Source of the DNA: Lachnoclostridium phytofermentans
GTDB taxonomy: Bacteria > Bacillota > Clostridia > Lachnospirales > Lachnospiraceae
Reading direction: 5' to 3'
Assembly (NCBI RefSeq): GCF_000733755.1
Contig: NZ_JPOF01000007.1
Location: 372,001 to 436,000 of the forward strand
Length of the DNA: 64,000 nt
The translations under genes were made by a program, and so were the position numbers. The notes under the pieces are model-generated. The model saw nothing but the letters and a program-made list of their open reading frames with translations. It did no database searches and was not told where the DNA came from. Shown here one piece after another: positions 1-64,000 of this stretch (its first letter is position 1; each line of letters begins with the position of its first letter).

Positions 1-1
1 A

Positions 2-112
2 GTTATTGTGGTTATAGCGATTGTGTGTCGAAGTATATATAACGATAGAAAAAAGGGAAAGGTTGGCTCCTGTGGTTGTGATTGCTCCAAATGTGGTGGT
101 AGTTGCCACTAA
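2..112 (+). CDS. FeoB-associated Cys-rich membrane protein, C-terminal part
   Basis: The 5' end is outside the window; the frame is open from base 2 to the TAA at 110-112. The visible 36 residues start with the end of a hydrophobic helix (VIVVIAIV), continue with a basic stretch (RKKGK) and end in a Cys cluster, CGCDCSKCGGSC. A single N-terminal helix followed by a short Cys-rich tail is the layout of the small proteins encoded next to feoB. The family role in ferrous iron uptake is poorly defined. The Fur-like gene that follows 50 bases later supports an iron-uptake operon whose feoA/feoB genes would lie upstream, outside the window. Confidence 0.75.
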   Translation, partial: VIVVIAIVCRSIYNDRKKGKVGSCGCDCSKCGGSCH

Positions 113-162
113 GCAAGAGTTGAAACAGATTAGAAATAGCAGGTAAGTGATGGGAGTTTGTT

Positions 163-651
163 GTGACTGAGAACTTAAAAGATCAAATACTAAAAAAAAT
201 TAAGGATACAGGATGTCGTATTACGAAACAAAGAATATTACTTCTTGATATTGTTCTTAACGAGGAATGTACTAGCTGTAAAGAATTATATGTTAAAGCA
301 AGACAAAACAATCTTGACATTGGTTTAGCAACGATTTATCGATTTATCAACACATTAGAAGAGATTGGGATCCTGAAACGGAAAAATATTCAAACCATGC
401 TTCCTAAGATCGAGAGCGTACCCTTATATGAAGTTCAAAAAGAATTAAAGCCAACGAAAAGTCAAAAGAATCAGCAAGTTATCTTAGTTGCAGCAAATAG
501 TGAGTTATCAATTGTATTAGAGGACCAAACAACCTACCATCTTTCAGAAGCTGAATGGAAACAGGTTTTAAAAACAGGACTTAGTGCTTGTGGATTCTCA
601 GTGCATAAGAATATAGCGACCGTGATTATGAGAAAAGGAGCCAAAGTATGA
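163..651 (+). CDS. Fur-family transcriptional regulator with atypical C-terminal half
   Basis: The protein has 162 residues and starts at GTG, with GGGAG six bases upstream. Residues 5-75 resemble the Fur winged helix: TGCRITKQR, a CTSCKELY helix and LATIYRFINTLEEIG, the usual recognition-helix pattern. The C-terminal half lacks the His-rich metal and dimerisation motifs of classical Fur, PerR and Zur. Instead it has a strand-rich segment (QQVILVAANSELSIVLED) followed by WKQVLKTGLSACGF. It sits between the FeoB-associated gene and a DUF2325 gene and overlaps the latter by four bases (ATGA), so the two are translationally coupled. It probably controls the iron operon it lies in, but how it senses metal, if at all, cannot be read from known sites. 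Confidence 0.8.
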   Translation: MTENLKDQILKKIKDTGCRITKQRILLLDIVLNEECTSCKELYVKARQNNLDIGLATIYRFINTLEEIGILKRKNIQTMLPKIESVPLYEVQKELKPTKSQKNQQVILVAANSELSIVLEDQTTYHLSEAEWKQVLKTGLSACGFSVHKNIATVIMRKGAKV

Positions 652-935
652 GTGTTGTAATCATTGGAGGTCATGACCGCATGGTTTGCCAATATAAAAA
701 GATTTGCAAAGCATATCAATGCAAGGCAAAGATATTCACCCAGATGCCGAATAAATTAAAGGAACAAATTGGTTCTCCTGATCTTATTGTATTATTTACC
801 AACACTGTATCCCATAAGATGATTCGTTGCGCTCTTCTTGAGGCTGAAAAGAATCAAGTTGATGTGGTACGATCTCATACCAGTAGTGGAAATGCACTAA
901 TCGGAATTCTTGAACAAAAAGTGTTAACACAATAA
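648..935 (+). CDS. DUF2325 domain protein
   Basis: A 95-residue protein that starts with a hydrophobic strand and the DUF2325 hallmark VVIIGGHDRM, then KIFTQMP and a second strand, LIVLFTNTVSHKM. The fold looks like a small Rossmann-like module. Function in the family is not established. The start codon overlaps the stop of the Fur-like gene (ATGA), so both are made from one message. An intrinsic terminator follows seven bases after the stop, making this the last gene of the iron-related operon. Pairing with a Fur-like regulator suggests an accessory role in metal homeostasis, which is inference from context only. Confidence 0.75.
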   Translation: MSVVIIGGHDRMVCQYKKICKAYQCKAKIFTQMPNKLKEQIGSPDLIVLFTNTVSHKMIRCALLEAEKNQVDVVRSHTSSGNALIGILEQKVLTQ

Positions 936-940
936 AAAGT

Positions 941-969
941 AAAAGTCGGGATAAGTAATCCCGACTTTT
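941..969. terminator. Intrinsic terminator, probably bidirectional
   Basis: AAGTCGGGAT (943-952) pairs with ATCCCGACTT (958-967) over a five-base loop. An A-run precedes the stem and T's follow it, so it can serve the iron operon on the plus strand and the small zinc-ribbon gene converging from the minus strand. Confidence 0.85.
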
Positions 970-980
970 GTGCTTTATCC

Positions 981-1148
981 TTACCGATAATAACCACAGT
1001 CCTTACAGCTACGACTTGAATTCAAGTTTCGAGTCGCACATTTAGGACAAATCCAAAAATCTACTTTTTTCTCCTCATTGTCTGGATTTTTCGTTTCCTT
1101 ATCTGCACTAGCAGAGTCTACTTTCTTTGATTTTTTAAATAATCCCAT
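981..1148 (-). CDS. Small zinc-ribbon protein
   Basis: A 55-residue protein starting MGLFKKSKK. The ATG at 1148 was chosen because GGGAGG lies eight bases upstream on the minus strand; longer in-frame starts lack a ribosome site. The first half is charged and disordered-looking (EEKKVDFW). The second half holds a zinc ribbon, CPKC near residue 40 and CKDC near residue 50, close to the C-terminus. Such short ribbons bind one structural zinc; no partner or process can be named. It converges on the iron operon and shares its terminator. Confidence 0.7.
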   Translation of the reverse strand: MGLFKKSKKVDSASADKETKNPDNEEKKVDFWICPKCATRNLNSSRSCKDCGYYR

Positions 1149-1438
1149 GATATTACCTCCCACGATAGTAGAATTTGTGGTACTATTATTCCTAGTATAA
1201 TATATTTTGGTACAAGTCATTGTATGACTAATGACCATACTTTAGCTATATAAAATAATGCAAATACCGAATGAAAGAAGATAGTGGTATAGGAAAGTGA
1301 ATCATGTCGATATAAAATTTACATGTTACAGAATCGTTAGGAAACTGCCATATTTTTAACAAAGGTTGATCCTAGACTGAAGTAGAATAAGACGAGCAAT
1401 ATGATGTTTGCTTGGAATAGGAAGGAAGTAAGTATCCA

Positions 1439-3442
1439 ATGAACAAAAAAAGTACAAGAGAGGTTATTACTAAGAGAGGGAACATGCAAGGCACAAGAAA
1501 CAAATTCATCAAAGGGTTAAGTCTCTTATTAATTGTAGCGCTTCTTGGGAGTAATGCAGCTCCAAGTGTAGTAACAGCTAAGACTACGGAAGGCACCACA
1601 ATCATAGCGAAAGAGGAATCCGTGCAAGACGATGCAAATTCACAAGGTGATCGTAATATAGACGAAGATACGGTGAAAGAAAAGTTCGGTGAGAAGATTG
1701 ACTTTCTAAAAATGTCCAAGAAAGCAACGATAGTAACAGAAAATAAGGTAATGCTTGTGGATATGACAGCGAGTAAGGTATTAGGAGGTTCTTATCTATC
1801 AAGCCGCTCCTATTTTAGTGAATTTACTGATTTGATGTTTATCTTGACAACATTAAGAGAGGCATCACTTACAGATATCGTAACGATAAGTAAGCGCGCT
1901 GCATCACTACAAGATGAAAATATCTATGGATTCGAAGAAGGAGATAAGATTTCTCTATATGATTTGCTTTTATGTTTTTATTTTACTGGAAGTGAAGATG
2001 CCAGATTAGCTATTGTTGATCATATGACCGATAAAGATACTACATTTATTGCTAAGATGAATTCTGTTGCACGAAGCATAGGAGTAATCAATACGAATTA
2101 CTCTAATCTTAATGGTGATTACAAAAAAAACCAAAACACAATGTTATATGATATTTATTCCATTATGTATGAATTACTGAATGAAGATTTTGTGAAAGAG
2201 GTACTATCGGAAAATAAGCTTTTTATCACATATCAAAATAGCGCAGGTAAGACTGTAAGAAAAGCTTGTGTAAATCAGAATATGATTGATGCTAAGAGTG
2301 TGACTGTACCTGAGAACATGAAACTAATCACAGTATTTTCAAGAAACTGCAAAGTACTTGGAAATGGACAGATAGCTTTAGCAGAAGGTGAAAATGGACA
2401 CTATTATCTTTCTATCCTAATGGAAGTTGATGAACGTAGAGATATTGGGAAGGAATCAGGAAGAATTCTTGAAGTAGTGAATGGGACAGAGTATTTTGAT
2501 GAAGAAATCCTTATTACACCAACACCGATACCTACTGTAACACCAACCCCAACGAAGAAGCCAGAACCAACAGTTGCACCTAAGCCAACTGTTACGCCAA
2601 CGCCTACACCGATCGCATATAAAGCTAAAATTCCAACAGAAAGCAATAATGCTCGTTATCAGTTCCTTATGAATACTAATTACAAAGCATATACCATATA
2701 TGATGCTCCAGCAGGATACCGTTCTGCTACGGAGGCGTCGAAGAATATGACAGTAATAACCGTTCCGGTGTGGAAGATGAATTCTGCGGGGAAGAAGTAT
2801 TCCTCTACTATGAAGCTATCAATTCATAAAAAACTTGCGGATGGAGTATCAAGCATCTTTAAAGAGGTATATGCCTTACCAATGAAGTTCCCAATAAAAA
2901 CATTACTAGGATATAGTTACCGTAAAGTGGGAGGCGTAGGATTAAGCAATTCCACCTTATTATCCATTCATTCTTTTGGTGCTGCGATTGACATCAATCC
3001 AGGAGACTATGATAATGACTATTTCCTTGGGAAGGGAAATGATTTAAGAGACAAGTCAAATCCATACTGCATTCCAGACGAAGTAATTGATATATTTGCA
3101 AGCTATGGTTGGTTCTGGGGTGGTGACTTTGAAATCAGTGCGGATACCATGCATTTTCAATATCTTGGCTTAGAATTCTTATCGTATCAAGGAAAGAGTC
3201 CGTTTCGAGAGTTAAAATATAAAAATGGTACTCTCATGAGTGGTAATGATGTTAAGAATCTACAACAACGATTAAATCGCCTAGGATATAAGGTAACTGT
3301 CGATGGAAAATATGCAAAGAGCACTGAAACAGCCATAAAGAAGTTTCAAAAAAATAATAAGTTAAAAGTAACAGGAGTAGTAGATTACTCTACTTGGGAA
3401 AAATTAATCAATTTAACACATTATATGGGATATGTATTCTAA
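1439..3442 (+). CDS. Secreted cell-wall peptidase: S11-like domain, M15 peptidase, PG-binding domain
   Basis: The protein has 667 residues. After a signal peptide (hydrophobic LSLLLIVALLGS), residues about 80-310 resemble the penicillin-binding fold of S11 D-Ala-D-Ala carboxypeptidases. The SxxK region reads SEFTDLMF and the SxN region GSED, so the catalytic Ser and Lys appear lost. A Pro/Thr linker follows (residues about 360-395). Next comes an M15 (VanY/DacB-like) domain with HSFGAAID near residue 510 and DTMHFQY near 569, which match the zinc-ligand pattern. The C-terminus (about 595-660) is a PG_binding_1 domain (LQQRLNRLGY, VDGKY). Expected role: trimming of peptidoglycan stem peptides outside the cell. 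The ATG at 1439 has GAAGGA 12 bases upstream; an ATG at 1484 gives a neater signal peptide and is a real alternative. Confidence 0.85.
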   Translation: MNKKSTREVITKRGNMQGTRNKFIKGLSLLLIVALLGSNAAPSVVTAKTTEGTTIIAKEESVQDDANSQGDRNIDEDTVKEKFGEKIDFLKMSKKATIVTENKVMLVDMTASKVLGGSYLSSRSYFSEFTDLMFILTTLREASLTDIVTISKRAASLQDENIYGFEEGDKISLYDLLLCFYFTGSEDARLAIVDHMTDKDTTFIAKMNSVARSIGVINTNYSNLNGDYKKNQNTMLYDIYSIMYELLNEDFVKEVLSENKLFITYQNSAGKTVRKACVNQNMIDAKSVTVPENMKLITVFSRNCKVLGNGQIALAEGENGHYYLSILMEVDERRDIGKESGRILEVVNGTEYFDEEILITPTPIPTVTPTPTKKPEPTVAPKPTVTPTPTPIAYKAKIPTESNNARYQFLMNTNYKAYTIYDAPAGYRSATEASKNMTVITVPVWKMNSAGKKYSSTMKLSIHKKLADGVSSIFKEVYALPMKFPIKTLLGYSYRKVGGVGLSNSTLLSIHSFGAAIDINPGDYDNDYFLGKGNDLRDKSNPYCIPDEVIDIFASYGWFWGGDFEISADTMHFQYLGLEFLSYQGKSPFRELKYKNGTLMSGNDVKNLQQRLNRLGYKVTVDGKYAKSTETAIKKFQKNNKLKVTGVVDYSTWEKLINLTHYMGYVF

Positions 3443-3465
3443 TTTTTTATAATATGTACTTAGTA

Positions 3466-3499
3466 CCAGGCAAGACTTAACGTCATGCCTGGTTTTTTT
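3466..3499 (+). terminator. Intrinsic terminator after the wall peptidase gene
   Basis: CCAGGCA (3466-3472) pairs with TGCCTGG (3486-3492), with an inner GAC/GTC extension, followed by seven T's. Confidence 0.9.
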
Positions 3500-3540
3500 A
3501 TAGATAGGATATTGCAACGCAATTTCCTATCTATAAAAAA
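3494..3540. repeat. Long near-perfect palindrome overlapping the terminator
   Basis: A 16-base arm (3494-3509) is perfectly complementary to 3525-3540. After one T/T mismatch, ATTGC pairs with GCAAT around a three-base AAC loop. The left arm uses the T-run of the preceding terminator. The rest of this 328-base gap (3541-3770) holds a small hairpin (GCGAAG/CTTCGC at about 3576-3590), AT-rich sequence and the ribosome site AGAGGAG for the DedA gene. Confidence 0.8.
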
Positions 3541-3770
3541 CTCTCCGAGGGATGCCACTCACCCTATGGGTTCGATGCGAAGTAACTTCGCCTCTAAATA
3601 TAAGACTTTTTTATTTTCTATATAGATTCTTAAGAAATTCTTTCGTTTTTTCTATCGGTGTAATTTCGAATTTTTCCTTATGATATAGTTAGTTAATCAA
3701 GCACATTAAGAAAATACAAAAAGGATAGTAAATTTGCATAGTAAAATAAAGATAAGAGGAGTAGGAACTT

Positions 3771-4265
3771 ATGGAAGCACAAGCAATATTTCATGCAATT
3801 GAAAACTACGGATTACTAATCGTATTTCTCGTAGTGCTACTAGAATATTTAAATTTGCCAGGATTTCCAGCCGGTGTAATATTACCATTTGCTGGTGCAT
3901 GGTCGGCCCGACACAGTGATTTTATTGTTACTTTCTTAGTAACAGTACTTGCGGGTGTACTAGGGAGTATAGCCCTTTATTATCTTGGTAGATTTGGAGG
4001 AGATAAACTGATTCGTTTTTTTACAGGCAAAAGCCCAAAGTTAAAGGTGAAAATGGATCAGTTGAATCAAAAAATTGAAAGTAAGGGTGCATACGCAGTG
4101 TTTTTAAGTAAATTGCTACCGGTTGTTCGTACCTTAATAGGAATACCTGCTGGAGCATTTCGTATGAACATTACGCAATATGTTCTTGCTTCAACACTTG
4201 GAATTATCATTTGGAATGGGGTTTTGTTTGGATTTGGATATTTTGTAGGAGGATTTACCGCATGA
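3771..4265 (+). CDS. DedA-family membrane protein
   Basis: A 164-residue polytopic membrane protein of the DedA/VTT family. Helices are visible at about residues 12-32, 50-72 and 130-160, with re-entrant-type segments such as LNLPGFPAG. Conserved elements include YYLGRFGG, a KLLPVVRTL segment and GIPAGAFRMN; the Arg/Gly pattern is typical of the family. DedA proteins act in lipid flipping and membrane homeostasis. The gene starts a three-gene operon with a glycosyltransferase (ATGA overlap) and an acyltransferase, which fits a membrane-lipid role. An AGAGGAG site precedes the ATG. Confidence 0.85.
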   Translation: MEAQAIFHAIENYGLLIVFLVVLLEYLNLPGFPAGVILPFAGAWSARHSDFIVTFLVTVLAGVLGSIALYYLGRFGGDKLIRFFTGKSPKLKVKMDQLNQKIESKGAYAVFLSKLLPVVRTLIGIPAGAFRMNITQYVLASTLGIIIWNGVLFGFGYFVGGFTA

Positions 4266-5545
4266 GAATTGCAATGTTTACTAATACGTATTATCCATTT
4301 GTAGGTGGTGTACCAGTTTCGATTGAACGATTAAGTAAGGGGCTAATGAGTCAAGGACATCAAGTTGTTATCTTTGCTCCATCCTATGAGGAAGATAACG
4401 AAAAAGAATGTCGCAAAAGGAAAGACCAAAAGATAAATCGAAATTTAAATAATCAAGGTAAAGTAGAACAAGAAACAGTAGAGATACACCGATTTAAGGT
4501 AATGAAGCATAAATTAAGCAATGGATGTGTGATTCCAAAGCTCTTTGATTCTGCTATAGAAAAAACATTTCGCCAAGACTCTTTTGATGTAATTCATGTT
4601 CATCATCCAATGCTTATGGGTTATACAGCTATGTATCTATCAAAGAAATACGATATCCCTATGGTTTATACATACCATACCAGATACGAATTCTATTTAA
4701 AGAGTTTACGAATGTTCCAAGATACATCAGGTTTCAATGAGGAGGAGAGTATGAAAGCAAAGGTAAAAAATAAATTATTACAAGTTACAAGTAGTGTTAT
4801 TATACCAAAGCATAATAAAGTCTTTATGAATCGATGTGATGCTGTCATAGCTCCTACGGAATCCATGCGTGAATTTTTAGTTAATCAACAAGTCTTAACT
4901 CCGGTTCATATTTTGCCTACTGGAATATCTTGTCCAAGTAAAAAGAGGGTTCTAACAGAAAGCAAACTAAAAAGCCACATAAAGTTTATTACCATTGCGA
5001 GGCTGGAAGAAGAAAAAAATCTATTTTTCTTAGTTCGTGCTTTGGAATTATTTAAGCAAAAAAATCAGACTTCCTTTCATCTTTCCATAGTAGGAGAAGG
5101 CTCAATGAGAGAGCAGTTACAGATGGAAATTAATCAAAAAGGACTCGCTGAGAATATCACCCTGCTAGGGAGTAAACGTCAGGATGAAATCGCAACCTTA
5201 TTACAAGACAGTGATTTATTCTTGTTTAGTTCAAAATCAGAAACTCAGGGAATTGTGTTGTTAGAAGCAATGTCTCATCAACTTCCGGTGGTTGCTATAG
5301 AGGCAAACGGAGTTCGTGATGTAGTATTTGATGGATATAATGGAATCAAAACATTGGAAGAGGAAGACGGCTTTGTAAAGGCAATCACAAAAGTAACAGA
5401 GGATATCGATTTTTATCATGCGTTAAGTGAAGGAGCCTATGAAGTGGCGAGCAAATACGACTATAATCAAGTTGCACTAGAAGCAGAGAAAATATACCTA
5501 AGTAGTTTATGGAATAAAAACAGGAGAGTAGCACATGCAGTATAA
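4262..5545 (+). CDS. GT4-family glycosyltransferase, probably membrane glycolipid synthesis
   Basis: The protein has 427 residues from the ATG at 4262, which overlaps the DedA stop (ATGA). The GT-B N-terminal domain begins MRIAMFTNTYYPFVGGVPVS, with the usual Gly-rich acceptor loop. The C-terminal domain carries ITIARLEEEKN, VGEGSMREQL and SETQGIVLLEAMSH, which contains the EX7E signature of family GT4. Relatives make mono- or diglucosyl-diacylglycerol; the neighbouring DedA and acyltransferase genes support a lipid acceptor, but the sugar donor cannot be told. The segment at residues about 45-70 is very polar and looks like an inserted loop. The stop overlaps the next gene by 11 bases. Confidence 0.85.
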   Translation: MRIAMFTNTYYPFVGGVPVSIERLSKGLMSQGHQVVIFAPSYEEDNEKECRKRKDQKINRNLNNQGKVEQETVEIHRFKVMKHKLSNGCVIPKLFDSAIEKTFRQDSFDVIHVHHPMLMGYTAMYLSKKYDIPMVYTYHTRYEFYLKSLRMFQDTSGFNEEESMKAKVKNKLLQVTSSVIIPKHNKVFMNRCDAVIAPTESMREFLVNQQVLTPVHILPTGISCPSKKRVLTESKLKSHIKFITIARLEEEKNLFFLVRALELFKQKNQTSFHLSIVGEGSMREQLQMEINQKGLAENITLLGSKRQDEIATLLQDSDLFLFSSKSETQGIVLLEAMSHQLPVVAIEANGVRDVVFDGYNGIKTLEEEDGFVKAITKVTEDIDFYHALSEGAYEVASKYDYNQVALEAEKIYLSSLWNKNRRVAHAV

Positions 5546-6143
5546 AATCATTAAGAAAATAGGATTGCTATACCTTCGATTCGTAGCAAAGACATCAAAG
5601 GTTGTATATTTTGGAGATAGTGGAATTACCGGAAATGAAATGATTGGCTATTGGCATCAGGATAGTTACAGTATGCTATTATTGTTAGAGCATTTTGCAA
5701 AGCAAAGAAAGAATAAAGTTTCTATTGTTGTGACAGCGGATGACAGAGGAGATGTCATTGAGCATATGATTCGCCATTATGAGGGAATCGCTTTGCGGCT
5801 TCCAGATGGTGCAAGAATGAGAAAATGTATGGATTTTCTTGAAAGTAAGGGAATGGAACCTGGAATAATGGGACTTGCGATGGATGGTCCGGTAGGTCCA
5901 TGTTATGAACCGAAAAAACTGTTATTTTACTTAGCAGAAAAAGCAAACAAAGAAGTGGTATTAGTTCGGATCACTTATAGTAAGAAGCTAACAATTAAGA
6001 AACGCTGGGATAATTATATCATACCACTGCCATTTACAAAGCTAAAAGTAATGTTACAGCCGATTGGAACAGTGTCAGGAGAAGAATTAAGAAACTTTAA
6101 GCAAAAAAAGGAAGAAATAAGAGGGTTTTATCAATTGGCATAA
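5535..6143 (+). CDS. Lysophospholipid acyltransferase family protein (DUF374-like)
   Basis: A 202-residue protein with the DUF374 landmarks YWHQDSYSM near residue 37 and MDGPVGPCYEPK near 115-127. These correspond to the acyltransferase-fold active-site block and the PxGP substrate region. A short hydrophobic N-terminus (KIGLLYLRFVAK) could sit in the membrane. The start, preceded by AGGAG, lies inside the end of the glycosyltransferase gene, so the operon is tightly coupled. The likely role is acyl transfer to a lipid or glycolipid at the inner membrane face; the exact substrate is unknown. Confidence 0.8.
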   Translation: MQYKIIKKIGLLYLRFVAKTSKVVYFGDSGITGNEMIGYWHQDSYSMLLLLEHFAKQRKNKVSIVVTADDRGDVIEHMIRHYEGIALRLPDGARMRKCMDFLESKGMEPGIMGLAMDGPVGPCYEPKKLLFYLAEKANKEVVLVRITYSKKLTIKKRWDNYIIPLPFTKLKVMLQPIGTVSGEELRNFKQKKEEIRGFYQLA

Positions 6144-6179
6144 AAGTTAGCTTCTCGAAAAAAACAACTTATCTGAAAT

Positions 6180-6213
6180 AAACAGCCGCCTGTTTTAGTA
6201 TGGGCGGCTGTTT
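6180..6213. terminator. Bidirectional intrinsic terminator
   Basis: AAACAGCCGCC (6180-6190) pairs with GGCGGCTGTTT (6203-6213) across a 12-base loop, between the converging lipid operon and the minus-strand zinc-ribbon membrane gene. Confidence 0.85.
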
Positions 6214-6220
6214 GCTTACA

Positions 6221-6901
6221 TTATAAATGCAATCTTCTCTTTAATTCTTCCTTGGTTGCTTCAGGAGAAAAGATAAGAATTCCAAGGAAGGTTGTCAAGC
6301 TATAGAAAAAACAAGTGATCGTCGGCCATGTATAAGTGAGCCTGTGATTGAATAATAAAATTACAGGAAGGATACCAATAATTGAGGTTATCATACTGTA
6401 TATGGCATAGTCATGGTGACGTCTTTTCTTTATTAATAAAAAGAATAGTATGGTAATGTTGATAGCAATAAATCCAAACGGCATAACATAATCTACAGAC
6501 CATACAGAACTATTCCCTATAGAACCTAGATATACCAGAAATAACAATGTCAGATAAGAGCTATAGGTGATTTTTTGTATCGACTTTTTGGCCCCTGTTG
6601 TGATTGATAATAAGAGAAATATATAAGCGATGGAACTAATCACATAACGAGACCAACTTAAGTTTTTCTCCGTATGAGTTAATAGATCAAGATAAACACA
6701 GGATATAATAGCAATCAAACCAAGCAAGGCTAATAAGCGAAGTAGAAATCGCCTTGAATTTTTTTTCTTTTGGAATTCAGGATAATGATAGGTTTGCTCC
6801 AGTGTTTCTTCTTCCTTGGTTAACTCTAACTTGTTATTACACAATAAACAGTGTTCCAAGGGTGTGTCATAATGAAGGTTACAGTATTTACAATATCTCA
6901 T
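6221..6901 (-). CDS. Zinc-ribbon integral membrane protein (DUF6320-like)
   Basis: A 226-residue protein. The N-terminus is a zinc ribbon, YCKYC and CLLCN within the first 23 residues, followed by a polar linker and about six hydrophobic helices between residues 48 and 210. The arrangement resembles proteins annotated DUF6320; that assignment is from memory. It overlaps the upstream acyltransferase-like gene by 14 bases and has GGGAGGG before its ATG, so the two are one operon. No enzymatic motif is visible. It may anchor or assist the neighbouring acyltransferase-like protein, but nothing in the sequence proves this. Confidence 0.6.
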   Translation of the reverse strand: MRYCKYCNLHYDTPLEHCLLCNNKLELTKEEETLEQTYHYPEFQKKKNSRRFLLRLLALLGLIAIISCVYLDLLTHTEKNLSWSRYVISSIAYIFLLLSITTGAKKSIQKITYSSYLTLLFLVYLGSIGNSSVWSVDYVMPFGFIAINITILFFLLIKKRRHHDYAIYSMITSIIGILPVILLFNHRLTYTWPTITCFFYSLTTFLGILIFSPEATKEELKRRLHL

Positions 6902-8156
6902 CTAATCCCTCCCTATAGTTTGTATCAATGTTCACTTTGAGACCGGAATTTGCCAAACACTTGATAAAATGAGAGATAAAACCAAGATCTTTCCACTCCG
7001 TATTTAGCATAATATTGGTATGACCATGAATGGAGGAGATTGCCATATTAGTACCCCCGATGGAAAATTCCACATCCTTTATCAGTGCCTTCATATCTTC
7101 AGGTAAAGAAACCGGGCCAAGATTTGAAATAGCATAGGTGCTGATATTTTCTGCAAAATAATAATATCCAAGCTTAAATCCTAGATTTTTGAGTGCCAAA
7201 GGTAAGATTTTAATAAAAACACTCTTTTCAATCCAGACATTAGAGTTGATTCTTCCATGAAGGTCTTCTTTATTTAATTGTTCTAAGAACTGTCGCTTTG
7301 TTTCTACTAACATGGATTCCAATGTCCAATCAAGTCTTGGGTCGTAGGTTGCTTTGATATAAAGTGAGAAATTTCGTAAGGTATTCGATGGAAAATACTT
7401 TCGCAGATTTACTGGAACGAACAACTTAATCGGTTTTTTGCTTTTTCTACAATCCACATTTTGAGTGTAGATACTATAAGCAAGCAAAGCAGTTACATAT
7501 TCACTGATTGTAACATTAAGACTCCTAGTGAGAGCTAATAGTTTCTCCGTTTCCACTTGGGCGCGGATACAAAGGGAAAAGTGATCTGCGAATTTTTCAC
7601 CTGTCAGATGATAGGCTGGCTCTTCTTTTATGTTCTTTTTCTTTGATTTGTCATACTCATTGCAAAACATATCTTGAGTCTCATTGGAAGAAAAGGGGGT
7701 ATTGCTGCGTATAATACCTTCGTGTTCTAGCTGATAGCCACATAGACAGCAGTAACGGTAAGTAATGGATTTTAGAAATTCCATTGCTCCGGTTCCATCA
7801 CTTAGGCTATGAAAAGTTTCCAATGTAATTTTATTATGATAATAATATACATTAAACAGATAGCCATTATTTCTGGATGCAGGTACATACTTACAAACAA
7901 TAGAGGACTCTGGTTTCACACGGAAGTGATGTTTGTTTGGGGATAAATAATTCCAAAAAAGACCGCTTTTTAACTCTACGGCAAACGTTTCGAAACGAGG
8001 CAATACTTCGTTTACAGCCTGCTCTAAAAGTTCTGGCTGAATGTCTTGTATAAGAAAAAAGGATAGACGAAAAACACTGCTTCTACTATCCTTAGAAACA
8101 GCAGGAAAAATCTTACCAGCATTGTCTACCGGATACCAATAGTTTTTTCGTTTCAT
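6888..8156 (-). CDS. Condensation/alcohol-acetyltransferase superfamily protein
   Basis: A 422-residue soluble protein with the HxxxDG active-site motif of the CoA-dependent acyltransferase superfamily, TFHSLSDGTG near residue 116. Later come FVPVNLRKYFPS and TYAISNLGPV, the second matching the DFG-like/latch region found in alcohol acetyltransferase and condensation domains. Members move acyl groups from CoA or a carrier to a hydroxyl or amine; the substrate here is unknown. AGGAGG lies before the ATG. It leads a two-gene operon with the zinc-ribbon membrane protein, an arrangement that hints at a membrane-associated acyl or lipid modification. Confidence 0.7.
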   Translation of the reverse strand: MKRKNYWYPVDNAGKIFPAVSKDSRSSVFRLSFFLIQDIQPELLEQAVNEVLPRFETFAVELKSGLFWNYLSPNKHHFRVKPESSIVCKYVPASRNNGYLFNVYYYHNKITLETFHSLSDGTGAMEFLKSITYRYCCLCGYQLEHEGIIRSNTPFSSNETQDMFCNEYDKSKKKNIKEEPAYHLTGEKFADHFSLCIRAQVETEKLLALTRSLNVTISEYVTALLAYSIYTQNVDCRKSKKPIKLFVPVNLRKYFPSNTLRNFSLYIKATYDPRLDWTLESMLVETKRQFLEQLNKEDLHGRINSNVWIEKSVFIKILPLALKNLGFKLGYYYFAENISTYAISNLGPVSLPEDMKALIKDVEFSIGGTNMAISSIHGHTNIMLNTEWKDLGFISHFIKCLANSGLKVNIDTNYREGLDEIL

Positions 8157-8251
8157 TACAGACCTCCTATTGACACGATATTTGTGCCAAGGCTATTATA
8201 ACTCGATTTTTTTAAATACACAATTATAAGCCTAAATTATAATAGAGTCAA

Positions 8252-8305
8252 TATGCTTTTAGAATGATGGGTAAGAATTATGCTTTTAGAATAATGGGTC
8301 AGAGT
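8252..8305. repeat. 27-base direct repeat, two copies, in a 435-base gap
   Basis: TATGCTTTTAGAATGATGGG (from 8252) is repeated as TATGCTTTTAGAATAATGGG (from 8279), a tandem duplication of 27 bases with a few changes. The remainder of 8157-8591 is AT-rich upstream sequence for the secreted protein gene; no further gene or RNA was recognised there. Confidence 0.7.
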
Positions 8306-8591
8306 ATACACGATATGAGGTTCTTTAGCCCTGCTAATCATAATTTTCGCTGGAACTCCTTCCTATTCCGAACAAAATGGCGACTGTATTAACTATCAAG
8401 CTCAGCAATTTGGTCTTAAGCTCTAGTCTATGGATTTAGCTAATATAGATACAATTAACTTGAATATATATGTTAAATAGGATAAAATTGGTAACATGCA
8501 ATGTATCATAATTTTCTGATTTAAATAAACAAATCAAAAATATGAAAACAATATTACAGAGAAAATAATATTTTATTACGGGGAGAAGATA

Positions 8592-10994
8592 ATGAAAAAG
8601 TATGTACAGTGGATCGTTGTATTTCTATTTATAGGATTTATCTTGCAATCAGTATCAAATGTTGATGCTGCAACAGAAGAAAAGAAAAGTGTACCAAAAT
8701 TGTTCTATATGACTAGAAATACCGCAACAGCTCAGGTGGACAATAGCACAATAAAAATTAGTGAAGCCTATGATCAAAATGTAATACCATACATAGAGAG
8801 CGAAATTTTGTATGTACCCGCAAAATATGTTGCGAAATTTATGAACGGTACATACTCTTATACTAAAAAAACTAAGAAAACTACAATTAAGCTTGCGGGT
8901 AGTACTTTTATTGTGAAAGCAAATTCTAAGATAGTAACAATAAACGGTAAAAATATTACAATGAAAAATAAAGCATTAGAAAAAGGCGGTAATCTGATGA
9001 TACCCGCTAGTATCTTTGTTGATAATTTGAAAACACATAATGCGATTGTATATGAGGAGAGAGCCTTAATCATAAGTAAAAAAGGTGCTACCGATTTTTA
9101 TACCGATAACAATGAACCAATTGGTTATTGTGTTCCAGATGATACTACATGGCAAGAAACACTAAAAAAGCAAGCGAAAGGTGAGAAAGCGAAGAAAGCA
9201 GCGCAAGAGATTCTTGCTAAAATTATTACGCCTGATATGACAGATTTAGAAAAGGTCATAGCTGTTAACGACTACTTAATACAAAATACAACATATACAA
9301 GTGGAGATTACTCGATCTATGGTCCGATTTTAGATGGAACAGGAGTTTGTCAAGGATATGCTTTCTCGGCAGAGTTACTGCTTAATATGGCAGGAGTGAA
9401 TTGTACTAGAATTCAAGGATATGCAGGGATAGGTAGTAAAGAATTAACGAATGATATTTTAGATGCCCTTGGGTATATGGGGAATCTGCATGAATGGAAC
9501 TTAGTCGAGATTGATGGAAACTGGTATCACCTTGATATAACCTTTAGTGATGGAACGGTAAATGGAGAGGAATCATTTCAAAATGCGTATCAATATTTTT
9601 TATTGTCTGATACTGAGATTTCAGACGATCATATTTGGAGAAAGACCTTCTATCAAGAAGCACCTAAGAGTTTTACAAGCACAACCTTAGCAAATACCTT
9701 AGATTCCAAAGGATACCCTGTGATTTATGGACGAATTTCTTTACCAAACGGTGAAGTTGCTCCAAAAGGTGGAGTAGAAGTAAGTGTTAGAGTGGGAATG
9801 GGACTTAATTTAAATATAGATCGTGCCTATCTGATCAAGGAGGGAAAATCATATGTAGATTTTACGATTGTAGCCTCGAAGACGATTGATAAACAGAGAT
9901 TTCAAAATAGTTTTAGAATTATTACGAATACAAGAGGTTATGAAAAAGAGGTGTATTTGTTAGATACAAGTGCTACCAACGTTCAAGGGGTTTTAGTAAA
10001 AAAAGATATTAATTTAATCAATGGTAAGTTAATCATACCATCTTCTGTTACTCTAACCAAGGATTATAAATATACCGTTGAACTTACAACCTATTATAAA
10101 GTAGAAGGAGCCAATGGCCTTCGAAACGATGGAGGAGAAAGTTTCGATGGCATCCTAAAGGCAGGAGAGAAGGAAGCTACCTTTGATTTTGATTGTACAA
10201 TTCCTTCGACAGAATATGAATATACAATTCGTTACTACATTTCAGGGTTTAATAAGACACCTTTGGTTGAAAGCGGATTCCTAACTGCAAATGGGACGAT
10301 TGCTAGTGAGAGAACTTATATTAAAGGCAGTGAAAAACCACTCACTGATTTTATTATTCAGGTAAATGCAAAAGAAGTAACCCCAACCCCAACGCCTACC
10401 GAAGCACCGAAACTTAGCGGTACAAAGATGACGAAAGAAAATAGAGCAGAGCTGGTTAAAACCTTAAAGAATTACAACATTGGAAATAATGCGAAGTTAA
10501 GTAAGCTAAAAACAGAAAAGCAGATCATTGCTTTTGAAACATCGGAACCATATCAAGTATCAAATGCCATGAATGGTGACTACACGATGTATTATAAACG
10601 TAATTTAGATAGCGGTATTAAGTTAAGTACAATCTACTCATTCCAGGAGAATAACAAAAAGCTTTATATTAGCACTACGATTTCAAATATTGAGCTTTCT
10701 AAAGAGTACTATATGACAACGATGAATGAATTGAATCAATATTTACAGACTGCAACTTCCTCTAAAAAAATTGCTGATTTTTACGTTGTTTCTTATGAAA
10801 ATTATGGGGTGACAGTATTTGATGCGAAGAATAAAGAGCAAATCTTTCAAGATATCATGGCACATAAAGTATTTATAGAGGCTAATTATACAGTTGGAGA
10901 TAGTGTATATCAGATTTCATTAATGGGGGAAGAGAATGAGTTACCTAGGGTAACCATTTCACGTTTCACCAAGAAAGTCCATAGCGAATATTGA
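8592..10994 (+). CDS. Secreted transglutaminase-like protein with copper-amine-oxidase N-like domain
   Basis: An 800-residue exported protein. The signal peptide runs MKKYVQWIVVFLFIGFILQS and is cut near DAATE. Residues about 50-160 resemble the Cu_amine_oxidN1 repeat (ILYVPAKYVAKFM, NLMIPASIFVDNL). Residues about 190-330 are a transglutaminase-like cysteine-protease fold with Cys in GVCQGYAF (near 250), His in LHEWNLVEI (near 299) and Asp in HLDITFSDG (near 314), a complete triad. Beta-rich modules follow, then a TPTPTPTEAP linker and a C-terminal domain of unknown type. The likely role is binding or processing of wall or surface proteins. GGGGAG precedes the ATG; the gene stands alone. Confidence 0.8.
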   Translation: MKKYVQWIVVFLFIGFILQSVSNVDAATEEKKSVPKLFYMTRNTATAQVDNSTIKISEAYDQNVIPYIESEILYVPAKYVAKFMNGTYSYTKKTKKTTIKLAGSTFIVKANSKIVTINGKNITMKNKALEKGGNLMIPASIFVDNLKTHNAIVYEERALIISKKGATDFYTDNNEPIGYCVPDDTTWQETLKKQAKGEKAKKAAQEILAKIITPDMTDLEKVIAVNDYLIQNTTYTSGDYSIYGPILDGTGVCQGYAFSAELLLNMAGVNCTRIQGYAGIGSKELTNDILDALGYMGNLHEWNLVEIDGNWYHLDITFSDGTVNGEESFQNAYQYFLLSDTEISDDHIWRKTFYQEAPKSFTSTTLANTLDSKGYPVIYGRISLPNGEVAPKGGVEVSVRVGMGLNLNIDRAYLIKEGKSYVDFTIVASKTIDKQRFQNSFRIITNTRGYEKEVYLLDTSATNVQGVLVKKDINLINGKLIIPSSVTLTKDYKYTVELTTYYKVEGANGLRNDGGESFDGILKAGEKEATFDFDCTIPSTEYEYTIRYYISGFNKTPLVESGFLTANGTIASERTYIKGSEKPLTDFIIQVNAKEVTPTPTPTEAPKLSGTKMTKENRAELVKTLKNYNIGNNAKLSKLKTEKQIIAFETSEPYQVSNAMNGDYTMYYKRNLDSGIKLSTIYSFQENNKKLYISTTISNIELSKEYYMTTMNELNQYLQTATSSKKIADFYVVSYENYGVTVFDAKNKEQIFQDIMAHKVFIEANYTVGDSVYQISLMGEENELPRVTISRFTKKVHSEY

Positions 10995-11089
10995 CAGAAC
11001 ACATGGTTTATGTTATTTTAAAAAAGTATATAAATAAAACGAGAAAGGAAGATGTTTTTTGTTACGTGTATTAAGTAAAAGTGAGGTTT

Positions 11090-11164
11090 GTGCTAACTAG
11101 CACGAAAATTTAAGATGCAAAAAAGGTAATCTGCTGAAGTAATGTATTGTCAGCTTTCTTTTTT
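11090..11164 (+). terminator. Hairpin pair ending in a T-run downstream of the secreted protein gene
   Basis: GTGCT (11090-11094) pairs with AGCAC (11099-11103). Further on, GCTGA (11133-11137) pairs with TCAGC (11150-11154), followed by TTTCTTTTTT. A6 before the second stem can also pair with the T-run. This is the most likely end of the 8592-10994 transcript. Confidence 0.55.
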
Positions 11165-11265
11165 GTACCCAAAACCTGTTTTTACTTAAACGCCATTTAG
11201 TCTTGGTATACCGTAAGAAGCATCTTTTATTCTTATACTAATTCTAAATTGTTTGAACTAGCAGT

Positions 11266-11403
11266 TTCTTTATAGAAGCTTATTTAACATACGATACTTT
11301 TGATTTTATATAGAATTAGTATCGTGTTTGTTACAAAGCATTTCTATAAAGAAGCTTGATTATAGTCGTGAGTATCTTAAAACAGGTACCACGGCTTTTT
11401 TTT
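11266..11403 (+). other. Structured intergenic region ending in a terminator; possible small RNA
   Basis: TTCTTTATAGAA (11266-11277) is the inverse of TTCTATAAAGAA (11342-11353). Nested inside, ACGATACT (11291-11298) pairs with AGTATCGT (11318-11325). A terminator follows: GTCGTG-A-GTA (11365-11374) with TACCACGGC (11387-11395) and eight T's. No reading frame of note crosses it. The nesting plus terminator looks like an RNA gene or leader, but no known RNA family was recognised. The rest of the 683-base gap (11404-11677) is AT-rich DNA upstream of the MutS2-like gene. Confidence 0.45.
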
Positions 11404-11677
11404 GTGTTTTTTTATAGCACATGAAAGTGACGTGGTAATAGGGATAATTTTCAGGTTAGGTAATAGGATTATCTAGTATATGGGAATGTATAAGCAAACC
11501 ATTTTTTGTTTGGATTGTTTATCTGGTAGAGTGTTATAGGATTTCGGTACCAAAGTTTTTTAGATTAAAACAAACTTGGATATGTAATAAAATGACTAGA
11601 AGTGTAGAAAGGATAAAGGAACGAATCATTCTTTCTATTGTTTCGTACAGAAAATGTGAGTAAGAAAGAGGAAAATA

Positions 11678-13627
11678 ATGAATACAAGACAGACTTTAGA
11701 ATTTCAGAAAATATTAGAAATGTTAAGTGAATATGCAGTATCAGAAGAAGCAAAGAGGAATCTACTTAAGATGGAACCAAGCCTTTGTGAAACTGAGGTA
11801 TTAAACCGAACAAAAGAAACGACAGAAGCAAGGGTGATATATGATGTACAAGGAAATCCTCCGATGTCAGAGAGGAAAGAAATAGACATGATAGTATCGC
11901 TTGCGAAAAAGGGTGGAATGTTATCACCGGAACAGTTAACCTTGGTATCGCAGTTTATCGCTGCGGGCAGAAGATTAAAAAGCTATCTAACCAAAGCACA
12001 GTGTCTTAAGGTGGATTTAGCATTCTATGCAGACTCATTTACGTCATTAGAAGATCTGCAAGGAATCATTGATGGAGCAATTAGAAATCATCAGATTGAT
12101 AGTTCAGCTTCCAAAGAATTAAAAGACATAAGGCGGAAGATGGAATCAGTAAGTGGAGTAATGAAGTCAAAATTGGAGGCTCTTTTAAGAAGTAAAAAAG
12201 AGTGTTTTAGTGAAGGATTTGTATCGTTAAGAAATGGGCATTTTGTGCTTCCTGTGAAAAAGGAGTATAAGCATCAAATATCTGGAACTGTTCATGACGT
12301 ATCTTCTAGTGGTGCAACCTATTTTATAGAACCTGTAATTGCAGTTCGTTATAGTGAAGAACTATCAGTGTTAAAAGCAGCGGAAGCAAAGGAAGAAGCA
12401 GTAATCTTATACACATTAACTTCCCTTGTTATAGAGAATGAATTTGAGCTCATGAGAAATTATGAAACTATGGGGATTCTTGATGAGATATTCGCAAAAG
12501 CGAAACTTTCTGCTTTCATGAAGGCAGTTCCTGCAAGTTTAAATACAGAACGAAAGATAAAGATTATCAATGGTAGACATCCACTTTTAAAAAGAGAGGA
12601 ATGCGTACCGCTTAATTTTGAGTTTGCCAAGGGGATACGAGGTGTAATCATTACAGGACCAAATACAGGAGGTAAAACAGTAGCATTAAAAACGGTTGGA
12701 CTATTATCCATGATGGCACAAAGTGGTCTTCATGTACCATGTGAAGAAGCAGTTTTATGTATGAACGATGCAATTCTTTGTGATATTGGAGATGGGCAGA
12801 GTATCACTGAGAACTTGTCAACATTCTCGGCTCATATAACAAACATCATAGCGATATTACAGGAAATAACGAAGGATAGTTTGGTACTTTTGGATGAGTT
12901 AGGTTCCGGAACAGATCCAGCAGAAGGGATGGGGATTGCGATCTCGATTCTTGAAGAACTAAAAAAGAAGCAGTGTTTATTTCTTGCTACCACTCACTAT
13001 CCACAAGTAAAAGATTATGCTGCTCAGTCAGAGGGGATTATGAATGCAAAAATGGCATTTGATAGAGAAAGCTTAAGACCACTCTACCGTTTAGAAGTTG
13101 GTGAAGCTGGAGAAAGCTGTGCTTTATATATAGCAAAAAGATTAGGATTACCAAAGCACATGCTCATGCTAGCATATCAAAATGCCTACGGAGTTCAGGA
13201 AAAGGAGAATCATAAGGAGCTTAATCAGATGGAGCTTTTTTCTGAAAATGATCAAAGAAGCGTTTGGGAGGATAACTTAGAGAATTCATCCAATAGGCCT
13301 CGGATAGAAAAGAAGGTTGAGAGCAGGAGAAAAGAGCTTCCAGCAAAGGCAGCAAGTTTTCAACTCGGAGACTGTGTCATTGTATATCCAGAGAAAAAGG
13401 TAGGTATCGTGTATCAGGCATGCAATGAAAAAGGAGAAATCGGGATTCAGATAGCGAAAAAGAAAAAGCTCGTTAATTATAAACGAATTAAGCTTCATGT
13501 TGCAGCTACACAGATGTATCCAGCGGATTATGATTTTTCAATTGTATTTGATACCGTAGCAAACCGAAAGGCTAGACACAAGATGGAAAAAGGTCATCAG
13601 GAGGGAATGGAGATTCGATATAAGTAG
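11678..13627 (+). CDS. MutS2-like DNA-binding ATPase lacking the Smr domain
   Basis: The protein has 649 residues, against roughly 780 for typical MutS2. The N-terminal core and clamp helices lead to GHFVLPVKKEY and SSSGATYFIEP, the MutS2-type segment. The ATPase domain carries Walker A GPNTGGKT near residue 327, Walker B LVLLDELGSGTDP near 405 and the TTHYPQVK switch. After the ATPase there is a polar linker and a small basic beta domain (FQLGDCVIVYPEKKVGIVYQ), but no Smr nuclease motif. Family members bind branched DNA or collided ribosomes; without Smr this paralogue probably cannot cut. GAGG lies before the ATG. Confidence 0.8.
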   Translation: MNTRQTLEFQKILEMLSEYAVSEEAKRNLLKMEPSLCETEVLNRTKETTEARVIYDVQGNPPMSERKEIDMIVSLAKKGGMLSPEQLTLVSQFIAAGRRLKSYLTKAQCLKVDLAFYADSFTSLEDLQGIIDGAIRNHQIDSSASKELKDIRRKMESVSGVMKSKLEALLRSKKECFSEGFVSLRNGHFVLPVKKEYKHQISGTVHDVSSSGATYFIEPVIAVRYSEELSVLKAAEAKEEAVILYTLTSLVIENEFELMRNYETMGILDEIFAKAKLSAFMKAVPASLNTERKIKIINGRHPLLKREECVPLNFEFAKGIRGVIITGPNTGGKTVALKTVGLLSMMAQSGLHVPCEEAVLCMNDAILCDIGDGQSITENLSTFSAHITNIIAILQEITKDSLVLLDELGSGTDPAEGMGIAISILEELKKKQCLFLATTHYPQVKDYAAQSEGIMNAKMAFDRESLRPLYRLEVGEAGESCALYIAKRLGLPKHMLMLAYQNAYGVQEKENHKELNQMELFSENDQRSVWEDNLENSSNRPRIEKKVESRRKELPAKAASFQLGDCVIVYPEKKVGIVYQACNEKGEIGIQIAKKKKLVNYKRIKLHVAATQMYPADYDFSIVFDTVANRKARHKMEKGHQEGMEIRYK

Positions 13628-13657
13628 GTAAAATTTTGATAATCCTTGGAAAGCTTA

Positions 13658-13686
13658 TTGACTATTTTCTTAACTAATGTTATCAT
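13658..13686 (+). promoter_or_regulatory. Predicted sigma-A promoter of xylA
   Basis: TTGACT (13658-13663) and TATCAT (13681-13686) are separated by 17 bases. Downstream, at 13697-13723, TTAGTT and AATAAACAAATAG vaguely resemble the halves of a XylR operator; this is too weak to call. AAAGGGG is the ribosome site. Confidence 0.5.
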
Positions 13687-13739
13687 ATTATTGTAGTTAG
13701 TTCAGTGAATAAACAAATAGTTTAGAAAGGGGTAATCCT

Positions 13740-15056
13740 ATGAAAAATTACTTTCCAAATGTTCCAGAAGTAAAATACGAAGGACCAAATTCAACAAACC
13801 CATTCGCTTTTAAATATTATGACGCAGAGAGAATTGTTGCGGGTAAAACAATGAAAGAGCACTGCCGTTTTGCACTATCCTGGTGGCATACGCTTTGTGC
13901 AGGTGGAGCTGATCCATTTGGTGTAACAACTATGGATAGAAGCTACGGAAATATTACAGATCCAATGGAGTTTGCGAAAGCAAAAGTGGATGCTGGTTTT
14001 GAATTAATGACTAAATTAGGAATCGAATACTTCTGTTTCCATGATGCAGATATTGCTCCAGAAGGTGAGAATTTTGAAGAATCCAAGAAAAATCTTTTTG
14101 TAATCGTAGATTACATAAAAGAAAAGATGGATCAGACTGGTATTAAGTTATTATGGGGTACTGCAAATAACTTTGGTCACCCAAGATTTATGCATGGTGC
14201 TTCTACCTCCTGCAACGCGGATGTATTTGCATATGCTGCAGCTAAAATCAAGAATGCATTAGATGCTACGATTAAATTAGGTGGTAAAGGTTATGTATTC
14301 TGGGGTGGTCGTGAAGGTTATGAAACACTTCTTAATACAGATTTAGGGCTTGAACTTGATAATATGGCTAGACTTATGAAGATGGCTGTAGAATATGGCC
14401 GTGCAAATGGTTTTGATGGTGATTTCTACATCGAGCCAAAGCCAAAGGAACCAACCAAACATCAATATGATTTTGATACAGCAACCGTACTTGGTTTCCT
14501 ACGTAAGTATGGTTTAGAAAAAGATTTCAAGATGAACATCGAAGCAAACCATGCTACACTTGCTGGCCATACCTTTGAGCATGAGCTCGCTTTAGCAAGA
14601 GTGAATGGTGTATTTGGTTCCGTAGATGCAAATCAGGGCGATCCAAATCTTGGATGGGATACCGACCAGTTCCCTACAGATGTTCACAGTGCAACCCTTG
14701 CAATGCTTGAAGTATTAAAGGCTGGTGGATTCACTAATGGCGGACTTAACTTTGATGCGAAGGTAAGACGTGGTTCCTTCGAATTTGACGATATTGCATA
14801 TGGTTATATCGCAGGTATGGATACATTTGCTCTTGGCTTAATCAAGGCAGCTGAGATTATCGAAGATGGTAGAATTGCGAAATTTGTTGAAGATCGTTAT
14901 GCAAGCTATAAGACAGGAATTGGTAAAGCAATTGTGGATGGAACTACTTCTCTTGAAGAATTAGAGCAGTATGTTTTAACACATAATGAGCCTGTTATGC
15001 AGAGTGGTCGTCAGGAAGTTCTTGAGTCTATCGTAAATAATATTTTATTTCGATAA
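13740..15056 (+). CDS. xylA: Xylose isomerase
   Basis: A 438-residue class II xylose isomerase that converts D-xylose to D-xylulose in the cytoplasm, the entry step of xylose fermentation. Visible active-site elements: FHDAD (catalytic His near residue 101), the metal-binding [12 protein letters not shown] block, [23 protein letters not shown] and GWDTDQFP. The length is normal for the class with the N-terminal extension ([11 protein letters not shown]). From memory the sequence equals the C. phytofermentans enzyme known to work in yeast. Codon use is visibly more biased (GGT, GAA, CCA) than in neighbours, which fits high expression. No xylulokinase gene lies beside it; it has its own promoter and terminator. 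Confidence 0.97.
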
Positions 15057-15103
15057 GAAGAGTTAATATTAATCTAAAATTATTGCATAGATAAGATTAT
15101 AAT

Positions 15104-15144
15104 AAAGAGCGATCACATAGGAATTGTGTGATTGCTCTTTTTTT
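15104..15144 (+). terminator. Intrinsic terminator of xylA
   Basis: AAAGAGCGATCACA (15104-15117) pairs with TGTGATTGCTCTTT (15127-15140), one G-T wobble, followed by T's. The gap after it (15145-15439) has one small hairpin, ACTGG/CCAGT at about 15240-15262, and no recognised gene. Confidence 0.9.
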
Positions 15145-15439
15145 AGTAGTTAAGTTTTCAAAGTATGTAGATCTTTCCATAGGTTAGAGTTGAAATATCT
15201 GACTTATTTCTTTATAATCGTAAGTAACAGAACAGCTGTTTTATAGAACTGGTACCAACCCAGTATCTAGATGGAATAAAAAGCTTGTTTTGTAAGGATA
15301 AAAGTAAGAAATCGCATTAGTTTTTTGTAGATATTATGCGCACAGGTTTCATTGATGTAAATCACAGCGCTTTGATTGAATAAGAGTGAAATTAAATAAT
15401 TTTCACAAAACAAATAGCAGCGTAGAAATAAGGGTAATT

Positions 15440-16333
15440 ATGAAACAGGATATGGAATATAAAGTAGAAAATAATGAGATGATCGTTCAAAAATATAATG
15501 GAACATCAAGCCAGATTGAAATCCCTAGTGTTGTGGATGGATATCCTGTCACAGGAATTGCGGATTATGCCTTTCATAATTGTAGAAGTGTAAAAAAGGT
15601 AATTCTTCCAGATAGTATCATTACAATAGGAAACCACGCTTTCTATGATTGCAGGAGCTTAGAAAGCATGGTTATTTCTGATGCAATAAGAAGCATTGGT
15701 GACGGTGCGTTTAAGAACTGTTACCTACTAAACTCGATTGAACTATTTCATAGAAATGGCAGGATATCGGTATTAAGAAATATCTTGTCTGAATTTAGTG
15801 CAGAGCTTACTGTTACACTTCACTATGGACGCAATGCTTATGAAATAGGAAAAACAGCAAAGATAATTTTTCCTAGGTTTTTATATGACTACGTGGAGAA
15901 TAACTCTGCAAGGATTATTCGCCAGGAAACCTATGGTTCAGGAGTTCATTACCGTGAGTGTATGACAGGTAATGATATTGATTATAAAAAGTATGATTCG
16001 ATTTTTCATGTCGGCATGGCTGTTGATATGCTAGAAACAACCCTTTTCATCGCATTGTATCGAATCATGTACCCATATCAATTGATAGATTCAGCGAAAG
16101 AAAACTATAAAGACTTTATCCTGGAACATTGGGAAGTATTAATGAAATTATTAGTGGAAGAGGAGCTGAGGGATGAAATCCTTAGTTTATTAAAGGAAAA
16201 CATCATATCCTTAGAGCACCTTAACAGATTAATGGAGTATGCTAGAAGGCAGCAGAAATTAGAACTTGTAAGCTATTTTTTAAGTTATAAACAACGAAAT
16301 TATCTTAAAAAAAGTATCACATTTGATTTATAA
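15440..16333 (+). CDS. BspA-type leucine-rich-repeat protein
   Basis: A 297-residue protein from the ATG at 15440, chosen because AAGGG lies six bases upstream. A GTG further up (15386) has no good site. Residues about 10-110 hold LRR_5 repeats: IEIPSVVDGYPVTGIADYAF, KKVILPDSIITIGNHAF and SIGDGAFKNC. The C-terminal two thirds are alpha-helical and not recognised (DMLETTLFIALYRIMYPYQL). There is no signal peptide, so unlike many BspA proteins it should be cytoplasmic. It is followed 43 bases on by a VWA protein and then a MoxR ATPase, all on one strand, so it may be a substrate or adaptor of that pair. Confidence 0.75.
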   Translation: MKQDMEYKVENNEMIVQKYNGTSSQIEIPSVVDGYPVTGIADYAFHNCRSVKKVILPDSIITIGNHAFYDCRSLESMVISDAIRSIGDGAFKNCYLLNSIELFHRNGRISVLRNILSEFSAELTVTLHYGRNAYEIGKTAKIIFPRFLYDYVENNSARIIRQETYGSGVHYRECMTGNDIDYKKYDSIFHVGMAVDMLETTLFIALYRIMYPYQLIDSAKENYKDFILEHWEVLMKLLVEEELRDEILSLLKENIISLEHLNRLMEYARRQQKLELVSYFLSYKQRNYLKKSITFDL

Positions 16334-16376
16334 AACGAAACTAAAAGTTTTATTACAACAAGAAATGGAGGTTAGG

Positions 16377-18236
16377 ATGGAGCATGAAGTTAGGCAGAAA
16401 CTGAGACAGCTTGGGGAACGAATCTTAAAAAATAGTTCCAATGAGTTGTATCTGTCAATGCGATTTTTAGATGTTCCACTCAGTGAATTAAGTTATGAGC
16501 TGCGGATGTCCTCTTTTTATATGGGAACGGATGGGAGTACAATCTATTATAATCCAAGATTTTTAATAGAAAAGTACACGTATGACAGTGTCTATGTAAA
16601 CCGTTCTTATCTACACATGTTACTCCATAGTATTTTTCGTCATATGTATCTGAGAGAGGAACGCGACGAAGAAAAATGGAACTTAGCATGTGATATTGCG
16701 GTAGAATATATTATAGATGAGCTGGATAATAAGGCGACGAAACGACTTGTCTCATCCCGTCGAGAAGAACTCTATGAACGTTTATCCAAAGAACTTAAGG
16801 TATTTACGGCGGAGGGGATTTATCATCTGCTCCAAATCAATTGGTTTACTGAGAGAGAGATTGTTCAATATAGCGCTGAGTACTTAGTATGTGACCATCA
16901 GTTCTGGAATTTTGGAATCTCATCGAATAAAGGGAAAGATAGTGAGGACTCAAATCAAAAGGAGGAAACTGATCCTTCCCAAAGGAATGAGCAAACAAAC
17001 AGTAAAAATTCCAAAGAACAATTAAGAGAGAATCAAACTGAGGGACAAGACGAAAAAGAGCAAGAAGACAAAGATAAAGAAGATAAAGAGCAAGAAAATA
17101 AAGAGCAAGAAAATAAAGATCAAGAAAATAAAGATCAAGAAAATAAAGAGCAAGAAAATAAAGATCAAGAAGATAATGAGCTAAATAATAAAGATAAAGA
17201 GCAACAAGATAAAGATCTAGGAAGCAAAGATCAAGGATATAAAGGAGATAACGAGACAAAGGATAGGGGTCAAGAAAATAATAAAGAAGAAAAATCAGAA
17301 GTAGACAAATCAAAGAAAGATAAAATCAATCAGGGTAGAAACAATCAAGATAGAAGTAATCAGAATAGAAACAATCAAGATAGAAGTAATCAGAATAGAA
17401 ACAAAGTAGACAACGCAAGAGAAGAATATCAATCCTATGATGATAGAGCAGTAGAAGAACTTCCTATACGGGATGATAATTATAGAAAAGCACAGGAAAA
17501 TCGTTGGAAAGATATCAGTGAAAAGCTAAAGACTAATCTTGAGACTTATCAAGCAAATAGTCCAAAAGCTACAGAAAGCTTATTGAAAGGAATAGGTGCA
17601 GCGAATCGTGAAATCTACGATTATCAGACCTTCCTTCGAAAATTTGCAGTATATAAGGAGCGTCTTCAAGTAGATGAAGATTCTTTTGACTATGGTTTCT
17701 ATACCTTTGGCATAGAACATTATGGGAATATTCCTTTCCTTGAGCCATTAGAATATAAGGATGAAAAACGAGTTGAGGAGATTGTGATAGCAATTGATAC
17801 CTCTGGCTCATGTGCAAGTAGTTTAATCTATCGTTTTCTAAAAGAAACAATAAGAATTTTAAAAAGCACAGAGACATTTCATGATAAATTTAGAATTCAT
17901 GTGATTCAGTGCGATGAAGAAATTAAAGAACATAAGATTCTTACAAATCTTATGGAATTAAATCATTACATGGAACATTTTCAGGTGAAGGGATTTGGTA
18001 ATACAGATTTTAGGCCTGTGTTTGAATATATCAAGGAATTACAGCAAATAGGGCAATTGAAACGATTAAAAGGATTGCTATATTTTACAGATGGATATGG
18101 CACTTTTCCTAGTAAGCAACCAGAATACGAGACTGCCTTTCTATTTGTTCGGAATCAATATGAAGAAGACAGAGTTCCTGCATGGGCGATGAAAGTTGTA
18201 TTAGAAGAAGAACAAATTGAAAAGATGGGTGAATAG
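16377..18236 (+). CDS. DUF2201-type metallopeptidase-like / VWA domain protein
   Basis: The protein has 619 residues starting MEHEVRQKL; the ATG at 16377 was preferred because GGAGG lies five bases before it. Residues 1-180 resemble DUF2201_N, a putative zinc-peptidase fold with a His-rich helix, YLHMLLHSIFRHMYL. Residues about 183-348 are a highly charged, repetitive linker (QENKE/QENKD units, then RNNQDRSNQN units). The C-terminal domain, from about 460, is VWA-like with the MIDAS motif AIDTSGSCAS near 471, GNTDF and YFTDGYG. It pairs with the downstream MoxR ATPase, the classic ATPase plus VWA arrangement for remodelling or metal insertion. The target is unknown. Confidence 0.8.
   Translation: MEHEVRQKLRQLGERILKNSSNELYLSMRFLDVPLSELSYELRMSSFYMGTDGSTIYYNPRFLIEKYTYDSVYVNRSYLHMLLHSIFRHMYLREERDEEKWNLACDIAVEYIIDELDNKATKRLVSSRREELYERLSKELKVFTAEGIYHLLQINWFTEREIVQYSAEYLVCDHQFWNFGISSNKGKDSEDSNQKEETDPSQRNEQTNSKNSKEQLRENQTEGQDEKEQEDKDKEDKEQENKEQENKDQENKDQENKEQENKDQEDNELNNKDKEQQDKDLGSKDQGYKGDNETKDRGQENNKEEKSEVDKSKKDKINQGRNNQDRSNQNRNNQDRSNQNRNKVDNAREEYQSYDDRAVEELPIRDDNYRKAQENRWKDISEKLKTNLETYQANSPKATESLLKGIGAANREIYDYQTFLRKFAVYKERLQVDEDSFDYGFYTFGIEHYGNIPFLEPLEYKDEKRVEEIVIAIDTSGSCASSLIYRFLKETIRILKSTETFHDKFRIHVIQCDEEIKEHKILTNLMELNHYMEHFQVKGFGNTDFRPVFEYIKELQQIGQLKRLKGLLYFTDGYGTFPSKQPEYETAFLFVRNQYEEDRVPAWAMKVVLEEEQIEKMGE
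17091..17180. repeat. 15-base coding tandem repeat inside the VWA gene
   Basis: Six consecutive units of the form CAAGAAAATAAAGAG/T encode QENKE or QENKD; the last unit has diverged. Between 17337 and 17400 there is a second tandem of about 30 bases, present twice (NNQDRSNQNR). Both lie in the charged linker, so unit loss or gain would change linker length without a frameshift. Confidence 0.85.
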
Positions 18237-18244
18237 GAGCTACA

Positions 18245-19762
18245 ATGAATATAAAAGAATGTAAAATTGAAATAAAGAATACGATACAAGCATATTTAAA
18301 TAAAGACGAGTTCGGAGCATATAGAATTCCAGTAAAGCATCAACGTCCCATCTTACTTATGGGACCTCCGGGAATTGGTAAAACAGCAATTATGGAACAG
18401 ATTGCAAGAGAATGTGAAATTGGGTTGGTATCCTATACCATTACTCACCATACGAGACAAAGTGCGATTGGACTACCCAAAATTGAAAAAAGAAGCTTTC
18501 AAGGAATTGAGTATTCAGTCACAGAATATACGATGAGTGAAATTATTGCTTCTGTGTTTGAGAAGATGAAAAATACTGGTCTTAAGGAAGGAATTTTATT
18601 CCTAGATGAGATTAATTGTGTGTCAGAAACGTTGGCACCAACGATGTTACAGTTCCTTCAGAATAAGACGTTTGGAAATCATAGCATTCCAGAAGGTTGG
18701 ATTGTTGTTGGAGCAGGTAATCCACCGGAGTATAACAGGTCAGTTCGTGAATTTGATATTGTTACACTGGATCGAGTTAAGAGAATTGAACTAAGAGAAG
18801 ATTATGGTGTATGGAAAGAGTATGCGTATATACAAAAACTTCATGGCTCCATCTTATCTTATTTAGAGATTAAGAAAAATAATTTCTATGTGATTGAGAT
18901 GTCAGTAGATGGAAAACAGTTTGTGACAGCAAGAGGTTGGGAGGATTTATCACAAATCCTATATGCCTATGAAGAACTTCACTTACCTGTGACAGAAGAA
19001 GTGGTAAGAGGATATCTTCAACATCCAAAGATTGCAAAAGATTTTGCAAATTATTATGAATTGTTCCTAAAGTACCAAAAGGATTATCAAGTACAGGATA
19101 TCTTAGATGGTAAAGCAGAGGAGCATTTAAAGAGGCAATTACGCACTGCTGGCTTTGATGAAAGATTAAGTGTACTTTCGTTACTACTTGACCGACTTTC
19201 TAGTGATTTTTATGAAACCTATCAGACGGGTGAATATCTAAAGAGACTTCATACTATCCTAAAGGAAGTAAAGGAATATTTTACGAATACCTATATGGAG
19301 CCAGATGTTATTATGGCTGATATGATTACTCAAAAAGAGAAGGAATTCGAGGATAAGAAATCAGCTGGGTTACTCGATCGCTTGCAAAATAAGATATGGA
19401 ATCAAATAATTTTAAAATTATATTATTTTAAAGAACAAATACTTTTGAATCGATTAAAAGAAAATGACAGTGCATTCTCCTACATCAAGATGGAATTTGA
19501 TGCGATGGTACAAGATTATCAAAATAAAATTATAGAAACCTCAAGCTCTCTTGAGAATTCCTTTGTTTTCCTTGAGGATACCTTTGGTGAAAGTCAGGAA
19601 CTAGTCGTATTTTTAACTGAGCTTACAGGTAACTTTTATAGCATGCATTTTATTGGAGAACATGGAAGCGAGCATTATGTAAAGCATAATCAAAGCTTAT
19701 TATTTTCTGAAACCAAACAAGAATTATTAAAAGAGATTGATGAGTTAAAACTGTTATCTTAA
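18245..19762 (+). CDS. MoxR-like AAA+ ATPase
   Basis: A 505-residue AAA+ protein. Walker A is MGPPGIGKTA near residue 39, Walker B GILFLDEIN near 120, sensor 1 GAGNPPEYN near 160 and the arginine-finger region LDRVKRIEL follows. Residues 280-505 form a long helical extension not found in the smallest MoxR proteins. It starts nine bases after the VWA gene with AGGAG, so both are made together. MoxR ATPases use ATP to remodel or load cofactors onto partner complexes with help from a VWA protein; here the LRR protein or another cell component could be the client. Confidence 0.85.
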   Translation: MNIKECKIEIKNTIQAYLNKDEFGAYRIPVKHQRPILLMGPPGIGKTAIMEQIARECEIGLVSYTITHHTRQSAIGLPKIEKRSFQGIEYSVTEYTMSEIIASVFEKMKNTGLKEGILFLDEINCVSETLAPTMLQFLQNKTFGNHSIPEGWIVVGAGNPPEYNRSVREFDIVTLDRVKRIELREDYGVWKEYAYIQKLHGSILSYLEIKKNNFYVIEMSVDGKQFVTARGWEDLSQILYAYEELHLPVTEEVVRGYLQHPKIAKDFANYYELFLKYQKDYQVQDILDGKAEEHLKRQLRTAGFDERLSVLSLLLDRLSSDFYETYQTGEYLKRLHTILKEVKEYFTNTYMEPDVIMADMITQKEKEFEDKKSAGLLDRLQNKIWNQIILKLYYFKEQILLNRLKENDSAFSYIKMEFDAMVQDYQNKIIETSSSLENSFVFLEDTFGESQELVVFLTELTGNFYSMHFIGEHGSEHYVKHNQSLLFSETKQELLKEIDELKLLS

Positions 19763-19781
19763 TATCTATGGTAAGAAGAAG

Positions 19782-19835
19782 GTGTACAGGTGCTTACCAA
19801 AAGAATGACAAAAAATAGCATCTGTATACTTCTTT
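19782..19835 (+). terminator. Terminator of the LRR-VWA-MoxR operon
   Basis: GTGTACAGGTGCT (19782-19794) pairs along all 13 positions (two G-T) with AGCATCTGTATAC (19817-19829), then TTCTTTTATCTT. Confidence 0.75.
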
Positions 19836-20001
19836 TATCTTGAATAGGAAAAGCTCACAAAGTGTACTTCTTCTTTCAGAGATGACTAATTTTATTCGAT
19901 GGAGGACGGGGAATTTTTGGTTTGTGTCTAGGCTGCTAACACAAACTGAATGACATAATTAAAAACAGGGTTTTAAAAGCAGCGCAGAAATGAGGAAAGT
20001 T

Positions 20002-20862
20002 ATGAAAACAAGATACAAAGGAATACTGTGTATTCTATGTTCTGCATTTTGCTTTGCAATTATGAATACAATGGTAAGACTATCTGGAGATTTACCTTCC
20101 ATTCAAAAAAGTTTTTTTCGAAATGTCGTGGCTCTGGTCTTTGCCTATATTGTTATTAAAAAGAATAAAGAAAGTTTGAAATGTCAACCAGGAAATTTTA
20201 AATATCTGATCATACGCTCATTTTTTGGCACCATAGGAGTGTTATGCAATTTTTATGCAGTAGATCACTTGGTACTATCGGATGCATCCATGCTAAATAA
20301 GATGTCACCCTTTTTTGCAATAATACTAAGTTTGATGTTTCTAAAAGAAAAAGTTAATCTAGTTCAAGGGCTTGCCGTAGTAATAGCTTTTGTAGGAAGT
20401 TTATTTATTATAAAACCTACGTTTTCCAATATGGAATTAATCCCTTCCCTCATTGGGTTGCTCGGTGGGTTTGGGGCTGGAGCTGCTTATACAGCGGTAC
20501 GTTTTCTAGGACAACGAGGCGAAAAAGGTTCCTTCATCGTGTTTTTCTTTTCTGCCTTTTCTTGTCTGGTTACCTTACCATTTTTAATTTTTCAATATGC
20601 ACCTATGGAATTGTGGCAAATCGGTACGTTATTATTGGCAGGTCTTGCAGCAGCAGGAGGACAGTTTGCTATCACTGCCGCTTATTCCTATGCACCTGCG
20701 AAGGAGATTTCTGTTTTTGATTATTCTCAGGTAGTCTTCTCAGCAATCTTAGGCTTTTTCTTTTTTGGGCAGATACCAGATGTATTTAGTATACTAGGAT
20801 ATTTTATTGTATGTGCTACAGCAATTGGAATGTTCTTTTATGGTAAGAAAAATAAATCATAA
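20002..20862 (+). CDS. EamA/DMT-family transporter
   Basis: A 286-residue membrane protein with ten predicted helices in two EamA halves (first about 5-135, second about 148-280). Features include ILCSAFCFAIMNTMVRLSG, FFRNVVALVFAY and VIAFVGSLFIIKP; the end of the second repeat reads FSILGYFIVCATAIGMFF. Such proteins export or import small metabolites such as amino acids; the substrate cannot be predicted. The ATG at 20002 has GAGG six bases before it; an in-frame ATG at 19990 overlaps that site and was not preferred. The gene stands alone between two terminators. Confidence 0.8.
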   Translation: MKTRYKGILCILCSAFCFAIMNTMVRLSGDLPSIQKSFFRNVVALVFAYIVIKKNKESLKCQPGNFKYLIIRSFFGTIGVLCNFYAVDHLVLSDASMLNKMSPFFAIILSLMFLKEKVNLVQGLAVVIAFVGSLFIIKPTFSNMELIPSLIGLLGGFGAGAAYTAVRFLGQRGEKGSFIVFFFSAFSCLVTLPFLIFQYAPMELWQIGTLLLAGLAAAGGQFAITAAYSYAPAKEISVFDYSQVVFSAILGFFFFGQIPDVFSILGYFIVCATAIGMFFYGKKNKS

Positions 20863-20976
20863 GTAGTGATTAAGAAGGCAGTGCAAAAGAATATAATTTT
20901 TTACTCAGTAATTTATGTCTGTGATGTTATACTAAATTGATATGCGCAGAGGATTGCTCAGATGAAGGGAAAATAT

Positions 20977-21049
20977 AAAGCGAGAACGATTTCATAATAA
21001 AGGGCTAGCATTATGCTTGTTAGGCAATATGAAATCATCTCGCTTTTTT
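20977..21049. terminator. Long-stem bidirectional terminator
   Basis: AAAGCGAG, a small internal loop and GATTTCATA (20977-20996) pair with TATGAAATC and CTCGCTTT (21028-21046), followed by T's. It separates the EamA gene from the converging ABC exporter operon. Confidence 0.8.
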
Positions 21050-21109
21050 ATTCTTATAAGGACAAGTTTACGAAGAGTGTAATTTTTTCGCTATACAGTT
21101 ACTCTTATT

Positions 21110-22270
21110 TTAAAATGCTTGAGTTTTTCTCTTTGTAATTACCAGCGAGATACCAAAGATTGCAATAGCAAAACATAGTTGGATAAGTATACCATAAATA
21201 ACATCCTTTAAATCACTACCTACAAGCTCTGTATTCTTCCCTATTATCTCATTCGTCATAACATACCAGTAGGAAGGTAAAAATTTTGAAAAGTAAAGGA
21301 CTTGTTTACTCATAACCGAAAGAGGTACAAATACGCCCCCTAAAAAGCAGAGTCCAAGTGATACAGAGGTACTAAAAACTGAGATTGCTTCCTCGGAATT
21401 ACTAAAAATACCTATGAGATAGGAGATACTAAAACTAACGATAAGGAAGGAAAAACTGTTCAACAGATAATATCCATATACTCCGGAGCGTAACATGTCA
21501 GTTCCATAAATAATAAACGGAAAGATCATAAGTATAATCCAAATAATGACTGCTACCGTGATATTAGCAAGAGACAATTCAAAATTACGCTTTTTTAAGG
21601 AGAAGGATGCACAAACAGTTCTGTTTTTTAAATCCTTTTCATTGTAGATGATGAGTATCAAACTAATGCAGGATACCAATATTGCTATCATAGGGTAAGG
21701 TAAGTATTGAAAATAATAATTATAATTTGGTGCTTCCTCTAAGCTATGATTATCTAGTTGAATGTTAACAGATGCGTTAGACTGCATAATCTCTTTGGTT
21801 TTTGTCATCGCTTCCGATGGGTTAAGCCCAAGAGCAAGATAAGTTTTAAAAAAACGCATGATTTGATCGACTTGTATACTTGATAATGTTGTAACCCCAG
21901 CATCTGGTGCCTCTAAAGTTTCTAACGGAATTTCTTTTCCAGCAAGTAAGCCTTCTTCAAAACCAGCTGGAATAATAAGAATTTCATACACATTATTAAA
22001 GTAGAGTTCATCTTGAAAAACCACAGGGTCATCTTCAAGTTCTGTTAATTGATGAAGTTCACCTATATAATTTTTCAGTTCCATGCTGGTGGCCGAATGG
22101 TCACGGTCAATTACTGCAAGTTTTAGTTTTATGTCTTTAAAGTTAATCTGATCTTCCGGAGAACCACTTCGCACTGCAATAGAGGCAATACCCAAAAAGA
22201 CAACCAGATTAATGACAATACTCCATTTATTTTTCTCTAATAGTTTAAAAAATGTACTAAATACTATCAT
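21110..22270 (-). CDS. ABC-2 type exporter permease (second)
   Basis: A 386-residue ABC-2 permease. One N-terminal helix (NKWSIVINLVVFLGIASIAV) is followed by a large extracytoplasmic domain of about 150 residues and then five or six helices, including MIAILVSCISLILIIYN, FLIVSFSISYLIGIF and LGLCFLGGVFVPLSVMS. The last is the typical conserved membrane segment. It overlaps the preceding permease gene by 14 bases and has AGGAGGG before the ATG. With the sister permease and the ATPase it makes a heterodimeric exporter; substrate unknown (drug, peptide or lipid are all possible). Confidence 0.8.
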   Translation of the reverse strand: MIVFSTFFKLLEKNKWSIVINLVVFLGIASIAVRSGSPEDQINFKDIKLKLAVIDRDHSATSMELKNYIGELHQLTELEDDPVVFQDELYFNNVYEILIIPAGFEEGLLAGKEIPLETLEAPDAGVTTLSSIQVDQIMRFFKTYLALGLNPSEAMTKTKEIMQSNASVNIQLDNHSLEEAPNYNYYFQYLPYPMIAILVSCISLILIIYNEKDLKNRTVCASFSLKKRNFELSLANITVAVIIWIILMIFPFIIYGTDMLRSGVYGYYLLNSFSFLIVSFSISYLIGIFSNSEEAISVFSTSVSLGLCFLGGVFVPLSVMSKQVLYFSKFLPSYWYVMTNEIIGKNTELVGSDLKDVIYGILIQLCFAIAIFGISLVITKRKTQAF

Positions 22271-23399
22271 ATCGTTCCCTCCTGAGTATCAAAAAGCTTA
22301 CGAAAATAAAGATTACCGCTATGACAAGTAGTGATATGATATCACTAGTAAATCTGGAATAATCACTAAATACAGTGAGGCTATAGAAGGCATCTGTTAT
22401 CAATGCAGCAGGATTGATTCGGTTTAAGATTGGAACATTTGCTTCTACGATGTATTTAATTTTATCAATCATTAAGCCGCTTAGGAAACTAAATATTAAG
22501 CTGACGCCGGTAACAATAGAGATACGAAGTGCCTCATGACCTTTGCTGATTGATCCAATAAATTGGCCATAAGCAATTCCTATTACGCTACCTAAGAATA
22601 CAGTAAGTAAAAAGAGAATCGGTTGATCTCCAATCGGTATGCCGAGAACAAATCTCAGGTAGAGCCATACAACGGTGAGTTCAAGAAAATGAATGGTTAT
22701 TGCAGCGGAGGAGTCAGCAAGGATCAAGATTAACTTATTGGTCGGTGTAATGCATCTTCGTGCAGCTACCGTAGTTTGATTGCCCTGAATATCCATACTA
22801 TTGCTAAGTCCCAAATAACTTCCGAACATACAAGCCATTGCAATTAAGGAGTAGAAATATTGGATAAAACCATTGGTGTTCTTTCCATTCAGTGAAACTT
22901 TTACAATATTTTGAGCTTCCGATTGCAGCAGTAAGATAGCTTTCGGGAGATCCTCCGGATTGTTTCTTGCAATATCTTCGATTGCTTTACTCATTCGGGT
23001 ATATTGATCTAAAAATTGTTTTAATATATTTGTTTGTAAGCCACTGTCTGAAACATAGAGTTCTACCGAGTCTGATAATGCTATAATTCCATTTACAGTT
23101 TCATCGCTAAGCATCTGATCTGCTTCTTCCCTAGTTGTCTTCGTTATTTTAAACATCGGGGTCTTATCATTATAAGTAATGGAGGAAATAGTAGTTTGTA
23201 GAGTTTGATTTTCTGTAGATTCTTTCTCCATTACGATAGCTACCGGAATACTATTCATCACTCCAAGATTAAACATGGCATCTCCAAAGGCCGCACGAAA
23301 CAGTGAGCCTAGAATGAGAGGAAAGAAAAATGCCCAGAAAAGAATGGTAGGGGTCTTTAAAAAGTATTTAAAGCGATATTTATACTGATGAAAAAACAT
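22257..23399 (-). CDS. ABC-2 type exporter permease (first)
   Basis: A 380-residue permease starting MFFHQYKYRFKYFLK. The ATG at 23399 has GGAG seven bases upstream; an in-frame TTG 12 bases earlier overlaps that site. The topology matches the next gene: one helix at the start (ILFWAFFFPLILGSLF), an external domain (about residues 40-175), then five helices including LIAMACMFGSYLGLSNSM and VTGVSLIFSFLSGLMID. The two permeases are diverged paralogues and probably form a heterodimer with the ATPase encoded upstream. The 90-base spacing from the ATPase gene holds no terminator. Confidence 0.8.
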   Translation of the reverse strand: MFFHQYKYRFKYFLKTPTILFWAFFFPLILGSLFRAAFGDAMFNLGVMNSIPVAIVMEKESTENQTLQTTISSITYNDKTPMFKITKTTREEADQMLSDETVNGIIALSDSVELYVSDSGLQTNILKQFLDQYTRMSKAIEDIARNNPEDLPKAILLLQSEAQNIVKVSLNGKNTNGFIQYFYSLIAMACMFGSYLGLSNSMDIQGNQTTVAARRCITPTNKLILILADSSAAITIHFLELTVVWLYLRFVLGIPIGDQPILFLLTVFLGSVIGIAYGQFIGSISKGHEALRISIVTGVSLIFSFLSGLMIDKIKYIVEANVPILNRINPAALITDAFYSLTVFSDYSRFTSDIISLLVIAVIFIFVSFLILRRERYDSI

Positions 23400-23489
23400 A
23401 ATAATCTCCAATCTGCCGCCACCCTGTGAATTTGAGAGACAGCTAAAGTTTACCGTGTGAAAAATCTTTTGACTTTTAACACTGCTGCT

Positions 23490-24422
23490 CTAATCTCTAA
23501 GTTCTTTCCCTGTTATTTCAAGGAAAACATCATTTAAGGTCGGAAGTTCTGTATAGACACGACCAAAGGCTACTTCTTTTGACTGAAGGTAGTTCAGTAC
23601 TCGAATCAGGTTATGCTTTCCTCCAGTGCAGCTAATGAGGAGACGCTGATTATCATAATCAACTTTATAAACATGAGGAAGTTCTTTGATATTCTCAAGA
23701 TGTTTTTCTTCTAGCTCTAATACTTCGATACAGATGGTCTCACTAGTCTTTATCATTGCTTTGAGTTGTTCTTTTGTTCCTATCGCAATTGTTTTTCCTT
23801 TATCGATAATAGCGACACGACTGCAGATTTGTTCCACTTCCTCCATATAATGAGAAGTGTAAATTATGGTTGCACCCTTCTTATTTAAGTCTACAATTCC
23901 TTCTAATATACGATTCCTACTCTGTGGATCAACTGCTACCGTTGGTTCATCCAAGATAATCAACTCCGGTTTATGGGCTATGCCGCAAGCTATATTTAAT
24001 CGACGTAACAAACCGCCGGATAATTTCTTTGGATAAAATTTTTTAAAATCCTCTAATCCAACAAACTCAATGGCTTCCATAACAAGCTTTTTTCTTTCCT
24101 CTTTATCCTTTACATATAAACCACAGAAATAATCGATATTATCGTAAACAGTTAATTCGTTAAAAACCGCCACATTTTGAAGTACAACTCCAATTTTACG
24201 CTTCAGATCATAGCTATCTGGTCTCATAGGCTTACCAAAAACCTCGATATTTCCTTTATCAAAGTTAAGTAAAGCTAAGATGCACCCGATAGCGGTTGAT
24301 TTTCCAGAACCATTTGGACCTAATAATCCAAAGATTTCACCTTTTTCTATACTTAGGTTCAAGTGGTCAAGAGCTAGGAGATCTTTATATCTTTTTACGA
24401 GATTTTCAACTTTAACGATCAT
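23490..24422 (-). CDS. ABC transporter ATP-binding protein
   Basis: A 310-residue ATPase of the DrrA/CcmA type that powers the two permeases downstream. Walker A is LGPNGSGKST near residue 36, the Q-loop follows in GVVLQNVAVF, the signature is LSGGLLRRLNIA near 135, and Walker B LIILDEPTVAVDP near 155 is followed by the H-loop YTSHYMEE. The C-terminal 90 residues form the extra domain common in this exporter class. GGAGGG precedes the ATG. It is the first gene of the three-gene minus-strand operon. Confidence 0.9.
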   Translation of the reverse strand: MIVKVENLVKRYKDLLALDHLNLSIEKGEIFGLLGPNGSGKSTAIGCILALLNFDKGNIEVFGKPMRPDSYDLKRKIGVVLQNVAVFNELTVYDNIDYFCGLYVKDKEERKKLVMEAIEFVGLEDFKKFYPKKLSGGLLRRLNIACGIAHKPELIILDEPTVAVDPQSRNRILEGIVDLNKKGATIIYTSHYMEEVEQICSRVAIIDKGKTIAIGTKEQLKAMIKTSETICIEVLELEEKHLENIKELPHVYKVDYDNQRLLISCTGGKHNLIRVLNYLQSKEVAFGRVYTELPTLNDVFLEITGKELRD

Positions 24423-24655
24423 AGAACACCCTCCATATTTTTAAGTTTTGATATAATAAAACTGCCAAGCCGAAAGCTTTTGTAGATCATGATCATGAAT
24501 TTAGCATTTAAATTCATAATATAATTATAAAAATCCCGAAAGCGATTTGGTAGTGTTTTATGTCAAGTATTCATATGACATTTATCACATTTTTCATATG
24601 GATAAGCTAGCTTAATTTAATTGTTGTTTTCCAATATGCATATGATAGAAAGAAA

Positions 24656-24680
24656 GTAAAGTTGTAAGTACAAACTTTAC
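24656..24680. promoter_or_regulatory. Inverted repeat in the 605-base gap between ABC operon and LysR gene
   Basis: GTAAAGTT (24656-24663) and AACTTTAC (24673-24680) are inverse arms around nine bases and could be an operator or hairpin. The divergent gap 24423-25027 also holds three CATATG sites, the dispersed repeat described separately, and a G-rich stretch with an AGGTGGG/CCTACCT hairpin (about 24894-24915). No gene was recognised in it. Confidence 0.35.
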
Positions 24681-24814
24681 AGTCATTTATTAAAATGGTA
24701 TTGATCATACAAAAAGACATTGAAAGAAATTGATTATGGAAACTCAGTTGAAAAAACTAGATACAAGGAGTACAATAAGTTATTTTAATGGAAAAAGAAA
24801 ACGGGACGAGACAA

Positions 24815-24834
24815 TTATTTAACCGAATCAAGTA
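24815..24834. repeat. 20-base repeat shared with 50144-50163
   Basis: TTATTTAACCGAATCAAGTA here matches TTATTTAACCGCATCAAGTA at 50144-50163 in 19 of 20 bases. At 50144 it runs straight into the palindromic repeat; here 116 bases separate the two parts. Confidence 0.7.
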
Positions 24835-24938
24835 AGTCTTCCTCTTCAAATGTGGAGAGTATTAAGAGGGGGGGTGGGGACTTGCTTGTGTCAGGTGGGG
24901 TTAAAGTCCTACCTAACAAACTGCGAGAACAGTTATGA

Positions 24939-24984
24939 GGTTATGAGAAAGTAGCGAAGTGGATTGCGAATATCCGCTTTGACT
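24939..24984. repeat. Dispersed palindromic repeat, copy 1
   Basis: The core AAGTGGAT-TGCGAAT-ATCCGCTT forms an eight-base stem with a seven-base loop. Related copies lie at 40833-40878 and 50161-50193. The flanking GGTTATGAGAAAGTAGCG is shared with copy 2 (GGTTATGAATAAGTATCG). Confidence 0.75.
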
Positions 24985-25027
24985 AGTAACCTATTATAAT
25001 TATAGTAAGAACTTATTAGGAGGAAAC

Positions 25028-25933
25028 ATGACACTACAGCAGTTAAGATACGTAATCATGATAGCAGATTGCGGTTCTATGAATGAAGCAGCAAAGCAAC
25101 TTTTTATCTCTCAACCTAGCCTTTCAGGAACGATTAAGGAACTGGAATTAGAAATAGGTTTTGATATCTTTCTTCGTTCGAATCGAGGAATTGTAATAAC
25201 TCCAGAAGGAGAGGAGTTTCTTTCTTACGCAAAACAAGTATCAGAGCAGTATCGGTTATTGGAAGATAAGTACATCGAAAAAAAATCAAAGAAAAAATTC
25301 AGTGTATCCATGCAGCACTATACCTTTGCAGTGAAAGCTTTTGTAGAGATGGTAAAGAAGGTAGGAATGGAGCAGTATGAATTTGCGGTTCATGAAACTA
25401 AGACCTCTGAGGTGATTGAAAATGTTAAAAATTTTAAAAGTGAGCTAGGAGTTCTCTATCTCAATGATTTTAATGAGCAGGTAATGACAAAGGTTCTGAG
25501 AGAGAATAGCTTAGAGTTTATAGAGTTATTTCAATGTGATACCTATGTATACTTATGGTCAGGGCATCCATTAGCGAGCAAAAAGATGATTTCAATGAAA
25601 GAATTAGAAGAGTATCCATGTCTGGCATTTGATCAAGGAAAAAACAATTCGTTCTATCTTGCCGAAGAGGTTAAGAGTACGTTTGATTATAAACGAATTA
25701 TTAAAGCAAATGATAGAGCCACGATATTAAATTTAATGATAGGCTTACATGGATATACCCTATGTTCTGGAATTATTTGCGAGGAACTAAATGGAGATGA
25801 CTATAAGGCGGTGCCGCTGCTGGAGAGTGAAACAATGAGAATAGGATATATTAAACGGAAAGGTTCCATTATCAGTAGCAATGGCGAATTATATATCCAG
25901 GAATTGATTAATTATCGAGACAAGGTGCTATAG
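25028..25933 (+). CDS. LysR-family transcriptional regulator
   Basis: A 301-residue LysR protein. The N-terminal winged helix runs MTLQQLRYVIMIADCGSMNE, with the recognition helix in FISQPSLSGTIKELE and the wing RSNRGIVITPEGE. Residues about 90-300 are the periplasmic-binding-like effector domain. TTAGGAGG lies directly upstream. It precedes, on the same strand, the leader-controlled methionine-type uptake operon, so control of sulfur-amino-acid genes is a reasonable guess. The effector cannot be named. A perfect palindrome (TATAGGTT-T-AACCTATA) spans its stop codon. Confidence 0.9.
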   Translation: MTLQQLRYVIMIADCGSMNEAAKQLFISQPSLSGTIKELELEIGFDIFLRSNRGIVITPEGEEFLSYAKQVSEQYRLLEDKYIEKKSKKKFSVSMQHYTFAVKAFVEMVKKVGMEQYEFAVHETKTSEVIENVKNFKSELGVLYLNDFNEQVMTKVLRENSLEFIELFQCDTYVYLWSGHPLASKKMISMKELEEYPCLAFDQGKNNSFYLAEEVKSTFDYKRIIKANDRATILNLMIGLHGYTLCSGIICEELNGDDYKAVPLLESETMRIGYIKRKGSIISSNGELYIQELINYRDKVL

Positions 25934-25996
25934 GTTTAACCTATAACAGACTATTGGATTTGAGTATTAACACATTCTTCTTTGGGCTGTTATAAT
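25929..25996 (+). promoter_or_regulatory. Palindrome and predicted promoter of the methionine-uptake operon
   Basis: TATAGGTT-T-AACCTATA (25929-25945) is a perfect 17-base dyad with the T-N-A form of LysR binding sites. Downstream, TTAACA (25967-25972) and TATAAT (25991-25996) are spaced 18 bases apart. The dyad ends 22 bases before the -35 box, a position usual for LysR activation. The promoter is predicted, not proven. Confidence 0.45.
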
Positions 25997-26102
25997 AACA
26001 AACATAAGAAATACACGAGGCAAGAATCACATAGGAGAAACAAGATTATTCTATTTAAATCTGCCTAAAGTAAATGATTAAGAATAGTAAAGAAGTATGA
26101 TT

Positions 26103-26193
26103 AAGGATGAAAAAAGAAGAATTATCAAGGATGAAAAAGAAGAGTTATTAAAGATGAAAAAGAAGAGTTATTAAGGTTGAAAAAACAAGTTAT
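26103..26193. repeat. Tandem repeat, about 23 bases, four copies, in the leader region
   Basis: Units starting AAGGATGAAAAAGAAGAGTT follow each other at 26103, 26127, 26150 and 26173 with lengths 24, 23, 23 and 21. The lengths are not multiples of three, so this is not a coding repeat. It lies within the expected 5' untranslated RNA between the promoter and the leader peptide. Confidence 0.8.
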
Positions 26194-26301
26194 AAAGAAT
26201 TGGAATAGAAGAGTAGAGGAAAAAAACTGCTACTCAATAAATAATATGAATTTTAAAGTAACCTAAGCTAGAGATACAAAATAATGAAAAGGAGAAATAC
26301 A

Positions 26302-26412
26302 ATGCGTACTGTTAATTTAATCAATACTATGAATATGAAGATGTGCTGCAATAATGGATGTATGTGTAATAGCATGCCTAATACAGTGCGCTCAAAATCC
26401 GGTTTTTTGTAA
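26302..26412 (+). CDS. Met/Cys-rich leader peptide of a transcription attenuator
   Basis: A 36-codon open frame from ATG to TAA with AGGAG eight bases upstream. It encodes six Met and four Cys; the core reads TMNMKMCCNNGCMCNSM, a composition far from chance. It ends 36 bases before a strong intrinsic terminator, which in turn precedes metN. This is the classical layout of ribosome-mediated attenuation: stalling at Met or Cys codons would favour an alternative fold. ATGCCT at 26374-26379 (codons 25-26) could pair with part of the terminator's left arm, AGGGTGCAT. The peptide itself probably has no other job. No S-box or T-box motif was seen in this leader. Confidence 0.7.
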   Translation: MRTVNLINTMNMKMCCNNGCMCNSMPNTVRSKSGFL

Positions 26413-26448
26413 GATTATTGTGACTTTAATCTGAGAAAAGAACAAGGG

Positions 26449-26485
26449 AAACAGGGTGCATGAGTTTAATGCACCCTGTTTTTTT
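26449..26485 (+). terminator. Attenuator terminator before metN
   Basis: AAACAGGGTGCAT (26449-26461) pairs perfectly with ATGCACCCTGTTT (26469-26481) around seven bases; the T-run is 26479-26485. It lies between the leader peptide and metN, with the metN ribosome site 50 bases further on. Confidence 0.9.
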
Positions 26486-26542
26486 AGAAAAGTTATGAAA
26501 AATAAGGTGGCACAGAAAAGTAGCATAGAAATGAGGTAGTAT

Positions 26543-27586
26543 ATGATTCGATTTGAAAATCTTAGTAAGACGTTTGCTTCCGGTGATAGGACTGTGGATG
26601 CTGTAAAGAAGGTGAATCTGACCATTGAGAAAGGTAAGGTTTATGGCATCATTGGTTTTTCTGGGGCAGGAAAGTCAACCCTAGTAAGGTGTATAAATTT
26701 ATTAGAAAGACCAACAGAAGGTAAAGTTTTCATCGGTGATGTGGAACTCACCGCATTAAAAGGTAAGGAACTTAGAAAGCAGCGAAGAAAGATAGGAATG
26801 ATTTTTCAGCACTTTAATTTGTTTGCGTCCAGAACAGTATTCCAGAATGTAGCTTATTCGCTAAAGTACCAAGGATTATCAAGAGAACAAATCGAGGAGA
26901 AAGTCAATGAGCTGCTAAAGCTAGTAGGCCTTGAAGAAAAAGCCAAGGAATATCCGTCAAAACTTTCCGGGGGGCAAAAACAAAGGGTAGCAATTGCAAG
27001 AGCACTGGCGAATGATCCTGATATTTTACTGAGTGATGAGTCTACTAGTGCATTGGATCCACAAACTACAGTTTCAATACTAAAACTGTTGAAGGAAGTA
27101 AATCAAAAGCTTGGAATCACAATCGTTATTATCACCCATGAGATGCAGGTGGTAAAAGAGATTTGTGATAGGGTTGCAGTAATGGAAAATGGCGAAGTAG
27201 TAGAAGAAGGGGATGTATTTGGAATATTTGCCAACCCGCAGCAGAAGATAACCAAGGATTTTGTTGACAGTACTTCAAATCTTTCAAAAATCTATCATTA
27301 CATAGAGGAGAGGGCAAAGATAACAGAACTGAAAGAAGGAGAGTGTATTTTGCGATTTAAGTACCTGGAGAGAAGCACCTCAGAAGCTCTGGTATCACAG
27401 CTATCAAGAGAATTTGCATTGAACATTAATATCATTTTTGGAAATATTGAGCTTATTGGTGAAAATCCAATTGGAGGATTGGTTTCTATCGTAAGTGGTA
27501 GGAAAGAAGATATTGATGGTGCAATAAAGTATTTACAAGAAAAAAATGTTGGAGTGGAGGTGATACTTGATGCAAGAGCTTCTTAA
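26543..27586 (+). CDS. metN: Methionine-type ABC transporter ATP-binding protein MetN
   Basis: A 347-residue ATPase. Walker A is GFSGAGKST near residue 38, the signature LSGGQKQRVAIA near 140, and Walker B ILLSDESTSALDP near 160, with the H-loop IITHEM. Residues about 270-345 form the C-terminal NIL regulatory domain (LRFKYLERSTSEALVSQL), which binds methionine and inhibits transport in MetN. GAGG lies six bases before the ATG, within an 18-base motif shared with two other genes in the window. Its 3' end overlaps metI. Transport of D/L-methionine or derivatives is the family role; cystine-type substrates cannot be excluded. Confidence 0.9.
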   Translation: MIRFENLSKTFASGDRTVDAVKKVNLTIEKGKVYGIIGFSGAGKSTLVRCINLLERPTEGKVFIGDVELTALKGKELRKQRRKIGMIFQHFNLFASRTVFQNVAYSLKYQGLSREQIEEKVNELLKLVGLEEKAKEYPSKLSGGQKQRVAIARALANDPDILLSDESTSALDPQTTVSILKLLKEVNQKLGITIVIITHEMQVVKEICDRVAVMENGEVVEEGDVFGIFANPQQKITKDFVDSTSNLSKIYHYIEERAKITELKEGECILRFKYLERSTSEALVSQLSREFALNINIIFGNIELIGENPIGGLVSIVSGRKEDIDGAIKYLQEKNVGVEVILDARAS

Positions 27587-28250
27587 AGAATATTTACCCA
27601 ATGTCATGTCAAAGCTACCTGACTTTTATGAAAGCATTCTGGAAACCTTACAGATGTTTTCCAAAGCAGGGCTCATAATCTTTATCATTGGATTATTCTT
27701 AGGAATTGTCCTAACTGTAACAAAAAAGGATGGAATACTTCAGAATCTGGTGGTTTATCAGATTCTTGATAAGTTGGTGAATTTCTTTCGCTCCATTCCA
27801 TTTATTATCTTACTTGCTGGTTTGATTCCTCTAACAAGACTAATATCAGGGACAGCAATCGGAGTGAAAGGGGCAATCGTTCCATTGATTTTTGGTACAG
27901 CACCCTTCTTCTCGAGACAAGTGGAAACAGCTCTTGCAGAAATGAATGCAGGACTGGTAGAAGCTGCACAGGCGATGGGAAGTGGTCCAATTGAAATCAT
28001 TTTTAGAGTTTTGATAAAGGAATGTATTCCAGGATTAGTGAGAGCAACCACGATAACTGCGATTAACTTAATCAGTTTAACAGCGATGGCTGGTGCTATT
28101 GGTGCAGGGGGGCTTGGTGATTTTGCAATCCGTTTTGGTTATCAGCGTAATCAAACGGATGTAACCTATGCATCGGTGATTGTCTTGGTGTTACTGGTAA
28201 GTCTTATCCAGATTGTTGGTAATGCAATATCAAGAAAGAGTACACATTAG
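27570..28250 (+). CDS. metI: Methionine-type ABC transporter permease MetI
   Basis: A 226-residue permease starting MQELLKEYLPN. The ATG at 27570 was chosen for the GGAGGTGAT site just upstream, inside the end of metN. It has five or so helices, including AGLIIFIIGLFLGIVLTVT and FRSIPFIILLAGLIPLTRLI. The EAA loop is AEMNAGLVEAAQAMGSGPIE, which couples to MetN. The C-terminal segment AMAGAIGAGGLGDFAIRFGY is typical of MetI. The gene is translationally coupled to metN and followed 12 bases later by the dehydrogenase gene, so all belong to one operon. Confidence 0.9.
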   Translation: MQELLKEYLPNVMSKLPDFYESILETLQMFSKAGLIIFIIGLFLGIVLTVTKKDGILQNLVVYQILDKLVNFFRSIPFIILLAGLIPLTRLISGTAIGVKGAIVPLIFGTAPFFSRQVETALAEMNAGLVEAAQAMGSGPIEIIFRVLIKECIPGLVRATTITAINLISLTAMAGAIGAGGLGDFAIRFGYQRNQTDVTYASVIVLVLLVSLIQIVGNAISRKSTH

Positions 28251-28262
28251 GAGAGGAAAGTT

Positions 28263-29222
28263 ATGATAAAGCCAAGAAAAGTCATTATTATCGGAGCAGG
28301 GCATGTAGGCTCTCATGCCGGGTATGCACTAGCAGAACAAGGATTAGTGGAAGAAATCATTTTTATTGATATTGATGAAGAGAAAGCAAGAGCGCAAGCA
28401 CTTGATATCTATGATGCAACGGTATATCTACCACAAAGAGTTAAGGTAAGAGCAGGTGATTATAGTGATGCAGCAGATGCAGACCTTCTTGTCCTTTCTG
28501 TAGGAACCAATCCGGATAAGAATAAGGGTGAAACAAGAATGAGTACCCTTACAAAAACAGCAATGATTGTCAAAGAGGTGGCTAGGCATATTAAAAATTC
28601 TGGTTTTGACGGTATCATTGTTAGTATTTCAAATCCAGCTGATGTCATTGCACATTATTTGCAGCACTTACTTAACTACCCATCAGATAAGATTATCTCA
28701 ACAAGTACGGTATTAGATTCTGCAAGACTTAGGAGAGCAATTGCGGATGCTGTTGGTATTGACCAAAAATCAATCTACGGATATGTGCTTGGCGAACATG
28801 GAGAAAGCCAGATGGTAGCGTGGTCAACAGTCTCGATTGCCGGTAAACCAATTCTTAACCTAATCAAAGAAAAGCCTGAAAAATATGGGCGGCTTGATCT
28901 AACAAAACTTGCAGAAGAAGCCAGATTGGGCGGATGGCATATTTTAAACGGGAAAGGCTCGACGGAATTTGGAATTGGCGCAGCACTGGCTGAGGTTACC
29001 AGAGCAATTTTCTCAGATGAGAAGAAGGTACTTCCGGTATCTACACTTTTAAAAGGGGAGTATGGTCAAAAGGAGGTATATGCTTCGGTACCTACGGTAC
29101 TTGGAATTCATGGAGTAGAAGAAATTATTGAACTTAATCTGACACTTGAGGAGAAGGAGAAATTTGATGCTTCTTGTAGGACAATGAAAGAAAATTTTGA
29201 GTATGCTTTGACACTATTATAA
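28263..29222 (+). CDS. L-2-hydroxyacid dehydrogenase (lactate/malate dehydrogenase family)
   Basis: The protein has 319 residues. The NAD-binding loop is IIGAGHVGSHAG near residue 10, an acidic residue follows in FIDIDEEKA, and the substrate Arg lies in KGETRM. The catalytic His is in VLGEHGESQ near residue 180. The active-site loop reads SVGTNPDKNKGETR, without the Gln of lactate dehydrogenases and apparently longer. SNPADVIAHYLQHL and STVLDSARLRRA recall L-2-hydroxyisocaproate dehydrogenases. Lying between metI and metQ, next to an aminotransferase, it may reduce the keto acid of methionine to 2-hydroxy-4-methylthiobutyrate, or run in reverse. Simple lactate dehydrogenase activity is the alternative. 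Confidence 0.75.
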   Translation: MIKPRKVIIIGAGHVGSHAGYALAEQGLVEEIIFIDIDEEKARAQALDIYDATVYLPQRVKVRAGDYSDAADADLLVLSVGTNPDKNKGETRMSTLTKTAMIVKEVARHIKNSGFDGIIVSISNPADVIAHYLQHLLNYPSDKIISTSTVLDSARLRRAIADAVGIDQKSIYGYVLGEHGESQMVAWSTVSIAGKPILNLIKEKPEKYGRLDLTKLAEEARLGGWHILNGKGSTEFGIGAALAEVTRAIFSDEKKVLPVSTLLKGEYGQKEVYASVPTVLGIHGVEEIIELNLTLEEKEKFDASCRTMKENFEYALTLL

Positions 29223-29414
29223 AGATATGTTTAAGAAGAAATACCTATTCAAGGATCCTGCTTTCCAAGATGAGATCGGGGAATGTTATCCGAATGGATG
29301 AAGAAATTTTATTAGAAAATGTCTATCAATAATGAATATTAAAAGGAAAGTAAAGGGAGCAAAGAGACAATGATCTAAGCAATGATTGTACTGTTACCCG
29401 GAACGGAGGATATT

Positions 29415-30242
29415 ATGAGAAAATTAAAGAAATTAGGTGTATTGGCGTTAGGATTCACTTTGGCTTTTGCAGTAGCAGGATGTGCAAAAAAGGATGAAAA
29501 AAAAGAGAACTCAGTAGTTAAAGTTGGTGTAGTCGGAGAATCGAATGAAATGTGGGATCCAGTCATTGAAGAACTTAAAAAAGAAGGGATAGAGGTTCAG
29601 TTAGTGACCTTTACTGATTATAATACTCCAAATGCTGCTCTTGATGGTGGTGAGGTGGATTTAAATGCGTTCCAGCATTATGCTTATCTGAATAAAGAGA
29701 AAGAAAACTATGGATATAAGATTGATTCCATCGGTGATACCTTTATTTCTGCTATGAACATCTATTCCAAGAAGATAACGAAATTAAGTGAAATCAAAGA
29801 AGGGGATAAGGTAGCAGTTCCTAATGATGCAACAAACGAAGGAAGGGCACTAAAGGTTCTTGAAGCAGCAGCTCTTATAGAGTTAAACCCAGATGCAGGT
29901 GATAGCCCAGAAGTAAAGGATATTACTGCAAATCCATTCAATCTTGAATTAGTCGAAGTAGATGCAGCAAACGTATATGCTTTACTGCCAGACGTAACGA
30001 TTGCAGTTATTAATTGTAATTATGCTTTAGATAATGGTTTAAACCCAGGAAAAGATGCATTATTCCAAGACAGTGTAAGTATCTATGAAGGAAAAAACTA
30101 TGTGAACCTGATTGCTGCAAGAACTGAAGATTTAGAAAATGAAGTATTTAAGAAGGTTGTAAAAGCGTATCAATCCGATGCAGTAAAGGAAGTTTATGCA
30201 GATACCTTTAAGGGATCTTATTTAGCTGCATGGGAGGAGTAA
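29415..30242 (+). CDS. metQ: Methionine-type substrate-binding lipoprotein MetQ
   Basis: A 275-residue NlpA/MetQ-family lipoprotein starting MRKLKKLGVLALG. GGAGG lies seven bases upstream of the ATG; an upstream in-frame ATG (29382) has no site. The signal peptide ends in the lipobox AVAGC, so the protein is anchored outside the membrane. Further landmarks are VVKVGVVGESNEMWDPV, the YNTPNAALDGGEVDLNAFQH segment of the ligand site and VAVPNDATNEGRALKVLE. It delivers substrate to MetN/MetI. Placement after the dehydrogenase instead of next to metI is unusual. Confidence 0.9.
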   Translation: MRKLKKLGVLALGFTLAFAVAGCAKKDEKKENSVVKVGVVGESNEMWDPVIEELKKEGIEVQLVTFTDYNTPNAALDGGEVDLNAFQHYAYLNKEKENYGYKIDSIGDTFISAMNIYSKKITKLSEIKEGDKVAVPNDATNEGRALKVLEAAALIELNPDAGDSPEVKDITANPFNLELVEVDAANVYALLPDVTIAVINCNYALDNGLNPGKDALFQDSVSIYEGKNYVNLIAARTEDLENEVFKKVVKAYQSDAVKEVYADTFKGSYLAAWEE

Positions 30243-30381
30243 AATCTAAGTAAAAGAACTTTTTATCTGAAGGAAACCGCGAAAGAGAACATAGAACTTA
30301 TGCGACAGATGAAAAGAGCATTTGATGAGAGGGAGATCTTAAATCGACATAAATCATATTTAGCATAACGAGGAGAATAGA

Positions 30382-30462
30382 GTGAAAATAAAGATTTTTC
30401 AAACACGAATTTGTGTTGTTACCCAAATTCGCAGAAATCCGAAAAAATGGAGGTTAATATGA
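30382..30462 (+). CDS. Possible short upstream reading frame coupled to the aminotransferase gene
   Basis: GTG at 30382 has AGGAG seven bases upstream and opens a 26-codon frame (MKIKIFQTRICVV...). Its TGA overlaps the aminotransferase ATG at 30459 (ATGA). The frame crosses a hairpin, CGAATTTG (30406-30413) with CAAATTCG (30424-30431). The product is not recognised. It may be a coupling device, or chance; the strong GGAGG of the aminotransferase could act on its own. Confidence 0.35.
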   Translation: MKIKIFQTRICVVTQIRRNPKKWRLI

Positions 30463-31637
30463 AACCATTAAGCGAACGAACTGCAAATTTTACGGATTCC
30501 GTTATCCGTAGAATGACTAGAGTATCGAATCAATACGACGCCATAAATTTATCTCAAGGCTTCCCGGATTTTAATCCGCCAATAGAGATAACAGATAGAC
30601 TTGCTAACTTAGCAGGAGAAGGTCCGCATCAGTATGCGCTAACCTGGGGAGCAGAGAATTTTAGGTATGCTCTTGCTAAGAAACAAGAGATGTTTTCCGG
30701 TATGGAGATTAATCCAGACACTGAGATTGTTGTTACCTGCGGAAGTACGGAAGCAATGATGGCTGCAATGATGACGGTAACAAATCCCGGGGATAAAGTA
30801 ATTATATTTTCTCCATTTTATGAAAATTATGGCGCTGATACGATACTTTCCGGTGCCGAACCAATCTATGTTCCTCTAAAGCCACCTGCTTTTTCGTTTG
30901 ATGCAAATGAGTTGGAGGAAGCCTTTAAGAAAGGTGTAAAGGCATTGATTTTATGTAATCCATCGAACCCTTGTGGTAAAGTGTTTACTTATGAAGAATT
31001 AAAAATTATCGCAGATCTTTCTATCAAATATGATACTTATGTTATTACGGATGAAGTATACGAGCATATTGTATATGAGCCAAACAAACATAGTTATATG
31101 GCGACCTTACCTGGAATGAGGGAGAGAACGATTATATGCAGTTCGCTTTCTAAAACATATTCAATTACTGGATGGCGATTAGGATATGTAATAGCAAGTC
31201 CGTTTGTAATAGAAAGAGTAAAAAAAGTACATGACTTTTTAACGGTAGGGGCTGCCGCACCTTTAATGGAAGCAGCGGTTGTAGGGCTAAATTTTGGAGT
31301 GGATTATTACAAAGAGTTGCAACAACATTATACCCAAAAAAAAGAGCTGTTTGTAGGTGGACTGGCGGATTTAAAACTTAGTTTTACAGATCCACAGGGA
31401 GCATATTATGTTTTGGTGGATGTATCTGAGTTTAAGGTAAAAGATGATGTGAAATTTTGTGAATGGCTAGCTAGGGAAGTCGGTGTAGGTGCGGTACCAG
31501 GTTCCAGCTTTTTTAAAGAAGAGGTGCATCATCTCATAAGATTTCACTTTGCAAAGAAGGACGAGACATTAATAGGAGCTTTAAATCGTTTGTCCAATTT
31601 ACGAAAGAAGGCTAGTAATAGCAGTAGAAACTATTAA
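30459..31637 (+). CDS. Class I/II PLP-dependent aminotransferase
   Basis: A 392-residue aminotransferase starting MKPLSERTANFT, with GGAGG before the ATG at 30459. The N-terminal NLSQGFPDFNPP block, the cofactor-binding segment VTCGSTEAMMAAM, CNPSNPCGKVFT, ITDEVYEHIVYE and the Schiff-base lysine in SSLSKTYSITGWRLGY (near residue 235) are all present. C-terminal IRFHFAKKD holds the carboxylate-binding Arg. Relatives act on aspartate, methionine, aromatic amino acids or kynurenine. Position behind metN-metI-dehydrogenase-metQ favours methionine/keto-methylthiobutyrate transamination, an inference from context. Confidence 0.85.
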   Translation: MKPLSERTANFTDSVIRRMTRVSNQYDAINLSQGFPDFNPPIEITDRLANLAGEGPHQYALTWGAENFRYALAKKQEMFSGMEINPDTEIVVTCGSTEAMMAAMMTVTNPGDKVIIFSPFYENYGADTILSGAEPIYVPLKPPAFSFDANELEEAFKKGVKALILCNPSNPCGKVFTYEELKIIADLSIKYDTYVITDEVYEHIVYEPNKHSYMATLPGMRERTIICSSLSKTYSITGWRLGYVIASPFVIERVKKVHDFLTVGAAAPLMEAAVVGLNFGVDYYKELQQHYTQKKELFVGGLADLKLSFTDPQGAYYVLVDVSEFKVKDDVKFCEWLAREVGVGAVPGSSFFKEEVHHLIRFHFAKKDETLIGALNRLSNLRKKASNSSRNY

Positions 31638-31701
31638 CATGCTACGATATTATAGTGGTCGAGGTAATGTTACACTAAGGTATTGTTTGATATAATCATA
31701 A

Positions 31702-31771
31702 GGTGTCGTGGCCAATCGGAAGGCAGGGGTTTCATAAACTTTTAATCCTGGTTCGAATCCAGGCGGTACCG
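31702..31771 (+). tRNA. tRNA-Met(CAT)-like gene, atypical
   Basis: The acceptor arm GGTGTCG (31702-31708) pairs with CGGTACC (31764-31770) with two G-T pairs. The D arm is GCC/GGC with GG in the loop, and the T arm is CCTGG-TTCGAAT-CCAGG, perfect. The anticodon loop TTCATAA gives anticodon CAT. U8, A14, A21, U33 and A37 are in place. Oddities: the anticodon stem GGGGT/ACTTT has three consecutive G-T pairs, the D stem has three pairs, the variable loop is only four bases and CCA is not encoded. TATAAT lies six bases upstream. It follows the methionine operon by 64 bases and precedes a strong terminator. Confidence 0.55.
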
Positions 31772-31811
31772 TGCTAAAATAATGAATCAGAATTAGATAA
31801 GAGAATGATTT

Positions 31812-31843
31812 GTCGCTTGCTTATAGTGCAAGCGACCTTTTTT
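31812..31843 (+). terminator. Strong intrinsic terminator after the tRNA-like gene
   Basis: GTCGCTTGC (31812-31820) pairs with GCAAGCGAC (31828-31836), seven-base loop, then six T's. It probably ends both the methionine operon and the tRNA-like transcript. Confidence 0.95.
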
Positions 31844-31905
31844 CTATCGTATTCTTAGTTCGGTGTGATTACAAACAGTTAGCGCAACTATTGTTTTGAT
31901 TGATT

Positions 31906-32400
31906 TTAGGAGCATTCTTCGATTATATCTTTTATTTCACTAACAATTTGACTTACTGTTTTATCGTCAGTGTTGATCACATAATCGTTGGGATAGGGTT
32001 CTAACTTTAACCATTCAAAGGATATCTCATTGTCATCACCGCGTTTTTTGTGTCGTTCTATTAAAGTCTTTTCAGAGCAAGTCAATGTAAATCCAATTGT
32101 TATGTAATCTTTTGCTATAATATCCCTCAATATAGGCTCTCGGATTGATTCGTACATCACCACGACAGAAGAAAAAATAACATAATCGAACCTTGAGTTT
32201 AAGTAGTTAGATAAAACATAGGACATATTTTTGTCACCGTTTCGTAGTCTTTTATCACTGAGAGAAAATGGATTGACACACCACATCCAGTCGCCGTCAC
32301 AATATGCACTGTTTTCATAGGATTCAAACAAGCTGGTTGCAACTGTAGTTTTGCCGACACAGGGAGAACCACTTATAATGATTAATTTTTGCTTAGACAT
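31906..32400 (-). CDS. P-loop nucleotide kinase-like protein
   Basis: A 164-residue protein starting MSKQKLIIISGSP. The ATG at 32400 is seven bases from GGAGG; the ATG six bases further up lies too close to the site. Walker A is GSPCVGKTT near residue 10. A DGDWMW motif follows at about 35, then a hydrophobic strand (YVIFSSVVVM) and a lid-type basic segment ERHKKRGDD. This is the layout of small AAA/adenylylsulfate-, shikimate- or gluconate-kinase-like proteins. The phosphate acceptor is unknown. It stands alone on the minus strand; upstream on that strand lies a 367-base gap shared with the histidine-kinase gene. Confidence 0.7.
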   Translation of the reverse strand: MSKQKLIIISGSPCVGKTTVATSLFESYENSAYCDGDWMWCVNPFSLSDKRLRNGDKNMSYVLSNYLNSRFDYVIFSSVVVMYESIREPILRDIIAKDYITIGFTLTCSEKTLIERHKKRGDDNEISFEWLKLEPYPNDYVINTDDKTVSQIVSEIKDIIEECS

Positions 32401-32643
32401 CCTCATACCTCCACTTAAAATGTGTATTGAACAATAAATCTTAAAAGATATAAATAATCTCTCGTTAGAATTTTACCAAAAACTAACATTCTTTTCTTAT
32501 ACTCTAAATTCAAACGCCAAGCTTGTCAAGTTGTTCTGAAACTTAGATTCATAAAAAGCTCAAACCACAACAATTTTTAATACAACAGATGATACGTCCG
32601 TTAACAGGAATAAATTGTTTGGTGGAAAAATTAAGAAATATGT

Positions 32644-32672
32644 TTAACAAGAGTATATGGTTATGGTAAACT
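32644..32672 (+). promoter_or_regulatory. Possible promoter of the two-component system
   Basis: TTAACA (32644-32649) and TAAACT (32667-32672) with a 17-base spacer, 95 bases before the kinase start. The rest of the gap 32401-32767 shows nothing else. Confidence 0.35.
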
Positions 32673-32767
32673 AATAGTAATGGAAACCAAAGTACGACAA
32701 AGGAAAACAACAAAAATAGAAATCTACAAACGAAAAGATTAATGTTTCCTGAAAGGAGAAAACTTGT

Positions 32768-33847
32768 TTGAATTCCATCTATGATCGGCTACTTATATTA
32801 CTATGTTGCAGCTTTTTTCTAGATTTAAATACTAACATAAAGTATGCAGTGATAGCCCTACTGCTTGCCATGGCTATCAGTGAATTTAACTTTGTTATCG
32901 AAAAAAATCTATTTTTTTATGTAAGTTATATCTGCTATTTTCTTTTATGCTTATTCATGCCGCAATTTTTTGCTTTTCTACCACTACTTTTGTATGATTC
33001 TGTTTGGTTTCATAAGATGGTATTAGGTATTGCAGTCGTATTTACTGCAGGATATCAACTTTCGCAATTTGATTCGGTTTTTACGTGCTTATTTTTTATC
33101 ATGTTACACATTATCTCCGTTATATTTGCGATACGAACGATGGAACTAAATTGTTTAAAGTCGCAGCTTATTAAGATACAAGACACTACCAAAGAATCGA
33201 AGATGGAGTTAGAAGCAAGAAATCAGGAACTTATAAGACAGCAGGATACCGAGATCTATTTAGCTACATTAAAAGAGAGAAACCGAATTGCCAGAGAAAT
33301 TCATGATAACGTCGGTCATTTGTTATCTCGCTCTATCCTTATGGTTGGTGCAGCCATTGCTGTAAATAAGAATAAAGAAAGTGATGAATTACTGTGTGGT
33401 TTAAAAGATACGTTATCGCAAGCTATGAATTCCATAAGACTCAGTGTTCATGATTTGCATGATGGTGCGTTTGATTTAAAAACCAGCGTCGAACAGTTGG
33501 TAAACGAGGTATCTTTTTGTAAGGTAGAGTTAGATTATGATATGGGAGATGTGGTAAATCGAAATATTAAGTATTGTTTCGTATCGATATTAAAAGAAGC
33601 ATTTTCTAACATTATAAGACATAGCAATGCCACGATAGTGGAAGTGGTGTTACGAGAACATCCAGGGATGTATCAGTTACTCATAAAGGACAATGGAACT
33701 GGAGAAAAAAAGACACAAGGAGAAGGCATAGGATTAACGAACATGCAGGACAGAGTGAATGCATTAGGTGGAAATATTACGATTACTTCAGAAAAGGGAT
33801 TTCGGATATTTGTTATGATACCAAGAAAACAGGAGGGAGAAAGTTGA
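32768..33847 (+). CDS. NarL-type sensor histidine kinase
   Basis: A 359-residue kinase starting at TTG, with AAAGGAG nine bases before. Residues 1-130 hold four to six membrane helices with short loops and no large external sensor domain. A coiled coil (about 135-165) leads to the HisKA_3 motif RNRIAREIHDNVGHLLSR, phospho-His near 178. The HATPase domain has KEAFSNIIRHSNAT (N box) and DNGTGEKKTQGEGIGLTNM (G boxes). It overlaps the response-regulator gene by four bases. The signal is unknown; short intramembrane-sensing kinases often detect envelope stress. Confidence 0.9.
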   Translation: MNSIYDRLLILLCCSFFLDLNTNIKYAVIALLLAMAISEFNFVIEKNLFFYVSYICYFLLCLFMPQFFAFLPLLLYDSVWFHKMVLGIAVVFTAGYQLSQFDSVFTCLFFIMLHIISVIFAIRTMELNCLKSQLIKIQDTTKESKMELEARNQELIRQQDTEIYLATLKERNRIAREIHDNVGHLLSRSILMVGAAIAVNKNKESDELLCGLKDTLSQAMNSIRLSVHDLHDGAFDLKTSVEQLVNEVSFCKVELDYDMGDVVNRNIKYCFVSILKEAFSNIIRHSNATIVEVVLREHPGMYQLLIKDNGTGEKKTQGEGIGLTNMQDRVNALGGNITITSEKGFRIFVMIPRKQEGES

Positions 33848-34467
33848 GAATTGTAATTGTGGATGATGACCGTTTGGTATGTTCGTCATTAAAGGTTATC
33901 TTAGAAATGGATTCTGAGATTAAAGTGGATGCCATCGGAAACGATGGTAGTGAAGCTATCAAACTATATGAGATGTATACTCCAGATGTACTTTTAATGG
34001 ATATTCGTATGGCGACAATGAGCGGAATAGAGGCGGCAGAACAGATTTTAGCGAAGCATAAAAATGCTAAGATATTATTTTTAACAACATTTTCTGATGA
34101 TGAGTACATAGTAAAAGCATTAAAGATTGGTGCCAAAGGCTATCTGCTAAAACAAGACTATGATAGCATCCTTCCTGCGCTAAAGGCAGTTTCCATCGGT
34201 CAAAGCGTCTTCGGCTCTGATGTCGTTACGAAATTACCGGACTTAATGCAAAAGAAAAAAGAATTTCCTTATGAGGAGTACCAACTGACGAAGAAGGAAT
34301 ATGAACTACTTAGAATGGTCGCAGAAGGTCTTAGCAATAAAGAAATTGCGGATGCTATGTTCTTAAGTGAAGGTACGGTTAGAAATTATCTTAGTAATTT
34401 ATTACTAAAGCTTGATGTTAGAGATCGGACACAGGCAGCTATTTTTTATTATAAGCAGATGCAGTAA
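33844..34467 (+). CDS. NarL/LuxR-type response regulator
   Basis: A 207-residue regulator. The receiver domain begins RIVIVDDDRLV, the phospho-Asp lies in LLMDIRM (near 52), then LFLTTFSDD and the Lys in KGYLLKQD. Residues about 140-205 form the LuxR helix-turn-helix (ELLRMVAEGLSNKEIADAMF, LSEGTVRNYLSNLLLKL). The start is TTG, overlapping the kinase stop (TTGA), with GGAGGGAGAAAG upstream. It is the partner of the preceding kinase; its targets are not obvious in this window. Confidence 0.92.
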   Translation: MRIVIVDDDRLVCSSLKVILEMDSEIKVDAIGNDGSEAIKLYEMYTPDVLLMDIRMATMSGIEAAEQILAKHKNAKILFLTTFSDDEYIVKALKIGAKGYLLKQDYDSILPALKAVSIGQSVFGSDVVTKLPDLMQKKKEFPYEEYQLTKKEYELLRMVAEGLSNKEIADAMFLSEGTVRNYLSNLLLKLDVRDRTQAAIFYYKQMQ

Positions 34468-34635
34468 GATTAAAAGACAAAAAACACGTAGTGATCTTAT
34501 TTTATGTCCATTATAAATTAGGTGATGTAACGGGAAAAACTAGTAATAGGAAATAGTGAGAAAAATAAAGTTTTATCCCACTATAATTAGTCCAAACGCC
34601 TATATCTAAGGTGCTTTGGCAGAATGGAGATTTAT

Positions 34636-35137
34636 ATGAATGAGCAGGTAGAATCTTATTTAACCAAAAGAAAAAAAAGAGATAGAAGAGGAGAAAAGGG
34701 AAAAAAGAAGTGCTCATCTTAAAAGCTTAGGGCTTACTACAAGGATATATACAGACGAAGCTGGATATAACGATGAATTTCCAAGATATGATAATAAGGA
34801 AAAGAAACATTATAAATTAATTGCACTTGATGTTACTGATGATGAATATGAAGAGATTTGTAAGCATGATACAAATAATAAGCATACTGTAGAATATGAG
34901 GCTAGCAATATAGTCACTGTATTAAATGTGATCGCAGTTATCATAATTGTGGGAGGTATCATTGCTGGTTTTGTTATGGGGTATCAAGGAGCTGAATACA
35001 GATCGAATAATGAATTTTATATGAAAGTAGCATTTATATGGTGGGCTTACTCCATAGTAATTGGTGTAGTGTTGTTAGGATTTAGCAAAATCATAAATCT
35101 ACTAGAGAAAATCGATCATAAATTAAGTGACAAATAG
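34636..35137 (+). pseudogene. Membrane protein gene interrupted at an A8 tract (frameshift)
   Basis: ATG at 34636 has GGAG six bases upstream and opens a frame (MNEQVESYLTKRKK) that stops after 29 codons. The A8 run at 34671-34678 is the only shift needed: losing one A joins it to a frame open to 35137. The restored protein, about 166 residues, has a charged coiled N-terminus (EIEEEKREKRSAHLKSLG), a soluble segment (TRIYTDEAGYNDEFPRY) and two helices (NVIAVIIIVGGIIAGFVMG, IWWAYSIVIGVVLLGF). Function is unknown. It may be a pseudogene, a slippage-expressed gene or a sequencing error; the downstream frame shows no other damage, which favours slippage or error. Confidence 0.6.
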
Positions 35138-35261
35138 ATTATAGGTGTAGCCTTTCATGAGTACTTATGTTTTCGATAATATTATAGTCTTTTACATAAA
35201 AAGGAGCAGTTTAGATAACCGAATATTACAATTTTGTATTCTCTTAAAGGAGCTATCACAT

Positions 35262-36188
35262 ATGATTGACGAAGCTTTACTATACTATAATTTTCTCAAT
35301 CCGAAATACACGTTTATAAGACATAATGAAAATATGACCTATCAAGTGATAGATGGTAATAATAAGTTTTTATTAAGAATACATAAAGCAGCGGCAGGCT
35401 TGAATTTTTCCTTTCAGTGCGGTGAAACACCAAGAGAAGTTTTTATTCATAGTGAAATCGAGCTTTTAATGAAGATGCTCTCTGATACTAATATTAGAGT
35501 TCAGCAACCGATAACAAATAAATTAGGTGAGTATGTCACGAAACTTCGTTCAGGACATTATGTTACAGCACTTTCCTGGTTTGATGGTGAAGATTTGAGG
35601 AATGCAACAATAACCAGTGAAATTGTTCATAATATTGGTAAGTTAATTGGCAGTCTTCATAATCTGATGTCTAGGTTGCCATATTTTCATCGATATAGCT
35701 ATGATGAAGATATGATTGGTCGAGTACTAAATGAAATAAAAAAAGCCTTTGAGCTTCAACATATAGAAGAAAAACATTATGAATGTATTCGGAATTTTCT
35801 ACTAGGTTTTTCTAAACTAATCCGTAAAGAAAAGAAGAATTTTATTCTAGTTCATGCGGATTTAAGCAAATCAAATCTTATAAACAATGGGAATGAGATT
35901 ATACCGATTGATTTTTCTTTATCTGGTTATGCTCTTCCAGAAATGGATTTAGCAGAGATGAGCTGTAGCTTAAATGATAAAACACTAACATCGTCTTTGT
36001 TAGACGGTTATCGCCACGTTAGTGAGTATTCTCTGAATGAATTTTATGTAGATGTATATTTTGCTTTTTCTATAGTTTTATATATTGCGTACCACCATGA
36101 AAACTTTGTTGGAGATGAAAAATCTCAAAATTCATTAGACCGATGGACGACTACGATTATAGAACCCATAGTAGCAAAAATGGAGTAA
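35262..36188 (+). CDS. Aminoglycoside-phosphotransferase-fold small-molecule kinase
   Basis: A 308-residue protein starting MIDEALLYYNFL. The ATG at 35262 has AAGGAG nine bases upstream, while longer frames do not. Motifs of the APH/choline-kinase fold: FLLRIHKA (the nucleotide Lys would be replaced by RIHK), the catalytic loop LVHADLSKSNLI (HxDxxxxN) near residue 195 and the metal Asp in IPIDFSLSGY. The family includes antibiotic, homoserine, choline and fructosamine kinases; the substrate here is unknown. It stands alone and is followed by a possible weak terminator. Confidence 0.75.
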   Translation: MIDEALLYYNFLNPKYTFIRHNENMTYQVIDGNNKFLLRIHKAAAGLNFSFQCGETPREVFIHSEIELLMKMLSDTNIRVQQPITNKLGEYVTKLRSGHYVTALSWFDGEDLRNATITSEIVHNIGKLIGSLHNLMSRLPYFHRYSYDEDMIGRVLNEIKKAFELQHIEEKHYECIRNFLLGFSKLIRKEKKNFILVHADLSKSNLINNGNEIIPIDFSLSGYALPEMDLAEMSCSLNDKTLTSSLLDGYRHVSEYSLNEFYVDVYFAFSIVLYIAYHHENFVGDEKSQNSLDRWTTTIIEPIVAKME

Positions 36189-36204
36189 ATATTGGAAAGA
36201 AATA

Positions 36205-36269
36205 AAAGGCACTATGTAGAAACTTCCTTCTATCAAGTAGATAGAGAGTGAGCCCTACCTGGTGCCTTT
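36205..36269 (+). terminator. Possible terminator with long loop
   Basis: AAAGGCAC (36205-36212) pairs with GTGCCTTT (36262-36269); inside, TCTATC pairs with GATAGA. Only a short T-run is present. Confidence 0.4.
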
Positions 36270-36371
36270 ATTCATCCTTGTTCCATGCTTGTCCCTTTCC
36301 AGAATATTTGTTCTTATCATTTTCTGTTTCTTTATGTTATGATACAATAGAAACTAAGAGGAGGTGTCGGT

Positions 36372-37505
36372 ATGAAATTTATGCATTTATCAGACCTGCA
36401 TATTGGAAAAAGAGTAAATGAGTTTTCCATGATAGAAGACCAGATATATATCTTACAAAAGATTTTAGAGCTTGCAGATAAAGAAAAACCAGATGCAATC
36501 TTGATTGCTGGTGATGTGTACGATAAGAATCTGCCGACGATTGATGGCGTTAATCTATTGGATGATTTTTTATCGGGCTTACATGAGCGAAAGATTCCAG
36601 TGTTTATGATTAGTGGAAATCATGATTCTGCGGATCGACTTAATTTCGCAAGTCGGATATTAAGAAATAATGATGTTTATATAGCAGGAACTTATCAGGG
36701 GGAGATAGCAAGATTTACATTAAAAGATGGACAGGGTCCGGTAAATATTTATCTGTTACCCTTTGTTAAACCTGCCATTGCTTCGGTGTATCACGAGGGA
36801 GTTGAATCCTATCATGATGCAGTGAAAGCGATTCTGTCAGCAGCGAATGTAAATAAAGCAGAAAGAAATATTCTAGTGGCGCATCAATTTGTGACTGCTG
36901 GAGATATTTCGCCAGAATGTTGTGATTCTGAAAATATATCAGTTGGTGGGCTTGATAATGTAGATGTCAGTGTTTTCGATGATTTTGATTATGTCGCACT
37001 GGGACATCTTCATGGTCCACAGCGAATTGGTAGAGATACGGTTCGATATGCGGGTTCCCCACTAAAATACTCTTTTTCTGAGACAAATCAGAAAAAGTCC
37101 GTAACGATGGTAACGATTAATAACAAGGAGGAGATTATACAGGAGTATATCCCATTAATTCCTTTAAGAGATATGCGTCAGTTAAAAGGACCAATTGATG
37201 AGTTATTGAATCCTAAGAATTATAAAAATGGAAATACGATGGACTATATTCATGCTACTTTAACGGATGAAGAGGAAATCTATGATGCTATCGGACGGAT
37301 TCGAAGCATTTACCCAAATGTAATGCGCATTGATTTTGATAACAGTAAGACGAAGCCAAATGAAACAGCGAAACTAGCGGCTGAAGATATCATAAGAAAA
37401 GACCCCTTGTGGCTATTTGAAGAGTTTTTTAAGAACCAGAATAATGTTCCTATGTCCGATGAGCAACATGAGATTATGAAAAAACTACTTATGGAGCAGG
37501 AGTAA
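36372..37505 (+). CDS. sbcD: DNA double-strand-break nuclease subunit SbcD
   Basis: A 377-residue Mre11-type metallophosphoesterase. The metal-binding motifs are in order: SDLHIG near residue 7, AGDVYD near 47, SGNHD near 83, AHQF near 170 and ALGHLHGPQ near 210. With SbcC it forms the nuclease that opens hairpins and trims broken DNA ends. AGGAGG lies before the ATG. The sbcC gene starts 90 bases later on the same strand with no terminator between, so the pair forms one operon. Confidence 0.95.
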   Translation: MKFMHLSDLHIGKRVNEFSMIEDQIYILQKILELADKEKPDAILIAGDVYDKNLPTIDGVNLLDDFLSGLHERKIPVFMISGNHDSADRLNFASRILRNNDVYIAGTYQGEIARFTLKDGQGPVNIYLLPFVKPAIASVYHEGVESYHDAVKAILSAANVNKAERNILVAHQFVTAGDISPECCDSENISVGGLDNVDVSVFDDFDYVALGHLHGPQRIGRDTVRYAGSPLKYSFSETNQKKSVTMVTINNKEEIIQEYIPLIPLRDMRQLKGPIDELLNPKNYKNGNTMDYIHATLTDEEEIYDAIGRIRSIYPNVMRIDFDNSKTKPNETAKLAAEDIIRKDPLWLFEEFFKNQNNVPMSDEQHEIMKKLLMEQE

Positions 37506-37595
37506 TTATTATGACAATGTGTGTTTGAGCATAGATATCATGTAAATAAGAAGTGCTAAACGTAAGAGTAGAGTTTAGGAAAGGAGGGGGAACTT

Positions 37596-40500
37596 ATGAA
37601 ACCGCTTAAGCTAGTAATTAGTGGTTTTGGACCATTTAAAGGTGAAGTTACAGTACCATTCGATAAAATCGGGGAGTCAGGGATATTTTTAATTAGCGGT
37701 GATACTGGAGCTGGTAAAACAACAATTTTTGATGCAATTGCATTTGCGTTATATGGCAGTGCGAGTGGAGAAAATCGAACCACTGATTCGATGCGTAGTG
37801 ATTATGCAACAAGCGATGATAGAACCTATGTAAAGCTTGTATTTTCACATAAAGGTAGACAATATGAGGTAGAGAGAAATCCATTATACCAAAGAGCCAA
37901 AAAGCGTGGAGATGGATTTACGGAAGAAAAGCCAAATGCAACACTTACCAAATGGGATGGTACCGTAATCGCAGGATACCAACCGGTAACGAATGAGATT
38001 ATAGAGATTTTGACCGTTGATTATAAACAGTTTAAGCAGATTGCTATGATTGCACAAGGCGAGTTTATGAAACTTCTTACTGCAAGCAGTGAGGAACGAG
38101 GAGTTATCTTTCGTAAAGTATTCCAAACAGGCCATTATGAAGCAATGCAAAAAAAGTTAAAATCCATGGCTTCTGAGTTAAAGGGAGAATGTGATCAGCT
38201 AGAGCGAAGTATGGTACAGTATCTTTCAGGAATTATTCTTCCGAAGGAAAATGAAGTGTTAGAAGAGTGGAAGCGTAAACCAGATATTCATAAAATAGAT
38301 GCTTTATTAGAGCTATTAAAGCTAGGATTAGAAGAAGATAAAGCGACATATGAAACACTGGAAGAAGAGAATAAGAAGTTAGAAAAGAGCCTCGTTGAGC
38401 TGACTACAAAGATTACTTTAGTAGAAGAACAAGAGAAGAAGAAACAGGAATTAGAGCAAAGAAGGCTAATCTTAGAGCAATTAAGCAAACAGTCGGACGA
38501 GATAAAGTCAAAGCAGATAGAGTTACAAAATGCAAAGAAAGCTTTATATCAAGTAAAACCTGTTGCAGATGTTTATCATAGAAGCAAAACAGAAATAGAA
38601 AATTTATCAAAAGAGATATTAGAGCAGAAAAAACGCTTTGCCATTCTTGAGGTAGATGTAAAGAAAAAGCAGGAAGAATATCAAGAACATGAGAAAGACA
38701 AAGCATATCTAGAAGAACTAGCAGTTGCTATTAATCAGTGTAAGGAAGAACTTGTTCAGTATGAGAATCTAAGGCAGCTAGAGATAAAGATTCAAAGTAA
38801 TCTTAAGAAGCAAGAAGAAATTGTTGTGAATGAGAATGGTCTAACTGAAAAGAGTAAGATTCTAAAGACCGAGATTAGTGAACTTACCAAAGAGCTACAA
38901 GGATATCTTCCTATCGATCAAGAGATTTCTGAATGTATTCAACTTGGGAAAGAGTTAAAGGTAAGAATCACAAAGCTTAAGAGTCTTTTCGAAGAAATGA
39001 ATCGAATTGAAGTAGAGTCTGGTAATCTTGAAGCCTTACAAAAGGAATATTTTAAGAAAGAGAACTCGTATCAAACTGCGAATAAAGAGTACCAAGTCTT
39101 AGAATTAGCATATTTTCGTGAGCAGGCAGGTTTGCTTGCGATGAATTTAAAGGAAGAAGAACCTTGTCCTGTTTGTGGCTCGACGAATCATCCAAAGAAA
39201 GCAGAATGTAGTAAAGAAGCACCTACCGAAGCCATGTTAAATCAAGCAAAGGCAAAATTTGAGCGTGAAACAGCAGCTCTTAACCAGCAGAGCCTTTCTG
39301 TAAGTAATCAAAAAACAAAGATTTCCATGATGTGGGACAATTTAAGTTTGGTATGTGAAGAAATCTTTGAAGAATCGATTGCATCAGAAAAAATTAAAGA
39401 TCGTATTACAGAAGAGCTAGCTCGTAGTGAGGAAGTATTCCTTCAAAAAAATGAGGAATATAAAGTGCTTAAGAAAAATCAAGAAAGAAGAGACTGCTGT
39501 AATAAACGTGTGACAGAAATCACGGATTCACTAGAAGAGATAGCACAGAGAATTCAGTCACTTAATAAAGATAAGATAGCAATTGCAACTGTTCTTGGTC
39601 AGATGGAAGGAAGTAAAGAACAGATTCTTGCGCGAAGAAAGTATGCTACGAAGGAGGAATGTGAAAACAAGCATAACTCACTTCTTGAAGAGAGTAAACA
39701 AATTCGTAGTTATCTGGAACGACTAGAGAGAGAATTCCGAGAACTACGTTCCCTGTGGTCAGCATTAAAGGCTGTTATTGAGGAAAACGAAATAAAAGAA
39801 GCGAAACGAAAGACTTCGTTAGAGGAAGAAGAAAAGGCTTACCAAAACAAGTTAATAGAAAATTTCTCTGGATCTGAAGAAAGTTATCTATCCTGCCTTT
39901 GGCCAGAAGATAAAATCGAGCAGACACAAAAAAATATAGAAGATTACGAGAAACAGGTATCAGAACAACAATTAATGATTGAAAAGTTGGTTATAGAAAT
40001 CAAGGATATTGATTCCGTGGATTTACCAACTCTTCATGAAAATCGTAACATGATTATCTCTCAGAAGTCCGAATGTGAACGGCAGAAAGAAGAAGTGAAT
40101 CGAAGAGTTCGTAATAACGAACAGATTTATCAAGATGCCAAAAAGCAACTGGAAGCTAAGGGAGAGATACAGAGAAAATATCTTAGTATCAATGAACTAT
40201 CAAAAACAGCAAACGGTGAGCTAGCAGGAAAAGTTAAAATAGCGTTTGAACAGTATGTACAAGCTTTCTATTTTGACTCTGTCATTGAAGAAGCAAATAA
40301 GCGTCTTCGTAAGATGACATTTAGCCAGTATACCTTGCACCGTGTAGATAGTGTGAATTTAAGAAGTCAAGGTGGGCTAGAAATCTTTGTTATGGATCAT
40401 TATACTGGAAAGAAGAGGTCCGTAAAGTCTCTTTCTGGAGGAGAGTCCTTTAAAGCAGCGTTGGCACTTGCTCTTGGGCTATCTGATGTAATTCAAAGTT

Positions 40501-40712
40501 TTGCGGGTGGTATTGAACTTGATTCGATGTTTATTGATGAAGGATTTGGCTCCTTGGATTCTGAATCTCTAGAACAAGCGATTGAAACTTTAATTTCCTT
40601 AACTTCTGGTAACCGTTTGGTGGGTATCATCTCGCACGTAACAGAACTAAAAGAGAGAATTGATAAGAAGATACTGATTCATAAAACAATGGAAGGAAGC
40701 TATATTAAGTAG
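37596..40712 (+). CDS. sbcC: DNA double-strand-break repair ATPase SbcC
   Basis: A 1038-residue Rad50-type SMC ATPase. The N-terminal half-ATPase has Walker A SGDTGAGKTT near residue 35. Two long coiled coils flank the zinc hook EEPCPVCGSTNHP near residue 525. The C-terminal half has the signature KSLSGGESFKAALALALG near 945 and Walker B MFIDEGFGSLD near 978. It bridges DNA ends and drives the SbcD nuclease. AAAGGAGG precedes the start. The length is normal for the family and no frame damage is seen. Confidence 0.96.
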   Translation: MKPLKLVISGFGPFKGEVTVPFDKIGESGIFLISGDTGAGKTTIFDAIAFALYGSASGENRTTDSMRSDYATSDDRTYVKLVFSHKGRQYEVERNPLYQRAKKRGDGFTEEKPNATLTKWDGTVIAGYQPVTNEIIEILTVDYKQFKQIAMIAQGEFMKLLTASSEERGVIFRKVFQTGHYEAMQKKLKSMASELKGECDQLERSMVQYLSGIILPKENEVLEEWKRKPDIHKIDALLELLKLGLEEDKATYETLEEENKKLEKSLVELTTKITLVEEQEKKKQELEQRRLILEQLSKQSDEIKSKQIELQNAKKALYQVKPVADVYHRSKTEIENLSKEILEQKKRFAILEVDVKKKQEEYQEHEKDKAYLEELAVAINQCKEELVQYENLRQLEIKIQSNLKKQEEIVVNENGLTEKSKILKTEISELTKELQGYLPIDQEISECIQLGKELKVRITKLKSLFEEMNRIEVESGNLEALQKEYFKKENSYQTANKEYQVLELAYFREQAGLLAMNLKEEEPCPVCGSTNHPKKAECSKEAPTEAMLNQAKAKFERETAALNQQSLSVSNQKTKISMMWDNLSLVCEEIFEESIASEKIKDRITEELARSEEVFLQKNEEYKVLKKNQERRDCCNKRVTEITDSLEEIAQRIQSLNKDKIAIATVLGQMEGSKEQILARRKYATKEECENKHNSLLEESKQIRSYLERLEREFRELRSLWSALKAVIEENEIKEAKRKTSLEEEEKAYQNKLIENFSGSEESYLSCLWPEDKIEQTQKNIEDYEKQVSEQQLMIEKLVIEIKDIDSVDLPTLHENRNMIISQKSECERQKEEVNRRVRNNEQIYQDAKKQLEAKGEIQRKYLSINELSKTANGELAGKVKIAFEQYVQAFYFDSVIEEANKRLRKMTFSQYTLHRVDSVNLRSQGGLEIFVMDHYTGKKRSVKSLSGGESFKAALALALGLSDVIQSFAGGIELDSMFIDEGFGSLDSESLEQAIETLISLTSGNRLVGIISHVTELKERIDKKILIHKTMEGSYIK

Positions 40713-40780
40713 TAAAACCAATATAAAGTAGTAAAACAAATAAAAGTATTCTATTATTATTGTTGAATGACAGTTACATT

Positions 40781-40808
40781 CGGACAGACGATAGTCTGTC
40801 CGTTTCTT
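40781..40808 (+). terminator. Terminator of sbcDC
   Basis: CGGACAGAC (40781-40789) pairs perfectly with GTCTGTCCG (40794-40802) over a GATA loop, then TTTCTT. Confidence 0.85.
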
Positions 40809-40832
40809 ATGGAATCTGGTATGCCATGTATA

Positions 40833-40878
40833 GGTTATGAATAAGTATCGTAAGCGATTGTGAATATCCGCTTTGATT
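40833..40878. repeat. Dispersed palindromic repeat, copy 2
   Basis: GTATCGTAAGCGATTGTGAA followed by TATCCGCTTTGATT aligns with copies at 24939-24984 and 50161-50193, here with one stem base missing. The preceding GGTTATGAATAA is shared with copy 1. Confidence 0.65.
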
Positions 40879-40886
40879 CAGATCTA

Positions 40887-41690
40887 TTATGTCTTTTCTA
40901 TCAGTCTAAAAAGCCATTCTCTCTCTTGTCTTGAATTGTCATTATCACACATTATATTATCATATAATCTTCTGGATGCAACAATTGGTAGACACATTAA
41001 GATATGTTCTTGCGTAATACCAGACAAATTACAATAGTACGATAAATAGTCCTTTGCAAAATTAGCAAAGATTTCGGATACGAATGCTCCTAGTAAAAGC
41101 TTAATAATAGGTGAGTTTAAAGTCATGTAGCTCCAAGCAACATCTAATATCGGATTTCCTGAACAGGCTCCATTCCAATCAATAACAATATATTTGTTAT
41201 CTTCTCCAATGATATTTAGTGGTTGATAATCACCGTGGCATAGTTTATTATCACTAGGAATATTATCCAACAGGTTAATTAAAGGGGCAGCCTTATTGCC
41301 TAATATACTTTTTAATTCTAGGATTCGTCTTTTTAGGAAATCATATTGCGATGGTAGTTCATCCAATGATTTGTTGTGTATATCATAATGCATTTGTGCA
41401 AATTTATATGCTAATTCTGTTTCATAAATTCCTGCTAGAAGTGGTTCTGCCATAATCTTTCCACAGATACGTTCATATATTAGTGCCCTTTTACCATAAT
41501 AATCAATGGAACCCATATATTTTGGTATATTGAGTAAAAATCTGTTTAATAACTGTCCAATATGCATCTCATTATCGATTACATTATCTTCGATATGTGG
41601 CTTATATATTTTAATGACCTCGGTATCTCCCCATTCGTATACATTGGATGTACCACCACTTCCTACTTGTTTTCCTAGTATTTTCTCCAT
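40887..41690 (-). CDS. Aminoglycoside-phosphotransferase-fold kinase
   Basis: A 267-residue protein with a kinase-like N lobe (LGKQVGSGGTSNVYEWGD, EVIKIYKP with the nucleotide Lys). The catalytic loop is LCHGDYQPLNII near residue 155 and the metal site VIDWNGACSGNP near 170. This is the APH family, with all catalytic residues present, unlike the altered Lys motif of the 35262 protein. Substrate unknown; it may inactivate an aminoglycoside-like compound or be metabolic. AGAGG lies upstream of the ATG. The 438-base gap before it on the minus strand holds two GAAACACACT repeats and the terminator of the dipicolinate operon. Confidence 0.8.
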   Translation of the reverse strand: MEKILGKQVGSGGTSNVYEWGDTEVIKIYKPHIEDNVIDNEMHIGQLLNRFLLNIPKYMGSIDYYGKRALIYERICGKIMAEPLLAGIYETELAYKFAQMHYDIHNKSLDELPSQYDFLKRRILELKSILGNKAAPLINLLDNIPSDNKLCHGDYQPLNIIGEDNKYIVIDWNGACSGNPILDVAWSYMTLNSPIIKLLLGAFVSEIFANFAKDYLSYYCNLSGITQEHILMCLPIVASRRLYDNIMCDNDNSRQEREWLFRLIEKT

Positions 41691-41976
41691 AAAATACCTC
41701 TATTAGATATTATTTTAGTAGATATATTATTTATTTTCTTGCATATTAAACAAATTGAAATATTAACACACTGATATACGAAACACACTGAAAAATGAAA
41801 CACACTAAAATATTACTCGCATGGAAATATTATACATAAAATATGAGTGAAATACAATATACTATCCTTCTAAGAGATACAACTAGTATAGATTTCAGTA
41901 GCCACATTGGACGATAATGTATATGTAAATAAGAATTAAAAAAAACCAGTCATTGAAACAGAAATTACAAAAAATA

Positions 41977-42034
41977 AGAGAACACTTAAAACCTAGAAAC
42001 ATTGATGCTTCCTTTAAGGTTTCATGTGTTCTCT
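41977..42034 (-). terminator. Terminator of the dipicolinate synthase operon
   Basis: On the minus strand AGAGAACAC pairs with GTGTTCTCT, with an inner AAACCT/AGGTTT stem, followed by TTATTTTTTG. Arms at 41977-41985 and 42026-42034. Confidence 0.75.
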
Positions 42035-42128
42035 ATATTTATGGAAGTTACTATTTTAAATATAAAGCTGAATGCGCTAGGTTTATTACGTAGGATACAA
42101 CATTTATTTTCCTTTTTAACCATCTAAA

Positions 42129-42716
42129 TTAAGCAGGATTCTCAATAATAGGCTGCATTTGCTTCCCATCCAGTGCTAATTCAAGGGTTGGAATAATATA
42201 TGAGGTATTGGAAATCATGGAGTTTGGTTTTTTATTAAAGTCATCTTGACCAAATGGCACAAAGTATACATTTTTACAATTTAACATAGAGCCAACATTT
42301 TTAAAATTAATACCGAGTGCATCATTGGTAGCTAAGGAGATAGCGAGTGGTTTCTGATTCCGCAAATGACCTTTCGCAGCCATTAGGACAGGCGTGTCGG
42401 TGATTCCATTGCATAATTTTGCTAAAGTATTTCCCGTACATGGGGCAATGATTATAATGTCGACCATCCCCTTTGGACCCAAAGGTTCTGCTTCATTGAT
42501 GGTTAATACTGGTTTATTTCCAGTGATAGTTGTAATCTGCTCTATAAAATCAGCTGCTTTTCCAAAACGGCTGTCGATGGTTTGAGCATGAAAGGAAAAG
42601 ATAGGTATAACATTTGCTTGTTCGTTTACTAAGTTTTGAATTTGTTGTATTACTTTTTCGAAGGTACAAAATGAGCCGGTTAGTGCTACACCAACATTCT
42701 TACCTGATAATTTCAT
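42129..42716 (-). CDS. dpaB: Dipicolinate synthase subunit B
   Basis: A 195-residue flavoprotein-fold subunit (also called SpoVFB). Start MKLSGKNVGVALTGSFCTFE gives the FMN-type Rossmann loop; NEAEPLGPKGMVDIIIIAPC and GNTLAKLCNGITDTPVLMAA are the conserved nucleotide-binding and active-site blocks. With subunit A it oxidises dihydrodipicolinate to dipicolinic acid in the mother cell; the product is pumped into the forespore and stabilises the core. The gene lies 22 bases after subunit A in one operon that ends in a dedicated terminator. Confidence 0.92.
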   Translation of the reverse strand: MKLSGKNVGVALTGSFCTFEKVIQQIQNLVNEQANVIPIFSFHAQTIDSRFGKAADFIEQITTITGNKPVLTINEAEPLGPKGMVDIIIIAPCTGNTLAKLCNGITDTPVLMAAKGHLRNQKPLAISLATNDALGINFKNVGSMLNCKNVYFVPFGQDDFNKKPNSMISNTSYIIPTLELALDGKQMQPIIENPA

Positions 42717-42738
42717 TGTTTCACATTCCTTCTAAATC

Positions 42739-43617
42739 TTACGAGGAGGCACTTCTGCTAATACAATCTAGTAAAGCTGTCACTAAGATCGAAGCCGATG
42801 TTTTTGGAGAATAGATTCCAGGGAGTCCAAGGCATAGTGAGGCGTTGATTCCCAATTGGTCGCAATAATCAAAATTTACACCGCCTGGTTTTGAGGATAT
42901 ATCGATGATCACCGCATCTTTCCGTACATAGCTTATCAGTGCAGAATCTAGCACCATTGCTGGTATGGTATTAAAGATAAATGGAAAACGATGCAGATGT
43001 TTGCTAAGCTCGGAAAGTGGAATATTCTCATAACCATAGGCATCCGCATAAGATAACGCTTCTTCATTGCGTGCACCAATGCTAACTTTCGCACCAATAC
43101 CTTTTAATTTGTCTGCTAGAATTTTAGCGCAACGACCAAAGCCTAAGACAAGGCACTCATTTTTGTGTAGGTTGATAGGACTGCGTACGATGGCTTCTGC
43201 TAAAGTCCCTTCCGCAGTTGCAATAGCGTTTGCGATGCTTACAGATTCTATTTCCATAAAGTCATAGTGGCGAATATTTTTTTTCATGCAAAACTCAGAC
43301 ATGAAGTTAGGGAAACAACCACCGAAGAGAGTATGCCCCTCCGTCAAATTTTCCTTAAGGTTATTAAGGGTCAAATCAGGAATCTCATGTACTGAGAAGA
43401 TAGTAACCTGATTTTTGGAGACAGGTATAGGACATATCACGATATTGCCAAAAGATAGTGCTTCTTTTAATGTGGTCGCTTCATATATGGTGTCGCCTAA
43501 TTCTCCACGGTCCAGACCATAGACCGCCACAGGAAAACCGGCTTCCATAAGTTGTTTTATCATATAATACTGTCTTAAATCTCCGCCTAGAAAGACAATT
43601 TTACTTAGCTGTGACAT
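42739..43617 (-). CDS. dpaA: Dipicolinate synthase subunit A
   Basis: A 292-residue protein (SpoVFA) starting MSQLSKIVFLGGDLRQ. The ATG at 43617 has AAGGAGG seven bases upstream. An N-terminal FLGGDLRQYYMIKQL motif is followed by a Rossmann NAD(P) domain, CLVLGFGRCAKILADKLKG near residue 150, and NTIPAMVLD. It catalyses the last step of dipicolinate synthesis with subunit B, from the lysine-pathway intermediate. A sigma-K-like promoter sits just upstream, in line with mother-cell expression during late sporulation. Confidence 0.92.
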   Translation of the reverse strand: MSQLSKIVFLGGDLRQYYMIKQLMEAGFPVAVYGLDRGELGDTIYEATTLKEALSFGNIVICPIPVSKNQVTIFSVHEIPDLTLNNLKENLTEGHTLFGGCFPNFMSEFCMKKNIRHYDFMEIESVSIANAIATAEGTLAEAIVRSPINLHKNECLVLGFGRCAKILADKLKGIGAKVSIGARNEEALSYADAYGYENIPLSELSKHLHRFPFIFNTIPAMVLDSALISYVRKDAVIIDISSKPGGVNFDYCDQLGINASLCLGLPGIYSPKTSASILVTALLDCISRSASS

Positions 43618-43637
43618 AGAGCTACCTCCTTCTTCTA

Positions 43638-43664
43638 TAATATATGATTGGTCATTCAATCGGT
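43638..43664 (-). promoter_or_regulatory. Predicted sigma-K promoter of dpaAB
   Basis: On the minus strand AC at 43664-43663, then 16 bases, then CATATATTA at 43646-43638, matching AC-N16/17-CATANNNTA. The expected start site lies about 14 bases before the ATG, right at the AAGGAGG site, so the untranslated leader would be very short. Confidence 0.55.
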
Positions 43665-43755
43665 TCCTCTTTCATAAAAGCAGTTTTCTTCTGTAGACAA
43701 ATACGCTAGGATTAGGTAACATAAAGCTAAGAAGATTTGGCATACCATAAGGTAG

Positions 43756-44108
43756 TACGGGTATCATGCAGCAGGAGTAACAGGTGCAATACTTGCTACA
43801 TTATCTTTGATATTACCTAGCGTAGTCATTATCATAGTGATATCCAAGTTCATAACGAATTACAGGAAGAGTTTTATAGTTTCTAGTATCTTTTATAGGA
43901 TACGCCCAGCAGTTACAGGCTTACTTGCAATTGCAGTCTATAATTCATTAAAATTATTTTAGTAACGATACAGGGTAACACCACCATCTTTCATATTCCG
44001 GTAATAATTATATGCATTGTGATGTTTGAGTTATTACAGATAAAAAGACTTAGTAGCTTACATTCAGGAATATGGTTATTAGCGGATGCAGGAGTTGGGA
44101 TTTTATGA
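43756..44108 (+). pseudogene. Relic of a chromate transporter (ChrA-type) gene
   Basis: From 43756 the frame reads YGYHAAGVTGAILATLSLIL then PSVVIIIVISKFIT and, a little later, IFYRIRPAVTGLLAIAVYNS, before a TAG at 43960. In the next frame, from 43992, HIPVIIICIVMFELLQIKRL and SGIWLLADAGVGIL end at 44106-44108. The GYxxAGxxGAxxATLxLxLPS and RPAVxGL blocks are the ChrA consensus. A start, the N-terminal half and a single frame are missing, so the gene is dead. Upstream sequence has decayed beyond recognition. Confidence 0.7.
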
Positions 44109-44250
44109 AAGTTGTAACATCCCAACATAAAGTAATAAGGATGAAAGTTTGTGTGATTCGCTATAAGTTTTACAAAATGAAGTATTGTGCTAGTACCATT
44201 AAGGAGCAGAGTTCAGATGCGCAAAAGATTGTGCAAGAATGGAGGTTACG

Positions 44251-44880
44251 ATGAACATATTTTTGATAAGACATGGCAGACAAAACAGTCAGCTATGTAA
44301 CGTGGATGTTAATTTAGCAGTAGAAGGAAGAGAACAAGCAAAATTACTTGGTAAAAGGCTGAGTGAGTATGGAATCGACTGTCTATACTCTAGTGACTTA
44401 CTTCGGGCAAGAGAAACCGCTGAAATAGTGAAGATATATTTAGGAAATGTAGATTATCGAATTAGAACAGAACTGCGAGAGATTGATTTTGGGCGTATGA
44501 CTGGAAATAGCGATGAATATAATAATATGGCGTTTGCTGATTTTAAGAAGAAAAGGATGGAATTATCGGAAGATTTGCCATTCCCTGGTGGAGAATGTGG
44601 ACAGGATGTGGTCAATCGAGTTAGAGATGTACTTGAGGAGATGATACATTCTGGGAAACAGAGAATAGCAGTAGTTACCCATGGTGGAGTAATTCGATCC
44701 ATTGTTACAGATATTCTAGGCATGCCTCAATCAAAGAAGCTGCTTTTTGCGGTATCGCTTGAGAATACCAGTATTACGCAGCTTCAGTTTAATCGGGATT
44801 ATCAACGGTTTTATTTGGAACGCTTTAATGATTTTTCTCATCTTGAGGTAAATAATAATCTCTTACGCAGAAATTGGTAG
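44251..44880 (+). CDS. Histidine phosphatase superfamily protein
   Basis: A 209-residue protein starting MNIFLIRHGRQNSQ; the catalytic RHG is at residues 7-9. Supporting motifs are YSSDLLRARETAEIV, the acid LREIDFGRMTGNSD and VVTHGGVIRSI (second His near 150). GGAGG lies eight bases before the ATG at 44251. The family covers cobalamin-, sugar- and phosphoglycerate-phosphatases; the substrate is unknown. It follows a transporter relic and stops two bases from the end of the converging HAD gene. Confidence 0.85.
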   Translation: MNIFLIRHGRQNSQLCNVDVNLAVEGREQAKLLGKRLSEYGIDCLYSSDLLRARETAEIVKIYLGNVDYRIRTELREIDFGRMTGNSDEYNNMAFADFKKKRMELSEDLPFPGGECGQDVVNRVRDVLEEMIHSGKQRIAVVTHGGVIRSIVTDILGMPQSKKLLFAVSLENTSITQLQFNRDYQRFYLERFNDFSHLEVNNNLLRRNW

Positions 44881-44881
44881 A

Positions 44882-45652
44882 TTATAATAGTGACTCTAGT
44901 GTGTCTTCTACTAAGGATGTTTTGAGAGAATATCGATTCTTGATATCAGGCACTGCGTTTTCCATTACATAACCATAAGAGACAAGAGAGAGCATCTCTA
45001 GGTCATTATAGTTATCACCGAAGGCCATTGCTTCACATGGACTAAGGGATAGATAACCTAGTAAATGACTTAGAGCAGCTCCTTTATTTACGAGAGGGTT
45101 AACAAAATCTAACCAACTCTCTCCTGATATGGTTGCTTTTAACTTGTCACCGAAAAGTGAGGTAAAATAGGAAGCAGAGTGAGAAATACCTTCTTTTTCA
45201 TATACTGAGATTTTAATGATATCTTCTGGAATTTCTTGAAAACTGTCTACTACAACTACGTTGTTTTTTACGATATTTTTCATACGATGAACATAACTAT
45301 CAGTTTTTGGTAGCAGGTAAGAAGTATTTTGACCTGAGATCAGAACTTCACATCCTTCTCGTTCATAAATAGTTTGACATAGTTTTTTTGCTATCTCAGG
45401 AGCCATTACACTTTTATATAAAACCTTATCTTGATACATGACAAGGGAGCCATTTTCACAAATAAAAGCCATATATTTAGCAACATCTTTAAAATTACGG
45501 TAGAGATTCGGATATTGGCGACCACTGGCTGCCACAAAAAGAATACCTTTATCATGTAGTTGTTTTATTATTGATATAGCACGGTCACTTACTTGCTGGC
45601 ATCCGTTTAGAAGTAGTGTACCATCCATATCACTTGCAATTATTTTTATCAT
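44882..45652 (-). CDS. Cof-type HAD-superfamily hydrolase
   Basis: A 256-residue cytosolic phosphatase. Motif I is IASDMDGTLL near residue 5, motif II FVAASGRQYPN, motif III Lys in LVNKGAALSHL near 190 and motif IV FGDNYNDLEML near 210. The C2-type cap lies between residues 85 and 185. Family members dephosphorylate sugar phosphates, FMN or PLP; specificity cannot be read from sequence. A GGAGG-like CCGGAGGATC site lies before the ATG. The stop nearly touches that of the converging phosphatase gene. Confidence 0.88.
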   Translation of the reverse strand: MIKIIASDMDGTLLLNGCQQVSDRAISIIKQLHDKGILFVAASGRQYPNLYRNFKDVAKYMAFICENGSLVMYQDKVLYKSVMAPEIAKKLCQTIYEREGCEVLISGQNTSYLLPKTDSYVHRMKNIVKNNVVVVDSFQEIPEDIIKISVYEKEGISHSASYFTSLFGDKLKATISGESWLDFVNPLVNKGAALSHLLGYLSLSPCEAMAFGDNYNDLEMLSLVSYGYVMENAVPDIKNRYSLKTSLVEDTLESLL

Positions 45653-45928
45653 AGATCCTCCGGTGAAATATTTTCCCTATTATAACAGGTTGCTATCATA
45701 GAAACAAGGTGAGAAGTCTGAAAATATTTTTGGAACATTGACTAATAGAATGTTTGAATTACATAGGAATCGGGGATAGATATTAGCAAATGTGGATAAA
45801 AGAATGAAATTTGGAAAGAAGAGAAAAGCGGATGTGTAGAGATTAACTTAGTATGTAAATGTGTAAAAGGGATAAGCAGAAAAAGGAATAGCAGGAAAGT
45901 ATAATCAGATAAAATATAATCAGGATAT

Positions 45929-46048
45929 AAACAGAAAAGATATAAATACAAAAGATATAAACAGAAAAGATATAAACAGAAAAGATACAAACAGAAAAGA
46001 TATAAACAGAAAAGATATAAATAGAAAAGATATAAATAGAAAAGATAT
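45929..46048. repeat. 15-base minisatellite, eight copies
   Basis: AAACAGAAAAGATAT and close variants (AAATACAAAAGATAT, AAATAGAAAAGATAT) repeat without gaps at 45929, 45944, 45959, 45974, 45989, 46004, 46019 and 46034, with degenerate A-rich copies on both sides. It lies in the 678-base gap 45653-46330, which otherwise contains purine-rich sequence and no recognised gene. The promoter for the MATE gene must be in or next to it. Confidence 0.9.
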
Positions 46049-46330
46049 AGTAGAAAAGAAATACTAGAAATAAAGATAACCTAAATGAAATAAGTCAAAA
46101 AGAAATAAGCAAAAAGAGATAAGTGTAAATAAAGAATTAAGAACTCATAGATTATAGATATGAAGGATCTCTTTAAAAGTTTAATGGACTCAGAATTTTT
46201 TAGATATATACAAAAGTTAATACAAACATACAAGGAAATTCAGTGTTTCTACTATTGTATATTTGTAATAGATACTTCATAATAATTCAGTATTTGTGAT
46301 TTTCGAAAGAGAAAGCGGAGAGGATTAGCT

Positions 46331-47674
46331 ATGTTTACTAGAAAGAATCTTATCAAGTTATTGGTTCCACTTGTTATTGAACAGTTGCTTGCAGTTACAG
46401 TTGGTATGGCAGATACCATTATGATTGCAAAAAGAGGAGAGGAAGCTGTTTCAGGTATCTCAGCAGTTGATGCTATCTGTGTACTATTAATCGGGCTTTT
46501 CTCAGCTCTGGCAACAGGGGGTGCTGTTGTAGCAGCCCAGTATCTTGGACAAAAAAACAGAGAAAAAGCTAGAGTGGCTGCCAATCAGTTAGTTTTATCC
46601 GTAGCAGTTTTATCAGTGATATTAATGATTATTGCTTTGATTGGAAATGAAGCAATTTTGCATTTGATTTATGGCAAGTTAAGTCCTCAAACGATGGAAA
46701 ATGCGAAGATTTATTTTTATATCGTAGCAGTATCGTTCCCGTTTATTGCAATTTATAATGCAGGAGCTGCTCTGTTTCGAGCTATGGGTAATTCTAAGAT
46801 TTCAATGATGACATCGTTTTGGATGAATATCATTAATATTACTGGAAATGCAATTCTTATCTTTGGATTTGACATGGGAGTTGCAGGAGCAGGTATCTCT
46901 ACTTTATTAGCTCGTATGATTGCAGCAACTATTGTTATGTTACGCTTAAGAAACCAAGAGAATGCTATCTGTATTGAATATAACTTTCGTCTAGGCTATG
47001 AGCCAAAGATGATTCGACGTATTTTAAACATTGGTATTCCAAATGGTTTAGAAAATAGTATTTTTCAATTTGGAAAGCTTTTGGTAGGCAGTCTGATTGC
47101 CAGCTATGGTGAAGTCGGAATGACAGCGAATGCAATTGGTAACTCAGTGGCATCGTTTAACTGTATCCCTGGTAGTGCAATTGGGTTAGCAATGATTACC
47201 GTAGTTGGTCAATGTGTAGGTGCAGGAAAGCTTGATGAAGCTAAGAAGTACACATGGAAACTATTAAAATATGCAAGTATTTCTATGTTAGTACTTAATA
47301 TAATCGTATTATTAAGTATCAATCCAATCGTTAATTTGTTCGAAGCTCAGGCAGAAACAAAAGAACTTGCAACGAAGTTACTGATTTATCATTGTATTTG
47401 CTGTATCATCATCTGGCCATTTGCATTTACATTACCTAATGCATTAAGAGCTGCAAATGATGTGAAATACACGATGTTTACTTCTATTGCTTCGATGTGG
47501 ATTTTCCGTGTTGGTTTAAGTTTTGTATTAGCTCAGAATTTCGGACTTGGTGTATTCGGTGTTTGGGTAGCAATGACAATCGACTGGTTATTCCGTGCAA
47601 TCTTATTTATTAGTCGTTTAGTAAGTGGTGGATGGAAAAAGCATGCACGGATGGAGCGTGCAGTTTCTAAGTAG
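46331..47674 (+). CDS. MATE-family efflux protein
   Basis: A 447-residue transporter with about twelve helices in two related halves. The N-terminus has KLLVPLVIEQLLAVTVGMAD, the conserved Pro/Glu/Gln block. The second half restarts at RILNIGIPNGLENSIFQFGK near residue 235. MATE proteins export cationic drugs or metabolites in exchange for Na+ or H+. A GGAGAGG site lies before the ATG. An AEC-type carrier gene follows eight bases after the stop, so both may be co-transcribed. Confidence 0.88.
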   Translation: MFTRKNLIKLLVPLVIEQLLAVTVGMADTIMIAKRGEEAVSGISAVDAICVLLIGLFSALATGGAVVAAQYLGQKNREKARVAANQLVLSVAVLSVILMIIALIGNEAILHLIYGKLSPQTMENAKIYFYIVAVSFPFIAIYNAGAALFRAMGNSKISMMTSFWMNIINITGNAILIFGFDMGVAGAGISTLLARMIAATIVMLRLRNQENAICIEYNFRLGYEPKMIRRILNIGIPNGLENSIFQFGKLLVGSLIASYGEVGMTANAIGNSVASFNCIPGSAIGLAMITVVGQCVGAGKLDEAKKYTWKLLKYASISMLVLNIIVLLSINPIVNLFEAQAETKELATKLLIYHCICCIIIWPFAFTLPNALRAANDVKYTMFTSIASMWIFRVGLSFVLAQNFGLGVFGVWVAMTIDWLFRAILFISRLVSGGWKKHARMERAVSK

Positions 47675-47681
47675 GAGGTTT

Positions 47682-48620
47682 ATGGAGCTATCTCGTATAG
47701 TGGTGAATCAAGTATTTATTATGTTTCTCTTGATAGCAGTAGGGTTTGTCTTATATCAATTGAAATTAATCTCAGATCAGACGAATAAGCAGTTGGCATC
47801 TATTGTATTATATGTTGTTTCTCCAGCATTAATTTTAAATACGTATCAGATGGATTTTAATCCTAAAGATGCAAAAAATATGCTGCTTGGGTTTTTATTA
47901 TCTTTTGTGAGTATCTTCTTAGCTATCCTCCTCTCACAGGTGTTAAGAGTGAAAGGAAAAAAAGAGAGTATTTCAACAGAACGCTTTTGTGTGATATTTT
48001 CAAACTGTGGGTTTATGGCAATTCCACTCTTAAACGCTTTGTTTGGTGAAATCGGAATATTTTACTGTAATACTTACATCACAGTATTTAATCTAGTGTT
48101 GTGGACCTATGGGATAGGGATCATGCAAAAAAATCAAGGTAGAGAACGGAAGTCTTTTTCTCATAGGGTAAAGCCGTTTTTAACACCTACTATGTTCAGT
48201 ATTGTTATAGGGTTGTTTCTCTATTTCTTTCAGATTAAATTTCCAGCGCCTATTAGAGAGGCAACAAAATTTATTGCAGATATGAATACACCGCTTGCAA
48301 TGATTGTTTGCGGGGTTTATATCGCTCAAAGTGATTTTTTAAGCGCGCTAAAGAAGTGGCGAGTATATCTAATCGTAGCATTAAAAGGGGTTTTTCTACC
48401 TTTCATTATAATTGGCGTATTTTACTTCCTACCACTTGATAATATGCTCCGCACAACGATTTTAATTACTGCTTCCTGCCCAACTGGTGCAACCGCTATA
48501 TTAATTGCAAGTGGATATAAAGGCGATGTGGAACGAGCTTCCAATGTATTTGCAATCTCCACCTTATTTAGTATTATTACCTTACCGTTGGTAGTTTTGA
48601 TATCCCAGTGGATGATATAA
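47682..48620 (+). CDS. AEC (auxin efflux carrier)-family transporter
   Basis: A 312-residue membrane protein starting MELSRIVVNQVFIMFLL; the ATG at 47682 directly follows TAGGAGG. It shows about ten helices in two inverted halves. IVLYVVSPALILNTY, FSNCGFMAIPLLNALFG and ITASCPTGATAILIAS are typical of the family. Bacterial members carry malate, malonate or other weak organic acids. The gene is close to the MATE gene, and both may share a promoter. Confidence 0.85.
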   Translation: MELSRIVVNQVFIMFLLIAVGFVLYQLKLISDQTNKQLASIVLYVVSPALILNTYQMDFNPKDAKNMLLGFLLSFVSIFLAILLSQVLRVKGKKESISTERFCVIFSNCGFMAIPLLNALFGEIGIFYCNTYITVFNLVLWTYGIGIMQKNQGRERKSFSHRVKPFLTPTMFSIVIGLFLYFFQIKFPAPIREATKFIADMNTPLAMIVCGVYIAQSDFLSALKKWRVYLIVALKGVFLPFIIIGVFYFLPLDNMLRTTILITASCPTGATAILIASGYKGDVERASNVFAISTLFSIITLPLVVLISQWMI

Positions 48621-48873
48621 TATATATGGATTGTATATAAATATTGAAGAAAAAGATGGCTAATTGAGAGTTATGATATCGTTCTATATCAATAAAGAAT
48701 ACGAATGATGCAAGAAATAGGATATAGAAACGTCGAACCTTAATGTTTCAATTAGATGGTGAAAGATTTAATGTTCAAAAATTACTTTCGAAGGATTCCA
48801 TAAAAGTAGGATAAGCAACCTAATTTTATCACATAATACCATGGAAATATGTGATGTTAGGAGTGTTATCGGA

Positions 48874-50052
48874 GTGAAAAAAAGAGCCATAATATTATTA
48901 ATCGTAACTTTTTTGGTATTTTTAGGTTCTCATACGAAAGCATACGCAGGTGAGGATTCCTTTCATTTGGAGGATTTATATGGAAAAACGGTAATTTTGC
49001 ATACGAATGATACTCATGGTAGAATACAGTTGGGAAAGGATAATAGTGTTGGGTTAACAACGCTAGCTGCATTAAAGGATGCTTGTATTGCTGCGGGGGC
49101 AGAAGTGTTATTGTTTGATGCAGGGGATACCTTTCGTGGAACAACTCTTGCTACTTATAATGAGGGCGTGACGATTGGAAAGTTAATGAATGCTCTTGGC
49201 TATGATGCCATGGTGACTGGAAATCATGACTATGAATATGGAGCAAATCATCTTGTAGAATTAGCAAACAAATTAAAATTCCCTGTTCTAGGTTCGAACG
49301 TGATTGACCTAACCACCAATCATTTATTATTCAAAGAGCATGTTTTGATTGAGAAAAATGGTGTTACTTATGGAATATTCGGACTAAGTACACAAGCAAC
49401 CATGACAATTAATGATCCAAAGAATGTAGAACGTATCACAATTATGAGTCCTGTTGATGCTGCACGAATGGAAGTTGGGGTCTTAAAAAGTGCAGGAGCA
49501 GATGTGATTATAGCTCTTTCTCATCTTGGTATTAACGATAAGAGTCCCCTCAACAGTATTGATGTGTTATCGAAGGTGGAAGGTATCGACTTATTTATTG
49601 ATGGGCACAGTCATAGTACTCTTTTCGAATGTGAAAGTGTAAATCCTAGAAAAGGGACCTTACTGGTAAGTTCGGATCAGTATCTGAATGCAATCGGAGT
49701 AGTGGTTGTTGATAAAGATCAGAAGCTGAAGGCATACAGTCTAACAGAACCAATGCTAGAAGATTTGAATGTTCTTACCAAAGAATCAGATGATTTAGTA
49801 GTAGATGAGAAAAAGGCTCCTTACACAAAAATCGTGAATGAGATTTTACAAAATGCAGTTAAGGAATGTAGTCAGGGATTTAGTTTTCGAATTGGCGCGA
49901 ATAATTTACGAATGTCTTCCATACCTAATGACAATTTGGCAATCTTAGCGGCAAGTACGGCAGTAGAATCCTCCATTACAACTACCGTTGGATATGAGCA
50001 AAAGGAAAAACAATTTACGAGATTTCGTATGATATTCTCTGTAAAAAGGTAG
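48874..50052 (+). CDS. Secreted 5'-nucleotidase/UshA-type metallophosphoesterase, short C-terminus
   Basis: A 392-residue exported protein. The GTG at 48874 (signal peptide start MKKRAIILLIVTFLVFLG) has TTAGGAG about ten bases upstream; an ATG at 48841 has no site. Metal motifs: LHTNDTHGR, DAGDTFRG, TGNHDYEYG, LSHLGIN and DGHSHS. The substrate-binding C-terminal domain (5_nucleotid_C) starts near residue 320 but ends after about 75 residues, while the family normally has 150-200. The protein may hydrolyse nucleotides outside the cell if the domain still works, otherwise it is a remnant. The last residues (FTRFRMIFSVKR) look unnatural for a domain end. Confidence 0.75.
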   Translation: MKKRAIILLIVTFLVFLGSHTKAYAGEDSFHLEDLYGKTVILHTNDTHGRIQLGKDNSVGLTTLAALKDACIAAGAEVLLFDAGDTFRGTTLATYNEGVTIGKLMNALGYDAMVTGNHDYEYGANHLVELANKLKFPVLGSNVIDLTTNHLLFKEHVLIEKNGVTYGIFGLSTQATMTINDPKNVERITIMSPVDAARMEVGVLKSAGADVIIALSHLGINDKSPLNSIDVLSKVEGIDLFIDGHSHSTLFECESVNPRKGTLLVSSDQYLNAIGVVVVDKDQKLKAYSLTEPMLEDLNVLTKESDDLVVDEKKAPYTKIVNEILQNAVKECSQGFSFRIGANNLRMSSIPNDNLAILAASTAVESSITTTVGYEQKEKQFTRFRMIFSVKR

Positions 50053-50143
50053 TTCCTACATTTACTTTTATAATTCTCTTTGATATTATATTTTTGAAAG
50101 ATTTCTTATAAGAAGGACAGAATCAAGGATTTGCTATCATATA

Positions 50144-50193
50144 TTATTTAACCGCATCAAGTAGCAAAGCGGATTGCGAATATCGGCTTGACT
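50144..50193. repeat. Dispersed palindromic repeat, copy 3, with 5' extension
   Basis: TTATTTAACCGCATCAAGTA (50144-50163) runs into GTAGCAAAGCGGATTGCGAA and TATCGGCTTGACTT. The stem is AAGCGGAT/ATCGGCTT, with one mismatch. It lies in the 237-base gap between the phosphoesterase and esterase genes. Confidence 0.7.
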
Positions 50194-50289
50194 TTTACTG
50201 GATAGGCATCTTATATAGTGAGAAGAGGGTGCATGCAAATATATGATGTTTACCATAGCAAATCCTTGCTATGAAGAGGAGGAAATGTT

Positions 50290-51363
50290 ATGTTACCGAG
50301 GAAGGAATGGAGTGGAGATTATAGTGATGTAAAGCAGATTGGAAGAACCTATTCCAAAGATGGGATACGATGGCTTGCTTTATCAGGGAGTGGTATTGAG
50401 TTTTACTGTGAGACAGATTTTGTTGAAATCGCTTTTGTTTCCGATAGTTCCGTTTGCGAGCAGAATGAGGAAAATTATGCAAGATATGCAATGTACATAA
50501 ATGATGAACTGGTATTTTGTGATACATTAAAGGAAGAACAAAAAACAGTTAAAATCTTTGAGAATGTGAATAAGCAAGAGATTAAAGTTCGTATTTTAAA
50601 AATTTCGGAAGCACCTCAGTCCATGATTGGAATAGAAAAAATTATTTTACATAGTGATTTATCACCGAAGAAGACCGAAGACTTATCTCATAAGATTGAA
50701 TTTATAGGGGACTCTATAACTTGTGGATATGGTGTTGATGCAGAGAATGAATTAGTCCATTTTACAACTGCTACGGAGGATGTAACGAAAGCATATGCTT
50801 ATCTTACAGCGAAAGCATTGCATAGTGATTATAGTATGGTATCTTATAGTGGTTATGGAATTGTAAGTGGATATACAGAGAATGATAAAAAGGACTCTGT
50901 TCAGATTGTACCAAAATACTATCAGAGTGTAGCCAGATGTTTTGGTACATACAAAGACTTGCCATTATTAGAGAATATTCCGTGGGATTTTTCTAAGTAT
51001 ATCCCTGAACTTATTATCCTAAACCTCGGTACGAATGACACTACATACTGTAAAGATATCAAAGAACGTCACGAAGAGTACCTGGAGGAATACGTGAAGT
51101 TTTTAAAAGTAATAAGAGAAAAGAATAAGGATGCTACTATACTATGTGTGTTAGGGCTGATGGGTGCTACTTTATATCCAATGGTAGAACAGGCAGTAGC
51201 TTTCTATCAAAAGGAAACGAAGGATGAGAATGTAGTTACCTTTCAGTTAACAGAACAAGATAGGGAAGATGGTTATGGAGCAGATTGGCATCCAAGTATC
51301 GTGACACATCGGAAGGCAGCGAAGCAGTTGACTGAGGAAATCAAAAAGGTTATGGGATGGTAG
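50290..51363 (+). CDS. CE2-like SGNH acetylesterase
   Basis: A 357-residue protein with the two-domain layout of carbohydrate esterase family 2. Residues about 25-125 form a beta-sandwich (SGSGIEFYCETDFVEIAF). From about 135 an SGNH hydrolase follows: nucleophile in FIGDSITCGYGV near 140, LGTND near 246 and DWHPS near 331 (Asp-His). CE2 enzymes remove acetyl groups from xylan, glucomannan and oligosaccharides. No signal peptide is visible, so it should act inside the cell on imported oligosaccharides, in keeping with a plant-fibre fermenter. GAGGAGG precedes the ATG. Confidence 0.85.
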   Translation: MLPRKEWSGDYSDVKQIGRTYSKDGIRWLALSGSGIEFYCETDFVEIAFVSDSSVCEQNEENYARYAMYINDELVFCDTLKEEQKTVKIFENVNKQEIKVRILKISEAPQSMIGIEKIILHSDLSPKKTEDLSHKIEFIGDSITCGYGVDAENELVHFTTATEDVTKAYAYLTAKALHSDYSMVSYSGYGIVSGYTENDKKDSVQIVPKYYQSVARCFGTYKDLPLLENIPWDFSKYIPELIILNLGTNDTTYCKDIKERHEEYLEEYVKFLKVIREKNKDATILCVLGLMGATLYPMVEQAVAFYQKETKDENVVTFQLTEQDREDGYGADWHPSIVTHRKAAKQLTEEIKKVMGW

Positions 51364-51477
51364 TAATCGTGAGGTGAATAGAAAGCAATTACATTATGCT
51401 AATTTTGTGCATGACAGCCTGTAGCAGACGGAATAAAATGGATTTACCACATTATACAATAGTATTTTTGACATAGA

Positions 51478-51534
51478 AAAGTACCTTGAAATAGTTTTAA
51501 CTAACCCATTCAAGGTACTTTTTTGTATACTATT
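51478..51534. terminator. Intrinsic terminator after the esterase gene
   Basis: AAAGTACCTTGAA (51478-51490) pairs with TTCAAGGTACTTT (51519-51531) and T's follow. The converging cyclophilin gene may also use it. Confidence 0.85.
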
Positions 51535-51594
51535 TTTAGTGAGGTTTTATGCAACAGACCCTTGCTTTATAACCCAAATGCAAGAAATATTAAA

Positions 51595-52119
51595 TTAAAG
51601 CTTCTCTGGCTCTTCGTATTCAACACCAAAAGTCTCAACAGTAACTTTCTTTAACTTTTGCTCTTCTAGAGGACGATCATTGTAATCAGTCTTCGTTTCA
51701 GCAATCTTATTTACCACATCCATTCCTTCTGTCACTTTACCAAAAGCAGCATAAGCACCATCAAGGTGTGGGGAATTTTTATGCATAATAAAGAACTGTG
51801 AACCTGCGGAGTTTGGACGCATGGAACGTGCCATGGATAAAACGCCTTCGGTATGTTTTAGGTCATTGATAAATCCGTTTTGAGCAAACTCACCACGGAT
51901 AGAATAACCAGGGCCACCCATACCACTTCCTTCTGGACAACCACCCTGAATCATAAAGCCTTTAATAACACGATGGAAGATAAGTCCATCATAATAACCC
52001 TTCTTAATCAAAGATATAAAATTGTTTACGGATACTGGTGCGATTTCAGGATAAAGCTCAGCCTTAATCACATCACCATTTTCCATTTCAAATGTAACAA
52101 TAGGATTTTTTTCTGCCAT
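51595..52119 (-). CDS. Cyclophilin-type peptidyl-prolyl isomerase
   Basis: A 174-residue protein starting MAEKNPIVTFEMENG; the ATG at 52119 has AAGGAG six bases upstream. Core motifs are all present: LIFHRVIKGFMIQGGCP (catalytic Arg), SMARSMRPNSAGSQFFIMH (Gln/Phe) and LDGAYAAFGKVTEGMDVV. It catalyses cis-trans isomerisation of prolyl bonds and assists folding. There is no signal peptide, so it is cytoplasmic. The gene stands alone on the minus strand. Confidence 0.93.
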   Translation of the reverse strand: MAEKNPIVTFEMENGDVIKAELYPEIAPVSVNNFISLIKKGYYDGLIFHRVIKGFMIQGGCPEGSGMGGPGYSIRGEFAQNGFINDLKHTEGVLSMARSMRPNSAGSQFFIMHKNSPHLDGAYAAFGKVTEGMDVVNKIAETKTDYNDRPLEEQKLKKVTVETFGVEYEEPEKL

Positions 52120-52352
52120 AATATTCTCCTTTATCATTTCTTATCAAAGTTCTTCGCTATTATATCATACCTGGGGCTATTCCTCAACCATATAGTTACA
52201 GGATTACCAAGACTTTCGTATCTATTCATAGGTAACTTATCATAAATTTTCCTTTGTATCAAAGCAAAAAAAGATGGATAAAAAATTCATTGCTTTTTGC
52301 AGTGAAAATGATACAATTAGTAAGGTTTGCAGAATTTACACTGGAGGATATC

Positions 52353-53552
52353 ATGAGTACGGAGCAAGTTTTACAGTCAAGGGACGGTTTAGGAGAGTCT
52401 GGAAATACTTGGGATAATAATAAATCTAGGTTAGGCAGTCGGTTTATAAAAGCAATCAAATCACAAGCAGTGTTAACAATAGCAGTCATAGCAGCTATCA
52501 TAACCTGTTTTTTCGTGCCAATCGATCGTGAATACTTAAGTTACTTCGATGTACGAACCTTAGCTTGTTTATTTTGTACGTTGGCAGTAGTTGGTGCTTA
52601 TAAAAACATTCATATATTTGAAATAGTAGCACGATTTATTGTACTGCAACTACATAATTCACGTAATGCAATTTTAGGAATTGTATTTATTACTTACTTT
52701 GCATCGATGCTACTAGCGAATGATATGGCGTTATTGACCTTTTTGCCATTGGGATTCTTCGTATTAGAGAGTACCAATAAAAGAAAATATATGGCTTTTA
52801 CCTTTATCATGCAAAACATTGCTGCAAATCTTGGGGGAATGATAACTCCATTTGGCAATCCACAAAATTTGTATTTGTATTCTTATTACAATATACCAAC
52901 CGGAACCTTCTTTCAAATAATGGCGATTCCATTCGCAGTTGCAACCCTATTAATTGTAGCCTGCTGTTTGTGCGTGAAAAAGGAGCCACTCCTATTAAAG
53001 GATGATACGAAGTATGAGATTAAAATAGGAAGAACGGTAATCTATAGTTTTCTTTTTATTTGCTCTATCTTAATTGTATTTCGTATTGTACCTTATCTGA
53101 TAGGGACAATATTAATCACTCTTGCTATCTTTCTACTTGATAGAAAAGCGCTTAGAGAAGTAAGCTATCCTCTTTTATTCACATTTTGTGCATTCTTTGT
53201 ATTTGCAGGAAATATGGCTAGAATACCGATTGTAAGTGATTTTTTTCATCAGATACTACCGATTAGCCCTCTCCTAATTGGTACATTATCCTGTCAAGTG
53301 ATTAGTAATGTGCCTAGTGCAGTATTATTATCGCAATTCACAGAGGATTATGCCAATCTATTAGTAGCGGTGAACATAGGAGGTTGTGGAACCCTTATTG
53401 CTTCTTTAGCAAGCTTAATTACGTATAGTGAGTTTAGGAAGAACTATAGTGAGAAAACAAAACAGTATCTTCTCTGGTTTTCTTTACTTAATTTTGGATT
53501 TCTTGCGGTGCTATTAGTAGTTCAGATGATTTGTTCTAGATTATTATCTTAA
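52353..53552 (+). CDS. SLC13/ArsB-like anion transporter
   Basis: A 399-residue membrane protein starting MSTEQVLQSRDG; the ATG at 52353 follows GGAGG, and earlier in-frame Met codons lack a site. About ten helices. The hairpin segments FASMLLANDMALLTFLPLG and NIAANLGGMITPFGNPQNLY match the ion-transporter (CitMHS/ArsB) superfamily, and the same pattern recurs at SCQVISNVPSAVLLSQF. Substrates in the family include citrate, sulfate, arsenite and other anions. The first 35 residues are polar and unusually long. Confidence 0.75.
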   Translation: MSTEQVLQSRDGLGESGNTWDNNKSRLGSRFIKAIKSQAVLTIAVIAAIITCFFVPIDREYLSYFDVRTLACLFCTLAVVGAYKNIHIFEIVARFIVLQLHNSRNAILGIVFITYFASMLLANDMALLTFLPLGFFVLESTNKRKYMAFTFIMQNIAANLGGMITPFGNPQNLYLYSYYNIPTGTFFQIMAIPFAVATLLIVACCLCVKKEPLLLKDDTKYEIKIGRTVIYSFLFICSILIVFRIVPYLIGTILITLAIFLLDRKALREVSYPLLFTFCAFFVFAGNMARIPIVSDFFHQILPISPLLIGTLSCQVISNVPSAVLLSQFTEDYANLLVAVNIGGCGTLIASLASLITYSEFRKNYSEKTKQYLLWFSLLNFGFLAVLLVVQMICSRLLS

Positions 53553-53606
53553 AATATAATAGAATGATATAAAGGGATTGTAAAATATTCATAAAATTAA
53601 CAAAGA

Positions 53607-53647
53607 GGTATCTTGACCAAGTAAATAGCCTGATTAAGATACCTTTT
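53607..53647 (+). terminator. Terminator of the anion transporter gene
   Basis: GGTATCTT (53607-53614) pairs with AAGATACC (53636-53643), then TTTT. Confidence 0.75.
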
Positions 53648-53654
53648 ATTCATG

Positions 53655-53692
53655 ACAAGAAAAAGTACGCGAAGCGTGGTTTTTCTTGTTTT
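53655..53692. terminator. Second hairpin with T-run directly behind the first terminator
   Basis: ACAAGAAAAA (53655-53664) pairs with TTTTTCTTGT (53680-53689), with CGC-GAA-GCG inside. It can act in both directions. The remainder of the gap to 53911 contains three imperfect copies of CTTATTGTGTAAAATACTC-like sequence and no gene. Confidence 0.7.
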
Positions 53693-53754
53693 AAATAAGT
53701 TAACGATCCAAATTACGAACATAGCATGAATTTGCGTCGAGCATTTTAATTTAA

Positions 53755-53845
53755 GAGTAAATAAAAAAAAATTTATTGTGTAAAATACTCAGTAACATAT
53801 ATCTTATTGTGTAAAATACTCTATAACACAAATCTTATTGTGAAA
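53755..53845. repeat. Imperfect direct repeats, about 34 bases apart
   Basis: TTATTGTGTAAAATACTCAG (from 53773), TTATTGTGTAAAATACTCTA (from 53807) and TTATTGTGAAAATATATATC (from 53838) are related copies lying downstream of the converging chemotaxis-receptor gene. No function is apparent. Confidence 0.6.
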
Positions 53846-53911
53846 ATATATATCTACTCTTAGTTGGTATAGTAACTTATATTTTGGTCTGGTAAACACT
53901 CAATAACATAT

Positions 53912-56023
53912 TTATAGTTTAAAGTGACTGATTTTCTCTTGCATATTTGTAGCGTTTTTACTTAATGTGTTGACAGTTTCACCAAGGGATTGAATTAAAT
54001 CCTTCTGACGATTCGCATTCTCTTCTACTTCAGCAGAAACGGACGCTGTTTCCTCTGAGATGGCGGAGATACTTTCAATTGCTTCAACTGTAGTTTCCTT
54101 AGCTGCTTCAATATCTTTCATACCATTTAAAACCATCTGCATATTATTTACTAATTGATCGACAGAGTTGTTTATTACCTCAAAGGATGCAATCGTATGG
54201 GAGAGTGAATCTGTTTGGTTCGCTACGATATTGTCTGCTTTCATAACATTTTGTATAGTACGATTTGTCTTTTCTTGAATCTTATGTATGATTTCGGAAA
54301 TTCGCTCGGAAGCATGTACGGATTCATCTGCAAGTTTACGAATTTCAGTTGCTACAACAGCAAAACCAAGACCTGCTTCACCAGCTCTGGCGGCTTCGAT
54401 GGAGGCATTGAGTGAGAGCAGATTAGTCTGAGCTGCAATCTCATTAATAACACCGATAATACTACCAATAGTTCCAGATAATTTTTCTAATTCCTTAATA
54501 TCAGAAGATATTGTACTTGTGATGTCTGCCGTGGCCTTCGATTTCGAATTAAGGTCATCCATTAAATAGATTCCATCGGTTACTTGTTGTTTGGTAGAAA
54601 GAGTAATCTTGTTAAAGTTATCTGTATAGTGATACACCGTCTTAATTTGTTCGGCTAGGTCGGACATTTGAACAGCACATTGCTCCGAATCATTTGCCTG
54701 ATTAGCAACTCCATGCTCGATTTCTGTAATTGCCGTAGCGATTCCTTCACTTGCGGATAGAATATGTATGGTATTGTTATGTACTTCTTCAGTGGAGATA
54801 GCAACCTTGTCACTTACCTCTTCCATGTTACGTAAGAGATCTCTAACTCCGGTTATCATATCGGTAATACTATCTGAGATGATACGGAATTCATCTTTTC
54901 GTTTACTTGTAAAAGAAACAGAAAAATCTCCTTTAGCAGCAAAAGTTAATGGTTTTATGATATCTTTCACTCCCTTTCGTAAGGAACGAGAAAATAATAC
55001 ACAGATAATTCCTGCAATTATAATGGAGGAACTTACTAAGATAAGAGTAACATATTTTATATAATTAGTTTCCGTTAAAAGTGAACTCTCTGGAACGATT
55101 CCACACAATAAAGTTCCAGTAGAACCTACTTTAGCAGATACAAAAATATATCGGTCTCCATTCATAGTTATAGTAGCTGTACTATTTTGTGCTTCACTTG
55201 TATATGCATCTTGAACGGATGTTAGTGAAGAGATGCCAGGTAGTTCTTCTTTCTTTACCGTATCCTCTTCGTTATCACCAAATCCTGCGACAACAGATTC
55301 TTTCCCACCAGGAACAAGGAAGGCAGTATAACTGTTTTTTCCAAAATTTATATCCCTTAATGCACTATCAATGGTACTTTGCTTGATATCTATTATTACA
55401 TAGACATTTGTATTAAAATTGTATTTTCGCCAGAGACTTAGAGCATAATCAGAACAATCATATTGTTTATTATCGGTAATATTTATTTCTTCAAGATAAG
55501 GATGGGTGCCGATCACACCAAAGGTATCAGGAGAATTTAAAATTTGTTTACCTTCTTCGGTTTCATTAAAACGGTCAAAGGTGTCAAGATTCATTTGCGC
55601 TTGTGTTGTAGTAACCCCTCTACCAATATTACCAAAAATGTAGATATGATAAATGAAATCTGATATTTTTGGCATATTCTGCATTCGCTTTTGGATGGCT
55701 TGTTTTGCTTTTGATTGGTCTTCGGTCAGGTTATCCGGATTTAATTTGGGATTTTGATAATACAATTGCATTTCTGTCATGCTTAATAGCTCAGTAGAAC
55801 GACCGTTAATGTTTTCAAATCCTAAGGATAAATAGCTGGCTTTTGCATTAATGGTATCAGTAATTGAGTCTTTTGCTTGTTTTATTATTGCTTGTTTTGC
55901 TGTGATAAAACACACAGTACCAAGCAGTATAATCATTGCAATTGGTACCATAAAAGCAAGAACCATCTTTGTTCCAATTCCGTGAAATCCCTTGTGTTTT
56001 TGCTTTGCTTTTTTCTTCTTCAC
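53912..56023 (-). CDS. Methyl-accepting chemotaxis protein
   Basis: A 703-residue receptor that starts at GTG, with GGAGGGG upstream. A basic N-terminus and helix 1 (about 18-40, [16 protein letters not shown]) are followed by a dCACHE-like extracellular sensor (about 45-315), helix 2 (about 318-345), HAMP ([19 protein letters not shown]) and the long signalling coil. The hairpin tip [20 protein letters not shown] near residue 535 is invariant for the family. It passes ligand signals to CheA/CheW. There is no C-terminal NWETF pentapeptide. No sigma-D promoter was clearly recognised upstream. The gap 56024-56372 is otherwise AT-rich with no gene. Confidence 0.93.
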
Positions 56024-56372
56024 ATTACCCCTCCTGTCAAGAAAATCTTAATCTTATTATATACCAAAATATAACATATTTCTACACGATAAGCGAAGTT
56101 GCGCAAATAGCCAAGAAAGTATAATTAGTACAAAATAATATAATTTTGTGAGGATCAACATAATTTGGACATATTTGTTTTTTTGATTGATTTGTGGCAA
56201 AATATGTATTAAATTATATATAAATGTCGTTATAGTAAGTGGTATAGTAATGCGAGTTTGTTTCCATGCAATTAAGTATCGTACCTCTTACTGTGAAAAA
56301 AGAGCGAAAGTCTTAAAATGCGGATATAGAGCAAACTTAACAGATGAAAATTCAAAATAGGGGGAGTAAGAA

Positions 56373-57035
56373 ATGAATGTCGAGGAGTACAAAAAGATTG
56401 CTGAGGCTAAGAAAAACAGCGGAGAGTATTTTAGGATGGAGCAAACGGAATTAAACAAGGCATGGACAAAAGATAGAAAAGGTAAGATGCCATATATCGT
56501 TAAGGTATTATTATTTTCCTTTCTCTATGTAATTGCAATATGTATTCTTATGTTTGTGTTTATGGCAATGTCGGAGGAATATGGTGGTTTGTTGTTGGCA
56601 TTATCTGTAATTTTATCGATGCCTGTATTCTTCGTATTTATTAAGAAAAATATGAGTAATTTTATTAATTATATATTTTATGATGGTCATCTGTATCGCT
56701 TAATATATACGAAACAATCTCCAACGATATTATCGGATGTCTTGCCAATCCAAACAATTGGTGCTGCTTTTGCAATGTCTGGAGTAAACAAAGCAATCAA
56801 TGAAGCTTCTAATGCCGGTGCTGATATCGAGAAAACAATGACCGAGATGAGCAATGATCCGAATACATGGCGTATTGATAGGATTAAGGAGCTTAAAGTA
56901 CATAAACATGGATTTAAAGCAAAAGTAGTTGTAACTGTAGTAATGACGAATAAGACTAAGTCTAAGAAGATAAACGTACCAGATGATTATATTGATTATC
57001 CTCTTTTATTAGATACTGTGAAAAGGTTAAAGTAA
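56373..57035 (+). CDS. Membrane protein of unknown function
   Basis: A 220-residue protein starting MNVEEYKKIAEAKK, with GGGGGAG before the ATG. Residues 1-40 are charged. Two helices follow at about 42-66 (IVKVLLFSFLYVIAICILMF) and 70-90 (LLALSVILSMPVFFVFI). Residues 100-220 are soluble (LIYTKQSPTILSDVLPIQTI, FKAKVVVTVVMTNKTKSKKI), beta-rich at the end. The family was not recognised. It opens an accessory stretch of mostly unknown genes. Confidence 0.6.
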   Translation: MNVEEYKKIAEAKKNSGEYFRMEQTELNKAWTKDRKGKMPYIVKVLLFSFLYVIAICILMFVFMAMSEEYGGLLLALSVILSMPVFFVFIKKNMSNFINYIFYDGHLYRLIYTKQSPTILSDVLPIQTIGAAFAMSGVNKAINEASNAGADIEKTMTEMSNDPNTWRIDRIKELKVHKHGFKAKVVVTVVMTNKTKSKKINVPDDYIDYPLLLDTVKRLK

Positions 57036-57228
57036 GCATAGAAGCAATAAAGTAAGCATAAAAGCAATAAAATTTAGGTATATAAACATAGAATAGAATT
57101 AATTCTTTTAGTAATTGAAAGAAATAAAATTTATATTACGAACACGACATACTGTTGTCATGTTCGCAATGTTACTATTTAGAAAGAATAAGATTCAAGA
57201 TTGCGAAACAGAATTAGGAGAGGATGAA

Positions 57229-57651
57229 ATGATAGAAGAAATTATCGAAAAGTCATGCAAATTAATTAAACAAAATTCAGGAGAGGGTACTTATTGTGTT
57301 TTAGGGTTAATGGATCATAACGGATATCCAACGATGTCCACCATAACGGCATCCCAATCAGACGGAATCAACTGGATTACGTTTTGCACTGGGTTAAATT
57401 CTAGAAAATCAAAAAGAATCAACAATTGCAACCTGGCAAGTGTTTGCTTTAACTCCGATGATTATAGCATCACTTTGGTTGGTACAATTGAAATCCTAAC
57501 GGATTTAGAAATCAAAAAAGAGATGTGGTATGGGGGGCTTATCAATCATTTCAGTGGACCAGAGGACCCTAATTACTGCGTTTTGCGTTTGAAAACAGAG
57601 CGTTATAATTTATTTGTTGATTGGGAGGAGGTTACTGGGACTTTGGACTAA
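57229..57651 (+). CDS. PNPOx-fold flavin-binding family protein
   Basis: A 140-residue protein starting MIEEIIEKSCKLI. The ATG at 57229 has AGGAGAGGATG upstream. Core elements of the split-barrel fold: GEGTYCVLGLMDHNGYPTMS, WITFCTGLNSRKSKRIN and LASVCFNSDDYSITLVGTIE. The length matches the small single-domain members that bind FMN, F420 or heme. The reaction is unknown. It ends at a terminator and is probably monocistronic. Confidence 0.75.
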   Translation: MIEEIIEKSCKLIKQNSGEGTYCVLGLMDHNGYPTMSTITASQSDGINWITFCTGLNSRKSKRINNCNLASVCFNSDDYSITLVGTIEILTDLEIKKEMWYGGLINHFSGPEDPNYCVLRLKTERYNLFVDWEEVTGTLD

Positions 57652-57745
57652 AGGTAAAGTGATAAATACATATAGGATTAGAAAGAGGTTGTTGTAAAAC
57701 GATTTCTCATTAGTATATTGTATCATCAAATAGCATTTCTAACAG

Positions 57746-57793
57746 AAAAGGTACCTGAAATGGCGTTAACAGGCCAGAGCAAGGTACCTTTTT
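57746..57793 (+). terminator. Terminator after the PNPOx-fold gene
   Basis: AAAAGGTACCT (57746-57756) pairs with AGGTACCTTTTT (57782-57793). After it, 57794-58067 is AT-rich; TGGTATAAT at 57898-57906 is an extended -10 and may drive the next gene. Confidence 0.85.
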
Positions 57794-58067
57794 AACATTT
57801 TTTACGGGCTATCCTCTAACAGCGATTTAATAAAATATCGTGTTTATTCTGTTACTCATTCAAACTTGATTAAATTAGGTTGAATTATGAAAATAAGTGG
57901 TATAATATGGAATATATAGCAATAAAGGAAAGTAGAGTCTAGTTTGGCAACATAATTCATAAATCCATATAATAAAAGAAGAGAAGATGAATGGAAGGAT
58001 TATTTGTTTACTTGGAAAAATTACATTTGCTCTTATTCTTGGACAGATGAAAATTAAGGAGAATGAT

Positions 58068-58436
58068 ATGTTAAAGTTTATTGGAACAATAACACTGATG
58101 ACACTGATTGTTTTTATGTCTTCCTCATATAGTACAAAAACAGAATTACAAAAAGAAATAAATTCCACGTCTAAACAGAGTAAATCTATCGAAAATATCC
58201 TTGAACATTTAGATATTAATTATAATTCAGATACTGTTGTTAACATATCAAATAATGATATAGTTGATGGCATGGATAAAGCATGGGAAGCATATGACTT
58301 AACTAACAAAGATGGAAGTAAGTATCTTCTTATACTTAGAAAATCGGATAAAGATTTTACAGCATTTTTAGATAATGAGAATAAAATACTTTTTGGAATA
58401 ATAGATAATGGTATTCTTCCGAAGTTTTTTGACTAA
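58068..58436 (+). CDS. Small exported or membrane-anchored protein, unknown function
   Basis: A 122-residue protein starting MLKFIGTITLMTLIVFMSSS; the ATG at 58068 has AAGGAG seven bases upstream. The hydrophobic N-terminus is a signal peptide or anchor without a lipobox Cys. The outside part is polar (STSKQSKSIENILEHL) and beta-rich toward the end (YLLILRKSDKDFTAFLDNEN). No family was recognised. It sits alone between a terminator and the DUF4177 gene. Confidence 0.55.
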   Translation: MLKFIGTITLMTLIVFMSSSYSTKTELQKEINSTSKQSKSIENILEHLDINYNSDTVVNISNNDIVDGMDKAWEAYDLTNKDGSKYLLILRKSDKDFTAFLDNENKILFGIIDNGILPKFFD

Positions 58437-58622
58437 TATCTTATTCTTACATCTTTTCATATTGCTCTATTTCTTTTACTTCGTTCATATTCAATTGCGT
58501 ATAAACTGGAATGATTAGGAGAATAAAATAAACAAATTTGCAAATAAATCATTATAAAAAAAGAGGGTTAATCACAAACACGAAATGATTAATGTAAATC
58601 AATATAGGAAGGAGGAATTCCT

Positions 58623-58832
58623 ATGTTTAAATATGAGTTTGAGCGCATATACAATAATATTTCAGGATTTGGTATGTTATCAGGAACTAAATATCACAAT
58701 GATGATTATAAAAAAATAATCTCCCAAAGAGCAGAGGATGGGTGGCGTTACATTGGTTTTATTCCTTCAGTGCAACGTGGAACTGGTCACATTGAAGAAA
58801 TGGATTTGATATTTGAAAAAGAAGAGAAATGA
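58623..58832 (+). CDS. DUF4177-type small protein
   Basis: A 69-residue protein starting MFKYEFERIYNN, with GGAAGGAGG upstream. YKKIISQRAEDGWRYIGFIP and MDLIFEKEEK match the DUF4177 pattern (repeat of an amphipathic helix then GWxxxGFxP). Function unknown. A 154-base gap separates it from the nucleotidyltransferase gene. Confidence 0.7.
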   Translation: MFKYEFERIYNNISGFGMLSGTKYHNDDYKKIISQRAEDGWRYIGFIPSVQRGTGHIEEMDLIFEKEEK

Positions 58833-58986
58833 AATTCACAAGACATAAGCGGATATACATCAGATGATTGGATGAAAAGATATGATGCAATGTATTTTGT
58901 ATATATTTAGCAGAAAATAATATATTATCGAAAATAAGTATTAAAATAGATGGTATATAGTAAATTTATTATTTCGAGGTGTTAAT

Positions 58987-59844
58987 ATGCGTTCAGAAAA
59001 AGAAATGTTTGAATTGATTTTACATATAGCGAAAGAAGATGAACGAATCAGAGCAGTTCTTTTATCTGGCTCTCGTGCGAATTCTGATATACCAAAAGAT
59101 ATCTTTCAGGATTATGATATAACTTATTTTGTCACAGATGCCAAGCCATTTTATAATAATTGTGATTGGATTGAAGAGAAATTTGGAAAGCCTGCTATTA
59201 TGCAATTACCGGAATTGATGTCACATCCTTTACTACCGCCGGATGGCGACGGTCATTTTGCTTATCTTATGATATTCAAAGACGGTAATAGGATTGATCT
59301 AAGCATTGAGTTTACTCCTTATATTGATGATGGTGAGCCAGTTGTTGTTCTTCTCGACAAAGACAAGTTCTTACCAGATATCGTACCAAATAAAATGTAT
59401 TGGTGCATTAAACCACCAAGTGAGAATATTTTTGCAGATACCTGCAATGAATTTTGGTGGTGCTTAAATAATGTAGCAAAGGGAATTGCAAGAGATGAAC
59501 TACCTTATGCTAAGAATATGTTCGATCATTATGTAAGAGATATGCTCAATCAAATGACAGAGTGGTTTATTGGTGTTGACATTGATTTTACTGTTTCATC
59601 GGGTAAAATGGGGAAGTATTTTAAAAGATATTTACCTCAGAAACTTTATGAAATGTATGCAAATACATATTCCGATAGTAATTACGAAAACTTTTGGAGT
59701 TCGATATTTTCAGCCTGTGAGCTGTTTCGTACCATGGCAGATATAGTAGCCGAACATTTTGGATTTCGTTATAACAGGAATGATGATGAAAATATGATGA
59801 TGTATTTAAATAAAGTTAAGAACAATAGTATTGTAATAGAATGA
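58987..59844 (+). CDS. ANT(6)-like aminoglycoside 6-adenylyltransferase
   Basis: A 285-residue protein with the nucleotidyltransferase fold: LLSGSRANSD near residue 27, DYDITYFV near 44 (two metal Asp) and RIDLSIEF near 100 (third acidic site). Other family blocks are CNEFWWCLNNVAKGI, ELPYAKNMFDHYVRDML and GKYFKRYLP. AadK/ANT(6) enzymes add AMP to streptomycin. The gene may give intrinsic resistance, but chromosomal members without a resistance phenotype are common. AGGTG lies upstream of the ATG. Confidence 0.85.
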   Translation: MRSEKEMFELILHIAKEDERIRAVLLSGSRANSDIPKDIFQDYDITYFVTDAKPFYNNCDWIEEKFGKPAIMQLPELMSHPLLPPDGDGHFAYLMIFKDGNRIDLSIEFTPYIDDGEPVVVLLDKDKFLPDIVPNKMYWCIKPPSENIFADTCNEFWWCLNNVAKGIARDELPYAKNMFDHYVRDMLNQMTEWFIGVDIDFTVSSGKMGKYFKRYLPQKLYEMYANTYSDSNYENFWSSIFSACELFRTMADIVAEHFGFRYNRNDDENMMMYLNKVKNNSIVIE

Positions 59845-59905
59845 GCATACACTAAATGAAAGATTTTTGTTGGTATTTATTTTGGAAGCCTGATAAAATC
59901 TTTAA

Positions 59906-60151
59906 ATGTGGAATACAAAAGCACCATTTGGAAAATTACATAATGAACTTATAATTGTCTTAGAGCCTCATGAAATAATTGCTTATCATAATACGAGATT
60001 ACCTGATATAACAAGTATTGAAAGACAAGGGCTTATCTTTTCTGATGATAGGTACACAGATATGATTCGAGCAGCAATGCAAGATGCTGACATTACACAG
60101 CCACTGATAGATGAAGTCATGGGTATAGTTATTCTGAAGTGGATTAAGTAA
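59906..60151 (+). CDS. Small protein of unknown function, doubtful
   Basis: An 81-codon frame starting MWNTKAPFGKLHNELIIVLE, without a good ribosome site (GGAAG about 19 bases upstream). A different frame just ahead (MKDFCWYLFWKPDKIF) ends nearby, so it may be the remains of a longer gene with a frameshift near 59907. No family was recognised. Confidence 0.3.
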   Translation: MWNTKAPFGKLHNELIIVLEPHEIIAYHNTRLPDITSIERQGLIFSDDRYTDMIRAAMQDADITQPLIDEVMGIVILKWIK

Positions 60152-60312
60152 AAGAGAAATGTTGAAATAGATTTCTTATTAATGGGAATGTATTGGCGAC
60201 AAGCCATTTCAATTTTGGAATGGTTTGGAATATTTGTTCTAGGTTAGAGTATAATTTTGTGTCTTTTATTAAATAACTGATTATAGATTATCTAAGTAAC
60301 GGGAGAATTAGT

Positions 60313-61074
60313 ATGAATGGGGAGATATTGTTATCTTGTAAAATAGTTGCTGCAGCAAAGCTAGCAATAAAAGAAAATGAATTAATACATAATGAGCTAT
60401 CAAAATATGAAAATAGTGTTACTTTTGAATTTTTACCACGTCGAACTTTGATTACTATGAAAACATATAAGGCATCTAATATTAAAGAATGGTATGAAAA
60501 ATGTTTATCCCTAGGTTTAATGGATATTAGATTTTTAATGCCTATATCAGTAGAAGACAGAGGATTACTTGGTTTCTCAAACACCTCAAAAAATTCTTTA
60601 GTATGTTTTTATAAAAACGGAAAAGTGACTTATTTTACTGCACACTGGGAATATGACAACAACTTAAAACAATGGAATGTATCATATACGGAACACTCTT
60701 GGGGTAATCCACCACAAGGTAAGCCACAGTTTGAAGATAATACAGAAAAGTTCATTGAAATCCTAACAGAAATTGAAATACTAGCTCGCAAAATTGAATG
60801 TGATGGATTTGCTGATATATTTCATAATGCTAAGGTAATATTGATAGATGGCGCGAAAAACTTAACTGAAAGTGGTATTTCATTACCATCTAAAAACTAT
60901 AATTTGTTTATGGCAGCAAGTTTGGCAGATGTTTTTGGGGCAATGGGTTCATGGAATGATTCTCCTCCGTATATGGCTCATGAAAAAGGTCTTGATACAA
61001 AGTACAATGAATTGTCTACAGAATTACTCAAACAGCTAAGGTTAGCTGTCCTTTATGCTGTAAATCAATGGTAA
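60313..61074 (+). CDS. Unknown soluble protein
   Basis: A 253-residue protein starting MNGEILLSCKIVAAAKLAIK. It has no signal peptide or helix that would span a membrane. The N-terminal part is mixed alpha/beta; VEDRGLLGFSNTSKNSLVCF and YTEHSWGNPPQGKPQFED are distinctive but not recognised. The C-terminal part is helical (LFMAASLADVFGAMGSWNDS). CGGGAG lies upstream. It is followed 32 bases on by another unknown soluble gene, so the two are probably an operon. Size and context recall immunity-type proteins, which is only a guess. Confidence 0.6.
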   Translation: MNGEILLSCKIVAAAKLAIKENELIHNELSKYENSVTFEFLPRRTLITMKTYKASNIKEWYEKCLSLGLMDIRFLMPISVEDRGLLGFSNTSKNSLVCFYKNGKVTYFTAHWEYDNNLKQWNVSYTEHSWGNPPQGKPQFEDNTEKFIEILTEIEILARKIECDGFADIFHNAKVILIDGAKNLTESGISLPSKNYNLFMAASLADVFGAMGSWNDSPPYMAHEKGLDTKYNELSTELLKQLRLAVLYAVNQW

Positions 61075-61106
61075 TGATGTTTAAATAACAAGGGGGGACA
61101 GAAGTC

Positions 61107-61805
61107 ATGATAACTTCTAGAGATTTAGATTATATAGAAACCAAATTGATAAAGCAGGGTAAAAAAGTATTAAACTACCCGCTAATAGAATTAGCTGAAT
61201 GGATAAACAAAGAATACTGTGTAAACGTGATTAATATTCATTATGACTATATTCAAAACAACAGACCGAGGCTCGGGATAATATTTGAATTTCGTACTGA
61301 TGAAAGAAAATTTTATGATAGCGATTATAACTATGACCATAATAAGCAAAAAGCTATTGCAGAAAAATTCAGCGAATTAGTATCTTTAAAAGAGAAAGAA
61401 CCTAAGAATATATTTAAATGTTTTAAAAAAGATGTACCGTCGAAATACAATATTAAAAATATTTTCATAGCTTTTAGCGCATTTGAACCAATCGCTAAGG
61501 AAGAAGCAAATAATCGTATTCCAGAAGAAAAGGTACAGGAATTAAAAAATAAGTTGAATAATAATGATTTGTGGAAGATTGCAAGGTCCTTTTCATCCAC
61601 TACCTTTTTCTTTTATACGGATGAGCAGGTTAAAGAATACAGTAATAATGAATCGATGAAAATATTTGAAGAAGCTTACTATAACTTAATTAAACCATAT
61701 GATGAATTTAACTATATAAAAAAAGACAGCTTCCATTTAAATATCGATAGTAAAGAAAATTTCGACAACAACTTTAGCAGTAATTGGTATTACTATTACA
61801 AATAA
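61107..61805 (+). CDS. Unknown soluble protein
   Basis: A 232-residue charged protein starting MITSRDLDYIETKLIKQGKK, with AAGGGGGG upstream. Acidic and Asn-rich, helical in the middle (NRIPEEKVQELKNKLNN), with aromatic ends (SNWYYYYK). No domain recognised. It shares an operon with the preceding unknown gene. Lower GC and higher Asn/Lys content than the core genes suggest accessory DNA. Confidence 0.55.
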   Translation: MITSRDLDYIETKLIKQGKKVLNYPLIELAEWINKEYCVNVINIHYDYIQNNRPRLGIIFEFRTDERKFYDSDYNYDHNKQKAIAEKFSELVSLKEKEPKNIFKCFKKDVPSKYNIKNIFIAFSAFEPIAKEEANNRIPEEKVQELKNKLNNNDLWKIARSFSSTTFFFYTDEQVKEYSNNESMKIFEEAYYNLIKPYDEFNYIKKDSFHLNIDSKENFDNNFSSNWYYYYK

Positions 61806-62130
61806 AGTGTTTTTACATATAAAGAGTGCACGTATATGAGAATGTGTACCGAAAAGTTCCTATATAATAAATAAAGGCTTTAGTAGCTATTTGAAGGCTA
61901 TTAAGGTCTTTCTTTATAGTATTACTAATTTCTTTCATTATGAGTATTCCGGAGGTCAATCCATCGCCTGTCCGGTCGTTGGAAATCAAGAAGTTTCATC
62001 TCTTTTTCTGCTTTGTATAAGGTATCATGGAATAGAAAAATCATCAATGCTGCTTCGCACCGCTGAAGCGGTAAGGCCTTGACACTTTCTCTATTCTAAG
62101 CTTAGTAGTAATTAAGCAGAATTAAGGTGA

Positions 62131-62181
62131 TTTCCGTCATGCGGAAGATTGATTTCCATTTTGCCGGAATTCCGATTTCAG
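62131..62181. repeat. Short tandem repeat resembling terminal repeats of IS21-type elements (relic?)
   Basis: TTTCCGTCATGCGGAAGATT, TTTCCATTTTGCCGGAATTC and a partial TTTCAGAC follow one another at 22- to 23-base spacing. The look is like the multiple terminal repeats of IS21-family elements, from memory. The rest of the gap 61806-62300 holds no intact transposase. Confidence 0.3.
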
Positions 62182-62266
62182 ACAGCAAGAATATTCATTC
62201 ATTAATTGGTCAATAAGTTTTGAAGTTATCTTATAAATTTATTCGTTATATATAGATGAAGTATAT

Positions 62267-62350
62267 ATTTTCAAAAACTATTTTGTAACGCCCAATCCCC
62301 ATTTTCTTCTTTTCAAAAACTTTAATATCATTTTCAAAAACTATTTTGTA
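62267..62350. repeat. 21-base direct repeat, 63 bases apart
   Basis: ATTTTCAAAAACTATTTTGT occurs at 62267 and again at 62330, each followed by A. A partial copy, TTTTCAAAAACTTT, lies at about 62310. All are upstream of the PadR promoter. Confidence 0.8.
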
Positions 62351-62395
62351 GTAATACAACAACCTTAAAGAATAATTAGAAATTGATTAACCATA

Positions 62396-62429
62396 TTGAC
62401 AGTACAATATTATACGTTGTATAGTATTG
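62396..62429 (+). promoter_or_regulatory. Promoter and dyad operator of the padR operon
   Basis: TTGACA (62396-62401) and TATAGT (62420-62425) are spaced 18 bases apart. CAATATTATAC-GTT-GTATAGTATTG (62405-62429) is a 25-base dyad with ten of eleven arm bases matching, covering the spacer and -10 box. A repressor bound there would block polymerase, as expected for PadR autoregulation. Confidence 0.65.
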
Positions 62430-62504
62430 ATAACGAAATAATATTATACTAAAAATAAGGGAATGATATGGGATAATATGATAATAGTAAAAGGAGTTGA
62501 TTAC

Positions 62505-62822
62505 ATGGTTTTTAATACAGGATCCGCACTCTTGGACGCAATCGTACTGGCTGCGGTTTCTAAGGAACCGGAAGGAACTTATGGCTATAAAATAACGCAA
62601 GATGTAAGAGAGGCAATTGACATTTCGGAATCTACGCTTTACCCAGTTCTTCGTAGATTACAAAAAGATGATTGTTTGGAAGTGTATGATATGGAAATTG
62701 CGGGACGAAACCGAAGGTATTATAAAGTAACATCACAAGGGAGAATTCAGCTTCAGCTGTATTGTTCGGAGTGGAAAAACTATTCCGCAAAGATAAGTAA
62801 AATTTTTGAGGGGGTGGCGTAG
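62505..62822 (+). CDS. PadR-family transcriptional regulator
   Basis: A 105-residue regulator starting MVFNTGSALLDAIVLAAVS; the ATG at 62505 has AAGGAG eight bases upstream. The winged helix contains GTYGYKITQDVREAIDISES and TLYPVLRRLQKDDCLEVYD, typical of PadR, with the wing GRNRRYYKVTSQGRIQL. It lacks the long C-terminal helix domain of PadR subfamily 1 and is a short subfamily-2 type. It precedes DUF1700 and DUF4097 genes in a well-known cluster that often responds to envelope stress. A dyad over the promoter suggests autoregulation. Confidence 0.9.
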   Translation: MVFNTGSALLDAIVLAAVSKEPEGTYGYKITQDVREAIDISESTLYPVLRRLQKDDCLEVYDMEIAGRNRRYYKVTSQGRIQLQLYCSEWKNYSAKISKIFEGVA

Positions 62823-63698
62823 TTGAACCGTGTTGAGTTTTTAAATGAGTTAGAAGAGTTGCTACAGGATTTAGAAACTGAGGAAAAAATGGAAGCACTC
62901 GCGTTCTATGATAGCTATTTTGAGGAAGCAGGAGAACTGAATGAACCAGTTATTTTAAGAGAATTAGGTTCGCCTGCAAAAGTTGCAGAAAGTATTAAAA
63001 AAGATCTTGGAGCAATAAAAGAAGAGGAGCTTGGTGAGTATACCGAAAGAGGTTACCAGAGTAGTAATCAAAGTAAAGACAGTATTATGAAATTGAACGA
63101 AGTTACTACCTCTGACTCTAAAGAAGCGAATGAGAATGAGTTACAGAGTGATACCGCTATTAAACAAAATTCTAGTTATCAGAGTCAGAGTACGGCAGAT
63201 CAAACTCAGAGTGCAAACAATAAAAACCAAGAAACTAGTTCTCAGAAATCTAATACAGCGGATCAGAATCAAAAGGAAAATTATCAAAACCAGAACATGC
63301 ATTATCAAAATACTACCTATCAAAATCAAAGACCTGTTGTCAAAAAGACTGGTATTAATGTATTTGCCTTAATTCTATTATGCATCTTTGGGTTTCCAAT
63401 TTTAATCCCTTTGATGATTGCCTGCTTTGCAACCGTATTTGCTTTAGTGGTAGGATTTGGTGGAGCTGGTATCGGATGTATTGTATTAGGATTTTCGGTA
63501 TTTGTTATGGGTGTAACGAAAGTATTTGTACTTCCACTGTTTGGTGCTTTATCCGTTGGGGGAGGAATGATATGTTTTGGCATCGGTTTATTGCTATTTC
63601 TAGTAGCTTGCGCTTGTGCTAAGATGTTCCCAGCATTAATTCGTGGTCTCGTTAGTCTGTTAAAAGCACCATTTGGGGGAAGGAGTGTAGCAGCATGA
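62823..63698 (+). CDS. DUF1700 membrane protein
   Basis: A 291-residue protein starting at TTG directly after the PadR stop; GAGGGGGTGG lies upstream. The N-terminus NRVEFLNELEELLQDLETEE followed by FYDSYFEEAGE is the DUF1700 signature. Residues about 80-175 form a Gln/Asn/Ser-rich linker with short repeats (YQNQNMHYQN). The rest holds four hydrophobic helices (INVFALILLCIFGFPILIPL, GFGGAGIGCIVLGFSVFVMG). The protein is likely the membrane partner of the DUF4097 protein; the stop overlaps that start (ATGA). Confidence 0.85.
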   Translation: MNRVEFLNELEELLQDLETEEKMEALAFYDSYFEEAGELNEPVILRELGSPAKVAESIKKDLGAIKEEELGEYTERGYQSSNQSKDSIMKLNEVTTSDSKEANENELQSDTAIKQNSSYQSQSTADQTQSANNKNQETSSQKSNTADQNQKENYQNQNMHYQNTTYQNQRPVVKKTGINVFALILLCIFGFPILIPLMIACFATVFALVVGFGGAGIGCIVLGFSVFVMGVTKVFVLPLFGALSVGGGMICFGIGLLLFLVACACAKMFPALIRGLVSLLKAPFGGRSVAA

Positions 63699-64000
63699 AA
63701 TCAGCAGGGAGAATCGTTTTAGGAATTGCTTGTGCATCGATAGGAATTGGCATTGCAATACTACTTTTTGGTACTTTGTTTAGTGGTGGTAGAGATCGGA
63801 ATCGGTATAATACATTTTCCTACCAAGATGAAGTAAAGGATGTTACTTCCATTGATCTTGATATCGACTTTGCAAAAGTACACATCGTAGAAGGGGATAC
63901 CTTCCATGTCGAGGTTAAAAATACTACGGAAGATGGATTTCATAGTGAAGTTAAAAATGGAGTATGGTATCTAGAGGATAATTTTGATGACCGTTATTCT
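63695..64000 (+). CDS. DUF4097-type beta-repeat protein, N-terminal part
   Basis: Starts MKSAGRIVLGIACASIGIGI at the ATG overlapping the DUF1700 stop and runs off the window end after 102 codons. One helix (about residues 6-30) is followed by polar residues (GGRDRNRYN) and the beginning of the DUF4097 beta-helix (VTSIDLDIDFAKVHIVEGDT). It should be membrane-anchored with the beta domain outside. The PadR/DUF1700/DUF4097 trio is a conserved cluster in Firmicutes; function is not settled. Confidence 0.8.
   Translation, partial: MKSAGRIVLGIACASIGIGIAILLFGTLFSGGRDRNRYNTFSYQDEVKDVTSIDLDIDFAKVHIVEGDTFHVEVKNTTEDGFHSEVKNGVWYLEDNFDDRYS

Follow-up and report, generated by a model that had tools for sequence, protein, structure and literature searches.

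The window analysed here, a 64,000-nucleotide stretch of the Lachnoclostridium phytofermentans genome, carries a methionine uptake operon preceded by a LysR-type regulator gene, a promoter-like sequence and a short translated leader (Table 1). The leader frame encodes the 36-codon peptide MRTVNLINTMNMKMCCNNGCMCNSMPNTVRSKSGFL, comprising six Met (start counted) and four Cys residues and including the core TMNMKMCCNNGCMC. Exactly 36 bases past its stop codon begins a 13-pair stem (26449-26481) with a loop of 7 bases, and a T-run lies at 26479-26485; this is the sole terminator site in the region vs. 0.1 expected from shuffles, the scan listing the near-symmetric stem on the minus strand and the T-run on the plus strand having been read directly from the sequence. 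An initial annotation of this DNA had described the same frame with its AGGAG, the Met/Cys counts and the 13-pair stem with T-run, and every countable detail was correct. Its statement that neither an S-box nor a T-box is present also held, as an Rfam search of the window leader matched no SAM-I/S-box, T-box (RF00230) or other family. Between the promoter and the leader lie four purine-rich imperfect direct repeats (26073-26185, spacing 23-24 bases), in place of which the sister species (locus L089) has a different purine-rich repeat tract.

Table 1. Features of the metN locus in window coordinates, with a second leader from the same genome in contig coordinates.
Feature	Position	Strand	Basis or remark
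LysR-type regulator gene	25028..25933	+	Pfam HTH_1 and LysR_substrate
17-bp palindrome TATAGGTTTAACCTATA, candidate MtaR/CmhR-type site	25929..25945	.	read from sequence
Promoter-like TTAACA-18-TATAAT, TG ahead of second hexamer	25967..25996	+	11/12 consensus positions
Ribosome-binding site AGGAG of leader frame	26290..26294	+	read from sequence
Met/Cys leader frame, 36 codons, ATG 26302, TAA 26410-26412	26302..26412	+	sequence; 81% conserved in L089; class statistics
Segment 1 GCGUACUGU, pairs with segment 2	26304..26312	+	9-pair helix in minimum-energy fold; cognate p=5e-5, 20 leaders
Control codons Met10, 12, 14, Cys15, 16, 20, Met21, Cys22, Met25	26329..26376	+	read from sequence
Segment 2	26383..26400	+	ACAGUGCGC (26383-26391) with segment 1; GUGCGCUC (26386-26393) plus UCC (26398-26400) with segment 3 (antiterminator)
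Segment 3, terminator left arm	26447..26461	+	with segment 2 (26447-26449, 26454-26461) or segment 4 (26449-26461)
Segment 4, terminator right arm and T-run	26469..26485	+	fold and terminator scan
Helix 1:2	26304-26312/26383-26391		
Helix 2:3	26386-26400/26447-26461		
Helix 3:4	26449-26461/26469-26481		
metN, methionine ABC transporter ATPase with NIL domain	26543..27586	+	best model TIGR02314 MetN
metI, permease	27570..28250	+	Pfam/NCBIfam-type model matches
L-lactate/2-hydroxyacid dehydrogenase gene within met operon	28263..29222	+	TIGR01771 above cutoff
metQ, methionine-binding lipoprotein	29382..30242	+	Pfam Lipoprotein_9 1e-77; PDB MetQ chains
Class I aminotransferase gene	30411..31637	+	near methionine aminotransferase models; NCBIfam scores below curated cutoff
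Second leader, window's own genome (locus L233, G000:C2:392500-397300)	G000:C2:396582-396680	minus	five consecutive Cys codons and terminator

A peptide search of 299 genomes gave a convincing match in the sister species only, indicating that these leader peptides diverge too fast for BLAST. The upstream regions of metN at 76 loci from the window's own family and order were scored by content, a leader being a frame of 12-60 residues preceded by a ribosome-binding site and carrying at least 6 Met/Cys within 16 residues. Such a leader was present in 20 of the 76 regions (MRTLLTMQITNMMMCCARTDMGMNTFIKVRMNS, MNTLSHPGFTSMNMMMCCCETMCMCNMCFTAF and MKNNNTFCMMNMCMCMMPCSKDRRIMFFDVSSF are examples), whereas dinucleotide shuffles yielded 0.1 on average and the reverse strand none, and Met+Cys came top of 190 residue pairs in these regions, whether ranked by score or by the number of loci. 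When, to avoid circularity, frames were picked on Met alone, all 14 of 14 contained Cys, which was enriched 4.1-fold among the other residues (p=4e-17). Judged from these sequences, many relatives carry independently diverged versions of the Met/Cys leader. The initial annotation had proposed aligning the leader across relatives, and had said that a frame or Met/Cys codons not kept in relatives would count against it; what we found is that the frame is conserved and that the Met/Cys codons, and not other residues, recur before metN. The Met-rich leaders are also enriched in Thr (2.4-fold) and Asn (2.1-fold) codons, both residues belonging, as does Met, to the aspartate family. In genome G324, metN occurs twice, and a separate leader precedes each copy.

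The arrangement of leader and terminator proposed for this one locus extends to the class: a hairpin was found downstream of the leader stop in 24 of 24 leaders examined, usually 20-66 bases from the stop. Automatic detection missed or misplaced the hairpins at L105, L135, L160, L170 and L180, and these five were read by eye; the one at L105 has a poor T-run. According to Rfam, T-boxes precede 10 leaderless metN genes but none of the 20 leader loci, as would be expected if T-box and leader replace each other, making the T-box an apparent alternative to the leader at the very same gene. A RAGATH-18 RNA (Rfam RF03064) was seen 5' of one metN gene (L113:2575-2636).

To ask whether leader and terminator are matched to one another, duplex energies were computed between all leader ends and all terminator left arms of 20 non-redundant leaders, with row and column means removed. 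The 3'-terminal 32 bases of the frame preferred their own left arm (p=0.0003, in a window chosen after the outcome of the shuffle test was seen, three other windows likewise giving p values of 0.0009-0.012), and windows further upstream gave p=0.28 and 0.47. The region of the frame start (-6 to +20) in turn preferred its own leader end (p=5e-5; control windows p=0.17 and 0.06). The 2:3 pairing compared with shuffled spacers over all loci was marginal (combined p=0.06). These cognate preferences indicate that the 1:2, 2:3 and 3:4 pairings have been maintained while the sequences changed; the pairing segments are identical in the window and L089, hence there is no covariation at the level of the genus. 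Folding the leader with and without ribosome-covered codons, a check that the initial annotation had put forward, gave the expected switch: with a ribosome stalled on the Met/Cys codons and the right arm still unmade, the free RNA beyond it folded as the antiterminator, and with the ribosome at the stop codon or further on, the RNA folded as the terminator. When all of the RNA was free, the terminator outcompeted the antiterminator, and the model therefore requires that, as in other attenuators, the antiterminator be the first of the two to fold as the RNA is transcribed. That the end of the leader pairs with the left arm had been anticipated and is supported statistically, but the strand involved is GUGCGCUC plus UCC (26386-26400), which the duplex search picks, and not the AUGCCU (26374-26379) named earlier, which pairs more weakly. 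That annotation did not include the 1:2 helix, in which the first codons of the leader pair with the last ones to give an anti-antiterminator.

Taken together, a leader frame rich in Met and Cys codons, a terminator after it, conservation of both as a class and co-adapted 1:2 and 2:3 pairings are all in place at the level of sequence, and we consider it very probable that this leader acts as a ribosome-mediated transcription attenuator of metN-metI-ldh-metQ, reading the charging of tRNA-Met and tRNA-Cys. With Met and Cys plentiful, the ribosome would reach the stop codon of the leader, with segment 2 either covered or refolded with segment 1, allowing the 3:4 terminator to form and transcription to end before metN. 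With either amino acid short, the ribosome would stall at one of the nine internal Met/Cys codons, leaving segment 2 free to pair with segment 3, so that no terminator forms and the operon is transcribed. We infer from the layout such stalling, readthrough under starvation and a response to both amino acids; the earlier suggestion that the operon senses both of them fits the data. Since segment 1 coincides with the beginning of the frame, a stalled ribosome would sit inside the 1:2 loop and not on segment 1, which following ribosomes initiating there may keep open.

The same layout of frame and terminator would be seen if the nascent peptide itself stalled the ribosome upon binding methionine, SAM, a metal or a drug as its ligand, in the manner of the TnaC or Erm leaders, with the terminator prevented in that way. 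We regard this as highly unlikely, in that arrest peptides keep specific residues, whereas our peptides, when aligned across genera, have little in common beyond Met and Cys, the order and spacing of which vary. In close relatives, the Met/Cys residues were likewise the better conserved (30 same and 4 changed vs. 43 and 26 for other residues, p=0.006). That only Met/Cys content recurs, and that these residues are the more conserved, is what codon sensing predicts and not what an arrest peptide or a folded product predicts.

The leaders at other sulfur genes bear on the same issue. A profile of 14 leaders searched in 397 genomes returned a single leader in each genome, almost always that of metN, and added one strong leader, which lies with its terminator before metY (O-acetylhomoserine sulfhydrylase, TIGR01326 above cutoff) in G053, and one weak but real leader before a cysteine transporter. 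The window's own genome, searched with the profile and with the Cys leader of the sister species, has a second leader (Table 1); the Cys-run leaders of the sister and of this genome, MKVNHTNNANQNMMCCCCCMSKSTAYLCAPNNI and MKMYHTNNENQNIGCCCCCMCQTTAYLCARNGI, each having five Cys codons in a row, are 70% identical, and in both genomes leader and terminator precede a predicted cysteine (amino-acid) ABC transporter. Among solved structures, its binding protein is closest to 2yjp and 1xt8 (E about 1e-90), which are listed as the cysteine receptors Ngo2014 and CjaA (PMC9824665). With Met/Cys before metN and metY and a Cys run before a transporter of the cysteine-receptor type, the leader codons match the substrate of the operon, an agreement that fits codon sensing and speaks against peptide arrest; it also offers a means to predict the substrates of unnamed transporters in these genomes. 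A search of the 397 genomes with the pattern ATGATGATGTGYTGY gave 49 matches vs. 3 for the reversed control, and most of the 30 loci inspected fall inside or antisense to genes; only 8 were leader-like, of which 7 precede metN and the remaining one a rhodanese gene. At L197 (G293), a Met/Cys leader with terminator precedes a rhodanese-like gene.

Returning to attenuation by codon sensing, Met is also the amino acid with which translation initiates, raising the question of how a ribosome that itself needs Met reports Met scarcity. As the start of the frame forms the 1:2 helix, the leader might also read translation initiation, and a shortage of Met would slow initiation on the leader. We speculate, tentatively and with more doubt than conviction, that these leaders represent a class of attenuator with two inputs that is confined to this lineage of clostridia, in which the charging of tRNA-Met and tRNA-Cys is integrated with initiation capacity (initiator Met-tRNA), and that the Cys-run sister leaders together with the cysteine transporter would make up a small regulon.

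Upstream of the leader, orthologues of the LysR-type regulator adjoin metN in L089, L100, L101, L108, L128 and L021 (55-95% identity), and the regulator itself matches general LysR models only. The palindrome TATAGGTTTAACCTATA overlaps the stop codon of this gene, lies shortly 5' of the TTAACA hexamer at 25967, and agrees at 14 of 16 defined positions, two differing, with the CmhR/MtaR site of pneumococci, TATAGTTTSAAACTATA (PMC5359408). MET-box-like palindromes of this kind suggest MtaR-type control in Clostridia, and besides the attenuator there is probably a further layer of control, exerted at the promoter by the LysR protein through the palindrome. The resemblance to the MtaR/CmhR regulators of streptococcal methionine genes (PMC5359408) lies in the LysR gene and in the 17-bp palindrome, nearly identical in sequence, that precede a methionine uptake operon, and is drawn from the site and from general LysR models; the present locus differs in having a predicted attenuator downstream as a second layer. 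A similar palindrome immediately follows the same LysR gene and precedes metN at L021, with looser versions at L015, L101 and L108.

Given the LysR gene and the MET-box-like palindrome, and given that several relatives have LysR without a leader, one may ask if control is exerted by LysR at the promoter only, the frame being a relic or spurious and the hairpin merely ending short transcripts. The chances of this are slim in our view. In the sister species, where metN is 94% and the leader peptide 81% identical, the block from the ribosome-binding site to the terminator is kept while the sequence on both sides has diverged, and every Met and Cys of the window peptide is retained, including through a synonymous TGC/TGT change; moreover, independent leaders recur with the same codons. 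Least probable of all, the peptide, with its MxM and CC motifs (typical Cu(I) ligands) and a terminator just 3' of its frame, could itself be the product, a small metal-binding or modified peptide (copper-binding or RiPP-like) with an ordinary terminator, but no modification or metal genes are seen in the operon, metN recurs as the gene that follows the leader, with metY, a rhodanese gene or a cysteine transporter making up the other cases, and the complementarity of the leader end to both the terminator arm and the leader start would be needless for a product peptide.

Attenuation governed by Met and Cys codons thus remains the reading we favor, and it has to be set against known systems. Methionine genes of Firmicutes are described in the literature consulted as being under SAM riboswitches, T-boxes or LysR regulators. 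The T-box binds tRNA directly and the S-box binds SAM, neither using a translated leader; methionine T-box and S-box (SAM-I) leaders resemble our leaders in exerting 5' premature-termination control over the same genes, metN included, and differ in that here a leader is translated and neither RNA family is present. The closest likeness in layout is to attenuators of the trp/his/ilv type (trpL, hisL), with a leader rich in the regulated amino acid, 1:2/2:3/3:4 pairings and an intrinsic terminator before the operon; here, by contrast, Met and Cys codons are mixed, uptake (metNIQ) and not synthesis is controlled, the bacterial family is a different one and, as compared with the trp attenuator, segment 1 is the start of the frame, ahead of the control codons and not on them. 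His-leader attenuators have been described in Firmicutes (PMC9413887, PMC2965389). Cys-rich leader peptides precede cys biosynthesis operons of Actinobacteria without an obvious terminator (PMC1262725) and share with ours the runs of Cys codons, the short frame and the position before sulfur amino-acid genes, whereas the leaders described here have intrinsic terminators, paired segments and Met. While leader-peptide attenuators are known, the mixed Met/Cys version is apparently unreported, as the open-access literature searched yielded no description of leader attenuators with Met or mixed Met/Cys codons, nor of such leaders in Lachnospiraceae. Leader-peptide attenuation with mixed Met/Cys codons would accordingly be a further solution for methionine genes, spread through a large family.

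As for the operon itself, the dehydrogenase gene lies between metI and metQ, and it likewise follows metI in L011, L101, L105-L107 and L133-L135. Together with the aminotransferase gene at 30411, the dehydrogenase gene at 28263 suggests that imported methionine is converted to a keto or hydroxy acid. In L105 and L107, metN lies directly downstream of a cysK-like gene.
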